From Gordonia liuliyuniae (GTDB lineage Bacteria; Actinomycetota; Actinomycetes; Mycobacteriales; Mycobacteriaceae), in assembly GCF_021739025.1 (NCBI RefSeq), contig NZ_JAKKOT010000003.1, forward strand, positions 186,001-250,000: DNA of 64,000 nt, read 5' to 3'. The translations under genes were made by a program, and so were the position numbers. The first letter of the stretch is position 1. Every line of letters begins with the position of its first letter. Under the pieces are notes generated by a model. That model was not told where the DNA came from, did no database searches, and was given only the letters and a program-made list of their open reading frames with translations. Below are positions 1 to 64,000 of the stretch, piece by piece.

Positions 1-354
1 GTCGTCGCCGCGGTCGTGATGGTCGCAGGCGCGTATCTGCGCCGCGAAGGGCTCGCGTTCGGCGCGACCTGCGTCGCCATCGCGGCCACCGTGGGACTCC
101 TGTTCTGCGTGCTGTTCCCGAATGTGCTCCCGTCGACCACCGATTCAGCGTTCAATCTGACTGTGGCGAACACGTCGTCGAGCCACTACACGCTCGTCAT
201 CATGACGTGGGCGGCCGTGATCATGACGCCCATCGTGCTGCTGTACCAGGGGTGGACGTACTGGGTGTTCCGTCAGCGGCTCGCGGTAGAGCGCATCCCT
301 GAGCACGGCGGGCTTCCGCTGCGCGAGGAAGCATCGCGTGCCGGACGAACCTAG
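1..354 (+). CDS. cydB: Cytochrome bd oxidase subunit II, C-terminal part
   Basis: This gene is already open at the first base, so only the last 117 or so residues are present. The segment has two or three hydrophobic helices and ends in a short basic cytoplasmic tail. The SSSHYTLVIMTWAA and LLYQGWTYWVFRQR stretches are typical of the CydB C-terminus. CydB pairs with CydA in the membrane to form the high-affinity quinol oxidase that reduces oxygen to water. The next gene, cydD, starts 17 bases before this stop codon, as in mycobacterial cydABDC operons. The assignment rests on these motifs and the cydDC context; most of the protein lies outside the window. Confidence 0.9.
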   Translation, partial: VVAAVVMVAGAYLRREGLAFGATCVAIAATVGLLFCVLFPNVLPSTTDSAFNLTVANTSSSHYTLVIMTWAAVIMTPIVLLYQGWTYWVFRQRLAVERIPEHGGLPLREEASRAGRT

Positions 355-2059
355 CGCCCGTGCGCTGCCGGTCGAACGGAGCCGAGACGGCGACCGCACA
401 CCCCCGTTCGACCCGCGGCTCCTGCGCTACTCGCCGTCTGCGCGTCGGTACGCGGTAGCGATCGCGGCGTTCTCCGTCGGCACCGTGATCGCGGTGATCG
501 CGGGTGCGGTGGCGCTGGCCGGTCTGCTCGGCGAACTCGTCACGGACCCGGCGTCGCGCACGTTCGGCGCTCAATCCGTGCACCTGTCGGTGGTCGCGGC
601 GGCGTTCGCGGCCCGCGCCCTCATGACGTACCTGCAGGAGAGGTACGCACACCGAGCCGCGTTGGCGACCATCGCCGAACTGCGTTCGGCGGCGGTCGAC
701 GCGCTGACCGATGCGAGGCGGACGTCGCCGCACGTCCTCGCCGCCGACCGCGACCGGTGGTCGACGGTGCTGCTGCGCGGTCTCGACGCCCTCGTCGACT
801 ACCTCGCCGACTATGTGCCCGCACTGTTGTCGACTGCCGTCATCACCCCGCTGGTGGTGATCGTCATCGGCTGGGCCGACTGGCCGTCCGCCGTCATCAT
901 CATCGTGACGATCCCGTTGATCCCGCTCTTCATGGTGTTGATCGGCCTACTCACCCGCGACCGCACGCGTCGCCGGCTCGACGCGATGAGCAACCAGAGC
1001 TCGCAGCTCCTCGACCTGCTGACCGGGCTGCCGACGCTGCGCGCCATCGGTCGCGCCGTCGGCCCGACCAGGCGGGTCGACGAGCTCGGGCGCGAGTTCG
1101 GCCGGACGACGATGTCGTCGTTGCGAATCGCGTTCCTGTCCGGGGCCGCGTTGGAACTGCTCGCGACGTTGAGCGTCGCGCTCGTCGCGGTCGGTATCGG
1201 ACTGCGTCTGGTGTTCGGCGACATGAGCCTGTACGCAGGCGTCCTCGCCCTCGTTCTCGCGCCGGAGGCGTACCTGCCGCTGCGGCGGATCGGGTCGGCG
1301 TTCCATGCGGCGCAGGACGGCATGGAGGCTTCCCGCGAAGTGCTCGACGTCTGCGCGCGCACCGGCAGACCGGTCGGTGCCCGGACCGTCGATGTCGCCG
1401 GAGCGCCGATCGACCTCAGCGAGGTGGGCGTGCAGACCCGCGACGGGTGGACACCGCGCGGCGTCACCGCGTGTTGTTCGCCCGGGCGGGTCACCGTCGT
1501 CGCGGGCCCGAACGGATCGGGCAAGTCGACGCTGCTGTCGACGATCCTCGGGTTGGAGACGCCCGACGAGGGGACCGTCCGGATCGGCGGCGTCGACGTG
1601 CACGAGCTCGCCCCGGACGAATACCACGCACAGGTCGCGTGGCTGCCGCAGCATCCGGTGATCATCGCGGGGACCGTCGCGGACAACCTCGCAGTGTTCG
1701 GCACGCTCGCAGACGCCCCGACCGCGCGAGCCGCACACGCGGTCGCCTTCGACGAGGCCCTGGCCGACTTGCCGAACGGTGCGGCCACCCCGCTCGGCTC
1801 CGACGGATCGGGACTGTCGGCGGGGCAGCGGCAGCGGCTCGCCCTCGTCCGGGTCCTCGCGTCCGACGCGCCGCTGGTCCTCCTCGACGAACCGACGGCC
1901 CACCTCGACGACGACACCGCCGAGCGCGTTCTCGACGCGATCTCCGACCGCGCCGCCGACGGCGCGACCGTCGTCGTCGTCTCGCACCGGGCAGCGGCAC
2001 TCCGGATCGCCGACACCGTCGTCGACATCCGCCGGGAGGTCGTCGATGCGACGCGATGA
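338..2059 (+). CDS. cydD: Heme/thiol ABC exporter subunit CydD
   Basis: This is a half-transporter of 573 residues. The membrane domain covers roughly residues 35-330 and the ATPase domain 350-570. Visible motifs are Walker A GPNGSGKST, Q-loop WLPQHP, signature LSAGQRQR, Walker B LVLLDEPTAHLD and the switch histidine in VVSHR. In the known family, CydD and CydC form a heterodimer in the membrane that is needed for assembly of cytochrome bd. It was long described as a cysteine/glutathione exporter and more recently as a heme transporter. The GTG start overlaps the end of cydB, and the stop overlaps the start of cydC by 14 bases, so the three genes are almost certainly one transcript. Confidence 0.93.
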   Translation: MPDEPSARALPVERSRDGDRTPPFDPRLLRYSPSARRYAVAIAAFSVGTVIAVIAGAVALAGLLGELVTDPASRTFGAQSVHLSVVAAAFAARALMTYLQERYAHRAALATIAELRSAAVDALTDARRTSPHVLAADRDRWSTVLLRGLDALVDYLADYVPALLSTAVITPLVVIVIGWADWPSAVIIIVTIPLIPLFMVLIGLLTRDRTRRRLDAMSNQSSQLLDLLTGLPTLRAIGRAVGPTRRVDELGREFGRTTMSSLRIAFLSGAALELLATLSVALVAVGIGLRLVFGDMSLYAGVLALVLAPEAYLPLRRIGSAFHAAQDGMEASREVLDVCARTGRPVGARTVDVAGAPIDLSEVGVQTRDGWTPRGVTACCSPGRVTVVAGPNGSGKSTLLSTILGLETPDEGTVRIGGVDVHELAPDEYHAQVAWLPQHPVIIAGTVADNLAVFGTLADAPTARAAHAVAFDEALADLPNGAATPLGSDGSGLSAGQRQRLALVRVLASDAPLVLLDEPTAHLDDDTAERVLDAISDRAADGATVVVVSHRAAALRIADTVVDIRREVVDATR

Positions 2060-3704
2060 TCCGCTGCTGCGAGCACTCGACTTCGCCGGCGTGCGGCGAC
2101 ACACCCCGCTCGTCGCGATAGGGCTCGGCGCCGCAGGCGCGCTGTCCGCGCTCGGACTCGCCGCGTTGTCGGCGTGGCTCATCACCAGGGCCTGGCAGAT
2201 GCCGCCCGTCCTCTACCTGTCGGTCGCGGTCACCGCGGTCCGGGCGCTGGGCATCTCCCGCGCCCTGTTCCGCTACCTCGAACGCCTCGCCACACACGAT
2301 GTCGCTCTCCGCGCGATGGCGACCGCGAGAGCACGCCTGTACCGTGCGCTCGCCGGCGGCGACCCGGCGGCGACCGTCCGATCCGACCGTTCCGCGCTTC
2401 TGGCGCGCACCGCCGACGACGTCGACGAGATCGGCGACGCCGTGGTCCGCGGCCTGGTCCCGATGGCTGTCGGTGCGGTCACGTCGGTCGCCGCGGTCGC
2501 GATCATGGCCGTCGTCTCTCCGCTGTCCGCCGTGGTCCTCGCGGGTGCACTGGTGATCAGCGGCGTCATCGCACCATGGTCGGCGGCCCGCGCGTCGACG
2601 CGGATCGTCGCCGACGGGGCGCACGCCCGTGAACGCGTCGGAGCCGACGTCACCGGGCTTCTCTGGCATGCGGGCGAACTGACCGTCGCACGGCGACGGG
2701 AGTCCGCGCTGGCACGGCTGCGCGACGCTGACGCCGACCATGCTCGGGCCGTCGACGCTGCCGCCGCACGGCAGGCGGGTGCCGCGTCGCTGACTCCGGT
2801 TGCGATGCTCGTCAGTGTCGTCGCCGCCGCGGTGATCGCCGTCGACCTCGCCTCGCGCGTGTCCGGTTCGTTGATGGACGTGTCGTCCACCGACGGCGCC
2901 GTGACGCCGATGCTGTTCGGTGTCCTGGTGCTCCTCCCGTTGTCGTCGTTCGAGTCGACCGGACCCTTGACCGACGCCGCGATCGCGTGGGAGCGCGGAC
3001 GGCAGAGTGCGGCGCGCGTCATGGCGCTGGTCGACGCGGCGGGCCCGCCGCGGGTCGCCGCGGACCCGGTGTTCGACCCCCGCCCGGCGACGGTGACCGT
3101 CCGCGGCCTGCAGTGGGGTTACGACGTCCCGCTCGGCCCCGCGGACGGCGTGGACCTCGACCTGCGCCCCGGCGACCGTCTCCTCGTCACCGGTCGTAGC
3201 GGGGCGGGCAAGTCGACGTTGGGGATGACGTTGGCCGGGCTGCTCGAACCGCTCGACGGTTCGGTGACGAGCGATCCCGCCGACCTGCGATGCGCGGCCG
3301 CGTACTTCGCGGAGGAGGCGCACCTGTTCTCGACGTCGGTCCGGGAGAATCTGCGCGTCGCCCGCGGCGACGCGACCGACGGCGAGATCGTCGACGCGCT
3401 GACCGATGTCGGTCTCGGTCGCTGGCTGGCGGGTCTGCCGGACGGGCTCGACACCGAGCTCGCGGGTGCGGCGTCGGTGAGCGGCGGCCAACGTCGGCGG
3501 ATCCTGTTGGCGCGAGCGCTGCTGCACACGGCGCCGGTCGTCGTGCTCGACGAACCGACCGAGCACCTCGATCGCGACGACGCGCCGGGTCTCCTGCGAC
3601 GGATCTGTGATCGCACGGATCTGTTCGGCCCGGACCGGACCGTGGTGGTTATCACGCATCAGTCGTCGGACGTCGACGGTGTGCCGGTAATCAAAATCGA
3701 CTGA
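2046..3704 (+). CDS. cydC: Heme/thiol ABC exporter subunit CydC
   Basis: This protein of 552 residues partners CydD. It has an N-terminal ABC membrane domain (about residues 20-310) and a C-terminal ATPase domain (about 335-550). Motifs are Walker A GRSGAGKST, signature SVSGGQRRR and Walker B VVVLDEPTEHLD. The usual Q-loop glutamine is not evident: that region reads YFAEEAHLFSTSVREN, which is often seen in CydC-type subunits. The ATG at 2046 was chosen because it begins MRRDDPLL, lies just inside the end of cydD, and sits directly before the first membrane segment; a longer open frame upstream is only the shadow of cydD. The reading frame ends in VIKID and is followed by the ferritin regulatory region. 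Confidence 0.92.
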   Translation: MRRDDPLLRALDFAGVRRHTPLVAIGLGAAGALSALGLAALSAWLITRAWQMPPVLYLSVAVTAVRALGISRALFRYLERLATHDVALRAMATARARLYRALAGGDPAATVRSDRSALLARTADDVDEIGDAVVRGLVPMAVGAVTSVAAVAIMAVVSPLSAVVLAGALVISGVIAPWSAARASTRIVADGAHARERVGADVTGLLWHAGELTVARRRESALARLRDADADHARAVDAAAARQAGAASLTPVAMLVSVVAAAVIAVDLASRVSGSLMDVSSTDGAVTPMLFGVLVLLPLSSFESTGPLTDAAIAWERGRQSAARVMALVDAAGPPRVAADPVFDPRPATVTVRGLQWGYDVPLGPADGVDLDLRPGDRLLVTGRSGAGKSTLGMTLAGLLEPLDGSVTSDPADLRCAAAYFAEEAHLFSTSVRENLRVARGDATDGEIVDALTDVGLGRWLAGLPDGLDTELAGAASVSGGQRRRILLARALLHTAPVVVLDEPTEHLDRDDAPGLLRRICDRTDLFGPDRTVVVITHQSSDVDGVPVIKID

Positions 3705-3730
3705 CCTGCAGCTGAAGGTTTCAACGCTAT

Positions 3731-3749
3731 TTAGCCTTGCCTTTAATAA
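3731..3749. promoter_or_regulatory. Possible upstream IdeR/DtxR iron box
   Basis: The 19-mer beginning TTAGCCTTGC matches the IdeR/DtxR consensus (TWAGGTWAGSCTWACCTWA) at 13 of 19 positions by my count. It also forms the left arm of a longer imperfect inverted repeat (TTAGCCTTGCC with GGAAAGCCTAA, 9 of 11 pairs). Taken alone it is weak. Its support comes from the better box about 50 bases downstream and the ferritin gene that follows. Confidence 0.4.
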
Positions 3750-3799
3750 GGTAGGAAAGCCTAAAGTGAATTCGCGGAAATATCGCCTTGACCTGCAAA

Positions 3800-3818
3800 T
3801 AAGGTATGCCGTACCTGG
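3800..3818. promoter_or_regulatory. IdeR/DtxR-type iron box
   Basis: The 19-mer (TAAGGTATGC then CGTACCTGG) matches the IdeR/DtxR consensus at 15 of 19 positions by my count, with both AGGT/ACCT cores intact and correctly spaced. It lies about 90 bases before the ferritin start and about 22 bases upstream of a TATTCT sequence that could be a -10 box. That is an upstream, activator-like position. In M. tuberculosis, iron-loaded IdeR activates the ferritin gene bfrB from upstream boxes, so the same logic is likely here. Confidence 0.65.
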
Positions 3819-3909
3819 CTGGACGGATCTGAATTCGTGGCTATTCTGGAGTGTGTCCGAAAGAATGCGGAAGACCCCGAATTCTCTCTTTGAACGTTAG
3901 GAAGCCGCC

Positions 3910-4404
3910 ATGAAGATGAGCGAAGAACTCGAAGCCCAATTCATCAAGCAGATCAACCGCGAGTACGAGTCGTCTTTCCTGTACCGTCAGCTCGCCATCG
4001 AGATGGAAGTCCGCGACCTGCCGGGCATGGCGTCGTGGCTGCGTGCACAGTCGGCGGAGGAGCTGACGCACGCGGACCGTCTCATCACCCACCTCACCGA
4101 CCGCGACAACCATCCGGTGATCGGTGACATCACCATCCCGTCGATCAAGGTCGAGAAGATCGAGGACGTCTTCGAGATCGCGCTCGACGCCGAGCGTGCC
4201 GTCTCCGAAGGCGTTCGCGACCTGTACCGCCAGGCCGAGGACGAGCGCGACCTCGACTCGCGTCCCACCATCGACTGGTTCATCTCCGAGCAGGTGGAAG
4301 AGGAAGCGACGGTCTCCGAGATCCTGGGCCGGCTCCGCATCGTCGACGGCGATGGCTCCGGCGTCCTCCGCATCGATGCGGAACTTGCCTCGAGCAACAT
4401 CTAG
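3910..4404 (+). CDS. Ferritin (BfrB-like)
   Basis: This protein of 164 residues belongs to the non-heme ferritin family, a four-helix bundle that assembles into an iron-storage shell and oxidises Fe(II). Ferroxidase ligands can be picked out: Glu in NREYESSF (helix A), the EExxH motif in AEELTHADRL (helix B), Glu in LDAERAV (helix C) and the QVEEEA segment (helix D). No heme-ligand methionine typical of bacterioferritin is apparent, so plain ferritin is preferred. It is close in layout to mycobacterial BfrB, though shorter at the C-terminus. A TTAGGAAG ribosome site precedes the ATG; a second ATG lies two codons later. Iron boxes upstream suggest activation by IdeR when iron is plentiful, and a hairpin terminator follows. 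Confidence 0.9.
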   Translation: MKMSEELEAQFIKQINREYESSFLYRQLAIEMEVRDLPGMASWLRAQSAEELTHADRLITHLTDRDNHPVIGDITIPSIKVEKIEDVFEIALDAERAVSEGVRDLYRQAEDERDLDSRPTIDWFISEQVEEEATVSEILGRLRIVDGDGSGVLRIDAELASSNI

Positions 4405-4440
4405 CGACACTCGGTACCACGTCTTCCCGCACCGAGAACG

Positions 4441-4477
4441 AAGCGAGTCGAAACCCGTCTGGGGCTTCGACTCGCTT
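4441..4477. terminator. Bidirectional hairpin terminator between ferritin and nitrobindin
   Basis: An inverted repeat with 12-base arms (AAGCGAGTCGAA / TTCGACTCGCTT) and a 13-base loop is followed on the + strand by TGTTTGT. It lies between two convergent genes and probably stops both transcripts. Confidence 0.75.
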
Positions 4478-4490
4478 TGTTTGTCCGGGT

Positions 4491-5108
4491 CTATCCGATG
4501 ACTCTGTGCAGTTTCGCGGACAGCCGGGGCGTGAGTTCTCCGTCGGCGTCGACGCGTTCTTCGACGTAGGCGAGATCGCCGTCGGGCACGAGCCCGTACA
4601 GGCGCTTGGCGCCGCCGGTGTGGACGCCGGTCTCAGTGCGGAGAGTGACGTCGGTCGTCAGATTCCACGACGTCTGGTTGAGCGGTCGTCCGTAGAAGAG
4701 TTCGATCACGCCTTCGGCATGTGTGAGAAGCAGTTCGATGTCGTCGCTCTCGCTGATCCGCCAGAAGCCGGACTCACGGAGGTCGGGGCGCACGTATGCG
4801 CCGTCGTCGTCGAGCACCCACGAGCGCGACTGCCACACGAGGTAGTCGCCGCCGTCGTGGCTGATGACGATCTGCTGACCGAACTGGTAGTCGTCGCCGG
4901 TTATCGGGTTGTGGCCTTCGCCTTCGCCCTCCCAGACACCGACCAGCGGCAGCAGTGCGAGAAGCGCCGGACTCAGGTCCGGACCCTCGCGGAGGTTCGC
5001 AGTGTCGATCGGGAGCGGAAGATCGCCGATCGCCGGCACGTTCTTGCCGGCGGTCTCCTGAGCGCGGAGCTCAGCGTCGGAGATCGCCTCGTTGCCCGAC
5101 CGAGTCAT
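4491..5108 (-). CDS. Nitrobindin-family heme protein (THAP4-like, Rv0813c-like)
   Basis: This protein of 205 residues carries a nitrobindin/FABP-like beta-barrel. The GVWEGEGEG signature sits near residue 72, and the barrel runs to the C-terminal [10 protein letters not shown]. Family members bind ferric heme in the barrel through a C-terminal-side histidine and have been proposed to isomerise peroxynitrite to nitrate; the histidine in KLHRVIG fits that ligand. The preceding 60 or so residues are an extension seen in some actinobacterial members. The ATG at 5108 is supported by a 4-base ATGA overlap with the small membrane ORF upstream; a longer open frame would run through that ORF. It is the positional counterpart of M. 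tuberculosis Rv0813c. Confidence 0.82.
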
Positions 5109-5203
5109 GACTCGTCGTTGACCAGGCGGTAAACGGTGTACAGCGCGAACCACACGATGAGCACGGACGCGAGACCAAGCAGGATTTCGAAGAAGAGGAC
5201 CAC
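5105..5203 (-). CDS. Tiny single-pass membrane protein
   Basis: This is a 32-residue ORF with a GTG start. It is almost entirely one hydrophobic helix ([21 protein letters not shown]) followed by a charged end, VYRLVNDES. Its stop codon overlaps the nitrobindin ATG in an ATGA arrangement, the usual sign of translational coupling, so it is probably the first gene of that operon. It is too short for most gene finders. Its function is unknown; it could anchor a partner at the membrane or act mainly as a coupling leader. The case rests on composition and the exact overlap. Confidence 0.55.
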
Positions 5204-5282
5204 GTATCGGATTCTACCGCGCACTGGCGCGACCCGATAACGGTGGTCGGTGAGTGCCGGATATGTCACACGCCGTCGCGGA

Positions 5283-5948
5283 TCATGCTGCCGGGGCCGT
5301 CAACCGCCTGCGGTGCTCGTTGCGGTGGACGAGTTCGTTGATGAGTGCGCGGACGTCCGGCCAGCAATACATCACCTGCCGGTAGCTCAACCGGACCACG
5401 CGATAGCCGAGAGCCTGGGCTCGCAGGTCGCGCATCCGGTCGTTCTCGAAGGCGGCCGACGACGAGTGATACTCCTCGCCGTCCACTTCGACAATGAGCG
5501 AGCGGCCGATGAGAAGGTCCACGCGGCCGACGTCGGGGATCTGAACCTGCGGTCGGATCTGCAGGTTCGGCGCCGCGAGCCGTAATCGCACCATGGTCTC
5601 GGTGCCGGACTCCGCGCGTCCGTCGACCCGATCGAGTGCGGCCCGGACGGGTCGTGGCGCGTGCCGAAGTATGTCGTCGACGTCGGTGGGGGTCAGCAGT
5701 CGCTTGTTCAGAATCGAGTCGCAGACCACCACCAGGTCCTCGGCGGGAAGGCAGCGTGCGGCGTGCGCGAGGGCAGTCGGAAGGTCGTCGACCGCGTCAT
5801 TCTCGGCGGGTTGCCTGCCGAACCGTCGACACCAGTTCGGATGGTCCCGCGTCGTGCTGCTGTTCCCTCGGATGTGGACGCGGTCCGTCGGAGGCACCCA
5901 CACGCCGTGAAAGCGCAGTGCCGACGCGCACGACAGGATGCCGCCGGT
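5283..5948 (-). pseudogene. DUF559 (endonuclease-fold) protein, N-terminally decayed
   Basis: The reading frame from GGILSCASALRFHGVWVPP onward matches the actinobacterial AbiEi-antitoxin-like/DUF559 family. It includes the restriction-endonuclease-like C-terminal domain with EVDGEEYHSSSAAFENDRMRD and LGYRVVRLSYRQVM. The N-terminal winged-helix part expected before GGILSC (about 50-60 residues) is absent. In frame, the only upstream ATG lies inside the terminator hairpin of the sseC operon, and no ATG, GTG or ribosome site lies between. I therefore read this as a remnant, although expression from an unrecognised start cannot be excluded. The stretch 5949-6100 shows no other gene. Confidence 0.55.
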
Positions 5949-6100
5949 AGACCCCCGTCTCCATGCCGCAATTGTGCACTGCGGGGGACTCGTCGGGGTC
6001 CGTTTCGGTCGCCATCGAGAATTACCAGCACGTACGCCGCTGAAATCGTCGAATTCGGCCGAGTGAATACCGCATACGTGCTGGTAGTTCTGGACGGACG

Positions 6101-6137
6101 ACGATGCCCCGGCCGCGTGTTGCGGCCGGGGCATCGT
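6101..6137 (-). terminator. Strong hairpin terminator after sseC
   Basis: This is a perfect inverted repeat with 16-base arms (ACGATGCCCCGGCCGC and its complement) and a 5-base GTGTT loop, 17 bases past the sseC stop codon. There is no T-tract, as is common in actinobacteria. Confidence 0.8.
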
Positions 6138-6154
6138 GAGCGTGCGGAATGTAC

Positions 6155-6460
6155 CTACTTCGAGACGGTGACGTCCTGGTTGTAGACGCCGGGGCCCTCA
6201 GGCGAGACGGTGACGTCGCCGTTGCCCTGCGAACTGAGCGCACGGAGCGTCCAGGTACCGGGGGCGGCGAAGAAGCGGAAGTCGCCGGTGGCCGACGCGA
6301 CGACCTCGGCGGTGAACTCGCCGGTGCCGTCGAGCAGACGCACGAATGCGCCCGCGACCGGGTTGCCCGAGCCGTCCACGACCTGACCGGTCAGGACGGT
6401 CTCCTTCTCGACGTCAACGCCTGCCGGCAGGGACTGACCCTGCTTGGGTGCTGCACACAT
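6155..6460 (-). CDS. sseC: DUF1416 protein SseC
   Basis: This protein of 101 residues has a DUF1416 domain, an immunoglobulin-like beta-sandwich seen in VDGSGNPVAGAFVRLLD and FFAAPGTWTLRAL. It matches mycobacterial SseC (Rv0814c), which is always found next to a CysA-type sulfurtransferase. The role is presumed to be in sulfur metabolism but the biochemical function is not established. The N-terminal MCAAPKQGQ keeps the cysteine found in the family. A clear AGAGGAA ribosome site precedes the ATG. It lies 31 bases after cysA2, so the two are one operon ending at the long hairpin downstream. Confidence 0.88.
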   Translation of the reverse strand: MCAAPKQGQSLPAGVDVEKETVLTGQVVDGSGNPVAGAFVRLLDGTGEFTAEVVASATGDFRFFAAPGTWTLRALSSQGNGDVTVSPEGPGVYNQDVTVSK

Positions 6461-6491
6461 GTGGGTATTCCTCTCAGATGAAGTCGGAGCT

Positions 6492-7319
6492 CTAGAGCTC
6501 GACCGGTGCGCCGACGAGGGAGCCGTATTCGACCCAGCTGCCGTCGTAGTTCTTCACGTTCTTCTTGCCGAGCAGTTCCTGCAGCACGAACCAGGTGTGG
6601 CTCGAGCGCTCACCGATGCGGCAGTAGGCGATGGTCTCCTTGGCGTCGTCGAAACCCTTCTCCGCATACAGCGCGGTGAGATCGTCCTCCGACTTGAAGG
6701 TGCCGTCTTCGTTCGCGGTCGACGACCACGGGATGTTGATCGCGCCCGGGACGTGACCGCGCTGCTGTGCCTGCTCCTGCGGGAGGTGGGCGGGTGCGGC
6801 GATCTTGCCGGTGAACTCGTCGGGGCTGCGGACGTCGACGAGGTTCTTGGAGCCGATGGAGTCGATGACCTCGTCGCGGAACGCGCGGATCGAGGTGTCT
6901 GCTGCCTGTGCGACGTACTTGGTGGGTTCGCGGGTGACGGCGTCACTGCTCAGCTCACGACCGTCGAGCTCCCACTTCTTGCGGCCGCCGTCGAGGAGGC
7001 GGACGTCCTTGTGGCCGTAGATCTTGAAGTACCAGTACGCGTAGGCGGCGAACCAGTTGTTGTTGCCGCCGTAGAGGACGACGGTGTCGTCGTTGGCGAT
7101 GCCACGCTCGCTCAGCAGTGCGGAGAAGCGGTCGGCGTCGAGGAAGTCGCGGCGGACACCGTCCTGCAGGTCCTTGCGCCAGTCCAGGCGGATGGCGCCC
7201 GGGATGTGGTTGAGGTCGTAGATCGAGGTGTCCTCGTCGACCTCGACGAAGACGACCTTGTCGGTGTTGAGATTCTGCTCAGCCCAATCGGCGCTGACCA
7301 GGACATCGGAGCGTGCCAT
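6492..7319 (-). CDS. cysA2: Thiosulfate sulfurtransferase (rhodanese) CysA2-type
   Basis: This protein of 275 residues has two tandem rhodanese domains. The N-terminal one is inactive in the family. The C-terminal domain carries the catalytic cysteine in AYCRIGERSSHTWF, the hallmark CRIGER loop of mycobacterial CysA2/CysA3 that accepts a sulfane sulfur from thiosulfate. The family transfers sulfur to cyanide in vitro, and in cells probably to other acceptors. The ATG at 7319 is chosen because AAAGGAA lies just upstream and the protein then begins MARSDVLVSADW like its relatives; a longer open frame upstream lacks such a site. The gene is co-transcribed with sseC, matching Rv0815c-Rv0814c. Confidence 0.92.
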   Translation of the reverse strand: MARSDVLVSADWAEQNLNTDKVVFVEVDEDTSIYDLNHIPGAIRLDWRKDLQDGVRRDFLDADRFSALLSERGIANDDTVVLYGGNNNWFAAYAYWYFKIYGHKDVRLLDGGRKKWELDGRELSSDAVTREPTKYVAQAADTSIRAFRDEVIDSIGSKNLVDVRSPDEFTGKIAAPAHLPQEQAQQRGHVPGAINIPWSSTANEDGTFKSEDDLTALYAEKGFDDAKETIAYCRIGERSSHTWFVLQELLGKKNVKNYDGSWVEYGSLVGAPVEL

Positions 7320-7434
7320 GTGTGTTCCTTTCGAGGGGATACGAGCGCTGTCACCCTTGGGCGTGACGCAGTAAGGGTGGAGACGTCGAAGACGGTACAA
7401 CACCGAAGGCCTGCTGGGACGTCGCGCCGAGCGT

Positions 7435-8316
7435 TCAGTAGTCGATCGGCTTGACAATTCGCTCATCGTTGTTCCCGGCGACGATGAGGTCACTTCCCCT
7501 GCTCAGAGCGTTGCTCGCGGCGATGTTCCACGCCATCGGGAGCGTCGGCAGGGTCGCTGAGAAGCGCTCGAGAACGTGTGCGCGAAATTCTGGCGGGACG
7601 TCCGCGGAGTAGTGGTCTTCGGGGCCGTCGTACAGTCCGGTCGCTTCGACGTGCACGCGGCCGTCGACGACGAAGACCTTCGCGCTGACGCTGATCTGCA
7701 CCTTCGGCGCCGTGTACCCGGACGCGGACGGCGGAAGACCGTCCTCGTACTCGGGCGATCCCGGGTAGGGGACGGTCCCGCTGAGCATGATGCCGTCGGT
7801 CCGTTCGAGGAGCCCGTCGCCGGGACCGCCGCCGCCCGCCTTCCCCTCGGGGGCAGGCGTGTTGATGTACAGGTCGGTGATCCCCATCAGCCTGCCGAGG
7901 TTCACTGAGTCGATGCGGGTCTCGGCGGTGATCGCGGCCGCGCGGATCGGGGTCGTCGCGTCGACGTCCCAGACATCGCCGGTCGTGACGTCGTCGAGTC
8001 GGGCGTCGACGGTGGCCGTGCAGGCGCCGCGGTCGCCGCACCCGGTGATCGTTACTCCTCGCGCGCTGACGAGCATCGACGGGAACCGCCCGTCGCCCGC
8101 CCGTGTGAGGAATCCGAGGCCGCCGAGGTTCACCTCGGGTTCGAAGTCGACGCGGCCGGATTCTTCGATGGCGACCGCGACGCGGTGCTCGGCGCGCGAC
8201 GCCGCCAAATTGTCTGCCAGAAACGCGATGACCAGCATAATCACGACGACGACGGCGCCGATGGCCGCGATCTGTGCGGCACGGCGCGAGGGTCGGATTC
8301 GGGCGGAGGTGGACAT
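7435..8316 (-). CDS. lmeA: DUF2993 periplasmic lipomannan-elongation protein LmeA
   Basis: This protein of 293 residues has a short basic N-terminus, one membrane helix at about residues 14-35 (signal anchor) and a DUF2993 domain outside the membrane. It corresponds by position and family to Rv0817c/LmeA, which in mycobacteria is a periplasmic mannosyltransferase-associated factor needed to elongate the mannan core of lipomannan. The GLGFLTRAGDGRFPS and VNLGRLMGITDLYINTP stretches fit the family's lipid-binding fold. A glycine-rich insert (KAGGGGPGDG, near residue 185) looks like a flexible loop. It is divergent from glnR, with 90 bases between the starts, and its stop lies about 115 bases before the cysA2 start. 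Confidence 0.82.
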   Translation of the reverse strand: MSTSARIRPSRRAAQIAAIGAVVVVIMLVIAFLADNLAASRAEHRVAVAIEESGRVDFEPEVNLGGLGFLTRAGDGRFPSMLVSARGVTITGCGDRGACTATVDARLDDVTTGDVWDVDATTPIRAAAITAETRIDSVNLGRLMGITDLYINTPAPEGKAGGGGPGDGLLERTDGIMLSGTVPYPGSPEYEDGLPPSASGYTAPKVQISVSAKVFVVDGRVHVEATGLYDGPEDHYSADVPPEFRAHVLERFSATLPTLPMAWNIAASNALSRGSDLIVAGNNDERIVKPIDY

Positions 8317-8406
8317 CGGGTCTATTCTGTCATCACATCTTCACGAGCTGCGACCAGCGTCGATCGACAGTTCAGCCAAGAGGCCACGACGAGAGCGGAG
8401 TGGTGA

Positions 8407-9108
8407 GTGGACCTGTTGCTGTTGACGTCGGAGTCGTCGCCGGACTCTGTACTGGAATCCTTAACGCTGCTACCGCACGATGTGACCTTGGCTCCGGTCG
8501 ACACATCGTCGCTGGTGAACGCGTCCGAATCAGAACTGGTGCTGGTCGATGCCCGCACCGATCTGGCCAATGCGCGCAGTCTGTGCCGCCTGCTGGAATC
8601 GACCGGTTCCCGTGTGGTCGCCGTCGTCGGCGAGGGCTCGCTGGTCGCGGTGAACCAGGACTGGGGGATAGACGACTTCCTCCTGCCCGGCACCGCCCCC
8701 GCAGAACTGGACGCCCGTCTCCGGTTGACGTTGGCGCGAGGCACCGCAACCGAACCCGAGCTGTCGGACAAGGTGACGCTGGGCGAACTCGTCATCGACG
8801 AGAGCACGTACACGGCCCGCCTGCGTGGAAAGCCGATCGACCTGACGTACAAGGAGTTCGAACTCCTCAAGTATCTCGCACAGAATGCCGGTCGAGTGTT
8901 CACCCGCGCCCAGCTGTTGCACGAGGTGTGGGGCTACGACTTCTTCGGCGGCACCCGCACCGTCGACGTCCATGTGCGACGTCTGCGCGCCAAGTTGGGT
9001 TCGGACCACGAATCGTTGATCGGCACGGTGCGCAATGTCGGCTACAAAGCGGTGAAACCGTCCGTCGGCCGTGCCGCCGACGAGTCGGGGGCAGGCGAAC
9101 CCGACTAG
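8407..9108 (+). CDS. glnR: Nitrogen response regulator GlnR (OmpR/PhoB type)
   Basis: This protein of 233 residues has a receiver-like domain (about residues 1-115) and a winged-helix DNA-binding domain (about 125-220) with VFTRAQLLHEVWGYDFFGG and TVDVHVRRLRAKLG. It matches mycobacterial GlnR (Rv0818), the global activator and repressor of nitrogen assimilation genes, almost word for word from MDLLLLTS onward. The receiver is atypical: the usual acidic pocket is incomplete, although an aspartate in VDARTDL is in the phospho-acceptor position. No sensor kinase is adjacent, as expected for GlnR. The GTG start gives MDLLLL. It is followed by mshD, as in other mycolata. Confidence 0.93.
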   Translation: MDLLLLTSESSPDSVLESLTLLPHDVTLAPVDTSSLVNASESELVLVDARTDLANARSLCRLLESTGSRVVAVVGEGSLVAVNQDWGIDDFLLPGTAPAELDARLRLTLARGTATEPELSDKVTLGELVIDESTYTARLRGKPIDLTYKEFELLKYLAQNAGRVFTRAQLLHEVWGYDFFGGTRTVDVHVRRLRAKLGSDHESLIGTVRNVGYKAVKPSVGRAADESGAGEPD

Positions 9109-9163
9109 GGACAGACTGTCGGCCGGATCGAGTCGATGGCCCGACCCACTACCCTCGGAGGCT

Positions 9164-10051
9164 ATGAGCAACTCGTTCCCGATCAGGATCGTGCGCGGTG
9201 CGTTGACCGCGGCCGACGTCGACCACGCGCTGGCAGCGCTCGATGCGGCCGAGGCCGCGGACGGGGTCGAAGCACTGAGCGAACAGCATCGTCTGGCGGT
9301 TCGGAACGGCGGGGCGTTGCACGTCGTCACCGAGCACGGCTACGCGAACGTCCTCGAACCGCGCGACGGGGAGGCTCCGATGGCCGAAGCCGTCGTCCAC
9401 CCGGACCACCGGGGCGCCGGGGAGGGGCGGGTGCTGGTCGGCGCGGTGCTCGACGCGGGAGCCGAACTCGGCGACCGTCCGCAGGTGTGGGCGCACGGCG
9501 ATCTGCCCGCCGCACGCCGCGTCGCCGCCGCGCTCGGGTTGGACCGCCATCGGGAACTGCTGCAACTGCGTCGCCCGCTGACCGAGCCGCTGCCGGAGCT
9601 GCCGGAGCGTGACGACGTCGTGGTCCGCACATACCGGCCCGGCGACGACGACGAGATCCTGCGCGTCAACAACGCGGCCTTCGACTGGCACCCCGAACAG
9701 GGCGGGTGGACACCGCAGGAGGTCGACGAGCGGACCGGGTCGTCGTGGTTCGATCCGGCAGGCGTCTTCCTCGCGTTCGACGCGGCCGACCCGGACACAC
9801 TTCTCGGCTTCCACTGGACGAAGGTCGACAAACCCGGACTCGGTGAGGTGTACGTCGTCGGCGTCGACCCGGCAGCGCAGGGCCGCGGTCTCGGCAACCT
9901 GTTGACACTCGCAGGCCTGCACTACCTGGCTGGACGAGGCCTGGCCGAGGTGGAACTGTACGTCGAGGGCGACAACACTGCGGCCCTGCACACCTACGAA
10001 CGACTCGGGTTCACGCGGTACCGCGCCGACATCACATATCGAAGGCCGTGA
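9164..10051 (+). CDS. mshD: Mycothiol synthase
   Basis: This protein of 295 residues has two tandem GNAT acetyltransferase folds (about residues 1-140 and 150-295). It catalyses the last step of mycothiol synthesis, acetylating the cysteinyl amine of Cys-GlcN-Ins with acetyl-CoA. The acetyl-CoA loop of the active C-terminal domain reads VGVDPAAQGRGLGNLL; the N-terminal counterpart reads VVHPDHRGAGEGRVL. The ATG at 9164 has CGGAGG two bases upstream, which is close but usable, and gives the usual start; a longer frame would run back into glnR. Finding mshD agrees with an actinobacterial, mycothiol-using host. A 9-base-arm hairpin lies just after the stop. Confidence 0.93.
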   Translation: MSNSFPIRIVRGALTAADVDHALAALDAAEAADGVEALSEQHRLAVRNGGALHVVTEHGYANVLEPRDGEAPMAEAVVHPDHRGAGEGRVLVGAVLDAGAELGDRPQVWAHGDLPAARRVAAALGLDRHRELLQLRRPLTEPLPELPERDDVVVRTYRPGDDDEILRVNNAAFDWHPEQGGWTPQEVDERTGSSWFDPAGVFLAFDAADPDTLLGFHWTKVDKPGLGEVYVVGVDPAAQGRGLGNLLTLAGLHYLAGRGLAEVELYVEGDNTAALHTYERLGFTRYRADITYRRP

Positions 10052-10056
10052 GCCGG

Positions 10057-10088
10057 CAGCAGGTGATTCTTCCGCCCGACACCTGCTG
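10057..10088. terminator. Possible terminator after mshD
   Basis: There is an inverted repeat CAGCAGGTG / CACCTGCTG with a 14-base loop, starting 6 bases past the mshD stop. It has no T-run, so termination is inferred from position. Confidence 0.45.
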
Positions 10089-10207
10089 TTCGCCTAGTCG
10101 ACCCGATTGTTCGTCGGCCGGCCACCGACGCGTCGACTCCGCCTAACCAGGCGTGGATAGGTTCGCTTCGAATCCCCCCGAAGCAGACCGAAAGGCCATG
10201 GACTCCC

Positions 10208-11272
10208 ATGAGCGTCAACCCCAAGCTCGTTCGCAGCGCCGGTGCCGCAGCTGCCACCGCAATGGCAGCCACCCTCGTCCTGTCCGCGTGCAGTTCCTCC
10301 GGCGAGGGCTCCATCACCGGTGAGGGCTCCACCGCTCAGCAGAAGGCGATGGAGCTGTTCGCCGACGTGCTCACCGACGACGGCGCCGTCAACCTCGACT
10401 ACACCGGATCCGGGTCCGGCGACGGCATCAAGAAGTTCATCGCGGGCGACGTCGACTTCGCGGGCTCCGACTCGCCGCTGAAAGACGACGAGGTCGCCAA
10501 GGCTCGGGAACGGTGCGGTGGCAACGACGCCTGGCACCTGCCTCTCGTCGCGGGCCCGGTCGCGCTCGCCTACAACCTCGACGGCGTCGACAAGCTCACC
10601 CTGAACGCGCCGACTCTCGCGAAGATCTTCGACTCGAAGATCACGCGGTGGAACGACCCGGCGATCGCCGCCCTCAACCCGGGCGTCGACCTGCCGTCGA
10701 CCGAGATCATCCCGGTCCACCGCAGCGACAGCTCCGGCACCACCGACAACTTCACCAAATACCTGCACGCCGCAGCCCCGCAGGACTGGCCGTACGAGCC
10801 GGGCAAGGAGTGGACGGGCCACGGCGGTTCGGCCGCAGCCAAGTCGACCGGAGTCGGCGACACCGTCAAGAAGACGGCAGGCTCGATCGCCTACGTCGAG
10901 TGGGGCTTCGCCACCGAGAACGACCTCGGCGTCTCGCAGGTCGACTTCGGCGCCGGAGCGACGCCGCTGACCGCTGAGACCGCAGGCAAGGCCCTCGACG
11001 CGGCCGAGTTCGTCACCCCGGGCAGCAAAGACCTCGTCGTCGACACCGATGCGCTGTACAAGATGAAGGAGCCGGGCGCCTACCCGCTGGTCCTCACGAC
11101 GTACGAGATCGTCTGCTCCACCGGCTATGAAGACGGCCAGGTGTCCGGCAATCTCAAGACCGCGTTCAGCACCATCGTCGACAACGGCCAGGACGGACTC
11201 GCCGAAGCCGGCTATGTGCCGCTGCCCGAGGCGTTCAAACAGACTCTGCGCGGCACGATCGACGCGCTGTGA
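10208..11272 (+). CDS. pstS: Phosphate-binding lipoprotein PstS
   Basis: This protein of 354 residues is the periplasmic phosphate receptor of the Pst importer. The signal peptide runs to the lipobox LSAC, so the mature protein is lipid-anchored at the cysteine near residue 28. Phosphate-contact loops are visible: GEGSTAQQ near the N-terminus, DFAGSDSPL, and HRSDSSGTTDNFTKYL. The ATG is 8 bases after a second in-frame-looking ATG on the leader and gives a standard signal peptide. The stop codon overlaps the pstC start (GTGA). No clear PHO-type box could be recognised in the 120 bases upstream, although induction by phosphate limitation is expected for the family. Confidence 0.95.
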   Translation: MSVNPKLVRSAGAAAATAMAATLVLSACSSSGEGSITGEGSTAQQKAMELFADVLTDDGAVNLDYTGSGSGDGIKKFIAGDVDFAGSDSPLKDDEVAKARERCGGNDAWHLPLVAGPVALAYNLDGVDKLTLNAPTLAKIFDSKITRWNDPAIAALNPGVDLPSTEIIPVHRSDSSGTTDNFTKYLHAAAPQDWPYEPGKEWTGHGGSAAAKSTGVGDTVKKTAGSIAYVEWGFATENDLGVSQVDFGAGATPLTAETAGKALDAAEFVTPGSKDLVVDTDALYKMKEPGAYPLVLTTYEIVCSTGYEDGQVSGNLKTAFSTIVDNGQDGLAEAGYVPLPEAFKQTLRGTIDAL

Positions 11273-12324
11273 CCATTCCGCACACGACTGTCGAGGATCC
11301 CGTGGACAGCAGCGCATCGACGGCTCCCGAGGCGGGGCGAGCTGCAACTGAGCAGCCCGCCCCGCCTTCGGGCCGTCGGGGTTCGTCGCGCCTGACGGAC
11401 TCGGCCGTGTCGCGGACAGGCGACCGCGTGATGCGCACGCTGTCGACCGGTTCCGGCCTGCTCGTCTCCGTCGTGATCGGTCTGATCGCGATCTTCCTGC
11501 TGATCCAGGCAGTGCCCGCGCTCGCGGGCAACACACAGAACTTCTTCACCTATCAGGGCCCGTGGGCCACGTCGGGCGATCTCGCGTTCGGCATCCCGCG
11601 CCAGTTCTACGCGACGGTCCTCGTATCGGTGATCGCATTGATCATCGCGATGCCGGTCGCGCTGGGCATCGCCCTGTTCGTCACCGAGTACGCGCCGAAA
11701 CGGGTCGCGACGCCGATCGCCTACATCGTCGACCTGCTCGCCGCCATCCCGTCGATCGTCTACGGACTGTGGGGCATCCTGGTGCTCGGCCCGGCGATGG
11801 TCGGGGTCAACACCTGGCTCGTCGGCAACCTCGGATTCCTACCGTTCTTCAGCGAACCGGACAACGCCGCCAACATGTCGACCGGCGGCACCGTCTTGAC
11901 GGCGGGCATCGTGCTCGCCGTGATGATCCTTCCGGTGATCACCGCGGTGACGCGAGAAGTGTTCGCGCAGACCCCGCACGGCCACCGGGAGGCTGCGCTC
12001 GCGCTCGGCGCCAGCCAGTGGGAGGTGATTCGGTACGCGGTCCTGCCGTTCGGCTTCTCCGGCTACATCTCGGGTTCGATGCTCGGCCTCGGTCGCGCAC
12101 TCGGCGAGACGATGGCGCTGATGCTCATCATCTCGACGGCCGGCCCGATCAACTTCAACCTGATGGAGAGCGGCGAGACGTTCGCGACGATCATCGCCAA
12201 CAACGCCGCCGAGTTCGACGACCCGCTGAAGACGGGCGCCTACATCTCGGCGGGCCTGGTGCTGTTCGCCCTCACCTTCATCGTCAACGCGGCCGCGCGC
12301 GCGGTGATCGCCAGGAAGGCGTGA
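11269..12324 (+). CDS. pstC: Phosphate ABC transporter permease PstC
   Basis: This protein of 351 residues has a longer-than-usual soluble N-terminus of about 60 residues rich in Ala, Pro and Ser, then six membrane helices. The permease EAA-type loop is near residue 240 (EAALALGASQWEVIRYAVLP). It forms the membrane channel with PstA. The GTG start overlaps the pstS stop by 4 bases, so translation is likely coupled. A conserved GRALGETMALM segment follows the loop, as in other PstC proteins. Confidence 0.94.
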   Translation: MTIPHTTVEDPVDSSASTAPEAGRAATEQPAPPSGRRGSSRLTDSAVSRTGDRVMRTLSTGSGLLVSVVIGLIAIFLLIQAVPALAGNTQNFFTYQGPWATSGDLAFGIPRQFYATVLVSVIALIIAMPVALGIALFVTEYAPKRVATPIAYIVDLLAAIPSIVYGLWGILVLGPAMVGVNTWLVGNLGFLPFFSEPDNAANMSTGGTVLTAGIVLAVMILPVITAVTREVFAQTPHGHREAALALGASQWEVIRYAVLPFGFSGYISGSMLGLGRALGETMALMLIISTAGPINFNLMESGETFATIIANNAAEFDDPLKTGAYISAGLVLFALTFIVNAAARAVIARKA

Positions 12325-12326
12325 GC

Positions 12327-13184
12327 ATGGAACTCTCGACTATGTCGACCCGGCGGAAGCTGACCGACACCACGGCGCGCGTCGGCGTGACACTGGCCGT
12401 CGTACTGGCGGTCCTGCCGCTCGGCTGGCTCTTGTGGACGCTCGTGTCACGCGGGATCGGCCCGGTCCTGGACCCCGACTGGTGGCTGCAGTCCGAGCGG
12501 TTCGGCGGTGCGGCCAACGCGATCGTCGGCACCCTGATCCAGACGGCGATCGCGGCGCTCGTCGCCGTGCCGCTCGGCGTGCTCGTCGCGATCTACCTCG
12601 TCGAATACGGGTCTCGGAAGAGCGTGCTGACACGGGTCACCACATTCATGGTCGACGTGCTGTCAGGTGTGCCGTCGATCGTCGCAGCGCTGTTCGTCTA
12701 CGCCGTCTGGCGTACGACGCTCGGCCTGCCGCGGTCAGGCCTCGTCGTGGCGCTCGCGCTGGTCCTGTTGATGGTGCCGCTCGTGGTACGCGCCACCGAG
12801 GAGATGCTGAAGATCGTCTCGCAGGATCTGCGGGAGGCGTCGTACGCCCTCGGCGTACCGAAGTGGAAGACCATTCTGCGCGTCGTCCTGCCGACCGCGA
12901 TGTCCGGGATCATCACCGGCGTCATGCTGGCCGTCGCCCGCGTGATGGGTGAGTCGGCGCCGGTCCTGATCCTGGTGGGCGCCACGCGCGCGATGAACGT
13001 CAATCCGTTCGACGGAAACCAGCAGTCACTGCCGCTGATGATGCTGCAGGAGTACAACAAGGGCCCAGGCGGCTACGAGACGGTGTGGGGTGCGGCGTTG
13101 ACGCTGGTGATCGCGGTCGCGATCGTCTACCTCATCGCCCGATTGATCTCGCAGTTCACCGGCCCCATGAGACAAGGACGTTGA
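12327..13184 (+). CDS. pstA: Phosphate ABC transporter permease PstA
   Basis: This protein of 285 residues has six predicted helices and the permease coupling loop [20 protein letters not shown] near residue 175. It is the second membrane subunit of the Pst importer. The ATG at 12327 is two bases past the pstC stop. A GTG at 12321 in the same frame would overlap that stop by 4 bases, in the style of the pstS-pstC junction, and is a realistic alternative; a later ATG (MSTRRKL) is also possible. The pstB start is two bases after this stop. Confidence 0.93.
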
Positions 13185-13186
13185 CC

Positions 13187-13963
13187 ATGGCGAAAAGCCT
13201 GACCATCGAAGACCTGAACGTCTACTACGGCGACTTCCACGCCGTCCAGGACGTCTCGGTGAAGATCCGCCCGAAGTCGGTGACCGCGTTCATCGGACCG
13301 TCGGGGTGCGGCAAGTCGACGGTGCTGCGCACGTTGAACCGCATGCACGAGGTGACGCCCGGCGCGTACACGACGGGGTCGGTGAAGCTCGACGACCTCG
13401 ACCTGTACGGCAGGAACGTCGACCCGGTCGGGGTCCGCACCACCGTCGGCATGGTGTTTCAGCGCGCGAACCCGTTCCCGACCATGTCGATCCGCGACAA
13501 CGTCGTCGCCGGGTTGAAGCTCGGCGGGGTCCGCGACAAAGCGAAGCTCGATGAGGTCGCCGAGGCGAGTCTGCGCGGAGCGAACCTCTGGAATGAGGTG
13601 AAGGATCGCCTGGACAAGCCGGGCGGCGGGCTGTCCGGCGGACAGCAGCAGCGTCTGTGCATCGCCCGCGCGATCGCCGTCTCGCCGCAGGTGCTGTTGA
13701 TGGACGAGCCGTGTTCGGCGCTCGACCCGATCTCGACGCTCGCGATCGAGGACTTGATCGCCGAGTTGAAGAGCGAGTACACGATCGTGATCGTCACCCA
13801 CAACATGCAGCAGGCGGCCCGAGTCAGCGACCAGACGGCGTTCTTCAACCTGAAGGCGACCGGCAAGCCCGGTCAGCTCGTCGAGGTCGGTGACACGTCC
13901 AAGTTGTTCTCCAACCCGGACCTGAAAGAGACCGAAGACTACATCTCCGGCCGCTTCGGGTAG
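13187..13963 (+). CDS. pstB: Phosphate ABC transporter ATPase PstB
   Basis: This protein of 258 residues is the cytoplasmic ATPase of the Pst complex (PhoT in mycobacteria). Motifs are Walker [11 protein letters not shown]-loop VFQRANPFP (normally QxPNPFP; here the loop reads RANPFP), signature LSGGQQQR, Walker [13 protein letters not shown] and the H-loop VTHNMQQA. The ATG gives [15 protein letters not shown], and ACAAGGACG upstream serves as the ribosome site. The operon order pstS-C-A-B is complete. phoU is nearby but on the other strand and separated by an aldehyde dehydrogenase. Confidence 0.95.
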
Positions 13964-13972
13964 GCACTGCCG

Positions 13973-13996
13973 GGCGGCGGGGCGAGCCCCGCCGCC
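13973..13996. terminator. GC-rich hairpin between convergent pstB and aldehyde dehydrogenase
   Basis: A perfect repeat GGCGGCGGGG / CCCCGCCGCC with a 4-base CGAG loop lies 9 bases past pstB and about 20 bases past the stop of the opposing gene. It probably works in both directions. Confidence 0.7.
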
Positions 13997-14015
13997 GGCC
14001 GAGCCGAGTGGTTGG

Positions 14016-15440
14016 TCAGGCGAAGCCGAGCAGCGACTTCACTTCGAGGAACTCGTCGAAGGCGTAGTCGCTCCATTCGCGGCCGTTGCCGCTGCGCTTG
14101 TAGCCGCCGAACGGCGCGGACGGGTCGGGAGACGCCGAGTTGAGCGAGATCGAGCCGGCGCGCAGCTTGGATCCGATGCGGCGGACTTCGTCGACGTCCT
14201 CGCCGGAGACGTACCCGGCCAACCCGTACTCGGTGTCGTTGCCGATGGCGACGGCCTCGTCGACGTCGTCGTAACCGATGACCACGAGGACCGGACCGAA
14301 GACCTCCGTCTGGGCGATCTCCATGTCGTTGGTGACGCCGGTGAAGACGGTCGGCTTCACGTAGTAGCCGGTGTCGAGTCCGTCGGGACGGCCGGGGCCG
14401 CCGACGACGGGGGTCGCACCGTCGCCGACCGCGCGTTCGATGAGGCCCTGGATCTTGTCGAACTGGACTTCGGAGACGACCGGACCCAACTGAACCTTGG
14501 TGTTGGGGTCGCCGACGGTGATCGCGGCCGCCGCCTGCTCGATGGCGGCCTGTACCTCGTCGAGACGCGCGGCGGGCACGATCATGCGGCTCGGCGCGTT
14601 GCACGACTGCCCCGAATTCAACATCATCGTCGACACACCCGCAGCGACGTTGGCGGCGAGCGACGCGTCGTCGAGGAGGATGTTGGGGCTCTTGCCGCCG
14701 AGTTCCTGGGCGACCCGCTTGACCGTGGGCGCCGCGTTCTTGGCGACCTCGATGCCGGCACGGGTCGAACCGGTGAACGAGATCAGATCGATGTCCGGAT
14801 GCGAGGCGAGAGCGGTGCCGACGCCCGGGCCGTCGCCGTTCACCAGGTTGAACACGCCTGCGGGGACGCCTGCCGCGTCGAAGATCTCGGCGACGATCGC
14901 CGACGAGAACGGTGCGACCTCGCTCGGCTTCAGGACCATGGTGCAACCGGTCGCGAGTGCCGGAGCCACCTTGCACATCACCTGGTTGAGCGGCCAGTTC
15001 CACGGCGTGATGAAGCCGCACACGCCGATCGGCTCCTTGACGATGCGCGAGGTCCCGCGATCTTCCGCGAACGAGAACGTCTTGAGTGCTTCGGCCGCGG
15101 TCGCCAGGTGGGCGATGCCGAGCGGCACGTGGGCGGCGGCGGCCAGTCCGGCGGGCGCGCCCATCTCTTCGGTGACCGCGGCGGCGAGATCGTCCGCACG
15201 CCTCTGGTATTCGGCGATGACGGCGCCGAGGACGGCGACCCGCTCGTCGACGGTGGTCTGCGACCACGAGTCGAATGCGCGTCGTGCTGCGGCGACGGCA
15301 GCGTCGACATCGGCCGATCCGCCGATCGCGACCGTTCCGGCGGCCTTCTCGGTCGCCGGGTTGATGACGTCCAGGGCGCCTGCGCCGCTCGCGGGCGCGA
15401 CCCACTGGCCGTCGATGTAGAACTGGTTGAGGTCAGGCAT
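14016..15440 (-). CDS. NAD(P)-dependent aldehyde dehydrogenase
   Basis: This protein of 474 residues is a full-length ALDH. The catalytic cysteine lies in NSGQSCNAPSR (about residue 284), the general-base glutamate in QELGGKSPN (about 250), and the oxyanion asparagine in TPWNWPLNQ (about 150). The FTGSTRAG motif is the nucleotide-binding turn. It oxidises an aldehyde to its acid; the substrate cannot be told from sequence, though the layout resembles the broad-specificity ALDHs of mycolata. It is not part of the Pst system: it is convergent with pstB and has its own upstream palindrome at 15531-15548, suggesting control by a local or distant TetR-type regulator. Confidence 0.9.
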   Translation of the reverse strand: MPDLNQFYIDGQWVAPASGAGALDVINPATEKAAGTVAIGGSADVDAAVAAARRAFDSWSQTTVDERVAVLGAVIAEYQRRADDLAAAVTEEMGAPAGLAAAAHVPLGIAHLATAAEALKTFSFAEDRGTSRIVKEPIGVCGFITPWNWPLNQVMCKVAPALATGCTMVLKPSEVAPFSSAIVAEIFDAAGVPAGVFNLVNGDGPGVGTALASHPDIDLISFTGSTRAGIEVAKNAAPTVKRVAQELGGKSPNILLDDASLAANVAAGVSTMMLNSGQSCNAPSRMIVPAARLDEVQAAIEQAAAAITVGDPNTKVQLGPVVSEVQFDKIQGLIERAVGDGATPVVGGPGRPDGLDTGYYVKPTVFTGVTNDMEIAQTEVFGPVLVVIGYDDVDEAVAIGNDTEYGLAGYVSGEDVDEVRRIGSKLRAGSISLNSASPDPSAPFGGYKRSGNGREWSDYAFDEFLEVKSLLGFA

Positions 15441-15530
15441 GTAGTCCGCCGTTCTATGAGGAGGGTGGGTCTCTTCGATTACAGACGCTCGGCGATCGGA
15501 TTGGGGGCCGAACGCGTAACACCACGGGTC

Positions 15531-15548
15531 TGATAACGAACGTTATCA
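15531..15548. promoter_or_regulatory. Palindromic operator upstream of the aldehyde dehydrogenase
   Basis: A perfect palindrome of TGATAACG and CGTTATCA separated by AA lies about 90 bases before the aldehyde dehydrogenase start. The size and symmetry suit a TetR-family dimer. No regulator gene lies next to it, so the binder is unknown. Confidence 0.55.
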
Positions 15549-15562
15549 AAAAGTCTGTGGGA

Positions 15563-15633
15563 ATGAGATCAGTCCGCTCATCGGTCGTCGGCGGCAATGT
15601 GCCCTCGCGGCGCGATGAGCGGACTGATCTCAT
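15563..15633. repeat. 21-base perfect inverted repeat downstream of phoU
   Basis: The arms at 15563-15583 and 15613-15633 (starting ATGAGATCAGTCC) are exact complements, with a 29-base loop. The element begins 26 bases past the phoU stop, so it probably ends phoU transcription. It also lies just upstream of the aldehyde dehydrogenase operator, between two genes pointing the same way. Confidence 0.75.
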
Positions 15634-15658
15634 CTGTACTCGTCCGCGTCGCGAACGT

Positions 15659-16321
15659 CTACGACGCTTCGAGCAGTTGTTCCGGCGTCTTGCCGGTGGC
15701 CTGGAAGACGACCCGTCGAGCGATCAGTACCGCGTGATCGGCGTACCGCTCGTAGTAGCGACCGAGGAGCGTCACGTCGACGGCCGCGGAGACACCGTGC
15801 CCCCATTCGCGGTCCATCATGACAGTGAACAGGTGGCGGTGGAGGTCGTCCATCGCGTCGTCATCGTCGATGAGTGCGAGCGCGTCGTGGTAGTCCTGGC
15901 TCTCGACGATCCGGCGCGCGTTTCCGGCGAGTTCGACGGCGAGCCTGCCCATCTCCTCGAAGTAGCCTGCGACTTCGTCGGGGAGAACGTTCGCGGGGTG
16001 GCGGCGGCGCGCGACTTTCGCGACGTGGAGCGCAAGAGCGCCCATCCGGTCGATCTCGGAGACGAGCTGGAATCCGGAGACGATGGACCGGAGATCGCCC
16101 GCGACGGGCGCCTGCAGCGCCATCAGTTGGAAGGCGAGGTCTTCGGCTTCGACAGACTTCTCGGTGACCGTGTCGTGGTCGGAGATCACTTGCTCGGCGA
16201 GCTCCAGGTCGGCTTCGAGGAGCGCCTGGGTGGCCAATTCCATCTCACGACCGACCTCGTCGATCATCTGGCCGAGAACAGTGTTCAGGGCAGCCATCTG
16301 CTCCTGGTACGCGTCACGCAT
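15659..16321 (-). CDS. phoU: Phosphate transport regulator PhoU (PhoY-type)
   Basis: This protein of 220 residues is made of two tandem three-helix PhoU repeats, with the metal-binding acidic motifs ExxxD seen around LVSEIDRMG in repeat 1 and [11 protein letters not shown] in repeat 2. PhoU links the Pst transporter to the sensor kinase (SenX3/PhoR), keeping the phosphate regulon off when phosphate is plentiful. In mycobacteria the PhoY proteins also affect persister formation. It corresponds to Rv0821c (PhoY2), lying opposite to the pst genes and separated from them by an aldehyde dehydrogenase. The ATG gives [12 protein letters not shown], the usual family start. Confidence 0.92.
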
Positions 16322-16396
16322 AGACCGAGTGTACTGATCGTCGGGGGAACGAATGTGCAGGCCGGAGTGAATCCGACGTGAACTCTGGGAGGCATG

Positions 16397-18712
16397 TCAG
16401 CTGCATGTGGTGTCGCCGGCGTTCGTGACGGACAGGTCGTTGGGCAGGTCCCCGTGCGACGTGTTCTCCGGGAGTTGGCCGACGGTGAGAGTCGACCCGG
16501 AGTCGGGGAGCATACCCATCGACTCGACACCGGTGAAGTCGCCGCCGATGATCACCTGGACGCCGGTCTTCACGGTCTTGTCGAGTTGGATCTTCGCGCC
16601 GGGGAACAGCGCGGCGACGGTGGCGGCCGAGTCTCGTTCGCCGGGGCCGTAACGGACGACGGTCGAGTCGACGTTGACGGAGGCGTCGCCGATGCCCGAG
16701 ACCTCGACGCCTTGGCGAATGAGCTCGTTCATCACCGTGTCGGCGAGCCCGGACTGCTCGGTGCCGTTGAGGACGCGCACCATCATGTTGCCCGCGTACT
16801 GGGCGGTCATCTCTTTGGCCTCGGGCGCCTTGCTGGTGGTGGTCGCGGGCGCATCCTTCTTCGGCTGCCTCTTCTTCTCGCCGGGCAGCGGCTCGTCGTC
16901 GATGATGGCGTTGAAGATGGCGTCGATGTCTTCGGTGCGCGGGATCTCGTTGTTCTGGCCGTCGGTGGACGTGCCTGCCGTCGGGACCGTCAGGAACGTG
17001 ACGGCGCCCGCGTCCATCCCCTGCATAGATTCGGCGAGATTGATCAGAGCGTCCGTGTCGACGTTGTCGACATAGCTGTACTCGGTGAACGTGGAGACGA
17101 TGCTGTTGAGCTTGCTCGGATTGGTGATGACGTCGCTCGACAGGGTGGACCGCAGGAGAGAGGACAAGAACAGCTGCTGCCGCTTGATGCGGCCGTAGTC
17201 GCCGTTGCCCTCCACCGCGATGTGGCGTGCGCGCACATAGTTGAGCGCCTGCTTGGGCGTCAGTTTGATGTTGCGGCCCGTCGTTTTCACGATATAGCCG
17301 ATCTGGTCGTCGAACAGCGGCACCTTGGAGCACACCTCGACGCCGCCGATGGCGCGGACGACGTGTTCGAAACCGGCGAAGTCCATGGCGATGAAGTGGT
17401 TGATGTTGAGCCCACTCATCTGGGTGACGGTCTTGACCAGGCACGACGGCCCGCCGTCGCCGAAAACGCTGTTGATCTTGACGTCGTTCGCCGCGGGGAG
17501 CGGCTCGCCGTACTCCTTGGTGCCGAAATCCCACTGATCGCATTCGGGGCGATCGACGGCGAGGTCGCGCGGCCACGACACCGCGACGACGCGGCTGCGG
17601 TCGGCGGGCACGTTGACCAGGAGGATGGTGTCGGCGCGGGCGCCTTCGACGGTGCCGGCCTCGCCCGCGCCGACGTCGGCGTTCTTGCCGTTGCGAGTGT
17701 CGGTGCCGACGATCAAATAGGTCTCGTCGCCGTGCTGACCCTCCTTGTTGCGGATGTTCTCGTCGTCGGGATCGAGCGCGTTGACGACGTTCCAGGCGCC
17801 GTTGAGCGTCCGGTTCAGGTTCCAGACGTAGCCGGTGCCGACGAGCGCGAGGGTGCAGACGAGTGCGAGGAGGACACGACCGGTGTTGGTCGCGGTCCTG
17901 CGTGCGCGGGCCTTGGCGGTGATGGCCCGTTTCTGCGGCCGGATCCGCTTGATGGCCGCGGTCAGGTCGGGAGTCGGTTCGAGCGGGCGGCGCCGAGGTC
18001 GCTCGTCCTCGACGGCTGCTGTCTCGGGCGGATCCGTCTCGGTAGCGCTCGGCGTGGCCGCGGGGATCCGTTCGGTCTCGGGCGCGTCGGGCTCGGGGGA
18101 CGTCGGTTCGCCTGTGCGCGATGTCGGCGACTGGCCGCGCGACTCGCTGCTCGCTCGAGCGGCGGTCACCTCGTCGGACAGGTCGACGGGCTCCCACTCG
18201 TATCCGGCGACGGGCGGGATCGACTGTGTCGGTTCAGGTTTGGCGGGACCTGAAGTTTCGGGGCCGGAAGTCTGGGGCCCTGAGGTTCGGGGACCCGGGG
18301 CCTGCGGGCGGGCAGGGGGCACGGGACCGCGCTGGGGTGCGTTCTGTTGCGGAGGCCCGGGGCGGCGCGGCGGGGGCGGTGTCGGACGGTTAGAAGGCTG
18401 GCGGTTCGGACGTCCGGGCCGACGAGACGGTTCGGGGCGCGGGGGATCGGCTGGGGGCTGCGGCGTCTGTGCTGCGGCGTCGTCGACGCCCATCTGCTCC
18501 ATGAGCTGCCGGACGGTGAGACGGCCGCGCGGGCGGACGTATTCGTCGCGGTCGGACGGCTCGCGGAGGCCTTCGGCGCGTGGCAGCGATCCGGTGTCGC
18601 CGAAACGGTCACGGAAGTCGAAGGAGTCAGACGATCGTCCGGCGCGACGAGACCGCCGGGGCGGTGTCGGCTGGACGTCCGGCTCGTCGTCGCCGGGGCG
18701 GTCTGAACTCAC
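16397..18712 (-). CDS. LytR-CpsA-Psr (LCP) family cell-wall ligase with LytR_C domain
   Basis: This protein of 771 residues has a proline-rich cytoplasmic region (about residues 1-270), one membrane helix (about 277-299), an extracellular LCP catalytic domain (about 340-510) and a C-terminal LytR_C domain (about 665-755). LCP residues that bind the pyrophosphate lipid are visible in RADTILL, SWPRDLAV, YVRARH and DYGRIKRQQ. LCP enzymes move polymers such as arabinogalactan from lipid carriers onto peptidoglycan. It is the positional equivalent of Rv0822c, whose long N-terminus is likewise disordered. A poly-Pro/Arg linker and several Thr-rich stretches could be phosphorylation or protein-docking sites. 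The start is GTG; 84 bases separate it from dus. Confidence 0.88.
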   Translation of the reverse strand: MSSDRPGDDEPDVQPTPPRRSRRAGRSSDSFDFRDRFGDTGSLPRAEGLREPSDRDEYVRPRGRLTVRQLMEQMGVDDAAAQTPQPPADPPRPEPSRRPGRPNRQPSNRPTPPPPRRPGPPQQNAPQRGPVPPARPQAPGPRTSGPQTSGPETSGPAKPEPTQSIPPVAGYEWEPVDLSDEVTAARASSESRGQSPTSRTGEPTSPEPDAPETERIPAATPSATETDPPETAAVEDERPRRRPLEPTPDLTAAIKRIRPQKRAITAKARARRTATNTGRVLLALVCTLALVGTGYVWNLNRTLNGAWNVVNALDPDDENIRNKEGQHGDETYLIVGTDTRNGKNADVGAGEAGTVEGARADTILLVNVPADRSRVVAVSWPRDLAVDRPECDQWDFGTKEYGEPLPAANDVKINSVFGDGGPSCLVKTVTQMSGLNINHFIAMDFAGFEHVVRAIGGVEVCSKVPLFDDQIGYIVKTTGRNIKLTPKQALNYVRARHIAVEGNGDYGRIKRQQLFLSSLLRSTLSSDVITNPSKLNSIVSTFTEYSYVDNVDTDALINLAESMQGMDAGAVTFLTVPTAGTSTDGQNNEIPRTEDIDAIFNAIIDDEPLPGEKKRQPKKDAPATTTSKAPEAKEMTAQYAGNMMVRVLNGTEQSGLADTVMNELIRQGVEVSGIGDASVNVDSTVVRYGPGERDSAATVAALFPGAKIQLDKTVKTGVQVIIGGDFTGVESMGMLPDSGSTLTVGQLPENTSHGDLPNDLSVTNAGDTTCS

Positions 18713-18776
18713 AGAGGAACCTCACTGGTCAGGGGCTTCGAACATGATAGAGGCCCGACCTGAAAGTTCAATAATG

Positions 18777-18796
18777 ACGAGCCTGCGACGGCTCGT
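18777..18796 (-). terminator. Hairpin terminator after dus
   Basis: ACGAGCC / GGCTCGT arms with a 6-base loop lie directly after the dus stop. In the direction of dus transcription the stem is followed by CATTATTG, a modest T-rich tail. Confidence 0.55.
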
Positions 18797-19993
18797 TCAG
18801 CCGCCCGAATGCATGATCTCGGCGCCTTCGGGCACGATGTCTTCTTCGGGGTCGTCGAGCCATCCCTCCGGGAGGGCGACCGAGGCCGGCGATCCCTGGC
18901 GGCCGCGCGGGCCGTGGGCGTCGTCCGGGAACGGCGTGTCGGTGGGCAGTCCGTCGATGAGTCGTCGCAGGTCGTCGAGTGTCTTGACGAGCGACAGCTG
19001 GGAACGGAGGTCGGAGCCTGCCGGGAACCCGCGCAGGTACCAGGCGATGTGCTTGCGGATCTCGCGCATGCCCTTGTCCTCACCGTGGTGTGCGGCGAGG
19101 AGTGAACCGTGGCGGAACATGATCTCGCCCACTTCGCCGAGATTCGGTGGCTCGGGGGCGTCGACGCCGCGGAGACGCGCCGACAGTTCGGCGAACAACC
19201 ACGGGCGGCCGAGGCAGCCGCGGCCGATGACGACGCCGTCGCACCCGGTCTGCTCCATCATGGCGACGGCGTCGTCGGCTTCGAAGATGTCGCCGTTGCC
19301 GAGGACGGGCACCGTGGTCACGTGTTCTTTCAGGCGGGCGATCTCGTCCCAGACTGCGGTACCGGAGTACCGCTGGGACGCGGTCCGCGCGTGGAGTGCG
19401 ACGGCTTGCGCGCCTTCGTCGGCGGCGATCCGTCCGGCGTCGAGATGGGTGTGGTGTTCGTCGTCGATGCCGATGCGGAATTTGACGGTCACCGGGATGT
19501 CAGTGCCTTCGGTGGCTTTCACCGCGGCGGCGACGATGTTGCGGAACAGTCGGCGCTTGTAGGGGATGGCCGAGCCGCCGCCGCGTTTGGTCACTTTGGG
19601 GACCGGGCAGCCGAAGTTCATGTCGATGTGGTCGGCGAGGTTCTCGTCGACGATCATCTTGGCGGCCTGGTACGTGTATTCGGGGTCGACCGTGTACAGC
19701 TGCATCGACCGGGGCGTCTCGCTCGGGTCGAACGTCGTCATGTGCATGGTGACGGGGTGCCGCTCGACGAGGGCGCGTGCCGTCACCATCTCGCAGACGT
19801 ACAGCCCGGACACCGTGCCGGTGCGTTGGGCTTCGAGTTCACGGCACAGGACGCGGAATGCGACGTTGGTGACGCCTGCCATCGGCGCGAGGACGACGGG
19901 GCTGGCGAGTTCGATCGGGCCGATACGCAACGGATCCCGACCGGTCAGGAAGTCCGGTCGGGAGTCTGTCGCGTCGAGTGTTGCGGTGTTCAG
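18797..19993 (-). CDS. dusB: tRNA-dihydrouridine synthase (DusB family)
   Basis: This FMN-dependent TIM-barrel enzyme reduces uridines in the tRNA D-loop. Motifs are LAPMAGVTNVAFR at the barrel entrance, NFGCPVPKVTKRGGGSA with the catalytic cysteine, VKFRIGID, LHARTASQRYSG and GNGDIFEADDA. No ATG, GTG or TTG lies between the desA1 stop and the conserved core. The best-placed start is a CTG at 19993 that overlaps the desA1 stop as CTGA, with GAAGAAGG just upstream, giving 398 residues; a TTG at 19930 would give 377. It matches Rv0823c. The C-terminal 60 residues are a low-complexity acidic extension ending in AEIMHSGG. Confidence 0.9.
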   Translation of the reverse strand: MNTATLDATDSRPDFLTGRDPLRIGPIELASPVVLAPMAGVTNVAFRVLCRELEAQRTGTVSGLYVCEMVTARALVERHPVTMHMTTFDPSETPRSMQLYTVDPEYTYQAAKMIVDENLADHIDMNFGCPVPKVTKRGGGSAIPYKRRLFRNIVAAAVKATEGTDIPVTVKFRIGIDDEHHTHLDAGRIAADEGAQAVALHARTASQRYSGTAVWDEIARLKEHVTTVPVLGNGDIFEADDAVAMMEQTGCDGVVIGRGCLGRPWLFAELSARLRGVDAPEPPNLGEVGEIMFRHGSLLAAHHGEDKGMREIRKHIAWYLRGFPAGSDLRSQLSLVKTLDDLRRLIDGLPTDTPFPDDAHGPRGRQGSPASVALPEGWLDDPEEDIVPEGAEIMHSGG

Positions 19994-20982
19994 GACGCCT
20001 TCTTCTCGCGCTTGGCGGCCTCTCGGGCCAGGGCGCGGTCGCGCATCTCTTCGAAGCGTGTGGCGTCCTTGTCGAGTTGGTCGAGGAACGTGGCGAGTTC
20101 TTCGCGCGTCTTCTCGCCTGCGGGGGAGAAGTCGTTGCGTTCGAAGACGTTCCATTTGCGCAGGACCGGCTGGATCACTTCTTCGAGGTGCTGGCGCAGA
20201 TCGTAGATGCCGTGCTTGGCCATGAGGACGCCGTGGCGACGGAAGTTCGGCATGCCTGCGCCGGGCATCTGGAAGTTGGTGACGATGTCGGTGACGGCGC
20301 GCAGCGTCTGGTCGGGCGAGATGTCCATGCCCGCACCGCAGATGTTGCGGTAGAAGATCATGTGCAGGTTCTCGTCGGCTGCGATGCGCTGCAGCATCCG
20401 GTCGGCGATGGGGTCGTTGCACGCCTTGCCGGTGTTGCGGTGGCTGACCCGCGTCGCGAGTTCCTGGAAGGTCACGTAGGCGACCGAGTGCAGGAGACCG
20501 ATCTCTTCGCCGTTGGCGAGCATCTCGTCGGCGCGGTCGGCGGCGGCGAGGATCGGGTCGTACCCGTTGGTCATGTGGATCATGCGCGCTTCTTCGAGCG
20601 CGTTGGGGTCGACGCCGCGGGTGACGACGAGGTAGTCGCGCATGGCGATGCCGTGGCGGTTCTCTTCGGCGGTCCAACGGCCGACCCAGTGGCCCCACGC
20701 GGAGTCCATCGAGAAGTTGTCGGCGATCACGCGGTGGTACGAGGGCAGGTTGTCCTCGGTGAGCAGGTTGGTGATCATCGCGGCTTTGGCGACCTCGTCG
20801 AGCTTCGACTGCTCGGGGTCGTAGTCGACGCCGCCGAGCGCTGCGAAGTTCTGGCCGTCGTCCCACGGCACGTAGTCGTGCGGGTTCCAGTCGCGGGCGG
20901 TCTTGAGGTGTCGGTTGACGTTGTCCTCGGCGACCGTTTCGAGCTCCCGGAGGAGTTCTATCTGAGTCAATTCGCGTGCCAT
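19990..20982 (-). CDS. desA1: Acyl-ACP desaturase DesA1
   Basis: This protein of 330 residues is a soluble diiron acyl-[ACP] desaturase, which puts double bonds into long acyl chains; in mycobacteria DesA1 is essential and feeds mycolic acid synthesis. The two diiron motifs are visible: EENRHG (about residue 107) and DENLHM (about 195), plus the upstream Glu of LLTEDNLPSYH. The C-terminus is a basic helix, KREKKAS. The ATG at 20982 is preceded by GGAGGATTTT; a longer frame would add 25 residues without homology. It is the first gene of an operon with dus. A close paralogue lies at 29400-30347 in the opposite direction. Confidence 0.93.
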   Translation of the reverse strand: MARELTQIELLRELETVAEDNVNRHLKTARDWNPHDYVPWDDGQNFAALGGVDYDPEQSKLDEVAKAAMITNLLTEDNLPSYHRVIADNFSMDSAWGHWVGRWTAEENRHGIAMRDYLVVTRGVDPNALEEARMIHMTNGYDPILAAADRADEMLANGEEIGLLHSVAYVTFQELATRVSHRNTGKACNDPIADRMLQRIAADENLHMIFYRNICGAGMDISPDQTLRAVTDIVTNFQMPGAGMPNFRRHGVLMAKHGIYDLRQHLEEVIQPVLRKWNVFERNDFSPAGEKTREELATFLDQLDKDATRFEEMRDRALAREAAKREKKAS

Positions 20983-21408
20983 CGGTGAAAATCCTCCGGT
21001 CGGTTCTGCATGCGGCATGTTCGGGCGTGTGTCGGCCCGCTTCCGGTCGACGTGCACTTATCACGTCCAGGCTACGTCAGTTGGGCAGTGGCCCCAAGTC
21101 TGTGGCCTACGTGTTTGTCGTCTCGCGCGGCCGCGTTGTTACTCAACCGTAGGTTTCCGGAGGTCGAGCGGAGTTCGGAGCGTCAATCGGTCAACGCCCC
21201 GCAGCGGTGCGGGCGTCCAGAGCGGCCAGTCGACGGGTCGAGCGGTTGTGCCGGCGACGAAGTCCGCGACTACCTGGCTGTGCTTTCGCGAGTTGTCCCA
21301 GACGCGGGTGCGTCGCCCGGTCGGCTTCCTTCCTCGTCGGCTTGCGTCGTGCTTCGGACCGGTCGGCCGATGTTGCAGTCATGACGGGCAACGCTTCGTG
21401 GGCACAGT
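20983..21408. other. Intergenic region between desA1 and the 13E12/HNH gene
   Basis: About 425 bases lie here without a convincing gene. The half nearest 20983 must hold the desA1 promoter. I see no strong palindrome, only weak TTGGG/CCCAA symmetry near 21078. A 66-codon frame on the minus strand (21191-21391) is Arg-rich with no ribosome site or recognisable fold, and I do not call it. Confidence 0.5.
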
Positions 21409-22893
21409 TCAGGCGGCTTGCAGGTGTGCTGCAAGCCAGGATTCAAGTGCCGAACCGGATCCGCTGGGCGGGCTGTGCGGCAGGTATTCGGGCTCCTGCC
21501 CGACGTGGTGAATCTGATTCACCTGCAGTCGGCGGGCGGATCCGTGTGGCCGCCAACCGATCCGGCCCTTGTTGGGGCCGTTCGGGACGACCCGCGTCTC
21601 CCATTTGCCTGGGCCTTTGCCTTCAGATCGGTTGTGCTTGCCGCATGCCCCGGCGAGGTTGACGATGTCGGTTTCGCCGCCGTCTTCCCAACGGATGACG
21701 TGGTGGGCTTCGGTGCGGGCGAACGGGACGTCGCATTCGGGGGCTGTGCACCCGCGGTCGCGGGCGAACATGGCGAGCCGTTGGGCTTTGGAAGCGAAGC
21801 GTTTGCCTCGTCCGAGGTGCAGCACTTCGCTGGTGTGGCCTTTGAAGATCGCAAGGTGTGGGGTCGCGTGGGCGGCGATCTCCACGAGGTCTTTCATGGG
21901 GACGCGCGCCCCGGTGGCGGTCAGCGCGACGCCGGATTGCGCGGCCAACTCTGCATCGGTGATGGTGATTACGAGTTCGGCCGGGATCCGTTCGGGCCTG
22001 CCGAGGGCGTTGTGGCCGAGAACGAAGTCGAGCATCGCGGCGAGCGCGTCGTGGTTGCGCTGGGCCGTCGTGCGGGTGTCGCGTTCGGCTGCGGCGGTGA
22101 GGGCGCCTTCGTCGAGTTCGGCTTGGTCGACGGCACCGGAGGGGGATTGGTCGTCGGCGGGATTGTTCATCCCGGGCGCTGCCCACGCGGTGAGTAGGAC
22201 GTCGAGCTTGGCGCGGACGGCTGGCGTCAACGAGCCTTGCAGCTTGGACATTAGCCGCGCATCTTGCGGAGCGAGGGTGAACCCTCGCGTCCGCTTGCGA
22301 TCCAGGTCGTCCGTCAGCTCGCCGTCTGGGTCGAGATGGCCGAGCAGACGAGCTCCAACTTTCCGGACGCCCTCCGGCGTCAGGGTTCGAGCGGCGTCCG
22401 CGAGCTGCTGTTCGGCAGATGCAACCGTTTCGGCGTCGATTGCGGCAGGAACCCTGTCCATGACATCGGCAATGTCGCGGACGTGCGCGCGGTTGATTGC
22501 GCCGTCGCGCAGCGCTTGCGCGGTGGCGGGGTGTTGCGGTGGGAGCGGATCGCCGCCGATGCCGATGAACTCACCGGTCGCGTACATCAGCTTCATCCGG
22601 GTGCTTGCTTCCGGTGCGCCGAGACGCAGGCCGGTGGTCATGTACTTCTGCACGGTTTGAAATCCGGCCGCGTGGAACGCGAACTGGTTGTTGATCTCGA
22701 TCATCAGCGACGTCGTCGCCGCTTCCGTGCGGGCGCGTGTCTGCTCGTTGACCTCGGCCACAGCCAGAAGGTCTTCGCCCGACAGCGACGCGAACGACGT
22801 ACCGGCGAGCTTGGCGACGGCCGCGTCGATGTGCTTCACGAGCTCGGCCGGTGAATCCGGGAGAGCGGGGCCGCTGTCGGTCGGTTCGGTCAT
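21409..22893 (-). CDS. 13E12-repeat family protein: DUF222 plus HNH endonuclease
   Basis: This protein of 494 residues has an N-terminal alpha-helical DUF222 region (about residues 1-330) and a C-terminal HNH nuclease domain. The HNH core reads CTAPECDVPFARTEAHHVI then RWEDGGETDIVNLAGACGKHN, with the metal-ligand histidines and zinc-type CxxxxC partner present. Such REP13E12 proteins are multicopy in mycolata and often near mobile DNA, but their role is not known. The ATG at 22893 has AGGAGG eight bases upstream. No flanking repeats or integration site are seen, so this is called a gene, not an element. It sits at the boundary between the conserved block and the accessory block. Confidence 0.85.
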   Translation of the reverse strand: MTEPTDSGPALPDSPAELVKHIDAAVAKLAGTSFASLSGEDLLAVAEVNEQTRARTEAATTSLMIEINNQFAFHAAGFQTVQKYMTTGLRLGAPEASTRMKLMYATGEFIGIGGDPLPPQHPATAQALRDGAINRAHVRDIADVMDRVPAAIDAETVASAEQQLADAARTLTPEGVRKVGARLLGHLDPDGELTDDLDRKRTRGFTLAPQDARLMSKLQGSLTPAVRAKLDVLLTAWAAPGMNNPADDQSPSGAVDQAELDEGALTAAAERDTRTTAQRNHDALAAMLDFVLGHNALGRPERIPAELVITITDAELAAQSGVALTATGARVPMKDLVEIAAHATPHLAIFKGHTSEVLHLGRGKRFASKAQRLAMFARDRGCTAPECDVPFARTEAHHVIRWEDGGETDIVNLAGACGKHNRSEGKGPGKWETRVVPNGPNKGRIGWRPHGSARRLQVNQIHHVGQEPEYLPHSPPSGSGSALESWLAAHLQAA

Positions 22894-23016
22894 CGGATTC
22901 ACCTCCTGGGAGAAACATGTTCGTGCAGTTCATAGCCCTTTTGAAGCTTTGACATGACACTAACAGGAGGGTCCGACAATTCTCTTTCGGCGCAAATGCC
23001 GAGGTTGCAGCGTTTG

Positions 23017-23532
23017 CTACTTCCGTCGTCCGAACATCGCGCCGGTTGTCTCCAACCACTGGCGGGCGGGCGCGTCGAGGGTGCCGAGTTCGGCGGCGCG
23101 GTCGCACCACTTGCGGGCCATGAGACCGAACTTCATCGGGTTGTAGACGTCTTCTTCACAGCTCCACAGGCCGTCGCCGGCGTAGGTGAGGATGGTGATG
23201 TTGGTGGCGGCGAACTGCGAGCCGTCGCCCGGATCGCGCATCGGGTTGTCGACCTCGCAGATCACGCGCCCCGTCGACGGGTCGGTCACGTGCCACAGCG
23301 ACGGGTATCCGGTCATGTGGCTGCCCGGGAACTCGTTCATCGTCTTGTTGATCCAGACGCGGATCTCGTCGCGCCCGTGCATGGTGCCGTACGCATGCTC
23401 GACGTAGTCGGCGTCTTCGGTGAACTGGTCGGCCCACACGTCCCAGTCACGGTGGTCGGCGACGTCGGCGACGGTCTTCTGGAACTGGGTGAATGCGGCG
23501 TCGAGTTCTTCTGCACTGAACGTTTCGGTCAT
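23017..23532 (-). CDS. SnoaL/NTF2-like domain protein
   Basis: This protein of 171 residues folds as an NTF2-like cone, seen in WDVWADQFTEDADYVEHAYGTMHGRDEIRVWI and the hydrophobic WHVTD/EVDNPM strands. The family includes small hydratases, isomerases and cyclases as well as non-catalytic members; the substrate cannot be predicted. The Asp-Tyr pair of DADYVEHAY is where ketosteroid isomerase-type members hold catalytic residues. The ATG gives MTETFSAEELDAAFTQF. The gene is divergent from the kinase gene next to it (135 bases between starts) and stands alone. Confidence 0.8.
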   Translation of the reverse strand: MTETFSAEELDAAFTQFQKTVADVADHRDWDVWADQFTEDADYVEHAYGTMHGRDEIRVWINKTMNEFPGSHMTGYPSLWHVTDPSTGRVICEVDNPMRDPGDGSQFAATNITILTYAGDGLWSCEEDVYNPMKFGLMARKWCDRAAELGTLDAPARQWLETTGAMFGRRK

Positions 23533-23667
23533 GTTCGCTGATCGTAAGGGAGTCGGTGCGAGCGGCGCAGCGAGTTCGGAATGTCGGTCGCGGACTTGCC
23601 AGTTCGGCGTTCGGGTCATTCACCCGACCTGCGTCGATTCGGGGCATTGACCACTACTGCCGGTAAC

Positions 23668-25464
23668 ATGCGGCGCATGTTCGAAGTCGGAGACGAGGTC
23701 GCGGGGTACCGCATCGAAGCTGTGCTCGGGGCGGGCGGCATGGGTGAGGTCTATCGCGTCCGGCATCCCCGGCTCCCGCGCAGCGACGCGCTGAAGGTGT
23801 TGAGGTTGGCGCACACGGGCGACCCGGTGGTGCGCGCCCGGTTCGAGCGGGAAGCGGACCTGGTTGCGCCGCTCGTGCACCCCAATTTGGTGCGGGTGTA
23901 CGACCGCGGCGTCTTGAACGACGTCCTCTGGATCGCCATGGAGTTGGTCCCGGGCACGGATGCGTCGAAGATCGTGAAGCAGTCGCCGGGCGGTTTGGAC
24001 GCTCGGCTGGTCGCCAACATCGTCGACGGTGTGGCGGCGGCGCTCGACGTCGCGCATCGACACGGCATTCTGCACCGCGATGTGAAGCCGGCGAACATCC
24101 TGATCACGCCCGGTCAGGATCCGATCCTCCCGGACGCGGTGAAAGTGACGGACTTCGGCATCGCGCAGGCGCTCGGTGACGCGGGCGCTGAACTCACCAG
24201 TACCGGGACCACGGTCGGAACCATGCGGTACTGCTCGCCCGAACAGATCGACGGCCGGGGCGTCGACGGCCGCGCCGACCTCTATTCTCTCGCCGCCACA
24301 GCGTTCGAGTTGTTGACGGGCAGTTCGCCGTACGATTCGACGAGCATCCACGGGTTGATGACGGCGCACATGTTCGCTGAGCCGCCCCGGGCGAGCGAAC
24401 GCAACCGGAGCCTGTCGCCTGCCGTCGACGCAGTCTTCGCCGTCGGACTCGCCAAGGACCCGGCGCAGCGTCAGCCGTCGTGCCTGGCGTTCGCGCATGC
24501 CCTGCGCGTCGCACTCTTCGAGGGCCGCGGCCCGGTGGTCCCGCCGTCTTTCGCGAACACGCCGGGTGCGCCGGTCCGCAACATCGCGCCCGGCGCTTAC
24601 GCGCCGAACGTCATCCACACCGGCATGGTGTCGAACCCGAACGGGCCGCACGAGAACGCGCCGCCGCCCTGGTATCGCCGAACCCCCGTCGTGGCGACGA
24701 TCGTGGTCGCGGTTGCGGCGGCTATCGGCATTGGCAGCGGTTTCGCGTGGGCGTCGGGCAACGGGTTGTCGGCCCCGTCGGGTGTCGAGGCCAAAGCATC
24801 TCCGAAGGGCGTCGAGATGTCATGGGACGACGTCCCCGGTGCCAGCGAGTACCTCGTCAAAGAGGACGACAAAGTGATCCGGACGGTGAGCGGTACGTCG
24901 TTCACCTATACGAGTCCGTTTCCCGGCGAGCACACGTACTCGGTCGCCGCGCGCAGCACGACGAAGAAGGGGTCTGACTTCACGTCGTCCGACCCGGTCG
25001 ACGTCTACCTGACCTGGGGTGTGCTTGGTGATGTCGCCGCCATGTATCCGGAATTGCTGCCTGCGACGCCGGTCAGCACCAACGGATTCGGCGGTATGAA
25101 ATGCCGTGCGGAAGGCCCGAAGACGTCCGACTACAAGCCGGGGTCGCTGATCACATGCTCGAAGATCGACAGCGCAGACCAGACTGAGTTCGTGGTCCGG
25201 ATCGGTGTTTACACGGACGCGGACACTGCGAGTTCGGCTGCATACGGTGAGACGCCGATCGACAACGAGGACGAGTACAACGTCAAGTCTCCGCAGAACG
25301 CGAAGGGCAGCATCCAGACGGGGGAGAAGGGCGGAGAGTCACGGTCGGTTTTCATCTTCAGCCGCGACGATGAACCTCGGAGTAGGACGTTCGTGGAAGT
25401 CGCCTATCCGGGACCGAAGAAGACCAAGCAAGCTCGCGACCTGCTGGGAAGGTTGCCGTTCTGA
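23668..25464 (+). CDS. Transmembrane Ser/Thr protein kinase with FN3-like sensor
   Basis: This protein of about 598 residues starts with a complete Hanks-type kinase: glycine loop GAGGMGEVYRV, lysine in ALKVL, catalytic loop LHRDVKPANI (about residue 137), DFG at about 162, and SPEQIDGRGVDGRADLYSL. A short proline-rich linker leads to one membrane helix (about 340-362), then an extracellular fibronectin-III-like domain (about 370-450) and a novel C-terminal domain (about 450-598) with no family I recognise. The start is uncertain: ATGs at 23668 and 23677 both fit, neither with a ribosome site, so the message may be leaderless. The stop overlaps the next start (TGATG). Confidence 0.87.
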   Translation: MRRMFEVGDEVAGYRIEAVLGAGGMGEVYRVRHPRLPRSDALKVLRLAHTGDPVVRARFEREADLVAPLVHPNLVRVYDRGVLNDVLWIAMELVPGTDASKIVKQSPGGLDARLVANIVDGVAAALDVAHRHGILHRDVKPANILITPGQDPILPDAVKVTDFGIAQALGDAGAELTSTGTTVGTMRYCSPEQIDGRGVDGRADLYSLAATAFELLTGSSPYDSTSIHGLMTAHMFAEPPRASERNRSLSPAVDAVFAVGLAKDPAQRQPSCLAFAHALRVALFEGRGPVVPPSFANTPGAPVRNIAPGAYAPNVIHTGMVSNPNGPHENAPPPWYRRTPVVATIVVAVAAAIGIGSGFAWASGNGLSAPSGVEAKASPKGVEMSWDDVPGASEYLVKEDDKVIRTVSGTSFTYTSPFPGEHTYSVAARSTTKKGSDFTSSDPVDVYLTWGVLGDVAAMYPELLPATPVSTNGFGGMKCRAEGPKTSDYKPGSLITCSKIDSADQTEFVVRIGVYTDADTASSAAYGETPIDNEDEYNVKSPQNAKGSIQTGEKGGESRSVFIFSRDDEPRSRTFVEVAYPGPKKTKQARDLLGRLPF

Positions 25465-26285
25465 TGACAGTTCATCATCCGGGCGCCATGCCCGGCCGCG
25501 AGCAGTCGGATGGGGTTCGTCGCACGTGGTGGATCATCGCGGCAGCCGTCGTGGTTCTCGTCGCCTGCCTGTTCGGAGTTCGTTTTGCAGTCGGCGGCTC
25601 CGGCGCGGTCGATACCCCGTCGGGTCTGACCACATCGGTCGACGAGGCAGGGGTGAAGGCCGCGTGGACCGGCGTTTCAGGAGCCGACCGGTATCAATTG
25701 GTTCGTGACGACTCGGTGGTCGTCTACGACGGCGCCGCGACGACATACGTCGACGATCAGGCGGCGACCGGAAAACACAGGTACACAGTGCGCGCGGTGT
25801 CGGACGATGTCGTGTCGGCGTCTAGTACTGCGAGCGAGACGACCGTCGGTTCCAGTTGGGGCGCCTATACGACGTTCGTGAGGCAGTTCCCCGAATTGTT
25901 GCCGCAGACGCCCGACCTGTCCGGTTGGAAGAGCATCGAATGCTACTGGATGCTCAGCGGGTTCAAAGGCGAGACCGGTGCCGCCGTCGACGGCAGCGGG
26001 AACGCCCTGTCCCGTGCTCGTATAGCGTGCGACGGACCCGATGTTGCGGTCTCGGTGGCCTGGCTCGACTCGAAGTCGGCCACTGATGCGATATTCGTGA
26101 ACGCGTCGAAGCGGCCCGGGATCGAGGCTGTCAAATGGCGATTCGGTACGGGATACTTCGACGGCGCCGAGCACGTCATGCATCTCCGTCCGGACAACCA
26201 CGAGAACGTGTGGATCGGAATCGGTGCGAATGGTGCAACTAAAGACCAGTTGCTGGAATTCGCGAACGGCATTCCGTTGGATTGA
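25464..26285 (+). CDS. Membrane-anchored FN3-like protein, kinase-sensor paralogue
   Basis: This protein of 273 residues has one membrane helix (about residues 22-44), then an FN3-like domain (about 52-128) and a C-terminal domain (about 130-273). It repeats the outside part of the kinase just upstream: both have a Trp-Gly pair, then FPELLPQTP here against YPELLPATP in the kinase, then a cysteine-containing strand (SIECYW against GMKCRAE). No kinase or catalytic motif is present. The start codon overlaps the kinase stop by one base, so the two are co-translated. It may be a partner or decoy receptor for the same ligand; this is inference from the shared architecture. Confidence 0.72.
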   Translation: MTVHHPGAMPGREQSDGVRRTWWIIAAAVVVLVACLFGVRFAVGGSGAVDTPSGLTTSVDEAGVKAAWTGVSGADRYQLVRDDSVVVYDGAATTYVDDQAATGKHRYTVRAVSDDVVSASSTASETTVGSSWGAYTTFVRQFPELLPQTPDLSGWKSIECYWMLSGFKGETGAAVDGSGNALSRARIACDGPDVAVSVAWLDSKSATDAIFVNASKRPGIEAVKWRFGTGYFDGAEHVMHLRPDNHENVWIGIGANGATKDQLLEFANGIPLD

Positions 26286-26354
26286 GTGGGTTCATCACCG
26301 CGCTGGGAATACTGCCACGCGCGATGTGACGGAATGCGCTGGAGTCCGGCAGCC

Positions 26355-27476
26355 CTACCGTATCGCCAGCTCCGGAAACCCGGCGACGATCGCGGCAATG
26401 TTGTAACCCGCCGTGGACAGCACGTCCTTTCCGTCTTTCCCCTTCACGAGCCTCGGGTATCCGGCATGCCCGCTCGCGGCTCGATGGTGTACCCCTCTGG
26501 GGTCTTCGCCTTCTTTGGTAGACAATTCTTCTATGCCGTCTATCTTGTACGGATTAGTCCCCCAGAAGTGCAATTTGGTGTGGGCTGCGAAATAGTTGAC
26601 GGTGGCATCGTCGCTCGTGCGCATGATGTACGCAGAATTGGCCGGAAGACCCAGCTCGTCGACGCGGTCTATCACCAACCCGGGGGATCCATAGAATACG
26701 GCGCTGGTCACAACCTGCGGCGAGCCGTCGGTCATCTGTGATTTCAGTTTCTGCAACGCCAACGACGCCGCCAGCGATCCATAGGAATGACCGAGTAGTG
26801 ACAACCGGCCTGTCGGATTGTTCCGGCGGATACCACTGAGGAACTCGGCGAGGTTCGGCGCCGCTTCACGAGCGCGCCGTGTCGTCGCCATGTTCCAGGC
26901 ATCGATGATGCGACGTGTCTCCACCGCGTCGAGCGGCGGGTCGTAGCCGAGCCACGCGATCGTCGCCGTCCTGGCCGGGCGGCCCTCCGACGTCAGGATC
27001 TCCTTGACGGCCTTGTGAAGCTGGACCGCTTCAAACACCATGCCGGGCAGCGAGCGGGAGTCGGTGTCGACGCCCGGAATCGTCACTGAGACGGTGTCCG
27101 CCGAGTCGGGGTCGCCGACGGAGACGACCGCGTGCATCTGCCGGTGGCCGTCCGGCTCGTACAGCATCAGGAACTTTGGTCGGGTCGGGCCGTCGAGCGC
27201 TTTACCGATCGGGTGCAGCTCCTCGAGCTGAGCCTCGGCCGACTGCAGCCGTGAGGCCGCCTCGCGCATCCGGCGTCGCGTCTTCGCTCCGCGGTCGCCG
27301 CGCTGCGTCTGCCTCGTCAACTCGTCGAACTCGGATCGGGACTGGTCGCGAATGGCTTCGTTGCGCGAGATGTCCTCAGCGAGCCGTCGCCGGTTGTCGC
27401 GATCGGCCATCTGTGTCGGCGTGTCGACCGACGCAGTCTCCGGAGTCGCCCCGTCGATCTGACCCCCACTGGTCAT
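26355..27476 (-). CDS. DUF1023 alpha/beta hydrolase
   Basis: This protein of 373 residues has a coiled-coil N-terminal region rich in Arg, Glu and Gln (about residues 20-90), then an alpha/beta-hydrolase DUF1023 domain. The nucleophile elbow is GHSYGS (about Ser229) and a likely catalytic His is in GHAGYPRL. Similar proteins in mycolata are often encoded beside WXG100/ESX-type genes or polymorphic toxins. Here the divergent neighbour carries a toxin-nuclease-like domain. The ATG at 27476 has GGGAGGATT upstream. The substrate is unknown; no signal peptide is apparent, so it probably works in the cytoplasm or leaves by a leaderless route. Confidence 0.82.
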   Translation of the reverse strand: MTSGGQIDGATPETASVDTPTQMADRDNRRRLAEDISRNEAIRDQSRSEFDELTRQTQRGDRGAKTRRRMREAASRLQSAEAQLEELHPIGKALDGPTRPKFLMLYEPDGHRQMHAVVSVGDPDSADTVSVTIPGVDTDSRSLPGMVFEAVQLHKAVKEILTSEGRPARTATIAWLGYDPPLDAVETRRIIDAWNMATTRRAREAAPNLAEFLSGIRRNNPTGRLSLLGHSYGSLAASLALQKLKSQMTDGSPQVVTSAVFYGSPGLVIDRVDELGLPANSAYIMRTSDDATVNYFAAHTKLHFWGTNPYKIDGIEELSTKEGEDPRGVHHRAASGHAGYPRLVKGKDGKDVLSTAGYNIAAIVAGFPELAIR

Positions 27477-27687
27477 CGCTTGAATCCTCCCGAGGTACGC
27501 GCAAGCCGGTCTGCGTTCGAGGCTACCGCCGCGACGCAGCGGCACGACGCGCAATGTTCGAGCTCCTCGTCGCCTCGGGTCGACGCGGTCCGCCACCCGA
27601 ATGAGCAGAATGCGCGGTCCGTCGGGGCGCCGTGCGAAGATTTGTCGGAGCTGACCGCATTCCTGATCAGGTGGGGAGAACCGATCC

Positions 27688-29265
27688 GTGCGTACGAACC
27701 TTCTGGCCGCAGGCGGAGCCGCAGCAGCGGTGATCGCGGTGCTGGCCGTAACGCTGTCCGGCGTACTGACTCCATCGTCGGACGGGACGGCGGTGCCCGA
27801 CGAAGAGATGCAGGCGCTGAAAGGCCTCGTGCACGCGTCGACCTCGCTCGCCGACGCGCCGGCAGTCAAATACAACGGGACGATCACGTCGACGCTGGAG
27901 AGCGGAAGTCTCACTCTCACCGTCACCGACCTGACCGTCACTGCGGCGGGCGACGTGCACGGCACCGTGAAGCAGGAGGGGAACGGCTCCGCGGAATGGT
28001 TGCAGATCGCGGGCAAGACCCTCGCGAAAGGCAACAAGGAGTTCTGGCAGAAGCGGCCCGACAAGAAGCAGCCCGCAGGCGTTTTCATCGCAAGTACGCC
28101 GGACGACCAATGGGTGTCCACCGAAGAAGCGACCCTCGGTATCGACCTTCGTGACGCCCTGCGGCCGGCACGCTTGGGCGCGGCCCTCCGACAGCAGGAC
28201 ACCAGCCTCGGCGGCACCGAAGTGAAAGGGACCCCACTCGCGCGCGGCGACAAGACGCCGGACCTCCGCGTCACCGACAGCGTCGACTCCACCGGAGTCT
28301 CCGAAACGGAGGTCGAAGACGCCGACGGCGGTGTCGACGGGGTGCGGCGCTACCAGGCCACCTCGATGACTGTCGGCGTCGACGACGACGGCGTCGCCAC
28401 CGCGCTACGCGGCCCGCTCGGCAAGGGCTACGGCGGCGACACCGTCAAAGTGGAAGCCGACCTCAAGGTCGCGCCCCTCGACGACGCAGGCATGCGCGAG
28501 TTCTACTCGAGCGCGAAGACATCCGTCACCGGCGCCAAGATCGGGTCGCGCGAGATCGTCGTCCCTGATCCAGACGGCGGACTGGACTGCAGCGGAGCGC
28601 GCTGCGTCATCACCTACGACCTCCGGAACACCACGCCGGGACTCGACCGCGGAGCCGTCGCGATCGCCCTGCATACATCGCTCAAGTCGAACGGTCGCGA
28701 CATCGGCTCCTGTGACGGCAACGGCAACATGCCCGTCAACGGCCGTGGCCGCGTGACCTGCTCGGTGCCGTTCGCGCAGAACGCGGACGTCAATTCGTCG
28801 TCCCGGATGACCCTCACCCTGAACGGCGAACTCGACCCGGCCGCCCTAGCCGCCGCCGTCCAGGCAGGCATCGACGTCAGCGCCGCATCGAAGGGCTGGA
28901 CGATGACCGCTCCCAAGGCCACCGAGGAAGCGCGACGCTTCAACCGGCAGATCGCGCTCGTCTCCTCCGGCTACGTATACCGAGTCGGCGACTTCGCCTT
29001 CGACGGCCGCGAAAAGGACGGCACCCTGCTCCTCGTCCACGGGCCGGGTTACGACGCGCATCTCGCGTCGAACGGCGGATTCGACCCGGCGTGGGCGGGC
29101 GCCGAACAGTTGCTGTCGCAGGCGCGCGACGCACGAGAAGCCGCAGGCGACAAGCCGATCCGCATGGTGTTCGCCGAGGGTCGCTCCGCCGACGCGGCCC
29201 GCGGGCTCCTCATCGCCAACAAGATCGAGAACGTCGAAGTGGTGACCGTCCCGCTCTACGCCTGA
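27688..29265 (+). CDS. Secreted protein with degenerate Tox-REase-5-like domain
   Basis: This protein of 525 residues has an N-terminal signal or anchor (about residues 5-28), a long beta-rich middle region with one cysteine pair, and a C-terminal domain (about 410-525). The C-terminal stretch GYVYRVGDFAFDGREKDG then GPGYDAHLASNGGF and IRMVFAEGRSADAARGLL matches my memory of the restriction-endonuclease-fold toxin 5 family. The strand that in active members contains Glu/Asp...Lys before GPGY here reads TLLLVHGPGY, so the nuclease residues appear lost. It starts with GTG and diverges from the DUF1023 gene (211 bases). The middle region is unknown. A toxin origin is inference; it may now act as a binding or immunity-like protein. 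Confidence 0.6.
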   Translation: MRTNLLAAGGAAAAVIAVLAVTLSGVLTPSSDGTAVPDEEMQALKGLVHASTSLADAPAVKYNGTITSTLESGSLTLTVTDLTVTAAGDVHGTVKQEGNGSAEWLQIAGKTLAKGNKEFWQKRPDKKQPAGVFIASTPDDQWVSTEEATLGIDLRDALRPARLGAALRQQDTSLGGTEVKGTPLARGDKTPDLRVTDSVDSTGVSETEVEDADGGVDGVRRYQATSMTVGVDDDGVATALRGPLGKGYGGDTVKVEADLKVAPLDDAGMREFYSSAKTSVTGAKIGSREIVVPDPDGGLDCSGARCVITYDLRNTTPGLDRGAVAIALHTSLKSNGRDIGSCDGNGNMPVNGRGRVTCSVPFAQNADVNSSSRMTLTLNGELDPAALAAAVQAGIDVSAASKGWTMTAPKATEEARRFNRQIALVSSGYVYRVGDFAFDGREKDGTLLLVHGPGYDAHLASNGGFDPAWAGAEQLLSQARDAREAAGDKPIRMVFAEGRSADAARGLLIANKIENVEVVTVPLYA

Positions 29266-29399
29266 TCGGGACTTTCGCAGCCGCCGAGCCGCGGCGACGC
29301 CTCGATCACCAATCGCCGCACGTGAGAGTTGCAACAGCCTGGCAATCCGCCTAGTGTGCGGTGAGTCACAGGCCTACTAATTTCAGGAGGCAACAGCCC

Positions 29400-30347
29400 G
29401 TGCCCGACCTCACCCAAGTCCAGCTTCTCACCGAACTCGAGCCGGCCGCAGAAGCCGAACTGAACCGACACCTCTCACTGTCCCGTGAGTGGCATCCGCA
29501 CGACTACGTCCCCTGGGACGAGGGCCGCAACTTCGCGGCGATGGGCGGCGACGACTGGGATCCCGACCAGTCCCAGCTCAGCCCCGTCGCGAAAGCCGCG
29601 ATGACCCTCAACCTTCTGACCGAGGACAATCTGCCGTCGTACCACCGCGAGATCAGTGAATACTTCTCGCCCGACGGCGCGTGGGGCACCTGGGTGGGCC
29701 GCTGGACGGCCGAAGAGAACCGGCACGCCATCGTGATGCGCGACTACCTCGTCGTCACCCGCGGCGTCGACCCCGTCGCCCTCGAGAACGACCGCATGGC
29801 GAACATGACGAAGGGCGCCCACTCCGACGACCTGCACGGCCTGCTGCGCGGCGTCGCCTATGTCGCTGTCCAGGAACTCGGCACGCGCGTCAGCCACAAG
29901 AACACCGGCAAAGCATGCAACGACCCGGTCGCCGACCGGATGCTGCAACGCATCGCCGCCGACGAGAATCTGCACATGGTGTTCTACCGCAACATCTGCG
30001 GCGCCGCGCTCGACCTGGCGCCCGACCAGGCGATGGAAGCGATCACCGGCGTCGTCACCAACTTCGACATGCCCGGCATCGGCATGCCGAACTTCCGCAA
30101 GATGAGCCTGATGATGGCCAAGCACGGCATCTACGATATTCGCCAGCACCTCGACGACGTCGTCTGGCCGGTGCTGCGCAAGTGGAGGATCTTCGAACGC
30201 GACGACTTCAGCGGACGCGGCGAACAAGCCCGCGAAGAGCTCGCCGCATGGCTGGACAAGACCGAAGTCGACGCGAAGCGATTCGAAGAACAACGCGACC
30301 GTTTCCTGGCGCGCGAAGCCGCCAAGAAGGAGAAGGCCAGCGCCTGA
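29400..30347 (+). CDS. Acyl-ACP desaturase, DesA paralogue
   Basis: This protein of 315 residues is a second diiron acyl-[ACP] desaturase, very similar to the DesA1 at 19990-20982, with EENRHAIVMRDYL and DENLHMVFYRN diiron motifs and the shared KHGIYDIRQHL segment. The GTG at 29400 is preceded by AGGAGG nine bases upstream and gives MPDLTQVQLL; a longer frame adds 13 unaligned residues. It has an acidic and basic C-terminal helix ending in KKEKASA, like its paralogue. Expression is probably independent of the upstream gene (134 bases), and a strong hairpin follows the stop. Substrate chain length or double-bond position may differ from DesA1. Confidence 0.9.
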   Translation: MPDLTQVQLLTELEPAAEAELNRHLSLSREWHPHDYVPWDEGRNFAAMGGDDWDPDQSQLSPVAKAAMTLNLLTEDNLPSYHREISEYFSPDGAWGTWVGRWTAEENRHAIVMRDYLVVTRGVDPVALENDRMANMTKGAHSDDLHGLLRGVAYVAVQELGTRVSHKNTGKACNDPVADRMLQRIAADENLHMVFYRNICGAALDLAPDQAMEAITGVVTNFDMPGIGMPNFRKMSLMMAKHGIYDIRQHLDDVVWPVLRKWRIFERDDFSGRGEQAREELAAWLDKTEVDAKRFEEQRDRFLAREAAKKEKASA

Positions 30348-30400
30348 CCCGGGGGTGTCGGACGAGCGTGCCGGAACCTCGGTTTCGCACCGCTCGTCGC

Positions 30401-30440
30401 AAGCGCTCCTCACCCGCTCGCCGGCGGGTGAGGAGCGCTT
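30401..30440. terminator. Strong hairpin after the second desaturase
   Basis: AAGCGCTCCTCACCCGC pairs exactly with its complement 6 bases later (17-base arms). No T-run follows. It begins 54 bases past the desaturase stop and should end that transcript. Confidence 0.75.
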
Positions 30441-30616
30441 TCGTCGTGGGGGAGAGCGAGTTCGCGACCTCCGTCCGCGCGGGTTCGCCACAGGGCTACT
30501 GTGAAGCATGTGTCAGGGGTCTCGGCTCCGTTCGACCAGCCGAGACGCTCGGCCGTCGCACGGCCCCCTCGACCAGTGGAAACGGGTAGACGGCGTGTGA
30601 GAACAGAGGTTGCGGC

Positions 30617-32044
30617 ATGGAAAGACTCAGCGGACTGGACGCGTCGTTCCTGTATCTGGAGACGCCGTCGCAGGTGATGAACGTCGCCGCGATCCTGCAA
30701 CTCGATCCGACGACCGTCCCCGGCGGATACACGTTCACCACGATGCGCGCCGAGATGGCACGACGCGTCACCGCACTCCCGTCGCTGCGACGCAGACTCG
30801 CCGACTCGCTCACCAACGTCGACCACCCGGTGTGGATCGAAGACGACGACTTCCGCATCGAACGCCACGTCCACCGGATCGCGGTGCCGTCGCCCGGCCG
30901 CGTCGAAGAACTCTCGCAGACGTGCAGCCACCTGATCGGCCAAGTCCTCGACCGCAAGAAACCGTTGTGGGACATGTGGATCCTCGAAGGCATGGAAGAC
31001 GGCAAGATCGCGATCATGCTGCGCATGCACCACGCGTGCGTCGACGGCGCCACCGTCGCCGACCTCCTCGGCGAACTCGCCACGTCGACCCCCGAACCGC
31101 CGATGGTCGACCCCGGGAAGGTCGCGATGAGCGCGGGCTCGGCGTCGCGGCGCGACCTCGCGGTCGGCGGCGCGATCAACGTCTTCCTGCAGCGCCCCGT
31201 CGCCGCCCTGAGACTGATCCCGAAGACGGTGCCCGTCCCGTTCGAATGGTTCCGTCGCGTCCGCAGCGGGCAGGGGATGCCTGCCCCGTTCCTCGCGCCG
31301 CACACCAGGTTCAACGGGCCGCTCACGGCGCGGCGCTCCATCGCGCTCACCCAACTCCCGCTCGCTGACGTCAAACGCGTGAAAGAGCACTTCGGCGTCA
31401 AAGTGAACGACGTCGTCCTCGCCATCGCCGGGGGCGCCCTCCGCGAATACCTCGAGGCGCACGACGAGCTCCCCGACGCACCGCTCGTCGGCCTCGTGCC
31501 CGTATCGGTGCGCGGCGCCGAGGAGAAGGACCTCGTCGTGTCCGGCACCAACAAGGTGACCGGCATGTTCACGCGACTGCCATCGAACGTCGCCGACCCG
31601 GTCGAACGCATCCGGGTGGCCCGCGAGTACGCGAACCTGTCGAAGGCGCACCTGCAGGAGATCGACGACAACATGCTCCGGTCGTTCGCCGAGTTCGCGC
31701 CCGGGAACTCGATGGCCGCCCTCATGCGTCTGTACGGCGATCGACGCGTCGCCGCACTGCACCCGCCGATCTTCAACGCGATCGTCTCCAACGTCGCCGG
31801 ACCGGCGTCGGACATGTACCTCCTCGGCGGCCGCGTCGAATCGGTGTATCCGCTCGCGCCGATCTTCCACGGGCTCGGACTCAACATGACCGTGTTCTCG
31901 GCCGCAGGCGAACTCAACGTCGGGCTGTTGACCTGCAACGACCTCGCCAACGATATCTCGGCGCTGGCGTCGGCGTTCCACGATCAGCTCGCCCTGCTCC
32001 TCGACGCCGTCGACCGAGGCGAAACTCTCGGGGCGGACGCCTGA
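30617..32044 (+). CDS. Wax ester synthase/diacylglycerol acyltransferase (WS/DGAT)
   Basis: This protein of 475 residues belongs to the bifunctional WS/DGAT family, which joins acyl-CoA to fatty alcohols or diacylglycerol to make storage lipids. The catalytic HHxxxDG motif reads MHHACVDGATV (about residue 138), and the N-terminal MERLSGLDASFLYLETP is the family hallmark. A second conserved NDVVLA segment sits near 275. In mycolata these enzymes (Tgs) build triacylglycerol during stress and stasis. The ATG is preceded by a weak AGAGG. It is followed after one base by a DUF1877 gene, so they probably share a transcript. Confidence 0.9.
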   Translation: MERLSGLDASFLYLETPSQVMNVAAILQLDPTTVPGGYTFTTMRAEMARRVTALPSLRRRLADSLTNVDHPVWIEDDDFRIERHVHRIAVPSPGRVEELSQTCSHLIGQVLDRKKPLWDMWILEGMEDGKIAIMLRMHHACVDGATVADLLGELATSTPEPPMVDPGKVAMSAGSASRRDLAVGGAINVFLQRPVAALRLIPKTVPVPFEWFRRVRSGQGMPAPFLAPHTRFNGPLTARRSIALTQLPLADVKRVKEHFGVKVNDVVLAIAGGALREYLEAHDELPDAPLVGLVPVSVRGAEEKDLVVSGTNKVTGMFTRLPSNVADPVERIRVAREYANLSKAHLQEIDDNMLRSFAEFAPGNSMAALMRLYGDRRVAALHPPIFNAIVSNVAGPASDMYLLGGRVESVYPLAPIFHGLGLNMTVFSAAGELNVGLLTCNDLANDISALASAFHDQLALLLDAVDRGETLGADA

Positions 32045-32045
32045 C

Positions 32046-32528
32046 GTGGGGCTCCTCGCCGTCTATGCAGGCGTGCCCACCGGCGTCGTCGACCGGCTGG
32101 CCGACGTCGACCCCGACGACGCCGTCGAATACGTGGAGAGCGTCCTGGAATCGGGTGCACCGTCGGTCGACATCGACAAGGCGTGGGACGGGCTGCACTA
32201 CCTGCTCACCGGGCGCACCGCGACCGACCCGATCGAAGACGACGCACTGAGCGAAGCGGTCGTCGGCGTGTACGCGTTCGAGAGCGACGAGCTCGTCGGC
32301 GTCACACCGCACGACGAACTGTCGCGCATCATCGGCGCGCTCGAGTCAGTCGACCTCGACGCACTCCTGCACGCCGTCGACTTCCCGGCGTTCACCGCCG
32401 CCGAGGTGTATCCCGAGACGTGGGCCGACGAACCCGCCGACTGGTTGCGCGCAGCCTTCGCCGACGTGCTGAACATCCACCGCCTGTGCCAGGCGGACCG
32501 GCTCGACCTGCTGGTGTCGATCTACTGA
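32046..32528 (+). CDS. DUF1877 protein
   Basis: This protein of 160 residues is a DUF1877 family member, an acidic soluble protein with WDGLHYLLTG near residue 47 and the C-terminal YPETWADEPADWLRAAFADVLNIHRLCQ. The family has no established function and is often scattered near toxin-antitoxin or phage genes. It begins with GTG one base after the WS/DGAT stop. The next gene downstream is a RES-type toxin-antitoxin pair, which has its own operator-like repeat. I see no catalytic motif. Confidence 0.75.
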   Translation: MGLLAVYAGVPTGVVDRLADVDPDDAVEYVESVLESGAPSVDIDKAWDGLHYLLTGRTATDPIEDDALSEAVVGVYAFESDELVGVTPHDELSRIIGALESVDLDALLHAVDFPAFTAAEVYPETWADEPADWLRAAFADVLNIHRLCQADRLDLLVSIY

Positions 32529-32560
32529 CGGGTTCGATCATCGGTGAGGGTGCGCGCTCA

Positions 32561-32574
32561 CTAACGAGTGTTAG
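32561..32574. promoter_or_regulatory. Inverted repeat upstream of the RES/Xre operon
   Basis: CTAAC and GTTAG flank GAGT, starting 43 bases before the antitoxin ATG. A further CGTTAG lies 20 bases on. Antitoxins of this class bind such repeats to repress their own operon, so this is a likely operator. Confidence 0.45.
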
Positions 32575-32603
32575 CATTGAACTGCAGTCGTTAGGAGGGT
32601 GCT

Positions 32604-33305
32604 ATGAGCAGTCCAACCAGACGGCGGTCGCATGCGCGCGGCGGAGCAAGTCGTGGAATGCAGCAGCTCGACGAGCTCGTGACCGCATCCGGCTACAAAC
32701 CGGGTAAGAACGACGAACTCACAGCCATCCTGTCACGGCTCCACAAGCTCGAGATGGTGACCGGCGCGGCCACGACCGACGTCCTCGATGCGTTGACCGC
32801 CACCGAGACGCCCGCACCGGTCTCGGCGGCGTCGCAGATTCTGACAGCCGAGCAGGAAGCGGTCCTGCGATCGGCGGGGTCGTTCATCGACGAGATGCCT
32901 CCTGTTGAGCAACGAGCCTCCACGCGGACCGCGCAGCGCATCGTGGATATGATCGCCACCGCTCTCACCGCCGACGAGGCGGCCGAACGGCTCGGGGTGA
33001 CATCGGGACGTATTCGGCAGCGACTCGGAGCGAAGACGCTGCTGGGCGTGAAAGTCGGTTCCGCGCACCGTCTCCCGGGTTTCCAGTTCACCGAGGACGG
33101 CGAACTGCCCGGCTGGGACCGCATTGCACCGGCAGTGCCGAGTTCCGTGCACCCGGTGTCGATCGCCAGGTTCATGCACACCGCACACCCAGACTTGACT
33201 GTCGTCGGGGAAGCACTCCCGCCAACCGACTGGCTGATCGGTGGCGGCGACCCCGAGTACGTGGTGAGCATGATCCATACCGCGTTTGTCGTCCACGCGT
33301 CGTGA
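32604..33305 (+). CDS. Antitoxin of a RES/Xre-type toxin-antitoxin system
   Basis: This protein of 233 residues has an Arg-rich N-terminus, a helix-turn-helix near residues 120-155 (ALTADEAAERLGVTSGRIRQRL) and a C-terminal stretch PPTDWLIGGGDPEYVVSMI. The last resembles the DUF2384/MbcA/ParS toxin-binding domain found in Xre antitoxins that partner RES toxins. AGGAGG precedes the ATG. The toxin start overlaps its stop by 4 bases (GTGA). It probably binds and blocks the toxin and represses the operon through the CTAAC...GTTAG repeat. The link to Xre/MbcA families is by motif and context only. Confidence 0.68.
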   Translation: MSSPTRRRSHARGGASRGMQQLDELVTASGYKPGKNDELTAILSRLHKLEMVTGAATTDVLDALTATETPAPVSAASQILTAEQEAVLRSAGSFIDEMPPVEQRASTRTAQRIVDMIATALTADEAAERLGVTSGRIRQRLGAKTLLGVKVGSAHRLPGFQFTEDGELPGWDRIAPAVPSSVHPVSIARFMHTAHPDLTVVGEALPPTDWLIGGGDPEYVVSMIHTAFVVHAS

Positions 33306-33979
33306 CCGAATACCTACCGCCACCCGACCCGTCCCGCTTCCCCGACCTAGAGGAAGGCCACGTACGCACCGTCGACGTCGGTGTGCGAGTGGGCCGGATC
33401 TACTTCGCGGGCGGCGACTTCCCCACAACGTGGGACGGGTTCCGGTGGTTCGGCCCGACCAACTCCCGATTCGATCATTATCGGCAGCCCGCCGGTGTGC
33501 ACGCGGATCGGGCCATCATGTACCTCGGGGCAGCGATTCTGGACGCCTGTGGACGACCGAACAACGTCCTACAAACCGCGCTCGTCGAATGCTTCCGCGA
33601 TGCTGGAGACATAGACCTGCGCCACGGACTTCCTCACTTCGTGCTGTTCAATCCGGTCCGCCCGCTACGGCTCCTGGATCTTACGGACAGTGATTGGATC
33701 ACTGCCGCCGGAGGAAACGCCGCGATCCCGAGCGGACCTCGCCATAGCGCCCGAGTGTGGGCTACCGCGATCTATGAGCACTACACCGGGGCAGACGCCG
33801 TTGATGGGTTGATCTACGGCAGTTCGAACAAGCCCGCCAACCGGGCGATCGCACTTTGGGAACGCGGAGCGGACGCACTCCCAGACCGTCCGGTCTTTCA
33901 CGAACCCCTCAGCCACCTCGGCTTGCGAGCGGCGATCGAAACGTTCGCCGGCAATGTCGGCCTCGGCGTCCTCACATAG
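33302..33979 (+). CDS. RES-domain toxin (NAD+-degrading type)
   Basis: This protein of 225 residues carries RES-domain features: the first arginine in GRIYFAGG, RF in SNSRFDH-like NSRFDHYR, the tyrosine strand RAIMYLGAAIL, and the serine strand YGSSNKPANRAIALWERG. In the RES family (for example MbcT), the fold degrades NAD+ and kills or arrests the cell unless the antitoxin is bound. The conserved Glu of the family seems replaced by Asp in AAILDACGR, so activity needs checking. The GTG start overlaps the antitoxin stop. The gene is convergent with nadE, 48 bases away, which is curious given that both concern NAD+. Confidence 0.66.
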   Translation: MTEYLPPPDPSRFPDLEEGHVRTVDVGVRVGRIYFAGGDFPTTWDGFRWFGPTNSRFDHYRQPAGVHADRAIMYLGAAILDACGRPNNVLQTALVECFRDAGDIDLRHGLPHFVLFNPVRPLRLLDLTDSDWITAAGGNAAIPSGPRHSARVWATAIYEHYTGADAVDGLIYGSSNKPANRAIALWERGADALPDRPVFHEPLSHLGLRAAIETFAGNVGLGVLT

Positions 33980-34027
33980 CCCAGCGACCCGAGGCGAGTC
34001 GGTCGACCATGGAATCTCGGTGCCGCG

Positions 34028-36055
34028 TCAATCTCGACTATGCAGTTCGCGGAGCCACGCGGTGGACGGGGCGTCGGACGGGGAACGCCAGTCCCCGCGC
34101 GGCGAGAGCGAACCGCCGGAACCGATCTTCGGGCCGTTGGGCATCGCGGTCCGCTTGAACTGGTTCGCCATGAACCGCTTCAAGAACACCTCGAGCCACG
34201 CGGCGATGGTCTCGTCGTCGTACTCGTTGCGTTGGTCTTCGGTCATCATGTCCGACCAGGCGCCGCGCGTCTTGTCGCCCCACGCCTGACCGGCCAGATA
34301 CGCGACCTTCGACGGCCGGTAGCCGAAGCGGGTCAGGTGGTAGAGGAAGAAGTCGTGCAGCTCGTACGGCCCCACCGAGTCCTCGGTGCTCTGGATGTTG
34401 CCCTCGGCGTCCGCGGGCACGAGCTCGGGGGATATGACGTCGTCGACGATCTCGCGCAGCGCGCCGATCGTCGCCTCCGGATAGCCGGCGGTCGCGATCT
34501 TCCACCGGATCAGATGTTGGATCAACGTCTTCGGGACCGAACCGTTCACGTTGTAGTGCGACATCTGATCGCCGACGCCGTACGTGCACCAGCCGAGGGC
34601 GAGTTCCGACAGGTCGCCGGTGCCCAACACGATGCCGCCCAGGTAGTTCGCGAGCCGGAACAGGTGCGAGGTCCGCTCACCCGCCTGCACATTCTCGAAC
34701 GTCACGTCGTACACGGGCTCGCCGTCGGCGAACGGGTGCCCGAGATCGGCGAGCATCTGCGTGCACGACGGCCGGATGTCCAGTTCGTTCCCGGTGACGC
34801 CGAGAGAGTCCATCAGAACGTGACTGCGGGCGAGGCTGGCGCCGCCCGTCGCGAACCCGGGCATCGTGTACGCGTGGATGTCGGCGCGCGGGAGCCCGAG
34901 CAGGTCGAACGCCTGCACGGCGACCAGCAGGGCGAGTGTGGAGTCGAGCCCGCCCGAGACACCGATGATGATCTTGCCGATCCCGGTCGCGTTCAACCGT
35001 CCGACGAGCCCCTGCACCTGGATGTCGAGGACTTCACGGCACCGCTCGTCGCGGTCGGCGACCCCGGACGGCACGAACGGGAACCGTGCGACCGGCCGAC
35101 GCAGATCGCCTGCTGGGGCGTCGGCGGGGTCGAGCTCGAACGGGACGCGGCGGATGTCGCGGGCCCGATCGGCGAAGTCGCCGACCTGGTCGCGCATGCT
35201 GATCAGACGGGACCGTTCCTGCCTGATCCGGTCCAGATCGATGTCGGCGACGACGAGCTGCGCTGTCATCGAGAACGTCTCCGACCTGGCGAGAACCGTC
35301 CCGTTCTCGGTGATCAGTGCATCGCCGTCCCACGCGAGGTCGGTCGTCGACTCGCCGAACCCCGACGCCACGTATAGGTGCGCGGCGACGTTGCGCGCCG
35401 AATGGCTCACGGCGAGAGTCCGCCGATACTCCTCCTTGCCGACCGTCACCGGGCTGCCCGACAGGTTGATCAGCAATGTGGCGCCCGCGAGAGCAGCCCA
35501 CGTGCTCGGCGGGATCGGAACCCAGCCGTCCTCGCACACTTCGGCGTGAAAACGCAGGCCGGGGAGGTCGACGGCGTCGAAGACGAGGTCGGCGCCGAAC
35601 GGGACCTCGTGGTCGCCCACCGTGATCGTGTCGACGACGGCGTCCCGGGCCGCCGCGAAATACCGTTGCTCGTAGAACTCGCGATAGTTCGGTAGGTACG
35701 ACTTCGGGGCGACACCGAGCACCTGGCCGTCGTGGACCACCACCGCGCAGTTGTAGAGGGCGTCGTCGATGCGCAGCGGTGCACCGACGAGAACCACCGG
35801 AGAATAGCGTCGCGTCGCGTCGACGATGCTCATCAACGCGTCCATCACGTCGTCGAGCAACGCGTCCTGTTGGACGAGATCGTCGACGCTGTACCCGCAC
35901 AACCCCAGTTCGGGGAATGTGACGAGCGCCGCGCCCTCGTCGTGAGCGCGCGCGACGAGTTCGACGGTGCGGGCCGCGTTCTCCACCGGGTCGGCGAGAG
36001 CGACGGGCGGGACGGCGGCCGCGATGCGGGCGAAACCATGTGAGTAGACCGACAC
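34028..36055 (-). CDS. nadE: Glutamine-dependent NAD+ synthetase
   Basis: This protein of 675 residues has an N-terminal carbon-nitrogen hydrolase (glutaminase) domain (about residues 10-280) and a C-terminal synthetase domain (about 325-660). The glutaminase triad is Glu in [10 protein letters not shown], Lys in [11 protein letters not shown] and Cys in EVCEDGW. The synthetase P-loop is SGGLDST (about residue 367). It converts deamido-NAD+ to NAD+ using ammonia from glutamine, the last step of NAD+ synthesis. Length matches the mycobacterial enzyme, which forms an octamer with an ammonia tunnel. The start is GTG. Its stop lies 48 bases from that of a RES toxin gene. Confidence 0.94.
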
Positions 36056-36122
36056 ACCTACAGGCTAGTGGTCATGCAACGATGGACCCGTCTCCAGTCA
36101 GTCCGAGTCGTGGGAGTTTGTG

Positions 36123-36665
36123 ATGTTCCGGTTGTTCACACGTTCGACGGTCGTGGCCGTCGTCATCGCGATCGTCGCGCTGCTCGGCGGGGTTGTCGCG
36201 GGCCCGGCGTCGGCGCACTCGTCGCGGACCGGAGCGGCCCCGGAGGACGGGGCGTCGCTCTCGACCGCACCCGACCGGGTGACGCTGACCTTCAACGAAG
36301 ACCTGCAGGAGGCGTACGCGACACTCAAAGTGGTCGGCCCGGACAACCACTTCTGGCAGAAGGGCGAACCGACCATCGACGGGCGCGACATCTCAATCGC
36401 GATCGACGGGCTCGGACCCGCAGGCGAATACAAGGTCAACTATCGCGTGACGTCCGCGGACGGGCACCCCGTCCAAGGACAGACGACGTTCACCCTCACC
36501 GAGGCGGGCAACGGCGTGGCCGGTCCGGCCGTGCCAGCCGACTACGAGGCCCCGTCGGAGAGCGAAGGCGGGATCAAAGCCTGGTACATCGTCGTTCCGG
36601 TGGTCGTGATCGTCCTGCTGATCGGTGCGGGCATCGCGTTCGTGCTGGTGCGTCGCCGCAGCTGA
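36123..36665 (+). CDS. copC: CopC-domain copper protein with C-terminal anchor
   Basis: This protein of 180 residues has a signal peptide (about residues 1-32, cleaved near ASAHSS), a CopC copper-binding beta-sandwich and a C-terminal membrane helix (about 150-172) with a basic tail. The mature protein starts with a histidine (AHSSRTG), typical of CopC Cu(II) sites, and a second histidine lies in SADGHPVQG. CopC carries copper in the periplasm and works with CopD. The ATG at 36123 is preferred because GGGAG lies 6 bases upstream; a GTG one codon earlier is possible. The anchored form is common in actinobacteria. Confidence 0.85.
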   Translation: MFRLFTRSTVVAVVIAIVALLGGVVAGPASAHSSRTGAAPEDGASLSTAPDRVTLTFNEDLQEAYATLKVVGPDNHFWQKGEPTIDGRDISIAIDGLGPAGEYKVNYRVTSADGHPVQGQTTFTLTEAGNGVAGPAVPADYEAPSESEGGIKAWYIVVPVVVIVLLIGAGIAFVLVRRRS

Positions 36666-36672
36666 TCCCCGG

Positions 36673-37581
36673 ATGACCCGTCGCCGCGTCACCGTCGCCG
36701 CAGCAGCGACGCTCGCCGTACTCGTCGGCGTGGCCATCACCTGGGCACTGGCCCGACCAGACGGACCCGAGCCGTCCGCGTGGGCCGACGGGCTCGCGCT
36801 CACCGCCGTCAGCCTGCTGTTCGGGCTCGGGATGCTGAACCTCGTCGCCGCCGAACCCGCACCGGTCGCGGTCGCCGTCGTCGCCGCAGTCTGGGGTGCG
36901 ACATCGCTCGTCGCGGCCTGGCTGCAAGTGGCGCAACGCGTCGGGGTCGGAGCGTTCGACGTCACGCTCCGCGACGTCACCACCGGCGTCGACGCCGGAC
37001 TCCCCGTCATCGTGTGCGTGCTCGGATCCCTCGCGGTCCTCGCCTGGTCGTGGTGGACGGCGCGGGGCACCGCGCCCGCCAACGCGTACGTCGTCGCCGC
37101 GATCGCCGGCGTCGGCATCCTCGTCACGTCCATCACCGGGCACGCCGGACAGTCGTCGTGGGTGCCCGTCGTCGTCGGTGCGCACGCCCTCGCCGCAGCA
37201 TGGTGGGTCGGCACGCTCGGCGCCCTCGTCGTCACCGTCCGTGGGCGCGGCGGCTGGGCGCGATCGCTGCCCGCATTCTCCGAACGCGCATTCGGCGTGG
37301 TCGCGGTCCTGACCGGGACCGGAATCATCGCCGCCGTCGCGCGGATCGGCGTCGGTACCCACTGGTGGGACACCGGTTACGGCCGCATCCTCGTCGCCAA
37401 ACTCATCCTGCTCATCGCTGCCGCCGCCCTCGCTCGATGGCATCGCACCACGTGGCTCGCGAAGGCCCGACGGCACGGCGTCGACGAGGCGACTTCCATC
37501 CGCAACGCCGGAATCGAAGTCGTGCTGCTGACCGTGGTGCTCGGTCTGGCCGCAGGATTGGCGACGACCGGGACACCCTGA
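36673..37581 (+). CDS. copD: CopD-family copper import/resistance membrane protein
   Basis: This protein of 302 residues has eight or so membrane helices. Conserved histidines and polar residues in TGHAGQSS, VVGAHALAAAWWVGTLGALV and WHRTTW fit the CopD/PcoD domain, which is thought to move copper across the membrane with CopC. The ATG lies 7 bases after copC, so they are one operon. The stop codon is the first base of a long inverted repeat that also serves the opposing hydrolase gene. No copper-responsive operator was recognised upstream of copC. Confidence 0.84.
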   Translation: MTRRRVTVAAAATLAVLVGVAITWALARPDGPEPSAWADGLALTAVSLLFGLGMLNLVAAEPAPVAVAVVAAVWGATSLVAAWLQVAQRVGVGAFDVTLRDVTTGVDAGLPVIVCVLGSLAVLAWSWWTARGTAPANAYVVAAIAGVGILVTSITGHAGQSSWVPVVVGAHALAAAWWVGTLGALVVTVRGRGGWARSLPAFSERAFGVVAVLTGTGIIAAVARIGVGTHWWDTGYGRILVAKLILLIAAAALARWHRTTWLAKARRHGVDEATSIRNAGIEVVLLTVVLGLAAGLATTGTP

Positions 37582-37638
37582 AACGACTTCGGCACTTTCT
37601 TTCGGCGTGTGGCCGAAAGAAAGTGCCGAAGTTCGTTT
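37581..37638. terminator. Long bidirectional hairpin between copD and hydrolase
   Basis: The 20-base arms (CTTCGGCACTTTCTTTCGGC and its complement) are perfect around a 5-base loop. Outer AAACGA/TTCGTTT bases extend the stem with a one-base bulge. It begins at the last base of the copD stop and ends 6 bases before the opposing stop. Confidence 0.8.
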
Positions 37639-37643
37639 AGAAG

Positions 37644-38546
37644 TCAGTCCCACGCCTCCAAGAGCGTGTCGATGATGTCGATGGACCAGTTGAGGCCGCT
37701 GAGATGGCTCTGGCCGGGGAGGGTGTGCAGGGTGGCATGGGGGAGCAGCGACACCATGTGGAGGCCGTGGGCATAGGGGACGATGTTGTCGGCGTCGCCG
37801 TGCCACCACTCGATCTGCGCCTGGACGTCGCCGACCTGGAATCCCCAGTCGCGGACGAACAGCTGCAGGTCGGCGAACGGCGCATCCATGCGGCGGCTGC
37901 CGCCGTGCAGCAGATCGTCCAAGAACATCGCGCGGAACTCGGGACGCCCCAACAGCTCCCGGTCGGCCGCGGGGGAGAATCGGGCGTACAGGCTGATCGC
38001 GGGATCGGCGATCGGGCGCGCAACCGAGAGAGCTGTGCTCAACGCCTTTCCGATCGGGCGTCCCGCGACGCCGATCAACGGAACCGACCGCTTCGCGAAC
38101 GCCAGTGCGCCGCCCCCGACCGCTTCGGGGCCGCTCACCGGAGCCACGCCGCCGACGATGCCCGTCGACACCACCCGGTCGGCCAACACATGCGAGACGG
38201 CGAGCGAGTACGGGCCGCCGCCCGACAACCCGATCACCGAGAACTTGTCGGCGCCCAAGGTGTTCAGCACCGTCTGGAAGTCGTGCGCGAAGTCGGCGAT
38301 CGACGAGTACGAATGCGCCGTCGACGAGCCGACGCCCGGCCGATCCAAACCGATCAGGCGGAAGCCGCGCTCCTCCGCGTACTCGCGCGCCTCCATCGGG
38401 ATCTGGCGGCGTGCGCCGGGAGTGCCGTGGAGCCAGACGATCGTCGGGCCGTCGGGGGAGCCGAACTCGGAGAAGCCGATGCGTCGACGGCGCTTGTCGC
38501 CGACAGCGATGGAGCCTTCGAGTTTCGGGCGGTCGATAGGGATCAC
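37644..38546 (-). CDS. Alpha/beta-fold hydrolase
   Basis: This protein of 300 residues has the hydrolase fold: oxyanion turn WLHGTPGARR, nucleophile elbow GLSGGGP (Ser near residue 108), acid in WHGDADNIVP and histidine in PGQSHLSGL. The substrate cannot be predicted; the lid region is Ala/Pro-rich. The GTG at 38546 was chosen because the protein then begins with IPIDRPKLEGS, just before the first strand, and a longer frame is only the antisense of the neighbour gene. It is divergent from a second hydrolase, with 81 bases between the two starts. Confidence 0.82.
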   Translation of the reverse strand: MIPIDRPKLEGSIAVGDKRRRRIGFSEFGSPDGPTIVWLHGTPGARRQIPMEAREYAEERGFRLIGLDRPGVGSSTAHSYSSIADFAHDFQTVLNTLGADKFSVIGLSGGGPYSLAVSHVLADRVVSTGIVGGVAPVSGPEAVGGGALAFAKRSVPLIGVAGRPIGKALSTALSVARPIADPAISLYARFSPAADRELLGRPEFRAMFLDDLLHGGSRRMDAPFADLQLFVRDWGFQVGDVQAQIEWWHGDADNIVPYAHGLHMVSLLPHATLHTLPGQSHLSGLNWSIDIIDTLLEAWD

Positions 38547-38627
38547 GACGGCAAAGTATGTCAGATCACGCCGAGATTGATACGGATTCACAGAAACGTC
38601 CAAGGTGGCGGGTGTAGTTTCGGTCGC

Positions 38628-39566
38628 ATGACCGAACGCAGTGCACAGACCACCGACGGCACCAGCACCCGCTTCTGGGACGCCACCGTCAACGGTCTCG
38701 GAACCGCGCAGCGGGCAGTGCGCCACACGGTGAAGCCGTACCCGGTCCGCGGCCTTCCCGACGGCCGGAGACTCGAACTCCCCGGCCGCGGCACCACGTA
38801 CATCACCGAATCCGGGCCCGCCGACGCGCCGACCGTGTTCCTGCTCCACGGAGTCAGCACGTCGGGGATCCTCTGCTGGTATCCGTCGATTCCCGCGCTC
38901 AACAAAGACTTCCATGTCGTCACCATCGACCACCGATGGCACGGCCGCGGCATCCGCTCCGCCGAGTTCTCTCTGGACGACTGCGCCGACGATGTCGTCG
39001 CGGTCGCCGACCAGCTCGGCATCGACCGATTCACCGTCGCAGGCTTCTCGATGGGCGGCGGCATCGGGCAGCTCGCGTGGCGGAGGCATCCCGACCGTGT
39101 CGGCGGCCTCGTCCTCTGTTCGACGGGCCCGTACTTCTCGAGCATCGACCCCGTCAAACTCGCGGCGGAGGAGCGGATCGGGCGGATGCTCAGGTACGCC
39201 GACAGAATCCTGCCGACGCCGACCGACGAACGGCTCGACAACTGGCGGGGCAATCACATCCGGTGGGGGATCGCGCAGATGTCGTCCACCAAGCTCGGCG
39301 ATCAAGGCGTGTTCGCAGCAGGGATGGCCCGATTCGATTCACGTCCGTGGCTCGGTGAGATCGACGTGCCGACGTCGGTCGTGGTGTCCACCCGCGACAA
39401 GATCGTCCAACCCGAACGCCAACAGCTGCTCGTCGACGGCATCCCCGGCGCGCGACGGTTCGAGGTCGACGGCGGCCACGCCTGCTGTGTGCTCGGCGCG
39501 GAAGACTTCATCCCGCCCCTCGTCGAGGCCGTCGAGTCAGCGGTCGGAGCCGAATCAGTCCACTGA
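38628..39566 (+). CDS. Alpha/beta-fold hydrolase
   Basis: This protein of 312 residues has an N-terminal helical stretch of about 40 residues, then the hydrolase core with LLHGVSTSG, nucleophile GFSMGGG (about Ser146), acid near STRDKIVQ and histidine in DGGHACCV. It resembles actinobacterial lipase/esterase or epoxide-hydrolase-like enzymes, with no clear substrate. The ATG has no obvious ribosome site. Its stop overlaps the stop of the opposing MmpL gene by 12 bases, so the two ends are interleaved and no hairpin separates them. Confidence 0.82.
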   Translation: MTERSAQTTDGTSTRFWDATVNGLGTAQRAVRHTVKPYPVRGLPDGRRLELPGRGTTYITESGPADAPTVFLLHGVSTSGILCWYPSIPALNKDFHVVTIDHRWHGRGIRSAEFSLDDCADDVVAVADQLGIDRFTVAGFSMGGGIGQLAWRRHPDRVGGLVLCSTGPYFSSIDPVKLAAEERIGRMLRYADRILPTPTDERLDNWRGNHIRWGIAQMSSTKLGDQGVFAAGMARFDSRPWLGEIDVPTSVVVSTRDKIVQPERQQLLVDGIPGARRFEVDGGHACCVLGAEDFIPPLVEAVESAVGAESVH

Positions 39567-42500
39567 CGCGTGGCGAGGCTTTCGGTTCGGCCACCACATC
39601 GCGTCGCCGAGCAGAACCATCGTCGCAGGCACGAGGAACGATCGGACCACCAGGATGTCCAGCAGGAGACCGAGCCCGATCGTGAAACCGATCTGGACGA
39701 GGTTCAGGGTCGTTCCGCTCATCAGCGCGAACATGGTGATCGCGAAGACGACGCCTGCGGTCGTGATGACGCTGCCCGTGCTGCCGAAGCCGCGGATCAT
39801 CCCGGACATCATCCCGCGCCCGGTCGACTCCTCCCGGATCCGGGACGCGAACAGCATGCTGTAGTCGGCGCCCACAGCGATCAACGCCATGAACGACACC
39901 GGCGCCACCGACCAGTCGAGCGGAATCCCGATGATGTGCTGCCACACGAGGGTGCTCAGCCCGAGGACCGCGGCGAACGAGAGGATCACGGTCACGACCA
40001 GCACGAGCGGTGCGACGATGCTCCGCAGCAGGACCGCGAGAACCACCGTCACCGCGGCGATCGCGACGAGGCCGAAGACGAGCAGGTCCCGGACCAGTTG
40101 GTCGTCCATGTCGGCGGACAACGACGCGAGACCGGTGTTCGTGACCTCGGCATCTTTCAATCCCGTCTCGGCGAGCGCGGCCTTCGCGGCGGGCGCGAGG
40201 TCGCGAACCCGGTCGAGTGCCTCGGGCCCGTACGGGTTGACACCCCACGTCACCATCATCCGCGCGGTCGTGCCGTCCGGCGAGATCAGCAGTCGGGCGC
40301 CTTCGACGAATCGCGGGTTCTCCATCGCCTCGGGCGGAAGGTAGAAGCCGCGCCCGGCGCCCGACGACGTCGCCGCGCTCATGTCCGAGAGATAGTCGGT
40401 CGCCAGGCGCAGGCCGTCGTGCAGTTTGTCCGTCAGCGTCGTCAGCTGCTCGGTGCCGTCCTGTACCTGATGGAGGCCGTCGGACAGTCGCGTCATTCCG
40501 GTCGACAGCTCGCCGACGCCTGCCTTCAACCGTGCGAGGTCGGAGCGGATCTCGTCGGGGGAGCGCCCGTCGAGCTGTCCGAGCAGGCTCTGCAGTGATC
40601 CGAGCAGTTCCCTCAGCGGAGCCATGGAGGCCTCCACTCGCCGCGACGCCTGCGCAGGCACGCCCGCCGCGTCGCGGAGACCGTTGAGCGTGCGGCGGGC
40701 CTTGCCTCCGGTCGCCTTGTTCAACTGGTCGAACGCGGCGCGCGCGGTGGCACATGCCGGGTCGGCCGAACACGATGCGGGGCTGCGTGACTGCAGCAGC
40801 GGGCCGAAGAGTTCGTCGAAGCCGTCGAGGGCGGGCTGCGCCGCATCGGCGGCCTTGCGCAGGTCACGGACGACGGGTGCGACCCGGTCGAGTCCGGTCC
40901 GCAGCTCGTCGGCTGCACCCGCGAGATCGGACTTCCCTCCCGTCGCGGCGTCGACGAAACGTTCCGCCGACTCCATCGAGTCGAGGACCCCGGTCGCCAT
41001 CGACACCACCTGATCGGTGCCGTCGACCAGTTCCGGCATGCGCGCGGTCGCCTCATCGGCTCCGTCGGTCAGTTCGCCGACGCCCGACGCGAGACGCTGC
41101 AGGTCCGGGCGTGCGTCGCCGAGCTGCTTCGACGCGTCGCCGAGCTGGTCGCCGACCTGGCCCGGTACGTAGCCCGCGGCCGACTCGGTGAGCGGCTTCC
41201 CGTCCGGTCGAGTGATCGATCGGACGGTGCGGACGCCGTCGACCCGGGAGACTGCGTCGGCCGCCAGTTCGAGCGCCGCGAGGTCGGCCGTGTTACGGAG
41301 GTCGTGATCGGATCGGATGAGCAGGTACTCGGGTGCGATCGCGTTGGCCCCGAAATGCTTGTACACGGCGTCATAGCCGAGGGTTGACTCGTTCGCGTGC
41401 ACGAACATCGACGATTCGTCCCAGTTCCGTTGATGGGTGAACAGGATGGCTGCGCACGAGAGCAGCAGGAGCAGCGATACGGCGGCGTACGCGCCCGCGT
41501 GGCGGATGATGCGTGCGCCACGTCGACGCCACCGCTTCTCCGACGACGGACCGGGTTCGGCGAGGCCACGTCGTCCCGCGAGCGACAGCAGAGCCGGCGG
41601 CAGGGTCAATGCGACGGCCAGTGCGATGAGCACAGCGATCGCGGTCGGCGGGCCGGCGGTCCGGAACATGCCGATCGAGGTGAAGGCCATCGACGTGCAG
41701 GCCGCCGCGATCGTCAGCGCCGACGCCACCAGAATCGGGGCGGTGCGGCCGCTCGCAGACGCGACCGCGTCGCCGACGGGCAGGCCCTGACGTCTGGCCT
41801 CTTGGTAGGACGACAGCGTGAAGATCGCATAGTCGGTCACCGCACCGAGGACCAGAGCCGTCATGATCGCGATCGTGAAGTTCGAGACGGGCAGCCATTC
41901 GTGGCCGCCGAGGAACGAGATCACCGGGCGGGCCACGGCGAGTCCGATACCCAAGCTGATGAGTGGGACGGCTGCGGTCGAGAACCGTCGGTAGACGGCG
42001 AACAGGATCAGCGTGATCAACCCGATCGAGACCAGCGTGATGATCAGCAGCGACACGTCGATCGCGGTGAACAGATCGGCGAGTGTCGCGGTGGGGCCCG
42101 TGTAGTAGGTCTGCAGGTCGGCTGGCTTGCCCGCCTCATCGATCTCGGCTCGAATGCCCTGTGTCGCATGGTGCGCCCGCGTGGAACCGACGGATCCTTC
42201 GGCCGCGACCAGCAGGGTCAGCGCCTTGCCGTCGGGGCTCGCCGCAGCCTCGCGCGTGATCGGGTGCCCAGCGAAGTCGAGCACGTAGGCGACGTCCTCG
42301 CTGTCGAGGAGCCGGGTGACGAGCCGTGTGTAGTACGCCTCATCGTCGGCTCCGATCCCGTCGTCGTTGATCAGGACGACGCTGCTGACGGCGTTCGACA
42401 CGGGCGCGTCGAAGTCGCGCGACATCTCCTCGAGGTACTGGTTCGCCGGCAGAGACTGTGGGAGGAAGTCGGCCGACGTCTGTGAGACCGTGGTCTCCAG

Positions 42501-42620
42501 CTGCGGGACCGACACGTTCAGCACTGCGGCGACGACGATCCAGAAGCCGACGACGAGCCACGCGTGGCGGTGGGTGAACGTGCCGACACGCGTGAACGTG
42601 CGGCTGGGGCCGTGTGCCAT
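39555..42620 (-). CDS. MmpL-family RND lipid transporter
   Basis: This protein of 1021 residues has the duplicated MmpL layout: helix 1 (about residues 18-38), periplasmic domain D1, helices 2-6, a cytoplasmic loop, helix 7, a long helical periplasmic D2 (about 420-790), and helices 8-12. Proton-relay Asp-Tyr pairs are visible in GAVTDYAIFTLSSYQEAR and AVGADYSMLFASRIREE. D2 has long coiled-coil-like runs (ASKQLGDARPDLQRLASGV). MmpL proteins move lipids or siderophores across the membrane. No cytoplasmic C-terminal domain of MmpL3 type is present, nor any MmpS nearby. An imperfect palindrome upstream (42679-42696) may be a TetR operator. Confidence 0.9.
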   Translation of the reverse strand: MAHGPSRTFTRVGTFTHRHAWLVVGFWIVVAAVLNVSVPQLETTVSQTSADFLPQSLPANQYLEEMSRDFDAPVSNAVSSVVLINDDGIGADDEAYYTRLVTRLLDSEDVAYVLDFAGHPITREAAASPDGKALTLLVAAEGSVGSTRAHHATQGIRAEIDEAGKPADLQTYYTGPTATLADLFTAIDVSLLIITLVSIGLITLILFAVYRRFSTAAVPLISLGIGLAVARPVISFLGGHEWLPVSNFTIAIMTALVLGAVTDYAIFTLSSYQEARRQGLPVGDAVASASGRTAPILVASALTIAAACTSMAFTSIGMFRTAGPPTAIAVLIALAVALTLPPALLSLAGRRGLAEPGPSSEKRWRRRGARIIRHAGAYAAVSLLLLLSCAAILFTHQRNWDESSMFVHANESTLGYDAVYKHFGANAIAPEYLLIRSDHDLRNTADLAALELAADAVSRVDGVRTVRSITRPDGKPLTESAAGYVPGQVGDQLGDASKQLGDARPDLQRLASGVGELTDGADEATARMPELVDGTDQVVSMATGVLDSMESAERFVDAATGGKSDLAGAADELRTGLDRVAPVVRDLRKAADAAQPALDGFDELFGPLLQSRSPASCSADPACATARAAFDQLNKATGGKARRTLNGLRDAAGVPAQASRRVEASMAPLRELLGSLQSLLGQLDGRSPDEIRSDLARLKAGVGELSTGMTRLSDGLHQVQDGTEQLTTLTDKLHDGLRLATDYLSDMSAATSSGAGRGFYLPPEAMENPRFVEGARLLISPDGTTARMMVTWGVNPYGPEALDRVRDLAPAAKAALAETGLKDAEVTNTGLASLSADMDDQLVRDLLVFGLVAIAAVTVVLAVLLRSIVAPLVLVVTVILSFAAVLGLSTLVWQHIIGIPLDWSVAPVSFMALIAVGADYSMLFASRIREESTGRGMMSGMIRGFGSTGSVITTAGVVFAITMFALMSGTTLNLVQIGFTIGLGLLLDILVVRSFLVPATMVLLGDAMWWPNRKPRHASVD

Positions 42621-42678
42621 CGGATCTCCTGTGCTTCGGGCGGCGGGCTGCGCCAGGCTTAATGGAACCGTAGGTCAC

Positions 42679-42696
42679 ATAGAACGAATGGTCTAT
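42679..42696. promoter_or_regulatory. Possible operator upstream of mmpL
   Basis: This is an imperfect palindrome, ATAGAAC with GGTCTAT (6 of 9 pairs), about 60 bases before the mmpL start. Its place and size fit a TetR-type repressor, which commonly controls mmpL genes, but the symmetry is weak and no regulator is adjacent. Confidence 0.35.
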
Positions 42697-42789
42697 TGTG
42701 TCGCTCGTCACGGGGCCGTTCGCGGGCGTGGGCGCTGTCGTCGGCCGATGCTGGGTATGTAGAGTGGAACCGCTGCATTTGAGCGGCAT

Positions 42790-42862
42790 GCCCCTATAGC
42801 TCAGTTGGTAGAGCTACGGACTTTTAATCCGCAGGTCGCAGGTTCGAGCCCTGCTGGGGGCA
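42790..42862 (+). tRNA. tRNA-Lys (UUU)
   Basis: The 73-base cloverleaf has a 7-base acceptor stem (GCCCCTA with TGGGGGC), D-arm AGCTCAGTTGGTAGAGCT, anticodon loop CTTTTAA (TTT) and T-loop GGTTCGAGCC. CCA is not encoded. Confidence 0.93.
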
Positions 42863-43009
42863 CAGTGAGACGCAGGCCGCGGCACCCCGGTGCCGTGGCC
42901 TGCGGTCGTTTCTGGGAGAAGTTGCGAAAACATGCTCTGAACTGGCGATTTGTGTTTTCGGAAGCGTGTGCCATAAAGTTGTCTTCGCTCCCAGCGGGAA
43001 CAAGCACCG

Positions 43010-43082
43010 GCCCCCTTCGTCTAGCGGCCTAGGACGCCGCCCTTTCAAGGCGGTAGCGCGGGTTCGAATCCCGTAGGGGGTA
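43010..43082 (+). tRNA. tRNA-Glu (UUC)
   Basis: The 73-base cloverleaf has acceptor GCCCCCT with AGGGGGT, D-arm CGTCTAGCGGCCTAGGACG, anticodon loop CTTTCAA (TTC) and T-loop GGTTCGAATCC. It ends at discriminator A. Confidence 0.94.
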
Positions 43083-43171
43083 CGCAGATCGACTGATGTC
43101 GAGAAGCTCCAAACCACCTGATTCGGTGTAACGGAGCGGATCGGCTAAGGTCGAAACGCACAACAGAATAT

Positions 43172-43245
43172 GGCCCTGTGGCGCAGTTGGTTAGCGCGCC
43201 GCCCTGTCACGGCGGAGGTCGCGGGTTCGAGTCCCGTCAGGGTCG
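43172..43245 (+). tRNA. tRNA-Asp (GUC)
   Basis: The 74-base cloverleaf has acceptor GGCCCTG with CAGGGTC, D-arm GGCGCAGTTGGTTAGCGCG, anticodon loop CTGTCAC (GTC) and T-loop GGTTCGAGTCC. The discriminator is G, as expected for Asp. Confidence 0.94.
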
Positions 43246-43278
43246 CTTGAGGTTCGGTTGTCGTGCCGACACTTCTCT

Positions 43279-43352
43279 GGCCAGGTAGCTCAGTTGGTAC
43301 GAGCGTCCGCCTGAAAAGCGGAAGGTCGTCGGTTCGATCCCGACTCTGGCCA
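43279..43352 (+). tRNA. tRNA-Phe (GAA)
   Basis: The 74-base cloverleaf has acceptor GGCCAGG with TCTGGCC, D-arm AGCTCAGTTGGTACGAGC, anticodon loop CTGAAAA (GAA) and T-loop GGTTCGATCCC. It is the last of the four tRNAs and is followed by a hairpin terminator. Confidence 0.93.
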
Positions 43353-43358
43353 CGTTGA

Positions 43359-43386
43359 AACCCCCACTCATTATTGAGTGGGGGTT
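43359..43386 (+). terminator. Terminator of the tRNA cluster
   Basis: AACCCCCACTCA and its complement surround TTAT, and the stem is followed by CTTCGTTTC. This is the closest thing to a classical stem plus T-rich tail in the window and ends the Lys-Glu-Asp-Phe tRNA group. Confidence 0.85.
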
Positions 43387-43604
43387 CTTCGTTTCTATGT
43401 TAAAGGCCGGGTTAAAAGCCTTCGTTTCCCTGCGTGTGCTCCCTGCTTCCTGGCGAGACCCTTCTGGCGAGTTGAGGCCGACTTGCTCCGTCGTAGATGT
43501 CCGATTGGCTGATCCGTGTCGGCCCCGGTCCGCCTCTGCCGTCGGGTCGGATCATGGATCCGCGGCATGCTGCGCGTGACCGGCCGGTTTGCCGCCGTGT
43601 CCGG

Positions 43605-43680
43605 TTGTCGGCGCCCTCTGCCAGGGATGTCGTCCTGACGCATTGTCGGCGCCCTCTGCCAGGGATGTCGTCCTGACGCA
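43605..43680. repeat. Two exact tandem copies of a 38-base unit
   Basis: The unit starting TTGTCGGCGCCCTCTGCC occurs twice in a row without a mismatch (43605-43642 and 43643-43680). Each copy can form a small CCCT/AGGG hairpin. Confidence 0.9.
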
Positions 43681-43724
43681 AAAAACGGCCAGGTCAGTGG
43701 GCGGTCGTCCCCAGGGACTGTGTG

Positions 43725-43778
43725 CCACGCCACGTCGGGCAACTATTGTGGACGCGGAGTCGTGCCGCGTGGCGTGGC
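43725..43778. promoter_or_regulatory. Inverted repeat around a possible promoter of the repeat-protein gene
   Basis: GCCACGCCACG and its exact complement (11 bases) are separated by 32 bases that include TATTGT, a possible -10 box, about 95 bases before the repeat-protein ATG. It could be an operator pair or a leader hairpin. Confidence 0.35.
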
Positions 43779-43841
43779 GTGGGAAACTCGTACTTGTGGA
43801 AGCGTTGTCCGCAGAGGTGGAACCCGGTTCGAGGAGTGGTA

Positions 43842-46535
43842 ATGGCTGAAGGCGACGACAAAGACACGATGAACCCTCCGCTGGAGGTCGTCGACAATGT
43901 CGTCGAGCGTGGATACACCGTCGAACGGCTCGTCGAAGAGGCCGTCGAGACGGTCATCGACAAGCCGATCACGCTCGAACGCATCGTGGAACGACTCGTA
44001 GTCGACACCGTCGACGTCGTCGTCGATCGACCGGCCACCGTGTCGCGTCTCGTCGAGAAGCCCGTCGTCACCGTCGTCGACGACGTGACCGACAAGCCCG
44101 TTGACATCAAACGAATCGTCGAACGCCCCGTCGTCACCGTTGAAGACGACCTGACCGACAAGCCGGTCAACATCCAGCGTCTCGTGGAGAAGCCGGTCGT
44201 CAGCATCGTCGACGAGGTGGTCGAACGGCCCGTCGACGTCGAACGCGTCGTCGAGCATCCGATCGTCACCGTCGTCGACAAAGCCGTCGACGTGCCGGTC
44301 GCGGTCCCGCGCGTCGTCGAACAGCCGACGATCACGATCACGGACGAGATCATCGACAAGCCTGTCGAACTCCCGCGCCGTGTCGAGAAGTCCATCGTGA
44401 CCGTGGTCGACGAGATCGTCGAGACCCCGGTCGAACTGTCGCGCAAGGTCGAGAAGCCGATCGTGACCGTGGTCGACGAGATCGTCGAGACCCCGGTCGA
44501 ACTGTCGCGCAAGGTCGAGAAGCCTGTCGTGACCGTGGTCGACGACATCGTCGACAAGCCTGTCGAACTCCCGCGCCTCGTCGAGCGACCCATCGTGACC
44601 GTGGTCGACGACATCCAAGAGACCGAGATCGAGATCGAGCGGTTGGTCGAAAAGCCGATCGTCACCGTCCTCGACCAGATCGCGGACAAGCCCGTCGAGA
44701 TCCAGCGCCTCGTCGAACGTCTCATCGTCACCGTCGTAGATGAAGTCATCGAACGGCCGACCGAAGTCGAGCGGGTCATCGAGAAGCTCATCGTCGACAT
44801 CACCGACAAGGTCGTCGACAAGCCGGTCACCATTGAACGCATGGTGGAGAAGCCGATCGTCACCCTCGTCGACAAGATCGTCGAAGTTCCCGTCGAATCC
44901 ATCGTCGAGAAGGTCATCGAGAAGCCGGTCGAGAAGATCATCGAAGTGACCGTCGAGAAGCCGGTCGAGAAGATCGTCGAGCACGTCATCGAGGTCCCCG
45001 TCGAGAAGAACGTCTACACGACGGTCGAGAAGGAGATCGAGGTTCCCGTCGAAGAGGTGATCTACAAGACCGTCGAGAAGCCGGTCGAGAAGATCATCGA
45101 GGTGGTCGTCGAGAAGCCCGTCATCAAAGTCGTCGAGGTACCGCGCGACGTCGTCGTCGAGCGACTCGTGGACAAGCCGGTCGAGAAGTCCGTCGATCAC
45201 GTCATCGAGCGCATCGTCGAGAAGCCCAACGTGATCGAGAAGGTCGTCGAACAGCCCGTCGACAAGGTCGTCGAGCGCGTCGTCGAGACCCCGAACGTCG
45301 TCGAAAAGGTCGTCGAGAAGCCGGTCGACCACGTCCTCGAACGGATCGTCGAAGAACCCAACATCATCGAAGAAGTCGTCGAGAAGTCCGTCGACCGTGT
45401 CGTCGAGCGGATCGTCGAGATCCCCAACGTGATCGAGAAGGTCGTCGAGACGTCTGTCGACCGCGAAGTGGAGCGGGTCGTCGAGACCCCGAACGTGATC
45501 GAGAAGGTCGTCGAGGAATCCGTCGACCACGTCGTCGAGCGGATCGTCGAGGTCCCCAACGTGATCGAGAAGGTCGTCGAGGAATCCGTCGACCACGTCG
45601 TGGAGCGGGTCGTCGAGAAGCCGAACGTGATCGAGAAGGTCATCGAGAAGGATGTCGACCACGTGGTCGAGCGGATCGTCGAGGTCCCCAACGTGATCGA
45701 GCAGATCGTGGAGAAGCCTGTCGACCACGTTGTCGAGAAGGTCGTCGAGGTCCCCAACGTCATCGAACAGATCGTGGAGAAGCCCGTCGACCACATCGTC
45801 GACAAGGTCGTCGAAGTCCCCGAGATCACCGAGCAGGTCATCGAGAAGCCCGTCGAACGGATCGTCGAGAAGATCGTCGAACGACCCAACGTCGTCGAGA
45901 AGGTCGTGGAGAAGTCCGTCGACCATGTCGTCGAGCGCATCGTCGAGACGCCGAACATCGTCGAGAAGGTCGTCGACAAGCCGGTCGAGCACGTCGTCGA
46001 GAAGATCGTCGAGCGACCCGAGATCGTCGAAAAGGTCGTCGACAAGCCGGTCCACCGCGAATTCGAGAAGAACGTCCAGACGCCGGTTCTCGTCGAGAAG
46101 GTGGTCGAGAAGCAGATCAACGTCGTCGTCGAACGCATCGTCGAGAAGCCGGTCGAGCACGTGGTGGAGAAGGTCGTCGAGCGACCGGTCTACCGCGAAG
46201 TCGAGAAGATCATCGAGAAGCCGATCGAGAAGATCATCGAGGTGGTCGTCGAGAAGCCGGTCATCGTCCGCAAGGTGGTCGAACGCGAAGTGCAGCAGGT
46301 CCTCGAAGAAGGCAGCGAGACGCGCACCGTCACCCACGATGCGCCCGAGGCGCAGGCGATCGAAGCGCGATACCTCGAGGCCAAGCCCGGGGGCGGCCAC
46401 CGCTGGGTGGACGCCGGGACCGGCGAGCACCCCGACGACGAGACCGTCGGCTTCCAGACGCCAGAAAGCGTCGCCCGTGACCGGGTCGAGCCGCAGTACC
46501 AGACTCGACGTGCCCGGCACCGCTCAGAAGATTAG
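43842..46535 (+). CDS. Alveolin/articulin-like Val-Glu-Lys-Pro repeat protein
   Basis: This protein of 897 residues is made almost wholly of repeats. After a short acidic N-terminus (MAEGDDKDTMNPP) come about 37 units of about 22 residues. In the first third they read like VVDEIVETPVELSRKVEKP; in the rest they read like PNVIEKVVEKPVDHVVERIV. About 80 non-repeat residues close it, with KPGGGHRWVDAGTGEHPDDE. There is no signal peptide, membrane helix or cysteine, and very few aromatics. The alternating hydrophobic and charged residues with Pro every 11 or so resemble the EKxVEVP and VPV repeats of eukaryotic alveolins and articulins, which form filaments under the membrane. Function here is unknown. 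The ATG has GAGGAG five bases upstream. Confidence 0.8.
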   Translation: MAEGDDKDTMNPPLEVVDNVVERGYTVERLVEEAVETVIDKPITLERIVERLVVDTVDVVVDRPATVSRLVEKPVVTVVDDVTDKPVDIKRIVERPVVTVEDDLTDKPVNIQRLVEKPVVSIVDEVVERPVDVERVVEHPIVTVVDKAVDVPVAVPRVVEQPTITITDEIIDKPVELPRRVEKSIVTVVDEIVETPVELSRKVEKPIVTVVDEIVETPVELSRKVEKPVVTVVDDIVDKPVELPRLVERPIVTVVDDIQETEIEIERLVEKPIVTVLDQIADKPVEIQRLVERLIVTVVDEVIERPTEVERVIEKLIVDITDKVVDKPVTIERMVEKPIVTLVDKIVEVPVESIVEKVIEKPVEKIIEVTVEKPVEKIVEHVIEVPVEKNVYTTVEKEIEVPVEEVIYKTVEKPVEKIIEVVVEKPVIKVVEVPRDVVVERLVDKPVEKSVDHVIERIVEKPNVIEKVVEQPVDKVVERVVETPNVVEKVVEKPVDHVLERIVEEPNIIEEVVEKSVDRVVERIVEIPNVIEKVVETSVDREVERVVETPNVIEKVVEESVDHVVERIVEVPNVIEKVVEESVDHVVERVVEKPNVIEKVIEKDVDHVVERIVEVPNVIEQIVEKPVDHVVEKVVEVPNVIEQIVEKPVDHIVDKVVEVPEITEQVIEKPVERIVEKIVERPNVVEKVVEKSVDHVVERIVETPNIVEKVVDKPVEHVVEKIVERPEIVEKVVDKPVHREFEKNVQTPVLVEKVVEKQINVVVERIVEKPVEHVVEKVVERPVYREVEKIIEKPIEKIIEVVVEKPVIVRKVVEREVQQVLEEGSETRTVTHDAPEAQAIEARYLEAKPGGGHRWVDAGTGEHPDDETVGFQTPESVARDRVEPQYQTRRARHRSED
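43905..46290. repeat. Tandem 66-base coding repeats
   Basis: The coding DNA shows a 66-base period. For example, the stretch near 44401 recurs almost unchanged at 44467. Units are 60-95% alike and dominated by GTCGTCGAGAAG-type words. Because of this composition the opposite strand is also open for over 900 codons, which is a by-product. Confidence 0.85.
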
Positions 46536-46541
46536 ACACCG

Positions 46542-46619
46542 GTGACGTCAGATTCCCCGCTCTGTGTCGTCATCGCCTCTGGAGGTGACGGTGGCGCTGA
46601 GCGGGGAAGCTGACGTCAC
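46542..46619. terminator. Long inverted repeat between convergent genes
   Basis: The arms GTGACGTCAG plus TTCCCCGCTC and their complement match at 20 of 21 positions. The 36-base loop contains a further GTCA..TGAC hairpin. It lies 6 bases past the repeat-protein stop and 10 bases before the NUDIX stop. Confidence 0.7.
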
Positions 46620-46628
46620 ACCCGGCAC

Positions 46629-47231
46629 TCACTGCCAGGCGAACACGGGCTGTTCGTAGTCGGCGACGCGCACCGGCTCGTCCCGAAGAGCGACGCGCGC
46701 GAATTGAAATAGCACCGCGGCGGTCGGTGCGTGGATCCGACGGCCGATCAGCGGCAGCGACATCACTGGCCGGTCCGACTCCGGAATCATCTCGAACTGT
46801 GGTTGGGCATCGGCCAACTCGTCGAGGTCGATGAGGTAGGCGTGCTCCACTTCGTCGGGATTCGGATCGGGGTCCATCTCGTGGTCCATCCATGCGACAG
46901 TCGGCGTCATGACATAGCCGGAGCGCGTCGCGAAATCGTCTAGATCGCCGAGGATCGTCTCTGATCCGAGCACGATGCCCATCTCTTCGTGGAGTTCACG
47001 CAGGCCGGCCTCGTGGTGCGTCTCGCCGGGGTCGAGCCGTCCGCCGGGCAAGGCGAACTGGGCGGCGTGACGATTCATCCGAGCGGGCCTGCGGGTGAGC
47101 CATACGCCGCGTCGACCGTCGCGCGGAGCCACCACCAGCATTACGGCCGCGGCTCGAGCGCCTTCGGCGAGCGGAATCCGTCGTACGTCGAATGCGTCGA
47201 GGCGGGTCTCGACGTCAGTGCGAGTCAGCAT
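46629..47231 (-). CDS. NUDIX hydrolase (CoA/NDP-X pyrophosphatase type)
   Basis: This protein of 200 residues has a complete NUDIX box: GGRLDPGETHHEAGLRELHEE followed by MG. NUDIX enzymes cleave a nucleoside diphosphate linked to another group, using Mg2+ held by the box glutamates. Upstream, LTRRPARMNRHAAQFALPGG resembles the CoA pyrophosphatase-type motif (LLTxRxxxLxxHxGQxxFPGG), which would suggest CoA or a similar dinucleotide as substrate, but the match is imperfect. It diverges from yceI with a shared palindrome between, and converges with the repeat-protein gene. Confidence 0.87.
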   Translation of the reverse strand: MLTRTDVETRLDAFDVRRIPLAEGARAAAVMLVVAPRDGRRGVWLTRRPARMNRHAAQFALPGGRLDPGETHHEAGLRELHEEMGIVLGSETILGDLDDFATRSGYVMTPTVAWMDHEMDPDPNPDEVEHAYLIDLDELADAQPQFEMIPESDRPVMSLPLIGRRIHAPTAAVLFQFARVALRDEPVRVADYEQPVFAWQ

Positions 47232-47262
47232 GATTCGATGTTATCCCGCTCACACCGGGAAG

Positions 47263-47284
47263 TAAACGGACCAAGGTCCGGTTA
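47263..47284. promoter_or_regulatory. Palindromic operator between NUDIX and yceI genes
   Basis: TAAACGGACC and GGTCCGGTTA are separated by AA and match at 9 of 10 pairs. It lies 31 bases before the NUDIX ATG and about 88 before yceI, so one regulator dimer could govern both divergent genes. Confidence 0.6.
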
Positions 47285-47371
47285 GTGTGGTGTGTAGGCG
47301 ATCGAGAACGACGGTCGCAGACCGCGCCCCACGATGGCGACGAGAAGTCGCCGAGAGAAGGTAGGACTCCC

Positions 47372-47920
47372 ATGAGCATCACTCCCGCAGAACTGACCGC
47401 AGGCACCTGGACCATCGACCCGGTCCACTCGCAGGTCGGTTTCACCGTCCGACACCTGATGGTCTCGAAGGTCCGCGGCGCATTCGGTGGCTTCTCCGGA
47501 ACCGTCGAGATCGCCGAGGACGGCTCGCCCGCGGTGAACGCCGAAATCGACGTCACCTCGATCAATACCGGAAACGACCAGCGTGACCAGCATGTTCGAT
47601 CGGCCGACTTCTTCGACGCCCAGAACTACCCGGCTGCGACATTCGTCTCGACCTCGGTCGAGGCCGACGGTGACGACTACCTCGTACACGGCGACTTCAC
47701 CCTTCGCGGAATCACCAAGCCGGTGACGCTGCAGATGGAGTTCAACGGTGTGAACCCGGGGATGGGCCAGGGCGCGGTCGCAGGCTTCGACGCCAAGACC
47801 GTCCTCAACCGCAAGGACTTCGGCATCGACATCGAGATGCCGCTGGAAACCGGCGGCACGGTCGTCGGCGACAAGATCACCATCACCCTCGAGGTCGAGG
47901 CGCTCAAGGCCGACGCCTGA
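47372..47920 (+). CDS. YceI-family lipid-binding protein
   Basis: This protein of 182 residues is a YceI beta-barrel (lipocalin-like) that binds isoprenoid-type lipids in known members. Typical motifs are WTIDPVHSQVGFTVRHLMVSKVRG at the start, split as WTIDPVHSQVGF and RHLMVSKVRG, and FTLRGITKPV in the middle. No signal peptide is seen, so it is probably cytoplasmic, as in many actinobacterial copies. The ATG at 47372 has GGTAGGA upstream. A shared palindrome with the NUDIX gene suggests coordinated control. A hairpin (47927-47956) follows. Confidence 0.88.
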   Translation: MSITPAELTAGTWTIDPVHSQVGFTVRHLMVSKVRGAFGGFSGTVEIAEDGSPAVNAEIDVTSINTGNDQRDQHVRSADFFDAQNYPAATFVSTSVEADGDDYLVHGDFTLRGITKPVTLQMEFNGVNPGMGQGAVAGFDAKTVLNRKDFGIDIEMPLETGGTVVGDKITITLEVEALKADA

Positions 47921-47926
47921 CGCCTT

Positions 47927-47956
47927 CGGCAACGCCACGGTGATTGGCGATTGCCG
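47927..47956 (+). terminator. Possible terminator after yceI
   Basis: CGGCAACGCCA pairs with TGGCGATTGCCG with one bulged base around a 7-base loop, six bases past the stop. Confidence 0.4.
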
Positions 47957-48019
47957 CTGCAATTCACCTCCCGGTTCCCGGTAGTCTCAGTGAGATTCGA
48001 GAACTGGGAGGTGACGCGT

Positions 48020-49750
48020 ATGGCGAGGCGGAATCGAGCTGTCGCTCATCGCATCGCCGACTGGATCGAGGCCCGGCTGGGCGCTGCCGCCGGCATCGGC
48101 TTCCGGGAGGGCGGTCTCCCGCTGCTCGACACCGAGATCCTCGACGCGCCGACCCGCCGCGGTCTGGCCAGGCGCGGGATGTTCATCGGCGGGGTCATCG
48201 TCGCGGGCGCCAAGATTCTGATCGGCGTCGAGACCTTCGTCGCCGTCCTCCTCGCATTCAACGGCGGACAGCTCAACCTCCACATCGACTCCGACTATCC
48301 GCTGCTCATGGGCGCTGTGCTCATCGCGTTGCTGCTCGGCACGCTGACGAGTGTCTTGGCGTCGTTCGTCTTCCTGACGCCGCAGTTCCGCTGGTTCGTC
48401 GACGTCGGCCCGTCCGAGCCCGCCGACGAACGGCGACGCGGTGACATCCGCGCGATCCCGCGGCGGCTCGTCTGTGCGGATCTCTCCGGCTGGGCGGTGG
48501 CACTCGGCGTCTACGCCTTGATCTCGGACACACGGATCGTGTTCCTGCTGTCGGTTGCGGGCGCGTTCGGTCTGGCCGCCGTCACCTCGTCGTGCCTCAC
48601 CTATCTGTTCGCGGAGAGTGCGGCCCGCCCGCTCGCGGCCCTCGCGCTGCGCGGAGGCTCCGTCGACGGCGTGATGCACGGCGTCCGTGAACGGATGGTC
48701 GTGGTGTGGATCGTGTCGTCGGCCGTGCCGATGGTCGGTCTGATCCTGATGAACGTCGGACGCGGCCTCGGGTGGGTTCCGCAGGTCGCGGGCGACATCG
48801 ACTGGGCGACAATGCTATTGGCGGTGATTGCGCTGACGTCGGGGGCCCGCGTCGTCGGCCTGGTGAACCGGGCCATCACTGACCCGCTCAACGACATGCG
48901 CGAAGTCGTCGAGGCCACTCGGAGCGGCGACCTGACCCGACGCGTCGCCGCCTACGACGCGTCGGAGCTCGGCGTTCTGCAGGCCGGGCTCAACGCGATG
49001 CTCGACGGGCTCGTCGAACGCGAACGCATGCGGGACATCTTCTCGCGGCACGTCGGCGACGGCGTCGCGCAGCTCGCCTTGGAGCAGGACGGCGAATTCG
49101 TCGGCGGCAACACCGAGGTGGCCGTGATCTTCGTCGACATCACCGGTTCGACGGCGTTCGCGGCCGACCGCGATCCCCGCGAGACCGCCGTCGTCTTGAA
49201 CGCCTTCTTCTCGATCGTCGTCGACGTCGTCGACCGACACGGCGGGTTCATCAACAAGTTCGAGGGTGATGCCGCGCTCATCGTGTTCGGCGCGCCCGCC
49301 GCCGTCGACGATCCCGCGGCGGCTGCGTTGGCGGCCGCCCGTGAACTCGGGACGGAGCTGAGCGAGAAGCTTCCGCTGGAGTGGGGGATGGGCGTCACGT
49401 TCGGGAGCGTGTTCGCAGGCAACATCGGTGCGCGCACCCGCTACGAGTACACGGTGATCGGCGACGCCGTGAACGAGTCCGCGCGCCTGTCCGACCTCGC
49501 CAAGCTCGGCTATTCGCCGGTGTACGCGAGTCGCGTCGCGATCGACGCAGCCGCCGAGCACGAAGGGCAGCGATGGAAGCGAGTGGACCGACAGGTGCTG
49601 CGCGGGCGAACGAATGTGACGGAGATACACGCACCGATCGGACTCCTGAGCAGACCGGAACCGCCGTCCCTCGGTAGCGTGCTAGCCGACCTCGTGAAGT
49701 TCGCATTTCCCGGCGAACGTCCGTCGAATCACAGAAGGGTGACCGAGTGA
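48020..49750 (+). CDS. Membrane adenylate cyclase (class III) with HAMP domain
   Basis: This protein of 576 residues has six membrane helices in the first 270 residues, a HAMP linker (about 283-332; DPLNDMREVVEATRSGDLTRRV) and a class III cyclase domain (about 365-525). Metal-binding Asp residues are in FVDITGSTAF and EGDAALIVFGAP, the substrate lysine in INKFEGD, and the transition-state Asn/Arg in GDAVNESARL. It makes cAMP from ATP and is likely a membrane sensor, of the Rv1318c-1320c/Rv3645 type. The ATG is preceded by GGGAGG. Its stop overlaps the SDR start (GTGA). Confidence 0.92.
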   Translation: MARRNRAVAHRIADWIEARLGAAAGIGFREGGLPLLDTEILDAPTRRGLARRGMFIGGVIVAGAKILIGVETFVAVLLAFNGGQLNLHIDSDYPLLMGAVLIALLLGTLTSVLASFVFLTPQFRWFVDVGPSEPADERRRGDIRAIPRRLVCADLSGWAVALGVYALISDTRIVFLLSVAGAFGLAAVTSSCLTYLFAESAARPLAALALRGGSVDGVMHGVRERMVVVWIVSSAVPMVGLILMNVGRGLGWVPQVAGDIDWATMLLAVIALTSGARVVGLVNRAITDPLNDMREVVEATRSGDLTRRVAAYDASELGVLQAGLNAMLDGLVERERMRDIFSRHVGDGVAQLALEQDGEFVGGNTEVAVIFVDITGSTAFAADRDPRETAVVLNAFFSIVVDVVDRHGGFINKFEGDAALIVFGAPAAVDDPAAAALAAARELGTELSEKLPLEWGMGVTFGSVFAGNIGARTRYEYTVIGDAVNESARLSDLAKLGYSPVYASRVAIDAAAEHEGQRWKRVDRQVLRGRTNVTEIHAPIGLLSRPEPPSLGSVLADLVKFAFPGERPSNHRRVTE

Positions 49751-50628
49751 CTCGGAAGTGGAATGCGAACGACATTCCCCCACAGAACGGCCGCCGTCAT
49801 ATCGTGACGGGCGCCAACAGCGGACTGGGCGCGGCGACGGCGAAAGCGTTGGCCGCAGCCGGTGCCAGGGTGACCCTGGCGTGCCGTAACCAGGTGACGG
49901 CGCGAGCCGTGGCCGACCAGATCGGCCCGGCGGCCACCGTTGCGCAACTCGACCTCGCTGACCTCGCATCCGTGCGCGCGTTCGCCGACAGCGTCGACGA
50001 GGCGGACGTGCTGATCGACAACGCCGGCCTGATGGCGGTTCCGTTCCAGCGCACCGTCGACGGTTTCGAGATGCAGATGGGCACCAACCATCTCGGCCAC
50101 TTCGTGCTGACGTCCTTGCTGTTACCGAAGGTGACCGACCGGGTCGTCGTCCTCTCCTCGCTCATGCAGTACGGGTCTCGCGAACGGTTCGACGATCTGA
50201 ACTGGGAGCAGCGCGCCTACAACCGCTGGGTGGCCTACGGTGACTCGAAGCTTGCGAATCTCACGTTCGGCCGCGAGTTGGCGCGGCGGCTGGACGCCGC
50301 GGGATCGACGAAACGATCGGTGATCGCACATCCCGGGTACGCGTCGACCGGTATCACCGGCAATTCGCAGACACGGTTCAGCAACGTGTCGAAGCTCGCG
50401 GACACGCTCCGGCTGGGTCAGTCAGCCGCCCGGGGCGCGCTCCCGACGTTGTACGCGGCGACGATGCCCGACGTGCGCAACGGCGACTTCTACGGCCCGA
50501 ACGGGCCGGGCGGCATGCGGGGTTATCCGGGGAAGGCGCACGTGCGCCGCGCCGCGGACCGGCAGGACCTCCGAGACCTGCTCTGGTCTGAATCGGAACG
50601 GTTGACCGACGCGACATTCGACGTGTAG
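49747..50628 (+). CDS. Short-chain dehydrogenase/reductase
   Basis: This protein of 293 residues is a classical-to-atypical SDR with the nucleotide motif TGANSGLG, the DNAGLM strand, catalytic Ser in VVLSSLMQYG and YGDSKLAN (Tyr-x-x-x-Lys). Substrate is not predictable; the closest pattern is the retinol-dehydrogenase/protochlorophyllide-reductase-like group common in mycolata. The GTG start overlaps the cyclase stop by 4 bases, so they are translationally coupled. The AlkB gene follows after 34 bases and may be co-transcribed. Confidence 0.88.
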   Translation: MTRKWNANDIPPQNGRRHIVTGANSGLGAATAKALAAAGARVTLACRNQVTARAVADQIGPAATVAQLDLADLASVRAFADSVDEADVLIDNAGLMAVPFQRTVDGFEMQMGTNHLGHFVLTSLLLPKVTDRVVVLSSLMQYGSRERFDDLNWEQRAYNRWVAYGDSKLANLTFGRELARRLDAAGSTKRSVIAHPGYASTGITGNSQTRFSNVSKLADTLRLGQSAARGALPTLYAATMPDVRNGDFYGPNGPGGMRGYPGKAHVRRAADRQDLRDLLWSESERLTDATFDV

Positions 50629-50662
50629 TGCCTGGTTTCGAACAGGTGTACGATTCTGGGCT

Positions 50663-51292
50663 ATGACGGCGGGACTGCAGGCGAGCCTCTTCGACGTGAC
50701 TGATCACGGTCCGGCGGTGGGGTCGCTCGGTACGGGCGTCCGCCGCACCGAGTTGACTGACGGCGCCTGGGTGGACGTCCGCCCCGGCTGGCTGCGAGGG
50801 TCCATCGACGTGTTCGATGCGCTGCACGCGGACGTTCCCTGGCGGGCCGAGGAGCGGCGCATGTACGACGCGACGGTCACCGTCCCGCGACTGCTGGCCA
50901 TGTACCTGCGCCGCGACCGGTTGCCGCATCCGATACTCGACGTGGCGCGCGACGCGCTCAGTGAGCACTACCGGCCCGTCCTGCCCGGCGGCTTCGAGAC
51001 GGCGGGCCTATGTCTCTACCGGGACGGTTCCGACAGCGTGGCGTGGCACGGCGACCGGATCGGCCGCGGCCGCACGCAGGACACACTTGTCGCGATCGTG
51101 TCCCTCGGTGCGCCGCGGCCCCTGCTGCTCCGGCCGCGCGGCGGAGGAGCCTCGCGCAAGTTCGTGCTCGGGTCCGGGGACCTCGTGGTGATGGGAGGTA
51201 GCTGCCAGCGCACGTGGGAGCACGCGGTCCCCAAAGTATCTGGTGTCGGTCCGCGGATTAGCGTCCAGCTTCGGCCGGCGGGCGTGTTCTGA
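50663..51292 (+). CDS. AlkB-like Fe(II)/2-oxoglutarate dioxygenase
   Basis: This protein of 209 residues has the jelly-roll fold of AlkB: iron ligands in WHGDRIG (His-x-Asp) and EHAVPK (His), and the 2-oxoglutarate Arg in GPRISVQLR. AlkB enzymes oxidatively remove alkyl groups from DNA or RNA bases. The strand before the iron site (GLCLYRDGSDSVAWHGD) matches the family. The ATG gives MTAGLQASLFD; the FD-containing N-terminus is seen in actinobacterial AlkB2-like proteins. A hairpin follows the stop. Confidence 0.9.
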   Translation: MTAGLQASLFDVTDHGPAVGSLGTGVRRTELTDGAWVDVRPGWLRGSIDVFDALHADVPWRAEERRMYDATVTVPRLLAMYLRRDRLPHPILDVARDALSEHYRPVLPGGFETAGLCLYRDGSDSVAWHGDRIGRGRTQDTLVAIVSLGAPRPLLLRPRGGGASRKFVLGSGDLVVMGGSCQRTWEHAVPKVSGVGPRISVQLRPAGVF

Positions 51293-51298
51293 GGGTGT

Positions 51299-51363
51299 AA
51301 ACCTACACCGCTCAGGCCGGGTGTCGTCGTGGTGAGGGTGTCGGGCCTGTGCGGTGTAGGTTT
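51299..51363. terminator. Long hairpin between convergent alkB and aminotransferase genes
   Basis: AAACCTACACCGC pairs exactly with its complement (13 bases). An inner AGGCC/GGCCT helix is possible in the 39-base loop. It begins 7 bases past the alkB stop, and the opposing stop lies 30 bases on. Confidence 0.65.
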
Positions 51364-51392
51364 GGTCGGCCTATCACGTTGGTGGGGGCTGG

Positions 51393-52550
51393 TCAGGTCA
51401 GGCGTGACAGCCGGTGTGCGGCCTCGTCGATCACGTCGTCGTCTTTGGCGAAGGCGAAGCGGAGGAGGTGGCGCCAAGGCTGCTGGTCGTCGACGAAGGC
51501 GCTGACCGGGACGGCAGCGACGCCGAGACGGGCGGGCAACTCCCGACAGAAGGCGGCGCCGTCGGTGATGCCGAGCGGTCGGGGATCGGCGCACACGAAG
51601 TAGGTGCCTTGCGAGCGGTGCACGCCGAAGCCGGCGTCGGCGAGTGCTTTCGAGAGTCGAATCCGCTTACGACCCAACCCCTCCGCGTCCGCACGGACCC
51701 AGTCCATCTCGTTGCGCAGTGCGTGCGCGACGGCAGGTTGGAACGGGCCGCTGCCGACGTACGTCAAATACTGCTTCGCCGCGCGCGCAGCTCGGACGAG
51801 TTCGGCGGGCCCGCTGATCCAGCCGACCTTCCACCCGGTGACGTGGAAAGTCTTCGCTGCTCCCGAGATCCGCAGCGTCCGCTCAGCCATGCCGGGGAAC
51901 GTCGCAAGCGGCCGGTGGACGGCGCCGTCGAACACCAGATGTTCGTACACTTCGTCGGCGATCGCGACCACGTCGTGCTCGACGCAGAGCCGGGCGATCT
52001 CGATCAGATCGTCGTCGGACAGGATGGTCCCGGTCGGATTGTGCGGCGTATTCACCACGATCGCCGCCGTGTTCGGGCCGAACGCCGCGGCCAACGCCTC
52101 GCGGTCGAGCGTGAACCCGTCGCCCTCCGCGACGAGCGGCACCGTGCGCCGCACACCGCCCGCCAATGCGACCGACGCCGCATACGCGTCATAGAACGGT
52201 TCGATCATCACGACCTCGCGGCCGGGCTCCACCAGACCCAGGATCGCGCCGGCGATGGCTTCCGTCGCACCGACCGTGACCAACACCTGGGTGTCGGGAT
52301 CGTAGGCGAGCCCGTAATCGTCGAGTTGCTGTGCGGCGACAGCGTCGCGCAGGGCCTGGATACCAGGCCCCGGCGGATACTGATTCTGGCCCTCGGCGAT
52401 CGCGCGCTGCGCGGCCTCGAGCATCGAGGCAGGGCCGTCCGAGTCGGGAAACCCCTGCCCGAGGTTCACTGCGTCGTGCGCCACCGCGAGGGCGGATACC
52501 TCCGCGAAGATCGTCGACGTGAACGGACGCATCCGGTTGACCAAGGGCAT
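51393..52550 (-). CDS. dapC: PLP-dependent aminotransferase, DapC-like
   Basis: This protein of 385 residues is a fold-type I aminotransferase. The PLP lysine is in SGAAKTFHVTGWKVGW (about residue 232), and the phosphate/ring motifs NTPHNPTG (about 170) and DEVYEHLVF are present. By position next to the XPB helicase genes it matches Rv0858c, annotated as N-succinyldiaminopimelate aminotransferase (DapC), which acts in lysine and peptidoglycan-precursor synthesis. The sequence alone also fits the kynurenine/methionine-type class I group, so the substrate is from synteny. The ATG gives MPLVNRMRPF. Confidence 0.86.
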   Translation of the reverse strand: MPLVNRMRPFTSTIFAEVSALAVAHDAVNLGQGFPDSDGPASMLEAAQRAIAEGQNQYPPGPGIQALRDAVAAQQLDDYGLAYDPDTQVLVTVGATEAIAGAILGLVEPGREVVMIEPFYDAYAASVALAGGVRRTVPLVAEGDGFTLDREALAAAFGPNTAAIVVNTPHNPTGTILSDDDLIEIARLCVEHDVVAIADEVYEHLVFDGAVHRPLATFPGMAERTLRISGAAKTFHVTGWKVGWISGPAELVRAARAAKQYLTYVGSGPFQPAVAHALRNEMDWVRADAEGLGRKRIRLSKALADAGFGVHRSQGTYFVCADPRPLGITDGAAFCRELPARLGVAAVPVSAFVDDQQPWRHLLRFAFAKDDDVIDEAAHRLSRLT

Positions 52551-52604
52551 GCGTCTACGCTGCCACAGCGGTGCAGCCGACGACGACTCGGCTACGTGTG
52601 ACGC

Positions 52605-54242
52605 CTACACCAGGTCGGCGGCGTCCATGATCCGGTACGCGTACCCCTGTTCGGCGAGGAACCGCTGCCGGTGGGCGGCGTAGTCGGCGTCGAGGGAGTC
52701 TCGGGAGACGACCGAATAGAAGTGCGCCTGACCGCCGTCGGCCTTCGGTCGCAGGAGCCGGCCGAGCCGCTGGGCCTCCTCCTGGCGGGAGCCGAACGTG
52801 CCCGAGACCTGGACGGCCACCGACGCCTCCGGGAGGTCGATGGAGAAGTTGGCGACCTTGGAGACCACCAGCGTCGACAATTCGCCGCGGCGGAACGCGT
52901 CGAACAGCTTCTCGCGTTCGGCGTTGCGCGTGGACCCCTGGATCACCGGGCAGTCGAGCTCGGCGCCGAGCTCCTCGAGCTGGTCGATGTAGGCGCCGAT
53001 GACGAGCGTCTGCGAACCCTCGTGCTTGCCGAGGATGTTCTTGACGACGTTGACCTTCGAATGGACCGTCGAGCACAGCTTGTACTTCTCGTCGGCCTCG
53101 GCGACCGCGTACTGCAGGCGCTCCTCGTCGGTCATCGTCACCCGGACCTCGACGCAGTCGGCGGGAGCGATCCAGCCCTGCGCCTCGATGTCCTTCCACG
53201 GCGCGTCGTACCGCTTCGGTCCGATCAGGCTGAACACGTCGCCCTCCCGGCCGTCCTCGCGGACCAGCGTCGCGGTCAGGCCGAGGCGGCGACGCGACTG
53301 CAGATCGGCCGTCATCCGGAACACCGGTGCGGGCAGCAGATGGACCTCGTCGTAGACGATGAGTCCCCAGTCGCGAGAGTCGAACAGGTCGAGGTTCTTG
53401 TACTCGCCCTTCGACTTGCGGGTGATCACCTGGTAAGTGGCGATCGTGACCGGACGGATCTCCTTGCGTTCGCCCGAGTACTCGCCGATCTCGTCCTCGG
53501 TCAGCGACGTGCGCGCCACCAGCTCGCGTTTCCACTGGCGTCCCGCGACCGTGTTCGTCACGAGGATCAACGTCGTCGCGCCTGCCTTCGCCATCGCGGC
53601 CGCACCGACCATCGTCTTACCGGCGCCGCACGGCAGAACGACGACGCCCGAGCCGCCCGCCCAGAACGAGTCGGTGGCCATCTGCTGATAGTCGCGCAGC
53701 TCCCAGCCGTCCTGCACGAGATCGATCTGGTGGGCCTCGCCGTCGACATAGCCTGCGAGGTCTTCGGCAGGCCAGCCAACCTTGAGCAGGACCTGCTTGA
53801 GCCGACCGCGCTCGGACGGGTGGACGACCACCGTGTCGTCGTCGATGCGGGTCCCCAACATCGGGGCGACCTTCTTGTTCCGGAGGATCTCCTCGAGGAC
53901 CGCGCGGTCGAACGAGACCAGGGTGAGCCCGTGCGCGGGATGCTTGACCAGTTGCAGCCGCCCGAACCGGCCCATCGTCTCGACGATGTCGACGAGCAGC
54001 GGTTGCGGCACGGGGAACCGGGAATGGGTGACGAGGGCGTCGACGACCTGTTCGGCGTCGTGGCCCGCGGCCCGCGCGTTCCACAACGCCAGCGGGGTGA
54101 CCCGATAGGTGTGGATGTGTTCGGGGGCGCGTTCGAGTTCGGCGAACGGGGCGATCGCCGCGCGCGCCTGCGCGGCGGCTGGATGGTCGACCTCCAGCAG
54201 GAGGGTCTTGTCCGATTGCACGATCAGCGGTCCGTCGGTCAC
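52605..54242 (-). CDS. XPB/ERCC3-type DNA repair helicase
   Basis: This protein of 545 residues is a superfamily 2 helicase related to archaeal/eukaryotic XPB. It has an N-terminal damage-recognition-like domain (about residues 1-170), then motor domains with Walker A LPCGAGKT (about 207), DEVH box YDEVHLLP (about 297), TATLVREDGR and RLGRLLRPK (motif VI). It is the counterpart of Rv0861c, a 3'-5' DNA helicase. The GTG at 54242 gives TDGPLIVQSDKTLLLEVDH, exactly the mycobacterial N-terminus. The neighbouring helicase-associated gene is co-directional, 64 bases upstream. Confidence 0.93.
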   Translation of the reverse strand: MTDGPLIVQSDKTLLLEVDHPAAAQARAAIAPFAELERAPEHIHTYRVTPLALWNARAAGHDAEQVVDALVTHSRFPVPQPLLVDIVETMGRFGRLQLVKHPAHGLTLVSFDRAVLEEILRNKKVAPMLGTRIDDDTVVVHPSERGRLKQVLLKVGWPAEDLAGYVDGEAHQIDLVQDGWELRDYQQMATDSFWAGGSGVVVLPCGAGKTMVGAAAMAKAGATTLILVTNTVAGRQWKRELVARTSLTEDEIGEYSGERKEIRPVTIATYQVITRKSKGEYKNLDLFDSRDWGLIVYDEVHLLPAPVFRMTADLQSRRRLGLTATLVREDGREGDVFSLIGPKRYDAPWKDIEAQGWIAPADCVEVRVTMTDEERLQYAVAEADEKYKLCSTVHSKVNVVKNILGKHEGSQTLVIGAYIDQLEELGAELDCPVIQGSTRNAEREKLFDAFRRGELSTLVVSKVANFSIDLPEASVAVQVSGTFGSRQEEAQRLGRLLRPKADGGQAHFYSVVSRDSLDADYAAHRQRFLAEQGYAYRIMDAADLV

Positions 54243-54305
54243 CCGTCCATTGTCCAGGTGGGCGGGCGGTCCGGCCACATCGGGCGGTGCGAGGAGTCCG
54301 CGCGG

Positions 54306-56636
54306 CTACAGGAGTTCGACGCGAGTGATGCGGTGCAGGGCGAATCGGAGGTCGTCGTCGGAGGGTTCTTCGGCGGCGACGAGCTGCCCGGCGGCGAGCG
54401 AACGGGCCTTCACGACGTGGCGGCTCGCGCCGCCGTGAGCGTCGACGTACCCGATGCGGAGCAGACGGCCGGTCTGCAATGCCAGATGGATGAGCGCCGA
54501 CGTCGTTTCGCCGGAGTCGCTCGACACAGCACTCGAGACGGGGCGCTCCGCACGGTCGGCGGTCCGCATCCGGTTCACGACCGTGGCGGCTTGGCCGTCG
54601 CCGATCCGGCCGCGCCCGGCCGGGCGCGGCGGCCTGCGTGTGCGTCCAGGAACCCGGACGCCGCGGCTGCGCAGATCGATGAGGGTGCCCGACGAGTCCT
54701 CGCCCGCGGGCGCGAAGCCCGCCGCGCGCAACCGGTCGATCACATCGCGCAGCGGCGCCCCGGACACGGCGACCGTCGGCGCCAGCGCACGCAGCGACAG
54801 GTCGGCCGCCGCGTCGCTGCGCAGCACAGCGGTCAGCGTCGCAGCATCGTCGCATCGGACGAACGACGAGGCGACGCCCACCCGCAGCTGTCCGTGCTTA
54901 CGGGCGACATCGTCGATCAGATAGCTCAACGACTGGGGGACCGGCGTCCTGGAGTGCTCGGTGAACAGGGCGGCGAGTTCGGCTGCCGTGCGGCCGGTGT
55001 CGAGGGCGCGGCGGATTCCGTCCTCGGTGACGCGGTACACCGACGCCGCACCGCCCGACTCGAGATCCGCGACCAGGGCGAGGCGGGCGGCGAGTTCGGG
55101 GGTGAGGGGGCCGGGCACCGTCACGGTGAAGTCGGCTTGGACCAGGAAGTAATCGATCGGTTCGGGCAGCGCCGCCGACATCGTCCGCACGAGATCAGCG
55201 CGGTCGTCGTCGTCCGGGTCGGCGGCGAGCAGCGCCCGCCCCACCGTGGTCAGGCTGCCGTGTGCGACGATGCCGAGCTCGGTCGCCTCCCGCAGGGTCT
55301 CGCCGACCACGCGGGTGGTCAGACGACGGAGTTGTCTCGGATGGCGCCACCCGAGGAGGGCGGTGAGGGACTCGACGCTGACCGGCACTGCCGGATCGAT
55401 CTCGGCGAGCGGTGCCAGGATCGTGCGTCGGACGAGGGTGGCGGACCCGTCGAACGCATGCGGGGCGAGCGCGGCGATGATCGCGCCGTCGCGGTCGGTG
55501 TCGCCGATCTGCCACGGCCGGCGGAGCAGGTCGAGCCAGCACTGCGCCAGATGCGCCCACCGGCGTCCCGGCTCCATGTGCAGCCAGGTATCGCTCGACG
55601 TCGTCGGGGCGAACACCTCGTCGGCGGACAGGACGTCGACGGAGTCGGGTACGCCCGCGTCGATCAGTCGCGCAGCATCGGACAATTCGACGAGGAGCCC
55701 GACGCGGGTGGCCGAGAGACCGGTGGTCTTCGCCAGGCGACGCAGCTCGCGTACCCCCATGCCGCCTGCGCGGAGTACCGCCGCGGGCGCTTCGGCGAGT
55801 GCGTCGAGCAGGTCGCCCACGTGCCGGAGCACCTCGAGTGCTTCGCCTGCGCCCGCCGCGTCGACGGCGGCCGCGTCGAACCGCGACGATGTCCCGTCGA
55901 GGCCGGGCGCCTTCAGACTCGTCGTCAACGGCGGTTCGCCGCGCAGGATCTGTCCGACCTGCGGCGGCAGTTCGACGGTCTGTTCGTCCACCCGGGCGAG
56001 GAGGCCAGCCGCGAGGAGGCGGGGGACCGGGGCGGACGGGTCGGCATCCGGCGCGGCGTCCCGAGACCGGCCGAGCGCCGGGCCCCTGGACAGCGTCGTG
56101 AGGAGTTCGCGCTGCCGCTCGTCGAGGCCGTCGAGTTGAGCCGAGATCTCGTCGGGCTCTCTCGTCGCGATCGGTGCGAGCAGGTGCGGCGCCCGCCATG
56201 GCAGGGCCGACGGCAGGTGGATGCCGGCCAGCCAGCTGGTCGTTCTCTTCCCGGTCGACGAGCCGCTAGGCCAGATCAGTGCGAGGTCGGACAGGAGCGA
56301 CAGTCGGGTGTCCACGTCGGAGCGCAGCGCGCGGCGGCCCAGCTTCGACACGATGTCCTCGCGGCTCACCGGTCCGAGCAGTCCGTGGTGGTGTGAGCCG
56401 CCTGCGGCGTCGACGAATGCTTCGACGACGGCGACGGCGAGCAGGTCGAGGTCTTCACCGGCCAACGCGATGGATGCGGCCGCCAGGGACCGCTGGGCGA
56501 GGACGCCGGTCCCGCGTGGCGGTGGGGATGCGAGGTCGGGTCGTCGGACCAGGAGCTCGACGAGTCGAGCGTCCGTTCGGCTCGCCAACTCGTCGGCGCA
56601 ACTGCGCAGCGGGAGGTCCGGACTCATTCGATCCAT
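54306..56636 (-). CDS. Helicase-associated/WYL-type protein (Rv0862c-like)
   Basis: This protein of 776 residues is known next to XPB genes in actinobacteria (Rv0862c). It is mostly helical, with winged-helix-like repeats in the N-terminal half, a PF13625-type Helicase_C_3 region near residues 470-590, and a C-terminal WYL-like segment (LIHLALQTGRLLRIGYVDAHGG). No Walker motifs are present, so despite some annotations it is probably not a helicase itself. It may load or regulate XPB. The ATG at 56636 was chosen; MSPDLPLRS three codons on is an alternative. Confidence 0.8.
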   Translation of the reverse strand: MDRMSPDLPLRSCADELASRTDARLVELLVRRPDLASPPPRGTGVLAQRSLAAASIALAGEDLDLLAVAVVEAFVDAAGGSHHHGLLGPVSREDIVSKLGRRALRSDVDTRLSLLSDLALIWPSGSSTGKRTTSWLAGIHLPSALPWRAPHLLAPIATREPDEISAQLDGLDERQRELLTTLSRGPALGRSRDAAPDADPSAPVPRLLAAGLLARVDEQTVELPPQVGQILRGEPPLTTSLKAPGLDGTSSRFDAAAVDAAGAGEALEVLRHVGDLLDALAEAPAAVLRAGGMGVRELRRLAKTTGLSATRVGLLVELSDAARLIDAGVPDSVDVLSADEVFAPTTSSDTWLHMEPGRRWAHLAQCWLDLLRRPWQIGDTDRDGAIIAALAPHAFDGSATLVRRTILAPLAEIDPAVPVSVESLTALLGWRHPRQLRRLTTRVVGETLREATELGIVAHGSLTTVGRALLAADPDDDDRADLVRTMSAALPEPIDYFLVQADFTVTVPGPLTPELAARLALVADLESGGAASVYRVTEDGIRRALDTGRTAAELAALFTEHSRTPVPQSLSYLIDDVARKHGQLRVGVASSFVRCDDAATLTAVLRSDAAADLSLRALAPTVAVSGAPLRDVIDRLRAAGFAPAGEDSSGTLIDLRSRGVRVPGRTRRPPRPAGRGRIGDGQAATVVNRMRTADRAERPVSSAVSSDSGETTSALIHLALQTGRLLRIGYVDAHGGASRHVVKARSLAAGQLVAAEEPSDDDLRFALHRITRVELL

Positions 56637-56736
56637 GTTACCGACCTGGGTCGGGCCGGCCCCGACTCGCTCGCCCCGTGGAGTAGAGAACCGGCGGTGG
56701 ACTGGAGGGCGGCGGGAATGGCGACCGGTGACGGCG

Positions 56737-56773
56737 CGCGAAGACCCCCGCTCGATGAGCGGGGGTCTTCGCG
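56737..56773. terminator. Strong hairpin after the 62-residue gene
   Basis: CGCGAAGACCCCCGCTC and its exact complement (17 bases) flank GAT. For the small gene on the minus strand it is 23 bases past the stop. Confidence 0.8.
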
Positions 56774-56796
56774 GTCAGTTCTTTGCTAGAAGAAGA

Positions 56797-56985
56797 TCAG
56801 CGGTTGACGACAGTCTTCGCGTGCACGTAGGGCAGGTCGTCGGCGGGCAGCGGGAACTCCGAGTCGCCGAACGGTGAGAGAGCACCGGGCAGGTGCGCGA
56901 GGAACTCCGTCACTGCGTGGTCGTCGCCGGTCTCTTTCGGCCAGCCGTTGTCCACGTATCCATTCTTCTTAGCCACGCCGCTCAT
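56797..56985 (-). CDS. Small hypothetical protein
   Basis: This protein of 62 residues starts [16 protein letters not shown] and ends [14 protein letters not shown]. It is acidic in the middle and has no membrane segment or known motif. The ATG at 56985 is preceded by GGCAGA only; a GTG three codons later is possible. It is bounded by a strong hairpin downstream, and by tandem repeats upstream, which fits an independent small gene. In position it resembles the small Rv0863-type gene of mycobacteria, but I cannot confirm homology from memory. Confidence 0.6.
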
Positions 56986-57017
56986 TCTGCCATGTCGACG
57001 CCGGGAAGGCCCGCAGA

Positions 57018-57081
57018 CCCTCGGTTTCTCGCGGGAGCGCCCTCGGTTTCTCTCGGAGCACCCTCGGTTTCTCGCGGAGCA
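57018..57081. repeat. Three tandem 21-22-base repeats
   Basis: Units CCCTCGGTTTCTCgcgg.. occur three times in a row with one or two changes (57018-57039, 57040-57060, 57061-57081). They lie between the small gene and the rpfA terminator. Confidence 0.8.
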
Positions 57082-57102
57082 CACCGTGGGCGCGACGACG
57101 AA

Positions 57103-57127
57103 GGCCCCCGCTCGGTGAGCGGAGGCC
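57103..57127 (-). terminator. rpfA terminator
   Basis: GGCCCCCGCTC pairs with GAGCGGAGGCC at 10 of 11 positions around GGT, 25 bases past the rpfA stop. Confidence 0.65.
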
Positions 57128-57151
57128 GTCATCGGAAAGATCTGGTTCAGA

Positions 57152-58069
<918 letters not shown>

Positions 58070-58189
58070 TCATCGTCTTGCGCTCGGTGATTTTCATGCC
58101 GCGAAAGGCGCGTTTCGGACGCGGTGGCGCGTCTGTGCAGTTCACGCCACTGGTACCCGGTCCGTGTCCGGTTCGTTATAAGGTCGTTA

Positions 58190-58205
58190 TGTGACAAGGA
58201 TCACG
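58190..58205. promoter_or_regulatory. CRP-type binding site upstream of rpfA
   Basis: TGTGACAAGGATCACG matches the CRP half-sites TGTGA...TCACA at 9 of 10 positions with the standard 6-base spacer. It lies about 420 bases before the rpfA start, upstream of the riboswitch leader, and 15-20 bases from a TATAAC sequence on the minus strand. Mycobacterial rpfA is a known CRP (Rv3676) target. Confidence 0.6.
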
Positions 58206-58236
58206 TCCAGATTGAGACGCGGAGCACGTCGATCGC

Positions 58237-58755
58237 TCAGGATTGTGCCCGACGTGCCTCGAGGGCGCGGAACGTCGAGGCGTGGAACACCAGCGGATCG
58301 ACGCTCGGGTCGCTGCGCAACGCATGGATCTGGAGCAGGACGACGAGATGGTCGCCCGCCGGGACCTCCTGTAGCACGGAACACTCGAGTTGAGCTGCCG
58401 CGCCGGCGATGAACAGGGCGCCGGAGTCGGTCGACGACCGGTGGACGTCATCGAATCGTGATTCGGGCGGCCCGGCCAGCCGGCGGCACGCATCACCCTG
58501 ATGAGAGGCGAAGACGCTCACGCCCAGACGGTCGGCGGTCACCAGCCGAGGCCACGTCGTCGAACCGTCGCGCACGCACACCGACACCAACGGCGGGTCG
58601 AGAGAGACTGTGGTGAACGAGCTCGCCGACATGCCGATGTCGTCGCCGTCCGATGTGCGACGACAGACCGCGACGACTCCCGTCGGGAAGCAGCTGTACG
58701 CCTGCTTGAGGGCCCCGTGGTCGGACACCGAGACCAGCGGCGTCGTACCGGTCAC
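58237..58755 (-). CDS. Flavin reductase-like FMN-binding protein
   Basis: This protein of 172 residues has the flavin reductase-like split-barrel: FPTGVVAVCRRTSDG, GMSASSFTTVSLDPPLVSVCV and the FASHQGDACRRLAG loop. Members supply reduced flavin to a monooxygenase or have lost the activity; the partner is unknown. The GTG at 58755 overlaps the stop of the small membrane gene by 4 bases (GTGA), which fixes the start. The C-terminal VFHASTFRAL is typical of the flavin contact region. Confidence 0.84.
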   Translation of the reverse strand: MTGTTPLVSVSDHGALKQAYSCFPTGVVAVCRRTSDGDDIGMSASSFTTVSLDPPLVSVCVRDGSTTWPRLVTADRLGVSVFASHQGDACRRLAGPPESRFDDVHRSSTDSGALFIAGAAAQLECSVLQEVPAGDHLVVLLQIHALRSDPSVDPLVFHASTFRALEARRAQS

Positions 58756-58961
58756 CGGCTGCGCCTGCCGGACAGCAGAGCGAAGACCAGGCCGAGGACG
58801 AATCCGAGGGGGGCACACAGTGCGAGCAGGTACACGGTCACCACGACCGCTTGATTGCTGTCGCGGACAGCGGGCAGCAGAAGCGCCAACGATGCGATCA
58901 TGCCGACGGCGAACAGCACCACGGCCACCATCAGCAGGCGAGAGGACTTGTGGGTCTGCAT
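58752..58961 (-). CDS. Small two-helix membrane protein
   Basis: This protein of 69 residues has two hydrophobic helices (about 10-30 and 40-62) with a basic tail GRRSR. The ATG at 58961 gives MQTHKSSRLLM. It is unlike any family I recognise; similar small membrane proteins occur beside cspB in mycolata. Its stop overlaps the flavin reductase start, so the two are an operon. The gene is divergent from cspB (120 bases between starts). Confidence 0.72.
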   Translation of the reverse strand: MQTHKSSRLLMVAVVLFAVGMIASLALLLPAVRDSNQAVVVTVYLLALCAPLGFVLGLVFALLSGRRSR

Positions 58962-59080
58962 GCAGTCCACGGTAATCCAGGCGGTAGAATCGGACACCAC
59001 GCGCCTCGCGTCGCACTGCCAGCGGCTCCGGAGGCGCATACGTGATTCTTAGGCAGATGAACGAGTTGAGGGTGAGTGCT

Positions 59081-59503
59081 GTGCCAAGCGGCCGAGTGAA
59101 GTGGTACGACGCCGACAAGGGCTTCGGATTCCTGTCGCAGGACGACGGCGAGGACGTGTACGTCCGCGCGTCGGCGCTCGGGGACGACGCCCCCGAACTG
59201 AAGGCCGGTCAGCGAGTCGAGTTCGACATGGCAGCCGGACGACGCGGCCCGCAGGCGCTGCGCGTCACGGTGCTCGAACCCGCGCCGAGCGTCGTCAAGA
59301 ACACCCGTGAGGCTCGTCGCGAGAAGCGTCCGGACGTCAAGCGGATGAGCCCCGACGAGTTGCACGGCGTGGTCGCCGATCTGATCACCCTGCTCGAGGG
59401 CACGGTGCAACCGGGCCTGCGCAACGGCCGGTACCCGGACCGCAAGACGGCCCAACGGATCTCCGAGGTGGTGCGCGGCGTCACCCGCGAGTTGGACCGC
59501 TGA
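59081..59503 (+). CDS. cspB: Cold-shock protein CspB (long type)
   Basis: This protein of 140 residues has an N-terminal cold-shock OB fold with RNP1 KGFGFL and RNP2 DVYVRASAL, then a 70-residue C-terminal extension ([18 protein letters not shown]...) shared with Rv0871. It binds single-stranded RNA or DNA and helps translation at low temperature; the extension's role is unknown. The GTG at 59081 gives [16 protein letters not shown], the mycobacterial start; GAGGGTGAG upstream is the ribosome site. Two in-frame earlier starts would add only unaligned residues. A strong hairpin follows. Confidence 0.9.
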
Positions 59504-59529
59504 GTCACACCGGGCAGCACACGACAGAC

Positions 59530-59563
59530 CAGAACGACCCCGTCCTCGGACGGGGTCGTTCTG
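59530..59563. terminator. Hairpin between convergent cspB and DUF2771 gene
   Basis: CAGAACGACCCCGTCC and its exact complement (16 bases) flank two bases. It sits 27 bases after cspB and 28 bases from the opposing stop. Confidence 0.82.
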
Positions 59564-59590
59564 TGTTCGCCGGACGGGCGGGACCGCCGG

Positions 59591-60184
59591 TCAGTTGCGG
59601 CGGTCCGCCAACTCGGTGCTGTTCGGGATCGTGAACCCATCGGGGACGGTGTCGATCGTGTATGTCCCGCGCATCAGGATGGAGCCGTCGAGCGAGTCCA
59701 TCCCGTCGGGTGCGTCCTGCAGGACGGTCGACACCGACCACACCTGGATGCCCAACAGGACGGCGTCCGGGCGGCTGACGAACTTCTTCGTGAACGTGCT
59801 CTCGGAGGGTTCGACGTCGAAGACGCGGTACGTGCCCCGCGGCGTCGCGTACTGCGCGATCGCCATCCACGGCCCGTCGGCGACCTCGTGCGGCACCGAG
59901 ACCAGAACAGTGCTGCCGACCGGGGCGGGCGCGCGCTGCACGTTCACCGGAAGCTGCTGTACGCGACGGGGATCGGCCGGTCGGCAGTCGGTCATGTCGA
60001 TCTCGCACCAGTAGTCCGGCTCGGCTCGCACCAGCTCGTCGCCCGCCTGCACCGACACCGTCGGCAGCGGGTCCGAGTTGTCGGTCACCACCAGGACGGT
60101 GGTGAGAGCGGCGATGGCGACGACCACGACGGCGACTGCCGCAGTGAGCTTCGCCAGCACCTTCTTGTCTCCGGGTTGCAGCAC
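59591..60184 (-). CDS. DUF2771 membrane-anchored protein (Rv0875c-like)
   Basis: This protein of 197 residues has one N-terminal membrane helix (about residues 12-35) and an extracytoplasmic DUF2771 domain with two cysteines (WCEIDMTDCRP) that may form a disulfide. The family is restricted to mycolata; function unknown. The start is GTG. It lies between cspB and the MFS transporter as in Mycobacterium, where Rv0875c-Rv0876c are neighbours. Confidence 0.78.
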   Translation of the reverse strand: MLQPGDKKVLAKLTAAVAVVVVAIAALTTVLVVTDNSDPLPTVSVQAGDELVRAEPDYWCEIDMTDCRPADPRRVQQLPVNVQRAPAPVGSTVLVSVPHEVADGPWMAIAQYATPRGTYRVFDVEPSESTFTKKFVSRPDAVLLGIQVWSVSTVLQDAPDGMDSLDGSILMRGTYTIDTVPDGFTIPNSTELADRRN

Positions 60185-60271
60185 GAGTGAATCCTTCGTC
60201 GATCGGTGGGGCTGGCGGCTATTGGGGTGGCGGCTATGGGGGGGGCTGACGGGATTGGGAGCTGGGGACTG

Positions 60272-62188
60272 TCAGCGAGTGGTGCGACGGGTCGGCGCGG
60301 CGCTCGGCGGCGGCGGACCCTGCGCGGCGAACGGGACGGTCGGCGCGGCGTGGTCAGGTCGACGACCGCCGACCCCGGGCACCAGGGTGGAGCCCCGGCT
60401 GGTCAGCAGGGTCTGGACGAAGCCGATGCCGACGAGGGCGGCGACGACGGTGAAGCCGATCCAGATGTCCGTGGGCAGCACCACGCCGAGACTGGCTCCG
60501 AGGACCCAGCACAACTGCAGGACGGTCTCCGAGCGGCCGAACGCCGATGCCCGCGACTCGTCGGGCAGATCGTTCTGGATCGACGAGTCCATGCACACCT
60601 TCGCGATGGCGCTCGTGGCCGAACCGGTGAAGCCCGCGACAACGACTAGGAGCAGCGAGCCGAAGATCGCGGCGAGCACGCATGCGACGAAGGTGGCGGC
60701 GGTCGCCAAGATCACGATCCGGGTCGGATTCTTGAGTTCGATCCGGGTGCCGAGTCCGTTGCCGACGAAGTTTCCGACACCGGCGGCCGCGCCGACGGCG
60801 CCGAGCATCAACATCTGCTGCCAGCCGGACGTGTCGGGCTGGGCCTTCGCGTAGAACGCGATGTACAGCGTCAGGAATCCGGTGAGGATGCGGATCGTGC
60901 CGTTGCCCCAGAGGCCGACGATCACGGTGCGGCCGAGCGGCTGCCGCATCTTGCTGGCCAGCTCGCGGGAGAAGCTGCCTCCCTTCGACGGCGCGGCCTC
61001 CTCGGCCGTCGGATCGCCGCGGTAGGTGAGCGTGGTCGGGACTTCGCCCTCGGTGACCTCGACCCACGAGGGAATCTTCATGCAGAAGTAGGCGCCCGCT
61101 GCGGCCACCAGACAGAGCCAGATCATTGCGCCGGGAACGTGGAACGGCAGTGTCTTCGCGAGGAGGATCTCCAAGAGGCCTGCGATCGCTCCGCCGACCA
61201 TGGTGCCCGCCACCAGGCCGAACACGGTCAGACGGGAGTTGACGCGCACCAGGTCGATGGACGGTGGCAGCACGCGCGGCGCGACCGCCGATTTGAGGAC
61301 GCCGAACGATTTCGACAGGACCAGCAAACCGAGTGCGCACGGATAGAGCACCCACGGTTTGTATTCGACCTGCATCGTGTCCGAGTTCCACGACGAGTTG
61401 ACGATGATCAGCAGTCCCAACACGACACGGAGTCCGAAGGTCGTCGCCATCGCGATCCGCCGACCGTGCTGTAACCGGTCCAGGATCGGGCCGATGAGCG
61501 GTGCGATGAACGCGAACGGGGCGATCGTGATCGCCAGGTACAGTCCGACGCTGACCTTCGACTCGCTGGTCGCCGCCGCGAAGAACAACGTGTTGGCGAG
61601 GGCGATCGCCATCGCGGCGTCGGCCGCGGTGTTCGCGATCACCGGGAGGGTGAGCGCGGTCAACCCTGAACGGTCGGCGCCGTCGGCCGTCGCGGCGCGG
61701 TGCACCATCTTGGCGCCCAACGAGGTGAAGTACTTGGACCGGCGCGCCATCACGCGGACGACGGTCACCTTCTCCGGTGGCACGTACTCGGCGTCGCCGG
61801 CGAGTCGCTTCCGGCGCTTGCCCGACTTCGCGTCGATCGCCTCGGTCTGCGCGTCGTACGCGTCGTTCTGCGGCGGCAGCGGTGGCAGATGCGGATTGTG
61901 TGTGCGCGGCGGCAGATACGCCCCGCTCGCCGGGCGCGCCTGGTCGTGTCGCGGGTCGCGCCGCGAGTCGTCGTACGCGGGATCGCCGTTCGACCCGGGA
62001 GCGTCGAACCGGCGCGTCGGGGTGCGGCGCGGTCGGCGAGGGCTGTCGGCGGGGTAGTTGGTCTGCCCCGGATGCGGGGCAGGGCGACGGGGCCGTCGGG
62101 CCTGCGCGTCCCCGCTGCGCTGCGTCTCCTGAGGAGGGCGCGGGCGACCGCCTGGCCCGCGGTCGTCACGAGATCCACGGGTGTTCAC
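60272..62188 (-). CDS. MFS transporter with long disordered N-terminus (Rv0876c-like)
   Basis: This protein of 638 residues has about 130 hydrophilic, Arg/Pro/Asp-rich residues at the N-terminus, then 12 membrane helices. The loop after helix 2 reads IGPILDRLQHGRR, a typical MFS motif-A-like stretch. The disordered N-terminus is a feature of Rv0876c homologues. Substrate is unknown. A cytoplasmic loop (about residues 375-420) is Glu/Lys-rich. Start is GTG; the gene is divergent from the DUF3027 gene (89 bases between starts). Confidence 0.85.
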   Translation of the reverse strand: MNTRGSRDDRGPGGRPRPPQETQRSGDAQARRPRRPAPHPGQTNYPADSPRRPRRTPTRRFDAPGSNGDPAYDDSRRDPRHDQARPASGAYLPPRTHNPHLPPLPPQNDAYDAQTEAIDAKSGKRRKRLAGDAEYVPPEKVTVVRVMARRSKYFTSLGAKMVHRAATADGADRSGLTALTLPVIANTAADAAMAIALANTLFFAAATSESKVSVGLYLAITIAPFAFIAPLIGPILDRLQHGRRIAMATTFGLRVVLGLLIIVNSSWNSDTMQVEYKPWVLYPCALGLLVLSKSFGVLKSAVAPRVLPPSIDLVRVNSRLTVFGLVAGTMVGGAIAGLLEILLAKTLPFHVPGAMIWLCLVAAAGAYFCMKIPSWVEVTEGEVPTTLTYRGDPTAEEAAPSKGGSFSRELASKMRQPLGRTVIVGLWGNGTIRILTGFLTLYIAFYAKAQPDTSGWQQMLMLGAVGAAAGVGNFVGNGLGTRIELKNPTRIVILATAATFVACVLAAIFGSLLLVVVAGFTGSATSAIAKVCMDSSIQNDLPDESRASAFGRSETVLQLCWVLGASLGVVLPTDIWIGFTVVAALVGIGFVQTLLTSRGSTLVPGVGGRRPDHAAPTVPFAAQGPPPPSAAPTRRTTR

Positions 62189-62277
62189 ACCCTCGATTGT
62201 TCCTCATCGGTGAGACAACGCGACGCAGGGACGTGCCTGACGTGCGTCGAGGGGGCCGACTATTGCACACTGGACAG

Positions 62278-63063
62278 GTGAGTGTTGCTATCTCTTCGCC
62301 CCGACTCGTCGACGCTGTCGACGTCGCCCGCGCTGCCCTGGTCGCCGAGGGCGAACAGCCCGGCGCCCATACCGGGGTGACCGCGGAAGGCGATTACGCC
62401 GCCGCGCACTACTTCGACGCGCAGCTCACCGGCTACCGAGGCTGGCAGTGGTGCGTCGTCGTCGCCGGTGCGCCGGAGTCGTCGGAGGTCACCGTCAGCG
62501 AGGTGGCGCTCCTGCCTGCCGGTGACGCTTTGCTGGCACCCGACTGGGTCCCGTGGGTGCAGCGCGTGGCGCCGGGCGACCTGGGGCCCGGTGATCTGCT
62601 CGCCGCCCCCGCCGACGATCCGCGTCTGGTCCCCGGGCAGGTCGACACGCAGGACGTGAGCCTGCTCGACGCCGACGAGGTCGGCCAGGTGTCGGCGGAG
62701 ATCGGGCTCGGACGCGAACGGCTCCTGTCGCTCGAAGGCCGGGCCGACGCCGCCCAGCGCTGGTACGACGGTGACTTCGGTCCGGCGTCGCCGATGGCGC
62801 GGAACGCGCGTCACGCGTGCGGCACCTGCGGCTTCTACCTACCGGTCGCCGGAGCGCTGCACTCCGGATTCGGGGTGTGCGCCAACGAGTTCTCCGCTGA
62901 CGGGCACGTGGTCTCCGCCGAGTACGGCTGCGGCGCCCACTCGGACGTGAAGGCGCCGTCGGGCAGCGGAAGCCCCGCGTACGACGCGTTCGACGACGGC
63001 GCCATCGAAGTGGTCGCCCGACCTGCCGAGTCCGTCGGATCCGATGGCCCGGCCGACTCCTGA
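62278..63063 (+). CDS. DUF3027 protein
   Basis: This protein of 261 residues is a DUF3027 member, Rv0877-like. The central region has GTCGFYLPVAGALHSGFGVCANEFSADG, read as GTCGFYLP and GFGVCANE, with a CxxC-CxxxxxxxCG cysteine set (HACGTCG, VCANE, YGCGAHS) that could bind zinc. An N-terminal HYFDAQLTGYRGWQWCVVV stretch is also conserved in the family. The GTG at 62278 follows TGGACAG. Function unknown. Its stop overlaps the next gene by 20 bases. Confidence 0.8.
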   Translation: MSVAISSPRLVDAVDVARAALVAEGEQPGAHTGVTAEGDYAAAHYFDAQLTGYRGWQWCVVVAGAPESSEVTVSEVALLPAGDALLAPDWVPWVQRVAPGDLGPGDLLAAPADDPRLVPGQVDTQDVSLLDADEVGQVSAEIGLGRERLLSLEGRADAAQRWYDGDFGPASPMARNARHACGTCGFYLPVAGALHSGFGVCANEFSADGHVVSAEYGCGAHSDVKAPSGSGSPAYDAFDDGAIEVVARPAESVGSDGPADS

Positions 63064-64000
63064 CCCTTTCGGAACCGCCGAGCTGCGCGCGGCGACCCTG
63101 CAGACGTGGCGGTCGTCGCACACGCGGATGGCCGAGGACGCCGCGGCCGAACGCGAACTGTCCGACATCGGGTACCGCGGACGTCTCCTGACCGAACTGG
63201 CCGCCAACGCCGCGGACGCCGCCGTCGACGGCGACGGGCACCTGTCGATCACCCGCGACGGCACCGTGCTGCGCTTCGCGAACACCGGGGTTCCGCTGAC
63301 CCGCGACGGAGTGGAATCGCTCACTGCGCTACGCGTCTCGCCGAAACCGTCACTGGGCGGGCAGACCGTCGGCCACTTCGGCGTCGGCTTCCGGTCGACG
63401 GCTTTCGCCGACCGAGTGACGGTCGCGTCGACCAGCGGTTCCATCGAGTTCGACCGGCAGCGCAGCGCCGCCGAGATCGGCTCAGACGAGGTGCCTGCGC
63501 AACGCCTCGCCTGGCCGTCCGACGCGGTGCCGCCGGCGGGTTTCACCACCCAGGTGTCGGTCGATGCGGGCGCCGCCGCGGCGGCCCTCTACGCCGGGTT
63601 CGCCGAACAGGTGCCGGATTTGCTGCTCGAACTGCCCGCGCTGAGCCGGATCGATGTCGGCGGCGAGTCATTCCAGAGGCAGACGGACGGTGACTGGATC
63701 GACATCGTCCGGAACGGCGAGGCCCTCGCGCGATGGCTGGTCGCGCGCGCCGGATCGACCAGCTGGATGGTCCCGACGCGACTGGACGCGGACGGCCGCA
63801 TCGTTCCGCTCGACGGCGACGTCCTGCGCAGTCCCACCGCGACCGCCGTCCGGCTCGCGCTGCCCGCACGCGTCATCACCCACCTCCCGTTGACGCCGGA
63901 CCGTCGAGATGTGCACCCCGACGCGGACGTCTCGTCGGCCGCCGCAGGCTATACCGAGCTCGTCGCGTTGGCGCCGATCGATCAGCGGCACCACCTGATC
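63044..64000 (+). CDS. GHKL (Hsp90/sacsin-type) ATPase protein, 5' part
   Basis: This frame stays open to the end of the window (319 residues seen). It has the GHKL ATP-binding fold: the N-box RLLTELAANAADAAVDG, the G1-like NTGVPLTRDG and the G2 loop GHFGVGFRSTAFADR. Such proteins are annotated as sacsin-like or Hsp90-like ATPases in actinobacteria. The ATG overlaps the DUF3027 end by 20 bases. No domain beyond the ATPase is visible within the window, so its role, possibly in DNA or protein remodelling, is unknown. Confidence 0.82.
   Translation, partial: MARPTPDPFGTAELRAATLQTWRSSHTRMAEDAAAERELSDIGYRGRLLTELAANAADAAVDGDGHLSITRDGTVLRFANTGVPLTRDGVESLTALRVSPKPSLGGQTVGHFGVGFRSTAFADRVTVASTSGSIEFDRQRSAAEIGSDEVPAQRLAWPSDAVPPAGFTTQVSVDAGAAAAALYAGFAEQVPDLLLELPALSRIDVGGESFQRQTDGDWIDIVRNGEALARWLVARAGSTSWMVPTRLDADGRIVPLDGDVLRSPTATAVRLALPARVITHLPLTPDRRDVHPDADVSSAAAGYTELVALAPIDQRHHLI

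Follow-up and report, generated by a model that had tools for sequence, protein, structure and literature searches.

A conserved gene in Gordonia liuliyuniae encodes an 897-residue protein, built around 22-residue VEKP repeats, that may be a hitherto undescribed internal scaffold in a group of actinobacteria. We consider it quite possible, at slightly less than an even chance, that this protein is a cytoplasmic, self-assembling structural scaffold working like an alveolin or epiplastin. The scaffold reading is supported by an epiplastin composition, acid-base dyads, matches of arrays and orthologues to the IMCp profile (PF12314), the lack of any helix in the low-confidence AlphaFold2 model of the full-length chain, and purifying selection.

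The gene occupies positions 43842..46535 on the plus strand of the stretch of 64,000 nucleotides that we analyzed (the window), with an ATG at 43842 and a stop codon ending at 46535. A ribosome-binding site read from the sequence, GAGGAG (43831..43836, plus strand), lies 5 bases 5' of the ATG, and all 17 relatives examined have GGAG ahead of the start. In the plus-strand frame, substitutions fell mainly on third codon positions in all eight comparisons, and comparison with G. zhenghanii gave a dN/dS of 0.07/0.38, about 0.18, all of which supports coding on this strand. The gene is under purifying selection. The minus strand also carries a 925-residue open frame across the gene, which we regard as a shadow because its first codon positions change fastest. 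Open frames on both strands could suggest that there is no gene at all and that the frame arose from low-complexity DNA of high G+C content. The chance of this is practically nil, and it is already refuted by the codon-position pattern, the dN/dS, the conserved start region with its ribosome-binding site and the occurrence in 16 genomes. No sigma-70-like promoter was found on the plus strand between 42600 and 47300.

The preliminary description of this DNA had named a strain-specific frame as grounds for rejecting its reading. The gene is not strain-specific: 16 of the 59 Gordonia genomes carry it, in one copy each and at one site, marked by the tRNA-Phe gene of a tRNA-Lys, -Glu, -Asp and -Phe cluster (42790..43353, plus strand). 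An Rfam scan of 42600-44000 returned nothing besides these four tRNAs above gathering score. A terminator-like hairpin after tRNA-Phe (43359..43386, plus strand) would part the tRNA transcript from the VEKP-repeat gene; the evidence is weak, as shuffled sequence yields 3.0 ± 1.7 sites of this kind and the scan yielded 4. Conserved neighbors encode Nudix, YceI, cyclase, short-chain dehydrogenase, 2OG oxygenase and aminotransferase proteins, and offer no pointer to a skeletal role. Outside the genus, a relative was found in Nocardia alni (57%). Among the matches listed, the order-level search scored no more than two candidates for each genome, and a scan of genome contigs with short exact peptides of the protein reaches close relatives only. 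Phage and plasmid collections searched with the protein gave no match.

The protein comprises two arrays of 22-residue units, a middle zone, a degenerate zone and a conserved nonrepeat tail. The first array (residues 13-342; 43878..44867, plus strand) holds 15 units with the consensus VDEVVDKPVELERLVEKPIVTV, and the second (residues 453-760; 45198..46121, plus strand) holds 14 units of a second type with the consensus HVVERIVETPNVIEKVVEKPVD. Between them lies the middle zone (residues 343-452; 44868..45197, plus strand), with periods of 4, 8, 12 and 16 residues. The degenerate zone covers residues 761-826 (46122..46319, plus strand), and the tail, with a T-G-x-H-P motif, covers residues 827-897 (46320..46532, plus strand). 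Within the genus the tail occurs only together with the VEKP-repeat protein, and a Pfam search of it at E up to 0.1 gave no match. Much of the preliminary description was borne out: the location and size of the frame, the 22-residue repeat (core identity at lag 22 of 0.51 versus 0.15 expected), the two unit types, the lack of cysteine (0 counted), and the words EKPV (13 times), EKIVE (3) and VEVPN (3). Its figure of about 37 units comes from dividing the core length by 22, and only 29 units stand in register, the first (36% to consensus) and the last (45%) being weak. Nor does proline recur about every 11 residues, since the 61 gaps are mostly of 12 (25), 10 (14) or 22 (11) residues; each unit contains one to three prolines. 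Core identity at lag 12 was 0.217, and a marked lag-12 signal was confined to some 105 residues of the middle zone (0.43, lower than the 0.517 found there at lag 16). In all 16 proteins scanned, the first array advances by uninterrupted steps of 22 residues, and residues at set unit positions are invariant. In its counted part the number of units ranges from 10 to 15 among seven proteins and is 13 in the 897-residue protein. The 56 rows of our alignment A3 are worth little beyond its 15 loci, because MAFFT returned shifted arrays to their native register.

As had been described, no signal-peptide-like or transmembrane-like stretch was found by Kyte-Doolittle hydropathy, on which our check for export and membrane segments rested throughout: the highest 19-residue mean was 1.4, and the highest among the first 40 windows was 0.42. 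Actinobacterial repeat proteins are often surface proteins, and the VEKP-repeat protein might be an adhesin or wall protein exported by an unrecognized route. An LGFP-repeat protein (PF08310) begins at the gene's stop codon in genome G035, and a similar frame follows closely in G061. We nevertheless hold a surface or secreted role to be very unlikely, given the absence of a hydrophobic export signal or membrane segment and of a recognized sorting signal; in the window, moreover, the next gene is the Nudix gene on the opposite strand.

Alveolin-class membrane skeletons have been described in protists, and Caulobacter provides an uncharacterized bacterial case (PMC6212826). Epiplastins, as described in the same paper, have a V/I/E/K-rich, A/G-poor medial domain with acid-base dyads, predicted to form beta-strand and no helix. 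The core of the 897-residue protein agrees with them in composition and dyads: for 10 of 11 residues the content is no more than 1 SD away from the epiplastin mean in print, A and G are almost missing, and 96 acid-first dyads were counted where 500 shuffles gave a mean of 27.5 and a maximum of 41. Both also have a short head, and a tail that differs in composition (PMC6212826). Aspartate, in contrast, is higher (6.0%, +1.5 SD; 3 ± 2% in epiplastins), and the core is more negative, with a net charge of −78 or about −19 per 200 residues versus −9 ± 13 (PMC6212826). Epiplastins build an epiplast under the membrane; our protein is known from its sequence, and its hydrophobic periodicity is more helix-like than strand-like. 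It is also encoded once per genome, and skeletal proteins mostly occur in several copies (PMC6212826). The preliminary description knew of no named bacterial system with such a protein, but articulin-like proteins of Caulobacter had already been published (PMC6212826, PMC4303705). These are likewise bacterial and of epiplastin composition, comprise 28 NCBI entries and are given there as functionally uncharacterized; by description they carry numerous VPV and VYV modules (PMC6212826), compared with 4 VPV and 0 VYV here. Because epiplastin-like proteins were already in print for Caulobacter, the VEKP-repeat protein represents a known kind of protein, now in another phylum.

When the second array was searched alone, IMCp was its best Pfam match, at 46.6 bits (cut-off, 21.1; next best family, 27.6). 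The array of the Nocardia protein likewise matched IMCp best (41.6 bits; next, 32.5), and IMCp exceeded the cut-off in each of three full-length orthologues among the matches listed, those of Nocardia (48.7), L039 (32.0) and L042 (26.2). None of nine reversed, column-permuted or shuffled decoys matched IMCp (eight scanned at E up to 1 and one at E up to 0.1). The match of the second array therefore depends on residue order and not on composition, and the similarity outlasted controls that destroy residue order; its loss after compositional correction had been named in the preliminary description as grounds for refutation. A search of the genome with IMCp gave 28.1 bits, with neighbors in frame, and the signal fell solely inside the VEKP-repeat gene. 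Across the genus, 13 of 59 genomes gave a signal at E 0.01, 12 of them exceeding the cut-off; every one is a carrier of the gene, and 3 of the 16 carriers had none. Of 14 control genomes, Caulobacter vibrioides alone exceeded the cut-off. The phylum-wide search (0 of 396 at E 0.001) says little, since the protein's own genome is silent at that threshold.

On the other side, the full-length protein reached 19.7 bits, under the IMCp cut-off; the first array, which makes up 40% of the core, had no IMCp match in the Pfam search, and the middle zone scored 14.1 bits, also under cut-off. DUF445 outscored IMCp for the full-length protein (35.2 bits; cut-off, 33.8) and for L042 (37.3 versus 26.2), arrays passed the MIP-T3 cut-off of 23.4 (27.3 and 32.5 bits), and the Nocardia array passed that of DUF7774 (31.6; cut-off, 26). 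Pfam cut-offs are thus lax here, and scores vary with how the protein is cut. As decoys also scored up to 26.2 bits for unrelated families, we weighed IMCp against decoy noise and not against its cut-off alone. We rejected the DUF445, MIP-T3, DnaG_DnaB_bind and DUF7774 matches as composition driven, DUF445 being very likely spurious, and did the same for PHROG tape-measure matches (best, 2.4e-9). The best NCBIfam hit had an E of 0.11, and the best PDB sequence match, a PUM-HD protein at E 0.017, was taken as chance.

The resemblance to alveolins, noted by eye in the preliminary description, thus stands beyond composition for the second array, whereas the first array, the full-length score and the period of 22 do not fit it. 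Alveolins, such as the Toxoplasma and Plasmodium IMC proteins, share the V/P-rich repeats with EKPV, EKIVE and VEVP words. Their tandem repeats are of about 12 residues (PMC4303705). The 897-residue protein lacks the alveolin word EKIVEVP (0 occurrences) and has no cysteines for palmitoylation, and the likeness, judged from sequence, may reflect either homology or convergence.

The alternation of hydrophobic and charged residues that had been described was not borne out as a strand pattern. Hydrophobicity power had its main peak at 98 degrees (22/6) in the 897-residue and G004 proteins, with a lower peak at 180 degrees in the former, and in the Nocardia protein 98 degrees was second to 82. The hydrophobic moment at 100 degrees was 1.67 versus 1.00 ± 0.05 in shuffles (13 SD above), that at 170 degrees was 0.74 versus 0.97 ± 0.05, and the k=6 harmonic gave permutation p values of 0.019 and 0.012. 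The periodicity is more helix-like than strand-like, with no amphipathic-strand pattern. AlphaFold2 placed no helix in the full-length chain (DSSP, 0 of 897 residues) yet gave no confident fold: the mean pLDDT was 32, with short strands spaced 22 residues apart in the first array, and a fragment reached 42.5, with nothing assigned by DSSP. Both models are too poor to lend structural support.

Exchangeable apolipoproteins, synucleins and phasins coat lipid surfaces, and the amphipathic helices of exchangeable apolipoproteins and phasins have an 11/22-residue periodicity. Each 22-mer could accordingly be a proline-punctuated amphipathic helix on membranes or storage-lipid droplets. The 98-degree peak, the 100-degree moment and the k=6 harmonic agree with such a coat, and the second array matched Phasin weakly (27.6 bits), below the cut-off of 28.8. 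We think a lipid coat improbable, however, because a core with 39% V+I, 3.3% A+L and one to three prolines in each unit is unlikely to form helices. AlphaFold2, at low confidence, predicted none in the full-length chain, and the hhcc pattern beneath the 98-degree peak also arises from V/I-flanked dyads, an epiplastin trait.

The poor models, the net charge of −85 and the differing unit number would also suit a disordered, charged entropic polymer (a spacer, bristle or stress protectant) needing length and charge only, its alveolin likeness being low-complexity convergence; so would the VEKP-rich stretches that proteins from other phyla carry together with HHH_5 or GYF_2-like domains. We give this account, too, a low probability: the unbroken 22-residue steps, invariant unit positions and dN/dS of 0.18 require more than composition, and a soluble entropic chain would be expected to be less hydrophobic.

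Under the scaffold reading, single chains would not be stably folded alone; arrays of neighboring chains may pair through charge-paired segments rich in V and I and so build extended ribbons or filaments, with whole-unit insertions between species tuning length and the conserved tail docking the polymer to a partner. The polymer might lie beneath the membrane, as in protists, or at another place in the cell. Plasmodium alveolin domains modeled alone similarly gave no confident structure, and a beta-ribbon was described only when they were modeled with a partner (PMC12465100). The scaffold reading is weakened by the period of 22, the IMCp results for the first array and full-length chain, DUF445 outscoring IMCp, the lax Pfam cut-offs, the three carriers lacking IMCp, the negative charge, the non-strand hydrophobic moment, the poor models, the single copy and the neighbors. 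It is doubtful that the Gordonia clade has a nucleotide-free filament system of alveolin/epiplastin type, made from one protein with two kinds of 22-residue array and giving these mycolic-acid bacteria a skeleton at the membrane or the poles; this would imply a bacterial root or a transfer of the protist class of membrane skeletons, or else a striking convergence on that class. As a second bacterial family, well conserved, single copy and at a fixed locus, the protein makes the filament question in bacteria directly testable and offers a simple system, with a single protein, in which to approach the unsolved structure of assemblies of the alveolin type.

VEKP/VEVP repeats with 35-45% local identity also occur in proteins from metagenome-assembled genomes (MAGs) of Granulosicoccaceae (L006, L007) and Saprospiraceae (L008). 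These differ in a helix-hairpin-helix-like C terminus (HHH_5, 27.3 bits in L007 against a cut-off of 27.0; under cut-off in L008, 19.9, and L006, 15.9) and, in L006 and L007, in a hydrophobic spectrum topped by 180 degrees; their VEKP-rich arrays gave no IMCp match in L006 and L007 and 25.1 bits in L008. Four Kiritimatiellae/Verrucomicrobia MAG proteins (L009, L010, L012, L013) were set aside as short VEKP linkers only; L012, the one scanned with Pfam, reached 25.0 bits for GYF_2 and so fell short of that family's cut-off (25.8). A Clostridia protein (L011) was set aside for an E-rich repeat of a different kind. Viral contigs held six matching loci, and in the three that were read the match was the short VEKP end of a 337-residue protein.

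The repeat-protein gene occupies window positions 43842 to 46535 on the plus strand (897 codons from ATG to stop), with GAGGAG lying 5 bases ahead of the ATG, in a 4.04-Mb genome of the genus Gordonia. Its product is rich in valine (27%), glutamate (17%), isoleucine (9%), lysine (8%), proline (7.5%), aspartate (6.5%), and arginine (6%), contains no cysteine, and has a pI of 4.7 and a net charge of −85. The closest named record, from Gordonia zhenghanii, matched residues 1 to 897, with 87% in the best segment. Comparison with that gene gave a dS of 0.38 and a dN of 0.07, and divergence was highest at third codon positions (0.23), followed by first (0.10) and second (0.04) positions, an order repeated in 8/8 comparisons, from which gapped and unread codons were omitted. 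GGAG was found shortly 5′ of the start in all 17 relatives examined, 13 of which start with ATG and 4 with GTG. The frame is thus a gene. Codon bias is strong (GTC for 196 of 243 valines, ATC for 79 of 80 isoleucines, and AAG for 68 of 72 lysines), the GTC share exceeds that of each of nine neighbouring genes, and such GTC-rich codon use hints that the gene may be well expressed. A search for sigma-70-like promoters on the plus strand near the gene found none. Upstream of the gene, the leader that follows the tRNA-Phe terminator carries an exact 38-bp tandem duplication (positions 43605 to 43680). On the minus strand, a 925-aa open frame (positions 43743 to 46520) runs antisense to the gene; it is a shadow of the gene's codon pattern and also yields antisense matches in searches.

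Identity at a lag of 22 residues within the protein was 0.51, compared with 0.15 expected. The first array (residues 13 to 342) holds 15 units in register with the consensus VDEVVDKPVELERLVEKPIVTV, and the second array (residues 453 to 760) holds 14 units of a second kind with the consensus HVVERIVETPNVIEKVVEKPVD; likeness between these consensuses does not exceed 41% in any rotation. The first unit of the first array and the last unit of the second are weak (36% and 45% to their own consensus, respectively). A middle zone with periods of 4, 8, 12, and 16 (residues 343 to 452) separates the arrays, and a degenerate zone (residues 761 to 826) leads into a nonrepeat tail (residues 827 to 897), in which a T-G-x-H-P motif is invariant among nine aligned proteins. 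The preliminary description had counted about 37 units, a figure equal to the core length divided by 22; the units in register number 29. Species differ in array length by whole 22-mers, and steps of 22 residues continue without a break in all 16 proteins scanned. Counted from window residue 57, the first array has 10 to 15 units across seven proteins and 13 in the window. In a close species (G007), 12 of 13 first-array units had their best match at the corresponding position, and this correspondence weakened in far species.

Using the nine-protein alignment as the query, we obtained matches in 16 of 59 Gordonia genomes, and the tail alone found the same 16, at one place each. In 14 of these carriers, a single contig has the gene between a YceI gene and the tRNA-Phe gene belonging to a tRNA cluster; in G011 and G072, the gene is split by a contig break, and each half adjoins the expected neighbour. 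Extra genes or a mobile element are present within this interval in some carriers (e.g., G007, G077, G066, G035, and G061). Between tRNA-Phe and the repeat gene in G007 lies a 5.4-kb insert (L038, 2981 to 8437) whose products include an integrase of phage type (PF00589, 70.5 bits) together with a DDE transposase (PF13358, 87.4 bits); judged by these domains, it represents mobile DNA at this tRNA site. The stop codon of the repeat gene in G035 marks the start of a frame for an LGFP-repeat protein (PF08310, 98.5 bits; L040, 10839 to 12152), and a similar-looking frame lies closely 3′ of the repeat gene in G061 (L114, 7365 to 8804), as if the two genes might be cotranscribed. Among the 43 noncarrier genomes, we inspected the site in 10. 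Nudix and YceI genes were located 1.7 to 9.3 kb after tRNA-Phe in seven of them and were not within the 15 kb covered in the remaining three; among the frames listed for five of those seven, none was V/E/I-rich (at most 23%). An unrooted tree of the neighbouring cyclase and YceI genes split the 16 carriers from 6 noncarriers with a support of 1.000, one noncarrier with too few letters and three without such genes in reach being left out. This topology fits one gain or loss, with vertical inheritance since. Weak second matches in G004 (C1:3456729-3457487; E values of 2.7e-4 and 8.7e-4) fall within a 610-aa frame elsewhere in the genome, perhaps an unrelated low-complexity protein.

Across the order, 4 of 397 genomes matched, all from the gene's own genus (1 of 85 genera), with no match in the other genera searched. 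A 57% relative is present in Nocardia alni, where none of nine tested Gordonia neighbour genes is nearby; a PdxS-type gene (SOR_SNZ) lies 5′ of it and is absent from the fetched Gordonia stretches. Because the relative occupies a different gene neighbourhood, its position suggests transfer, or losses elsewhere. The protein had no match in phage and plasmid collections.

The definition of epiplastins, a class of protist membrane-skeleton proteins, combines an amino acid composition featuring acid-base dyads, a prediction of strand structure, and the presence of an epiplast in the organism (PMC6212826). For 10 of 11 residues compared, the core composition of the 897-aa protein lies within 1 SD of the printed epiplastin mean (PMC6212826). 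Acid-first dyads number 96 (shuffle mean, 27.5; shuffle maximum, 41), and base-first dyads fall below the shuffle level (7 versus 27.5). The core net charge of −78 corresponds to −19 per 200 residues, whereas epiplastins have −9 ± 13 (PMC6212826). Caulobacter proteins without a demonstrated epiplast were named "epiplastin-like" (PMC6212826), a label that also fits the 897-aa protein on sequence grounds, although the Caulobacter proteins are described as having many VPV and VYV modules (PMC6212826) and ours has 4 VPV and no VYV. Since these proteins are in print, the bacterial kind is already known from that account (PMC6212826). New features of the 897-aa protein are its architecture of two 22-mer arrays plus a tail, its occurrence in actinobacteria, and its fixed genomic site. 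In the open-access literature, judged from titles and abstract openings of the best matches, no paper was about the 897-aa protein, and searches returned no papers on alveolin with Nocardia or on articulin with actinobacteria. The preliminary description had proposed an alveolin/articulin-like protein. The alveolin repeat is reported as 12 residues (PMC4303705), in contrast to the unit of 22, and the reported alveolin word EKIVEVP (PMC13175489) is absent; we therefore do not class the protein as an alveolin. Low-complexity repeats cannot decide common ancestry of the protist and bacterial proteins.

Against the Pfam alveolin profile IMCp (PF12314), the full-length protein scored 19.7 bits (E = 0.0011), just below the cut-off of 21.1 and behind a spurious-looking DUF445 match (35.2 bits). 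The low full-length IMCp score probably arises because bias correction acts on the entire repetitive chain. Among the separate segments, IMCp scored 46.6 bits (E = 4.4e-12) on the second array and 14.1 bits on the middle zone, and no match up to an E value of 0.1 was obtained for the tail or for the first array of either this protein or the orthologue L042. All nine aligned proteins matched at E values up to 1. Scanned singly, the orthologues scored 48.7 (Nocardia), 32.0 (L039), and 26.2 bits (L042, in which DUF445 ranked higher at 37.3), and the Nocardia array alone scored 41.6 bits. IMCp matched none of nine order-destroyed decoys (eight plus one; reversed, column-permuted within the unit, or shuffled), in which unrelated families reached 26.2 bits. 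The window's second array also matched Phasin (27.6 bits), MIP-T3 (27.3), and DUF7774 (25.1), and the Nocardia array matched MIP-T3 (32.5) and DUF7774 (31.6), so that IMCp leads by 19 and 9 bits, respectively. At an E value of 0.1, matches in the gene's own genome fell inside the repeat gene only; at 0.01, 13 of 59 Gordonia genomes matched, all carriers, leaving 3 carriers without a match. Among 14 control genomes, Caulobacter vibrioides exceeded the cut-off and Methanocaldococcus jannaschii gave a match below it. VEKP/VEVP repeat proteins also occur in Granulosicoccaceae and Saprospiraceae MAGs (L006, 5926 to 8253; L007, 1636 to 4092; L008, 12 to 731). The VEKP-rich L006 and L007 arrays did not match IMCp, and VEKP richness by itself is insufficient for a match, notwithstanding the short Saprospiraceae protein L008 (25.1 bits). 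That the score changes with how the protein is cut is a weakness of the IMCp evidence.

AlphaFold2 predicted the whole chain with a mean pLDDT of 32, no helix, and short first-array strands spaced by 22; for a 220-residue fragment, the pLDDT was 42.5 and DSSP assigned nothing. Plasmodium alveolin domains are described as disordered alone in AlphaFold and as a twisted beta-ribbon in specific pairs (PMC12465100), and a parallel beta association is predicted for Toxoplasma IMC1 and IMC4 (PMC13175489). A protein with alveolin-type pairing would look like this in a single-chain prediction, and so would plain disorder. In the hydrophobic spectrum of the core, the maximum (33.6) falls at 98 degrees and a smaller peak (15.1) at 180 degrees, and the 11-residue hydrophobic moment is high at 100 degrees (1.67 versus 1.00 ± 0.05) and low at 170 degrees (0.74 versus 0.97 ± 0.05), which disfavours a simple strand pattern. 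The 98-degree peak and raised 100-degree moment keep alive the alternative of a helical lipid coat, but helices are disfavoured by the V+I content (39%), the A+L content (3.3%), and the one to three prolines that each unit contains. A self-assembling cytoplasmic scaffold is our tentative reading, at a little under even chances.

The L006, L007, and L008 proteins end in a helix-hairpin-helix-like region (HHH_5 in L007, 27.3 bits, above the cut-off of 27.0; L006 and L008 below it) and may form a repeat-scaffold family with a nucleic-acid-binding end. Kiritimatiellae/Verrucomicrobia MAGs (L009, L010, L012, and L013) encode proteins with short VEKP/VEVP linkers, and the L012 protein carries a GYF_2-like domain at its front (25.0 bits, below the cut-off of 25.8).
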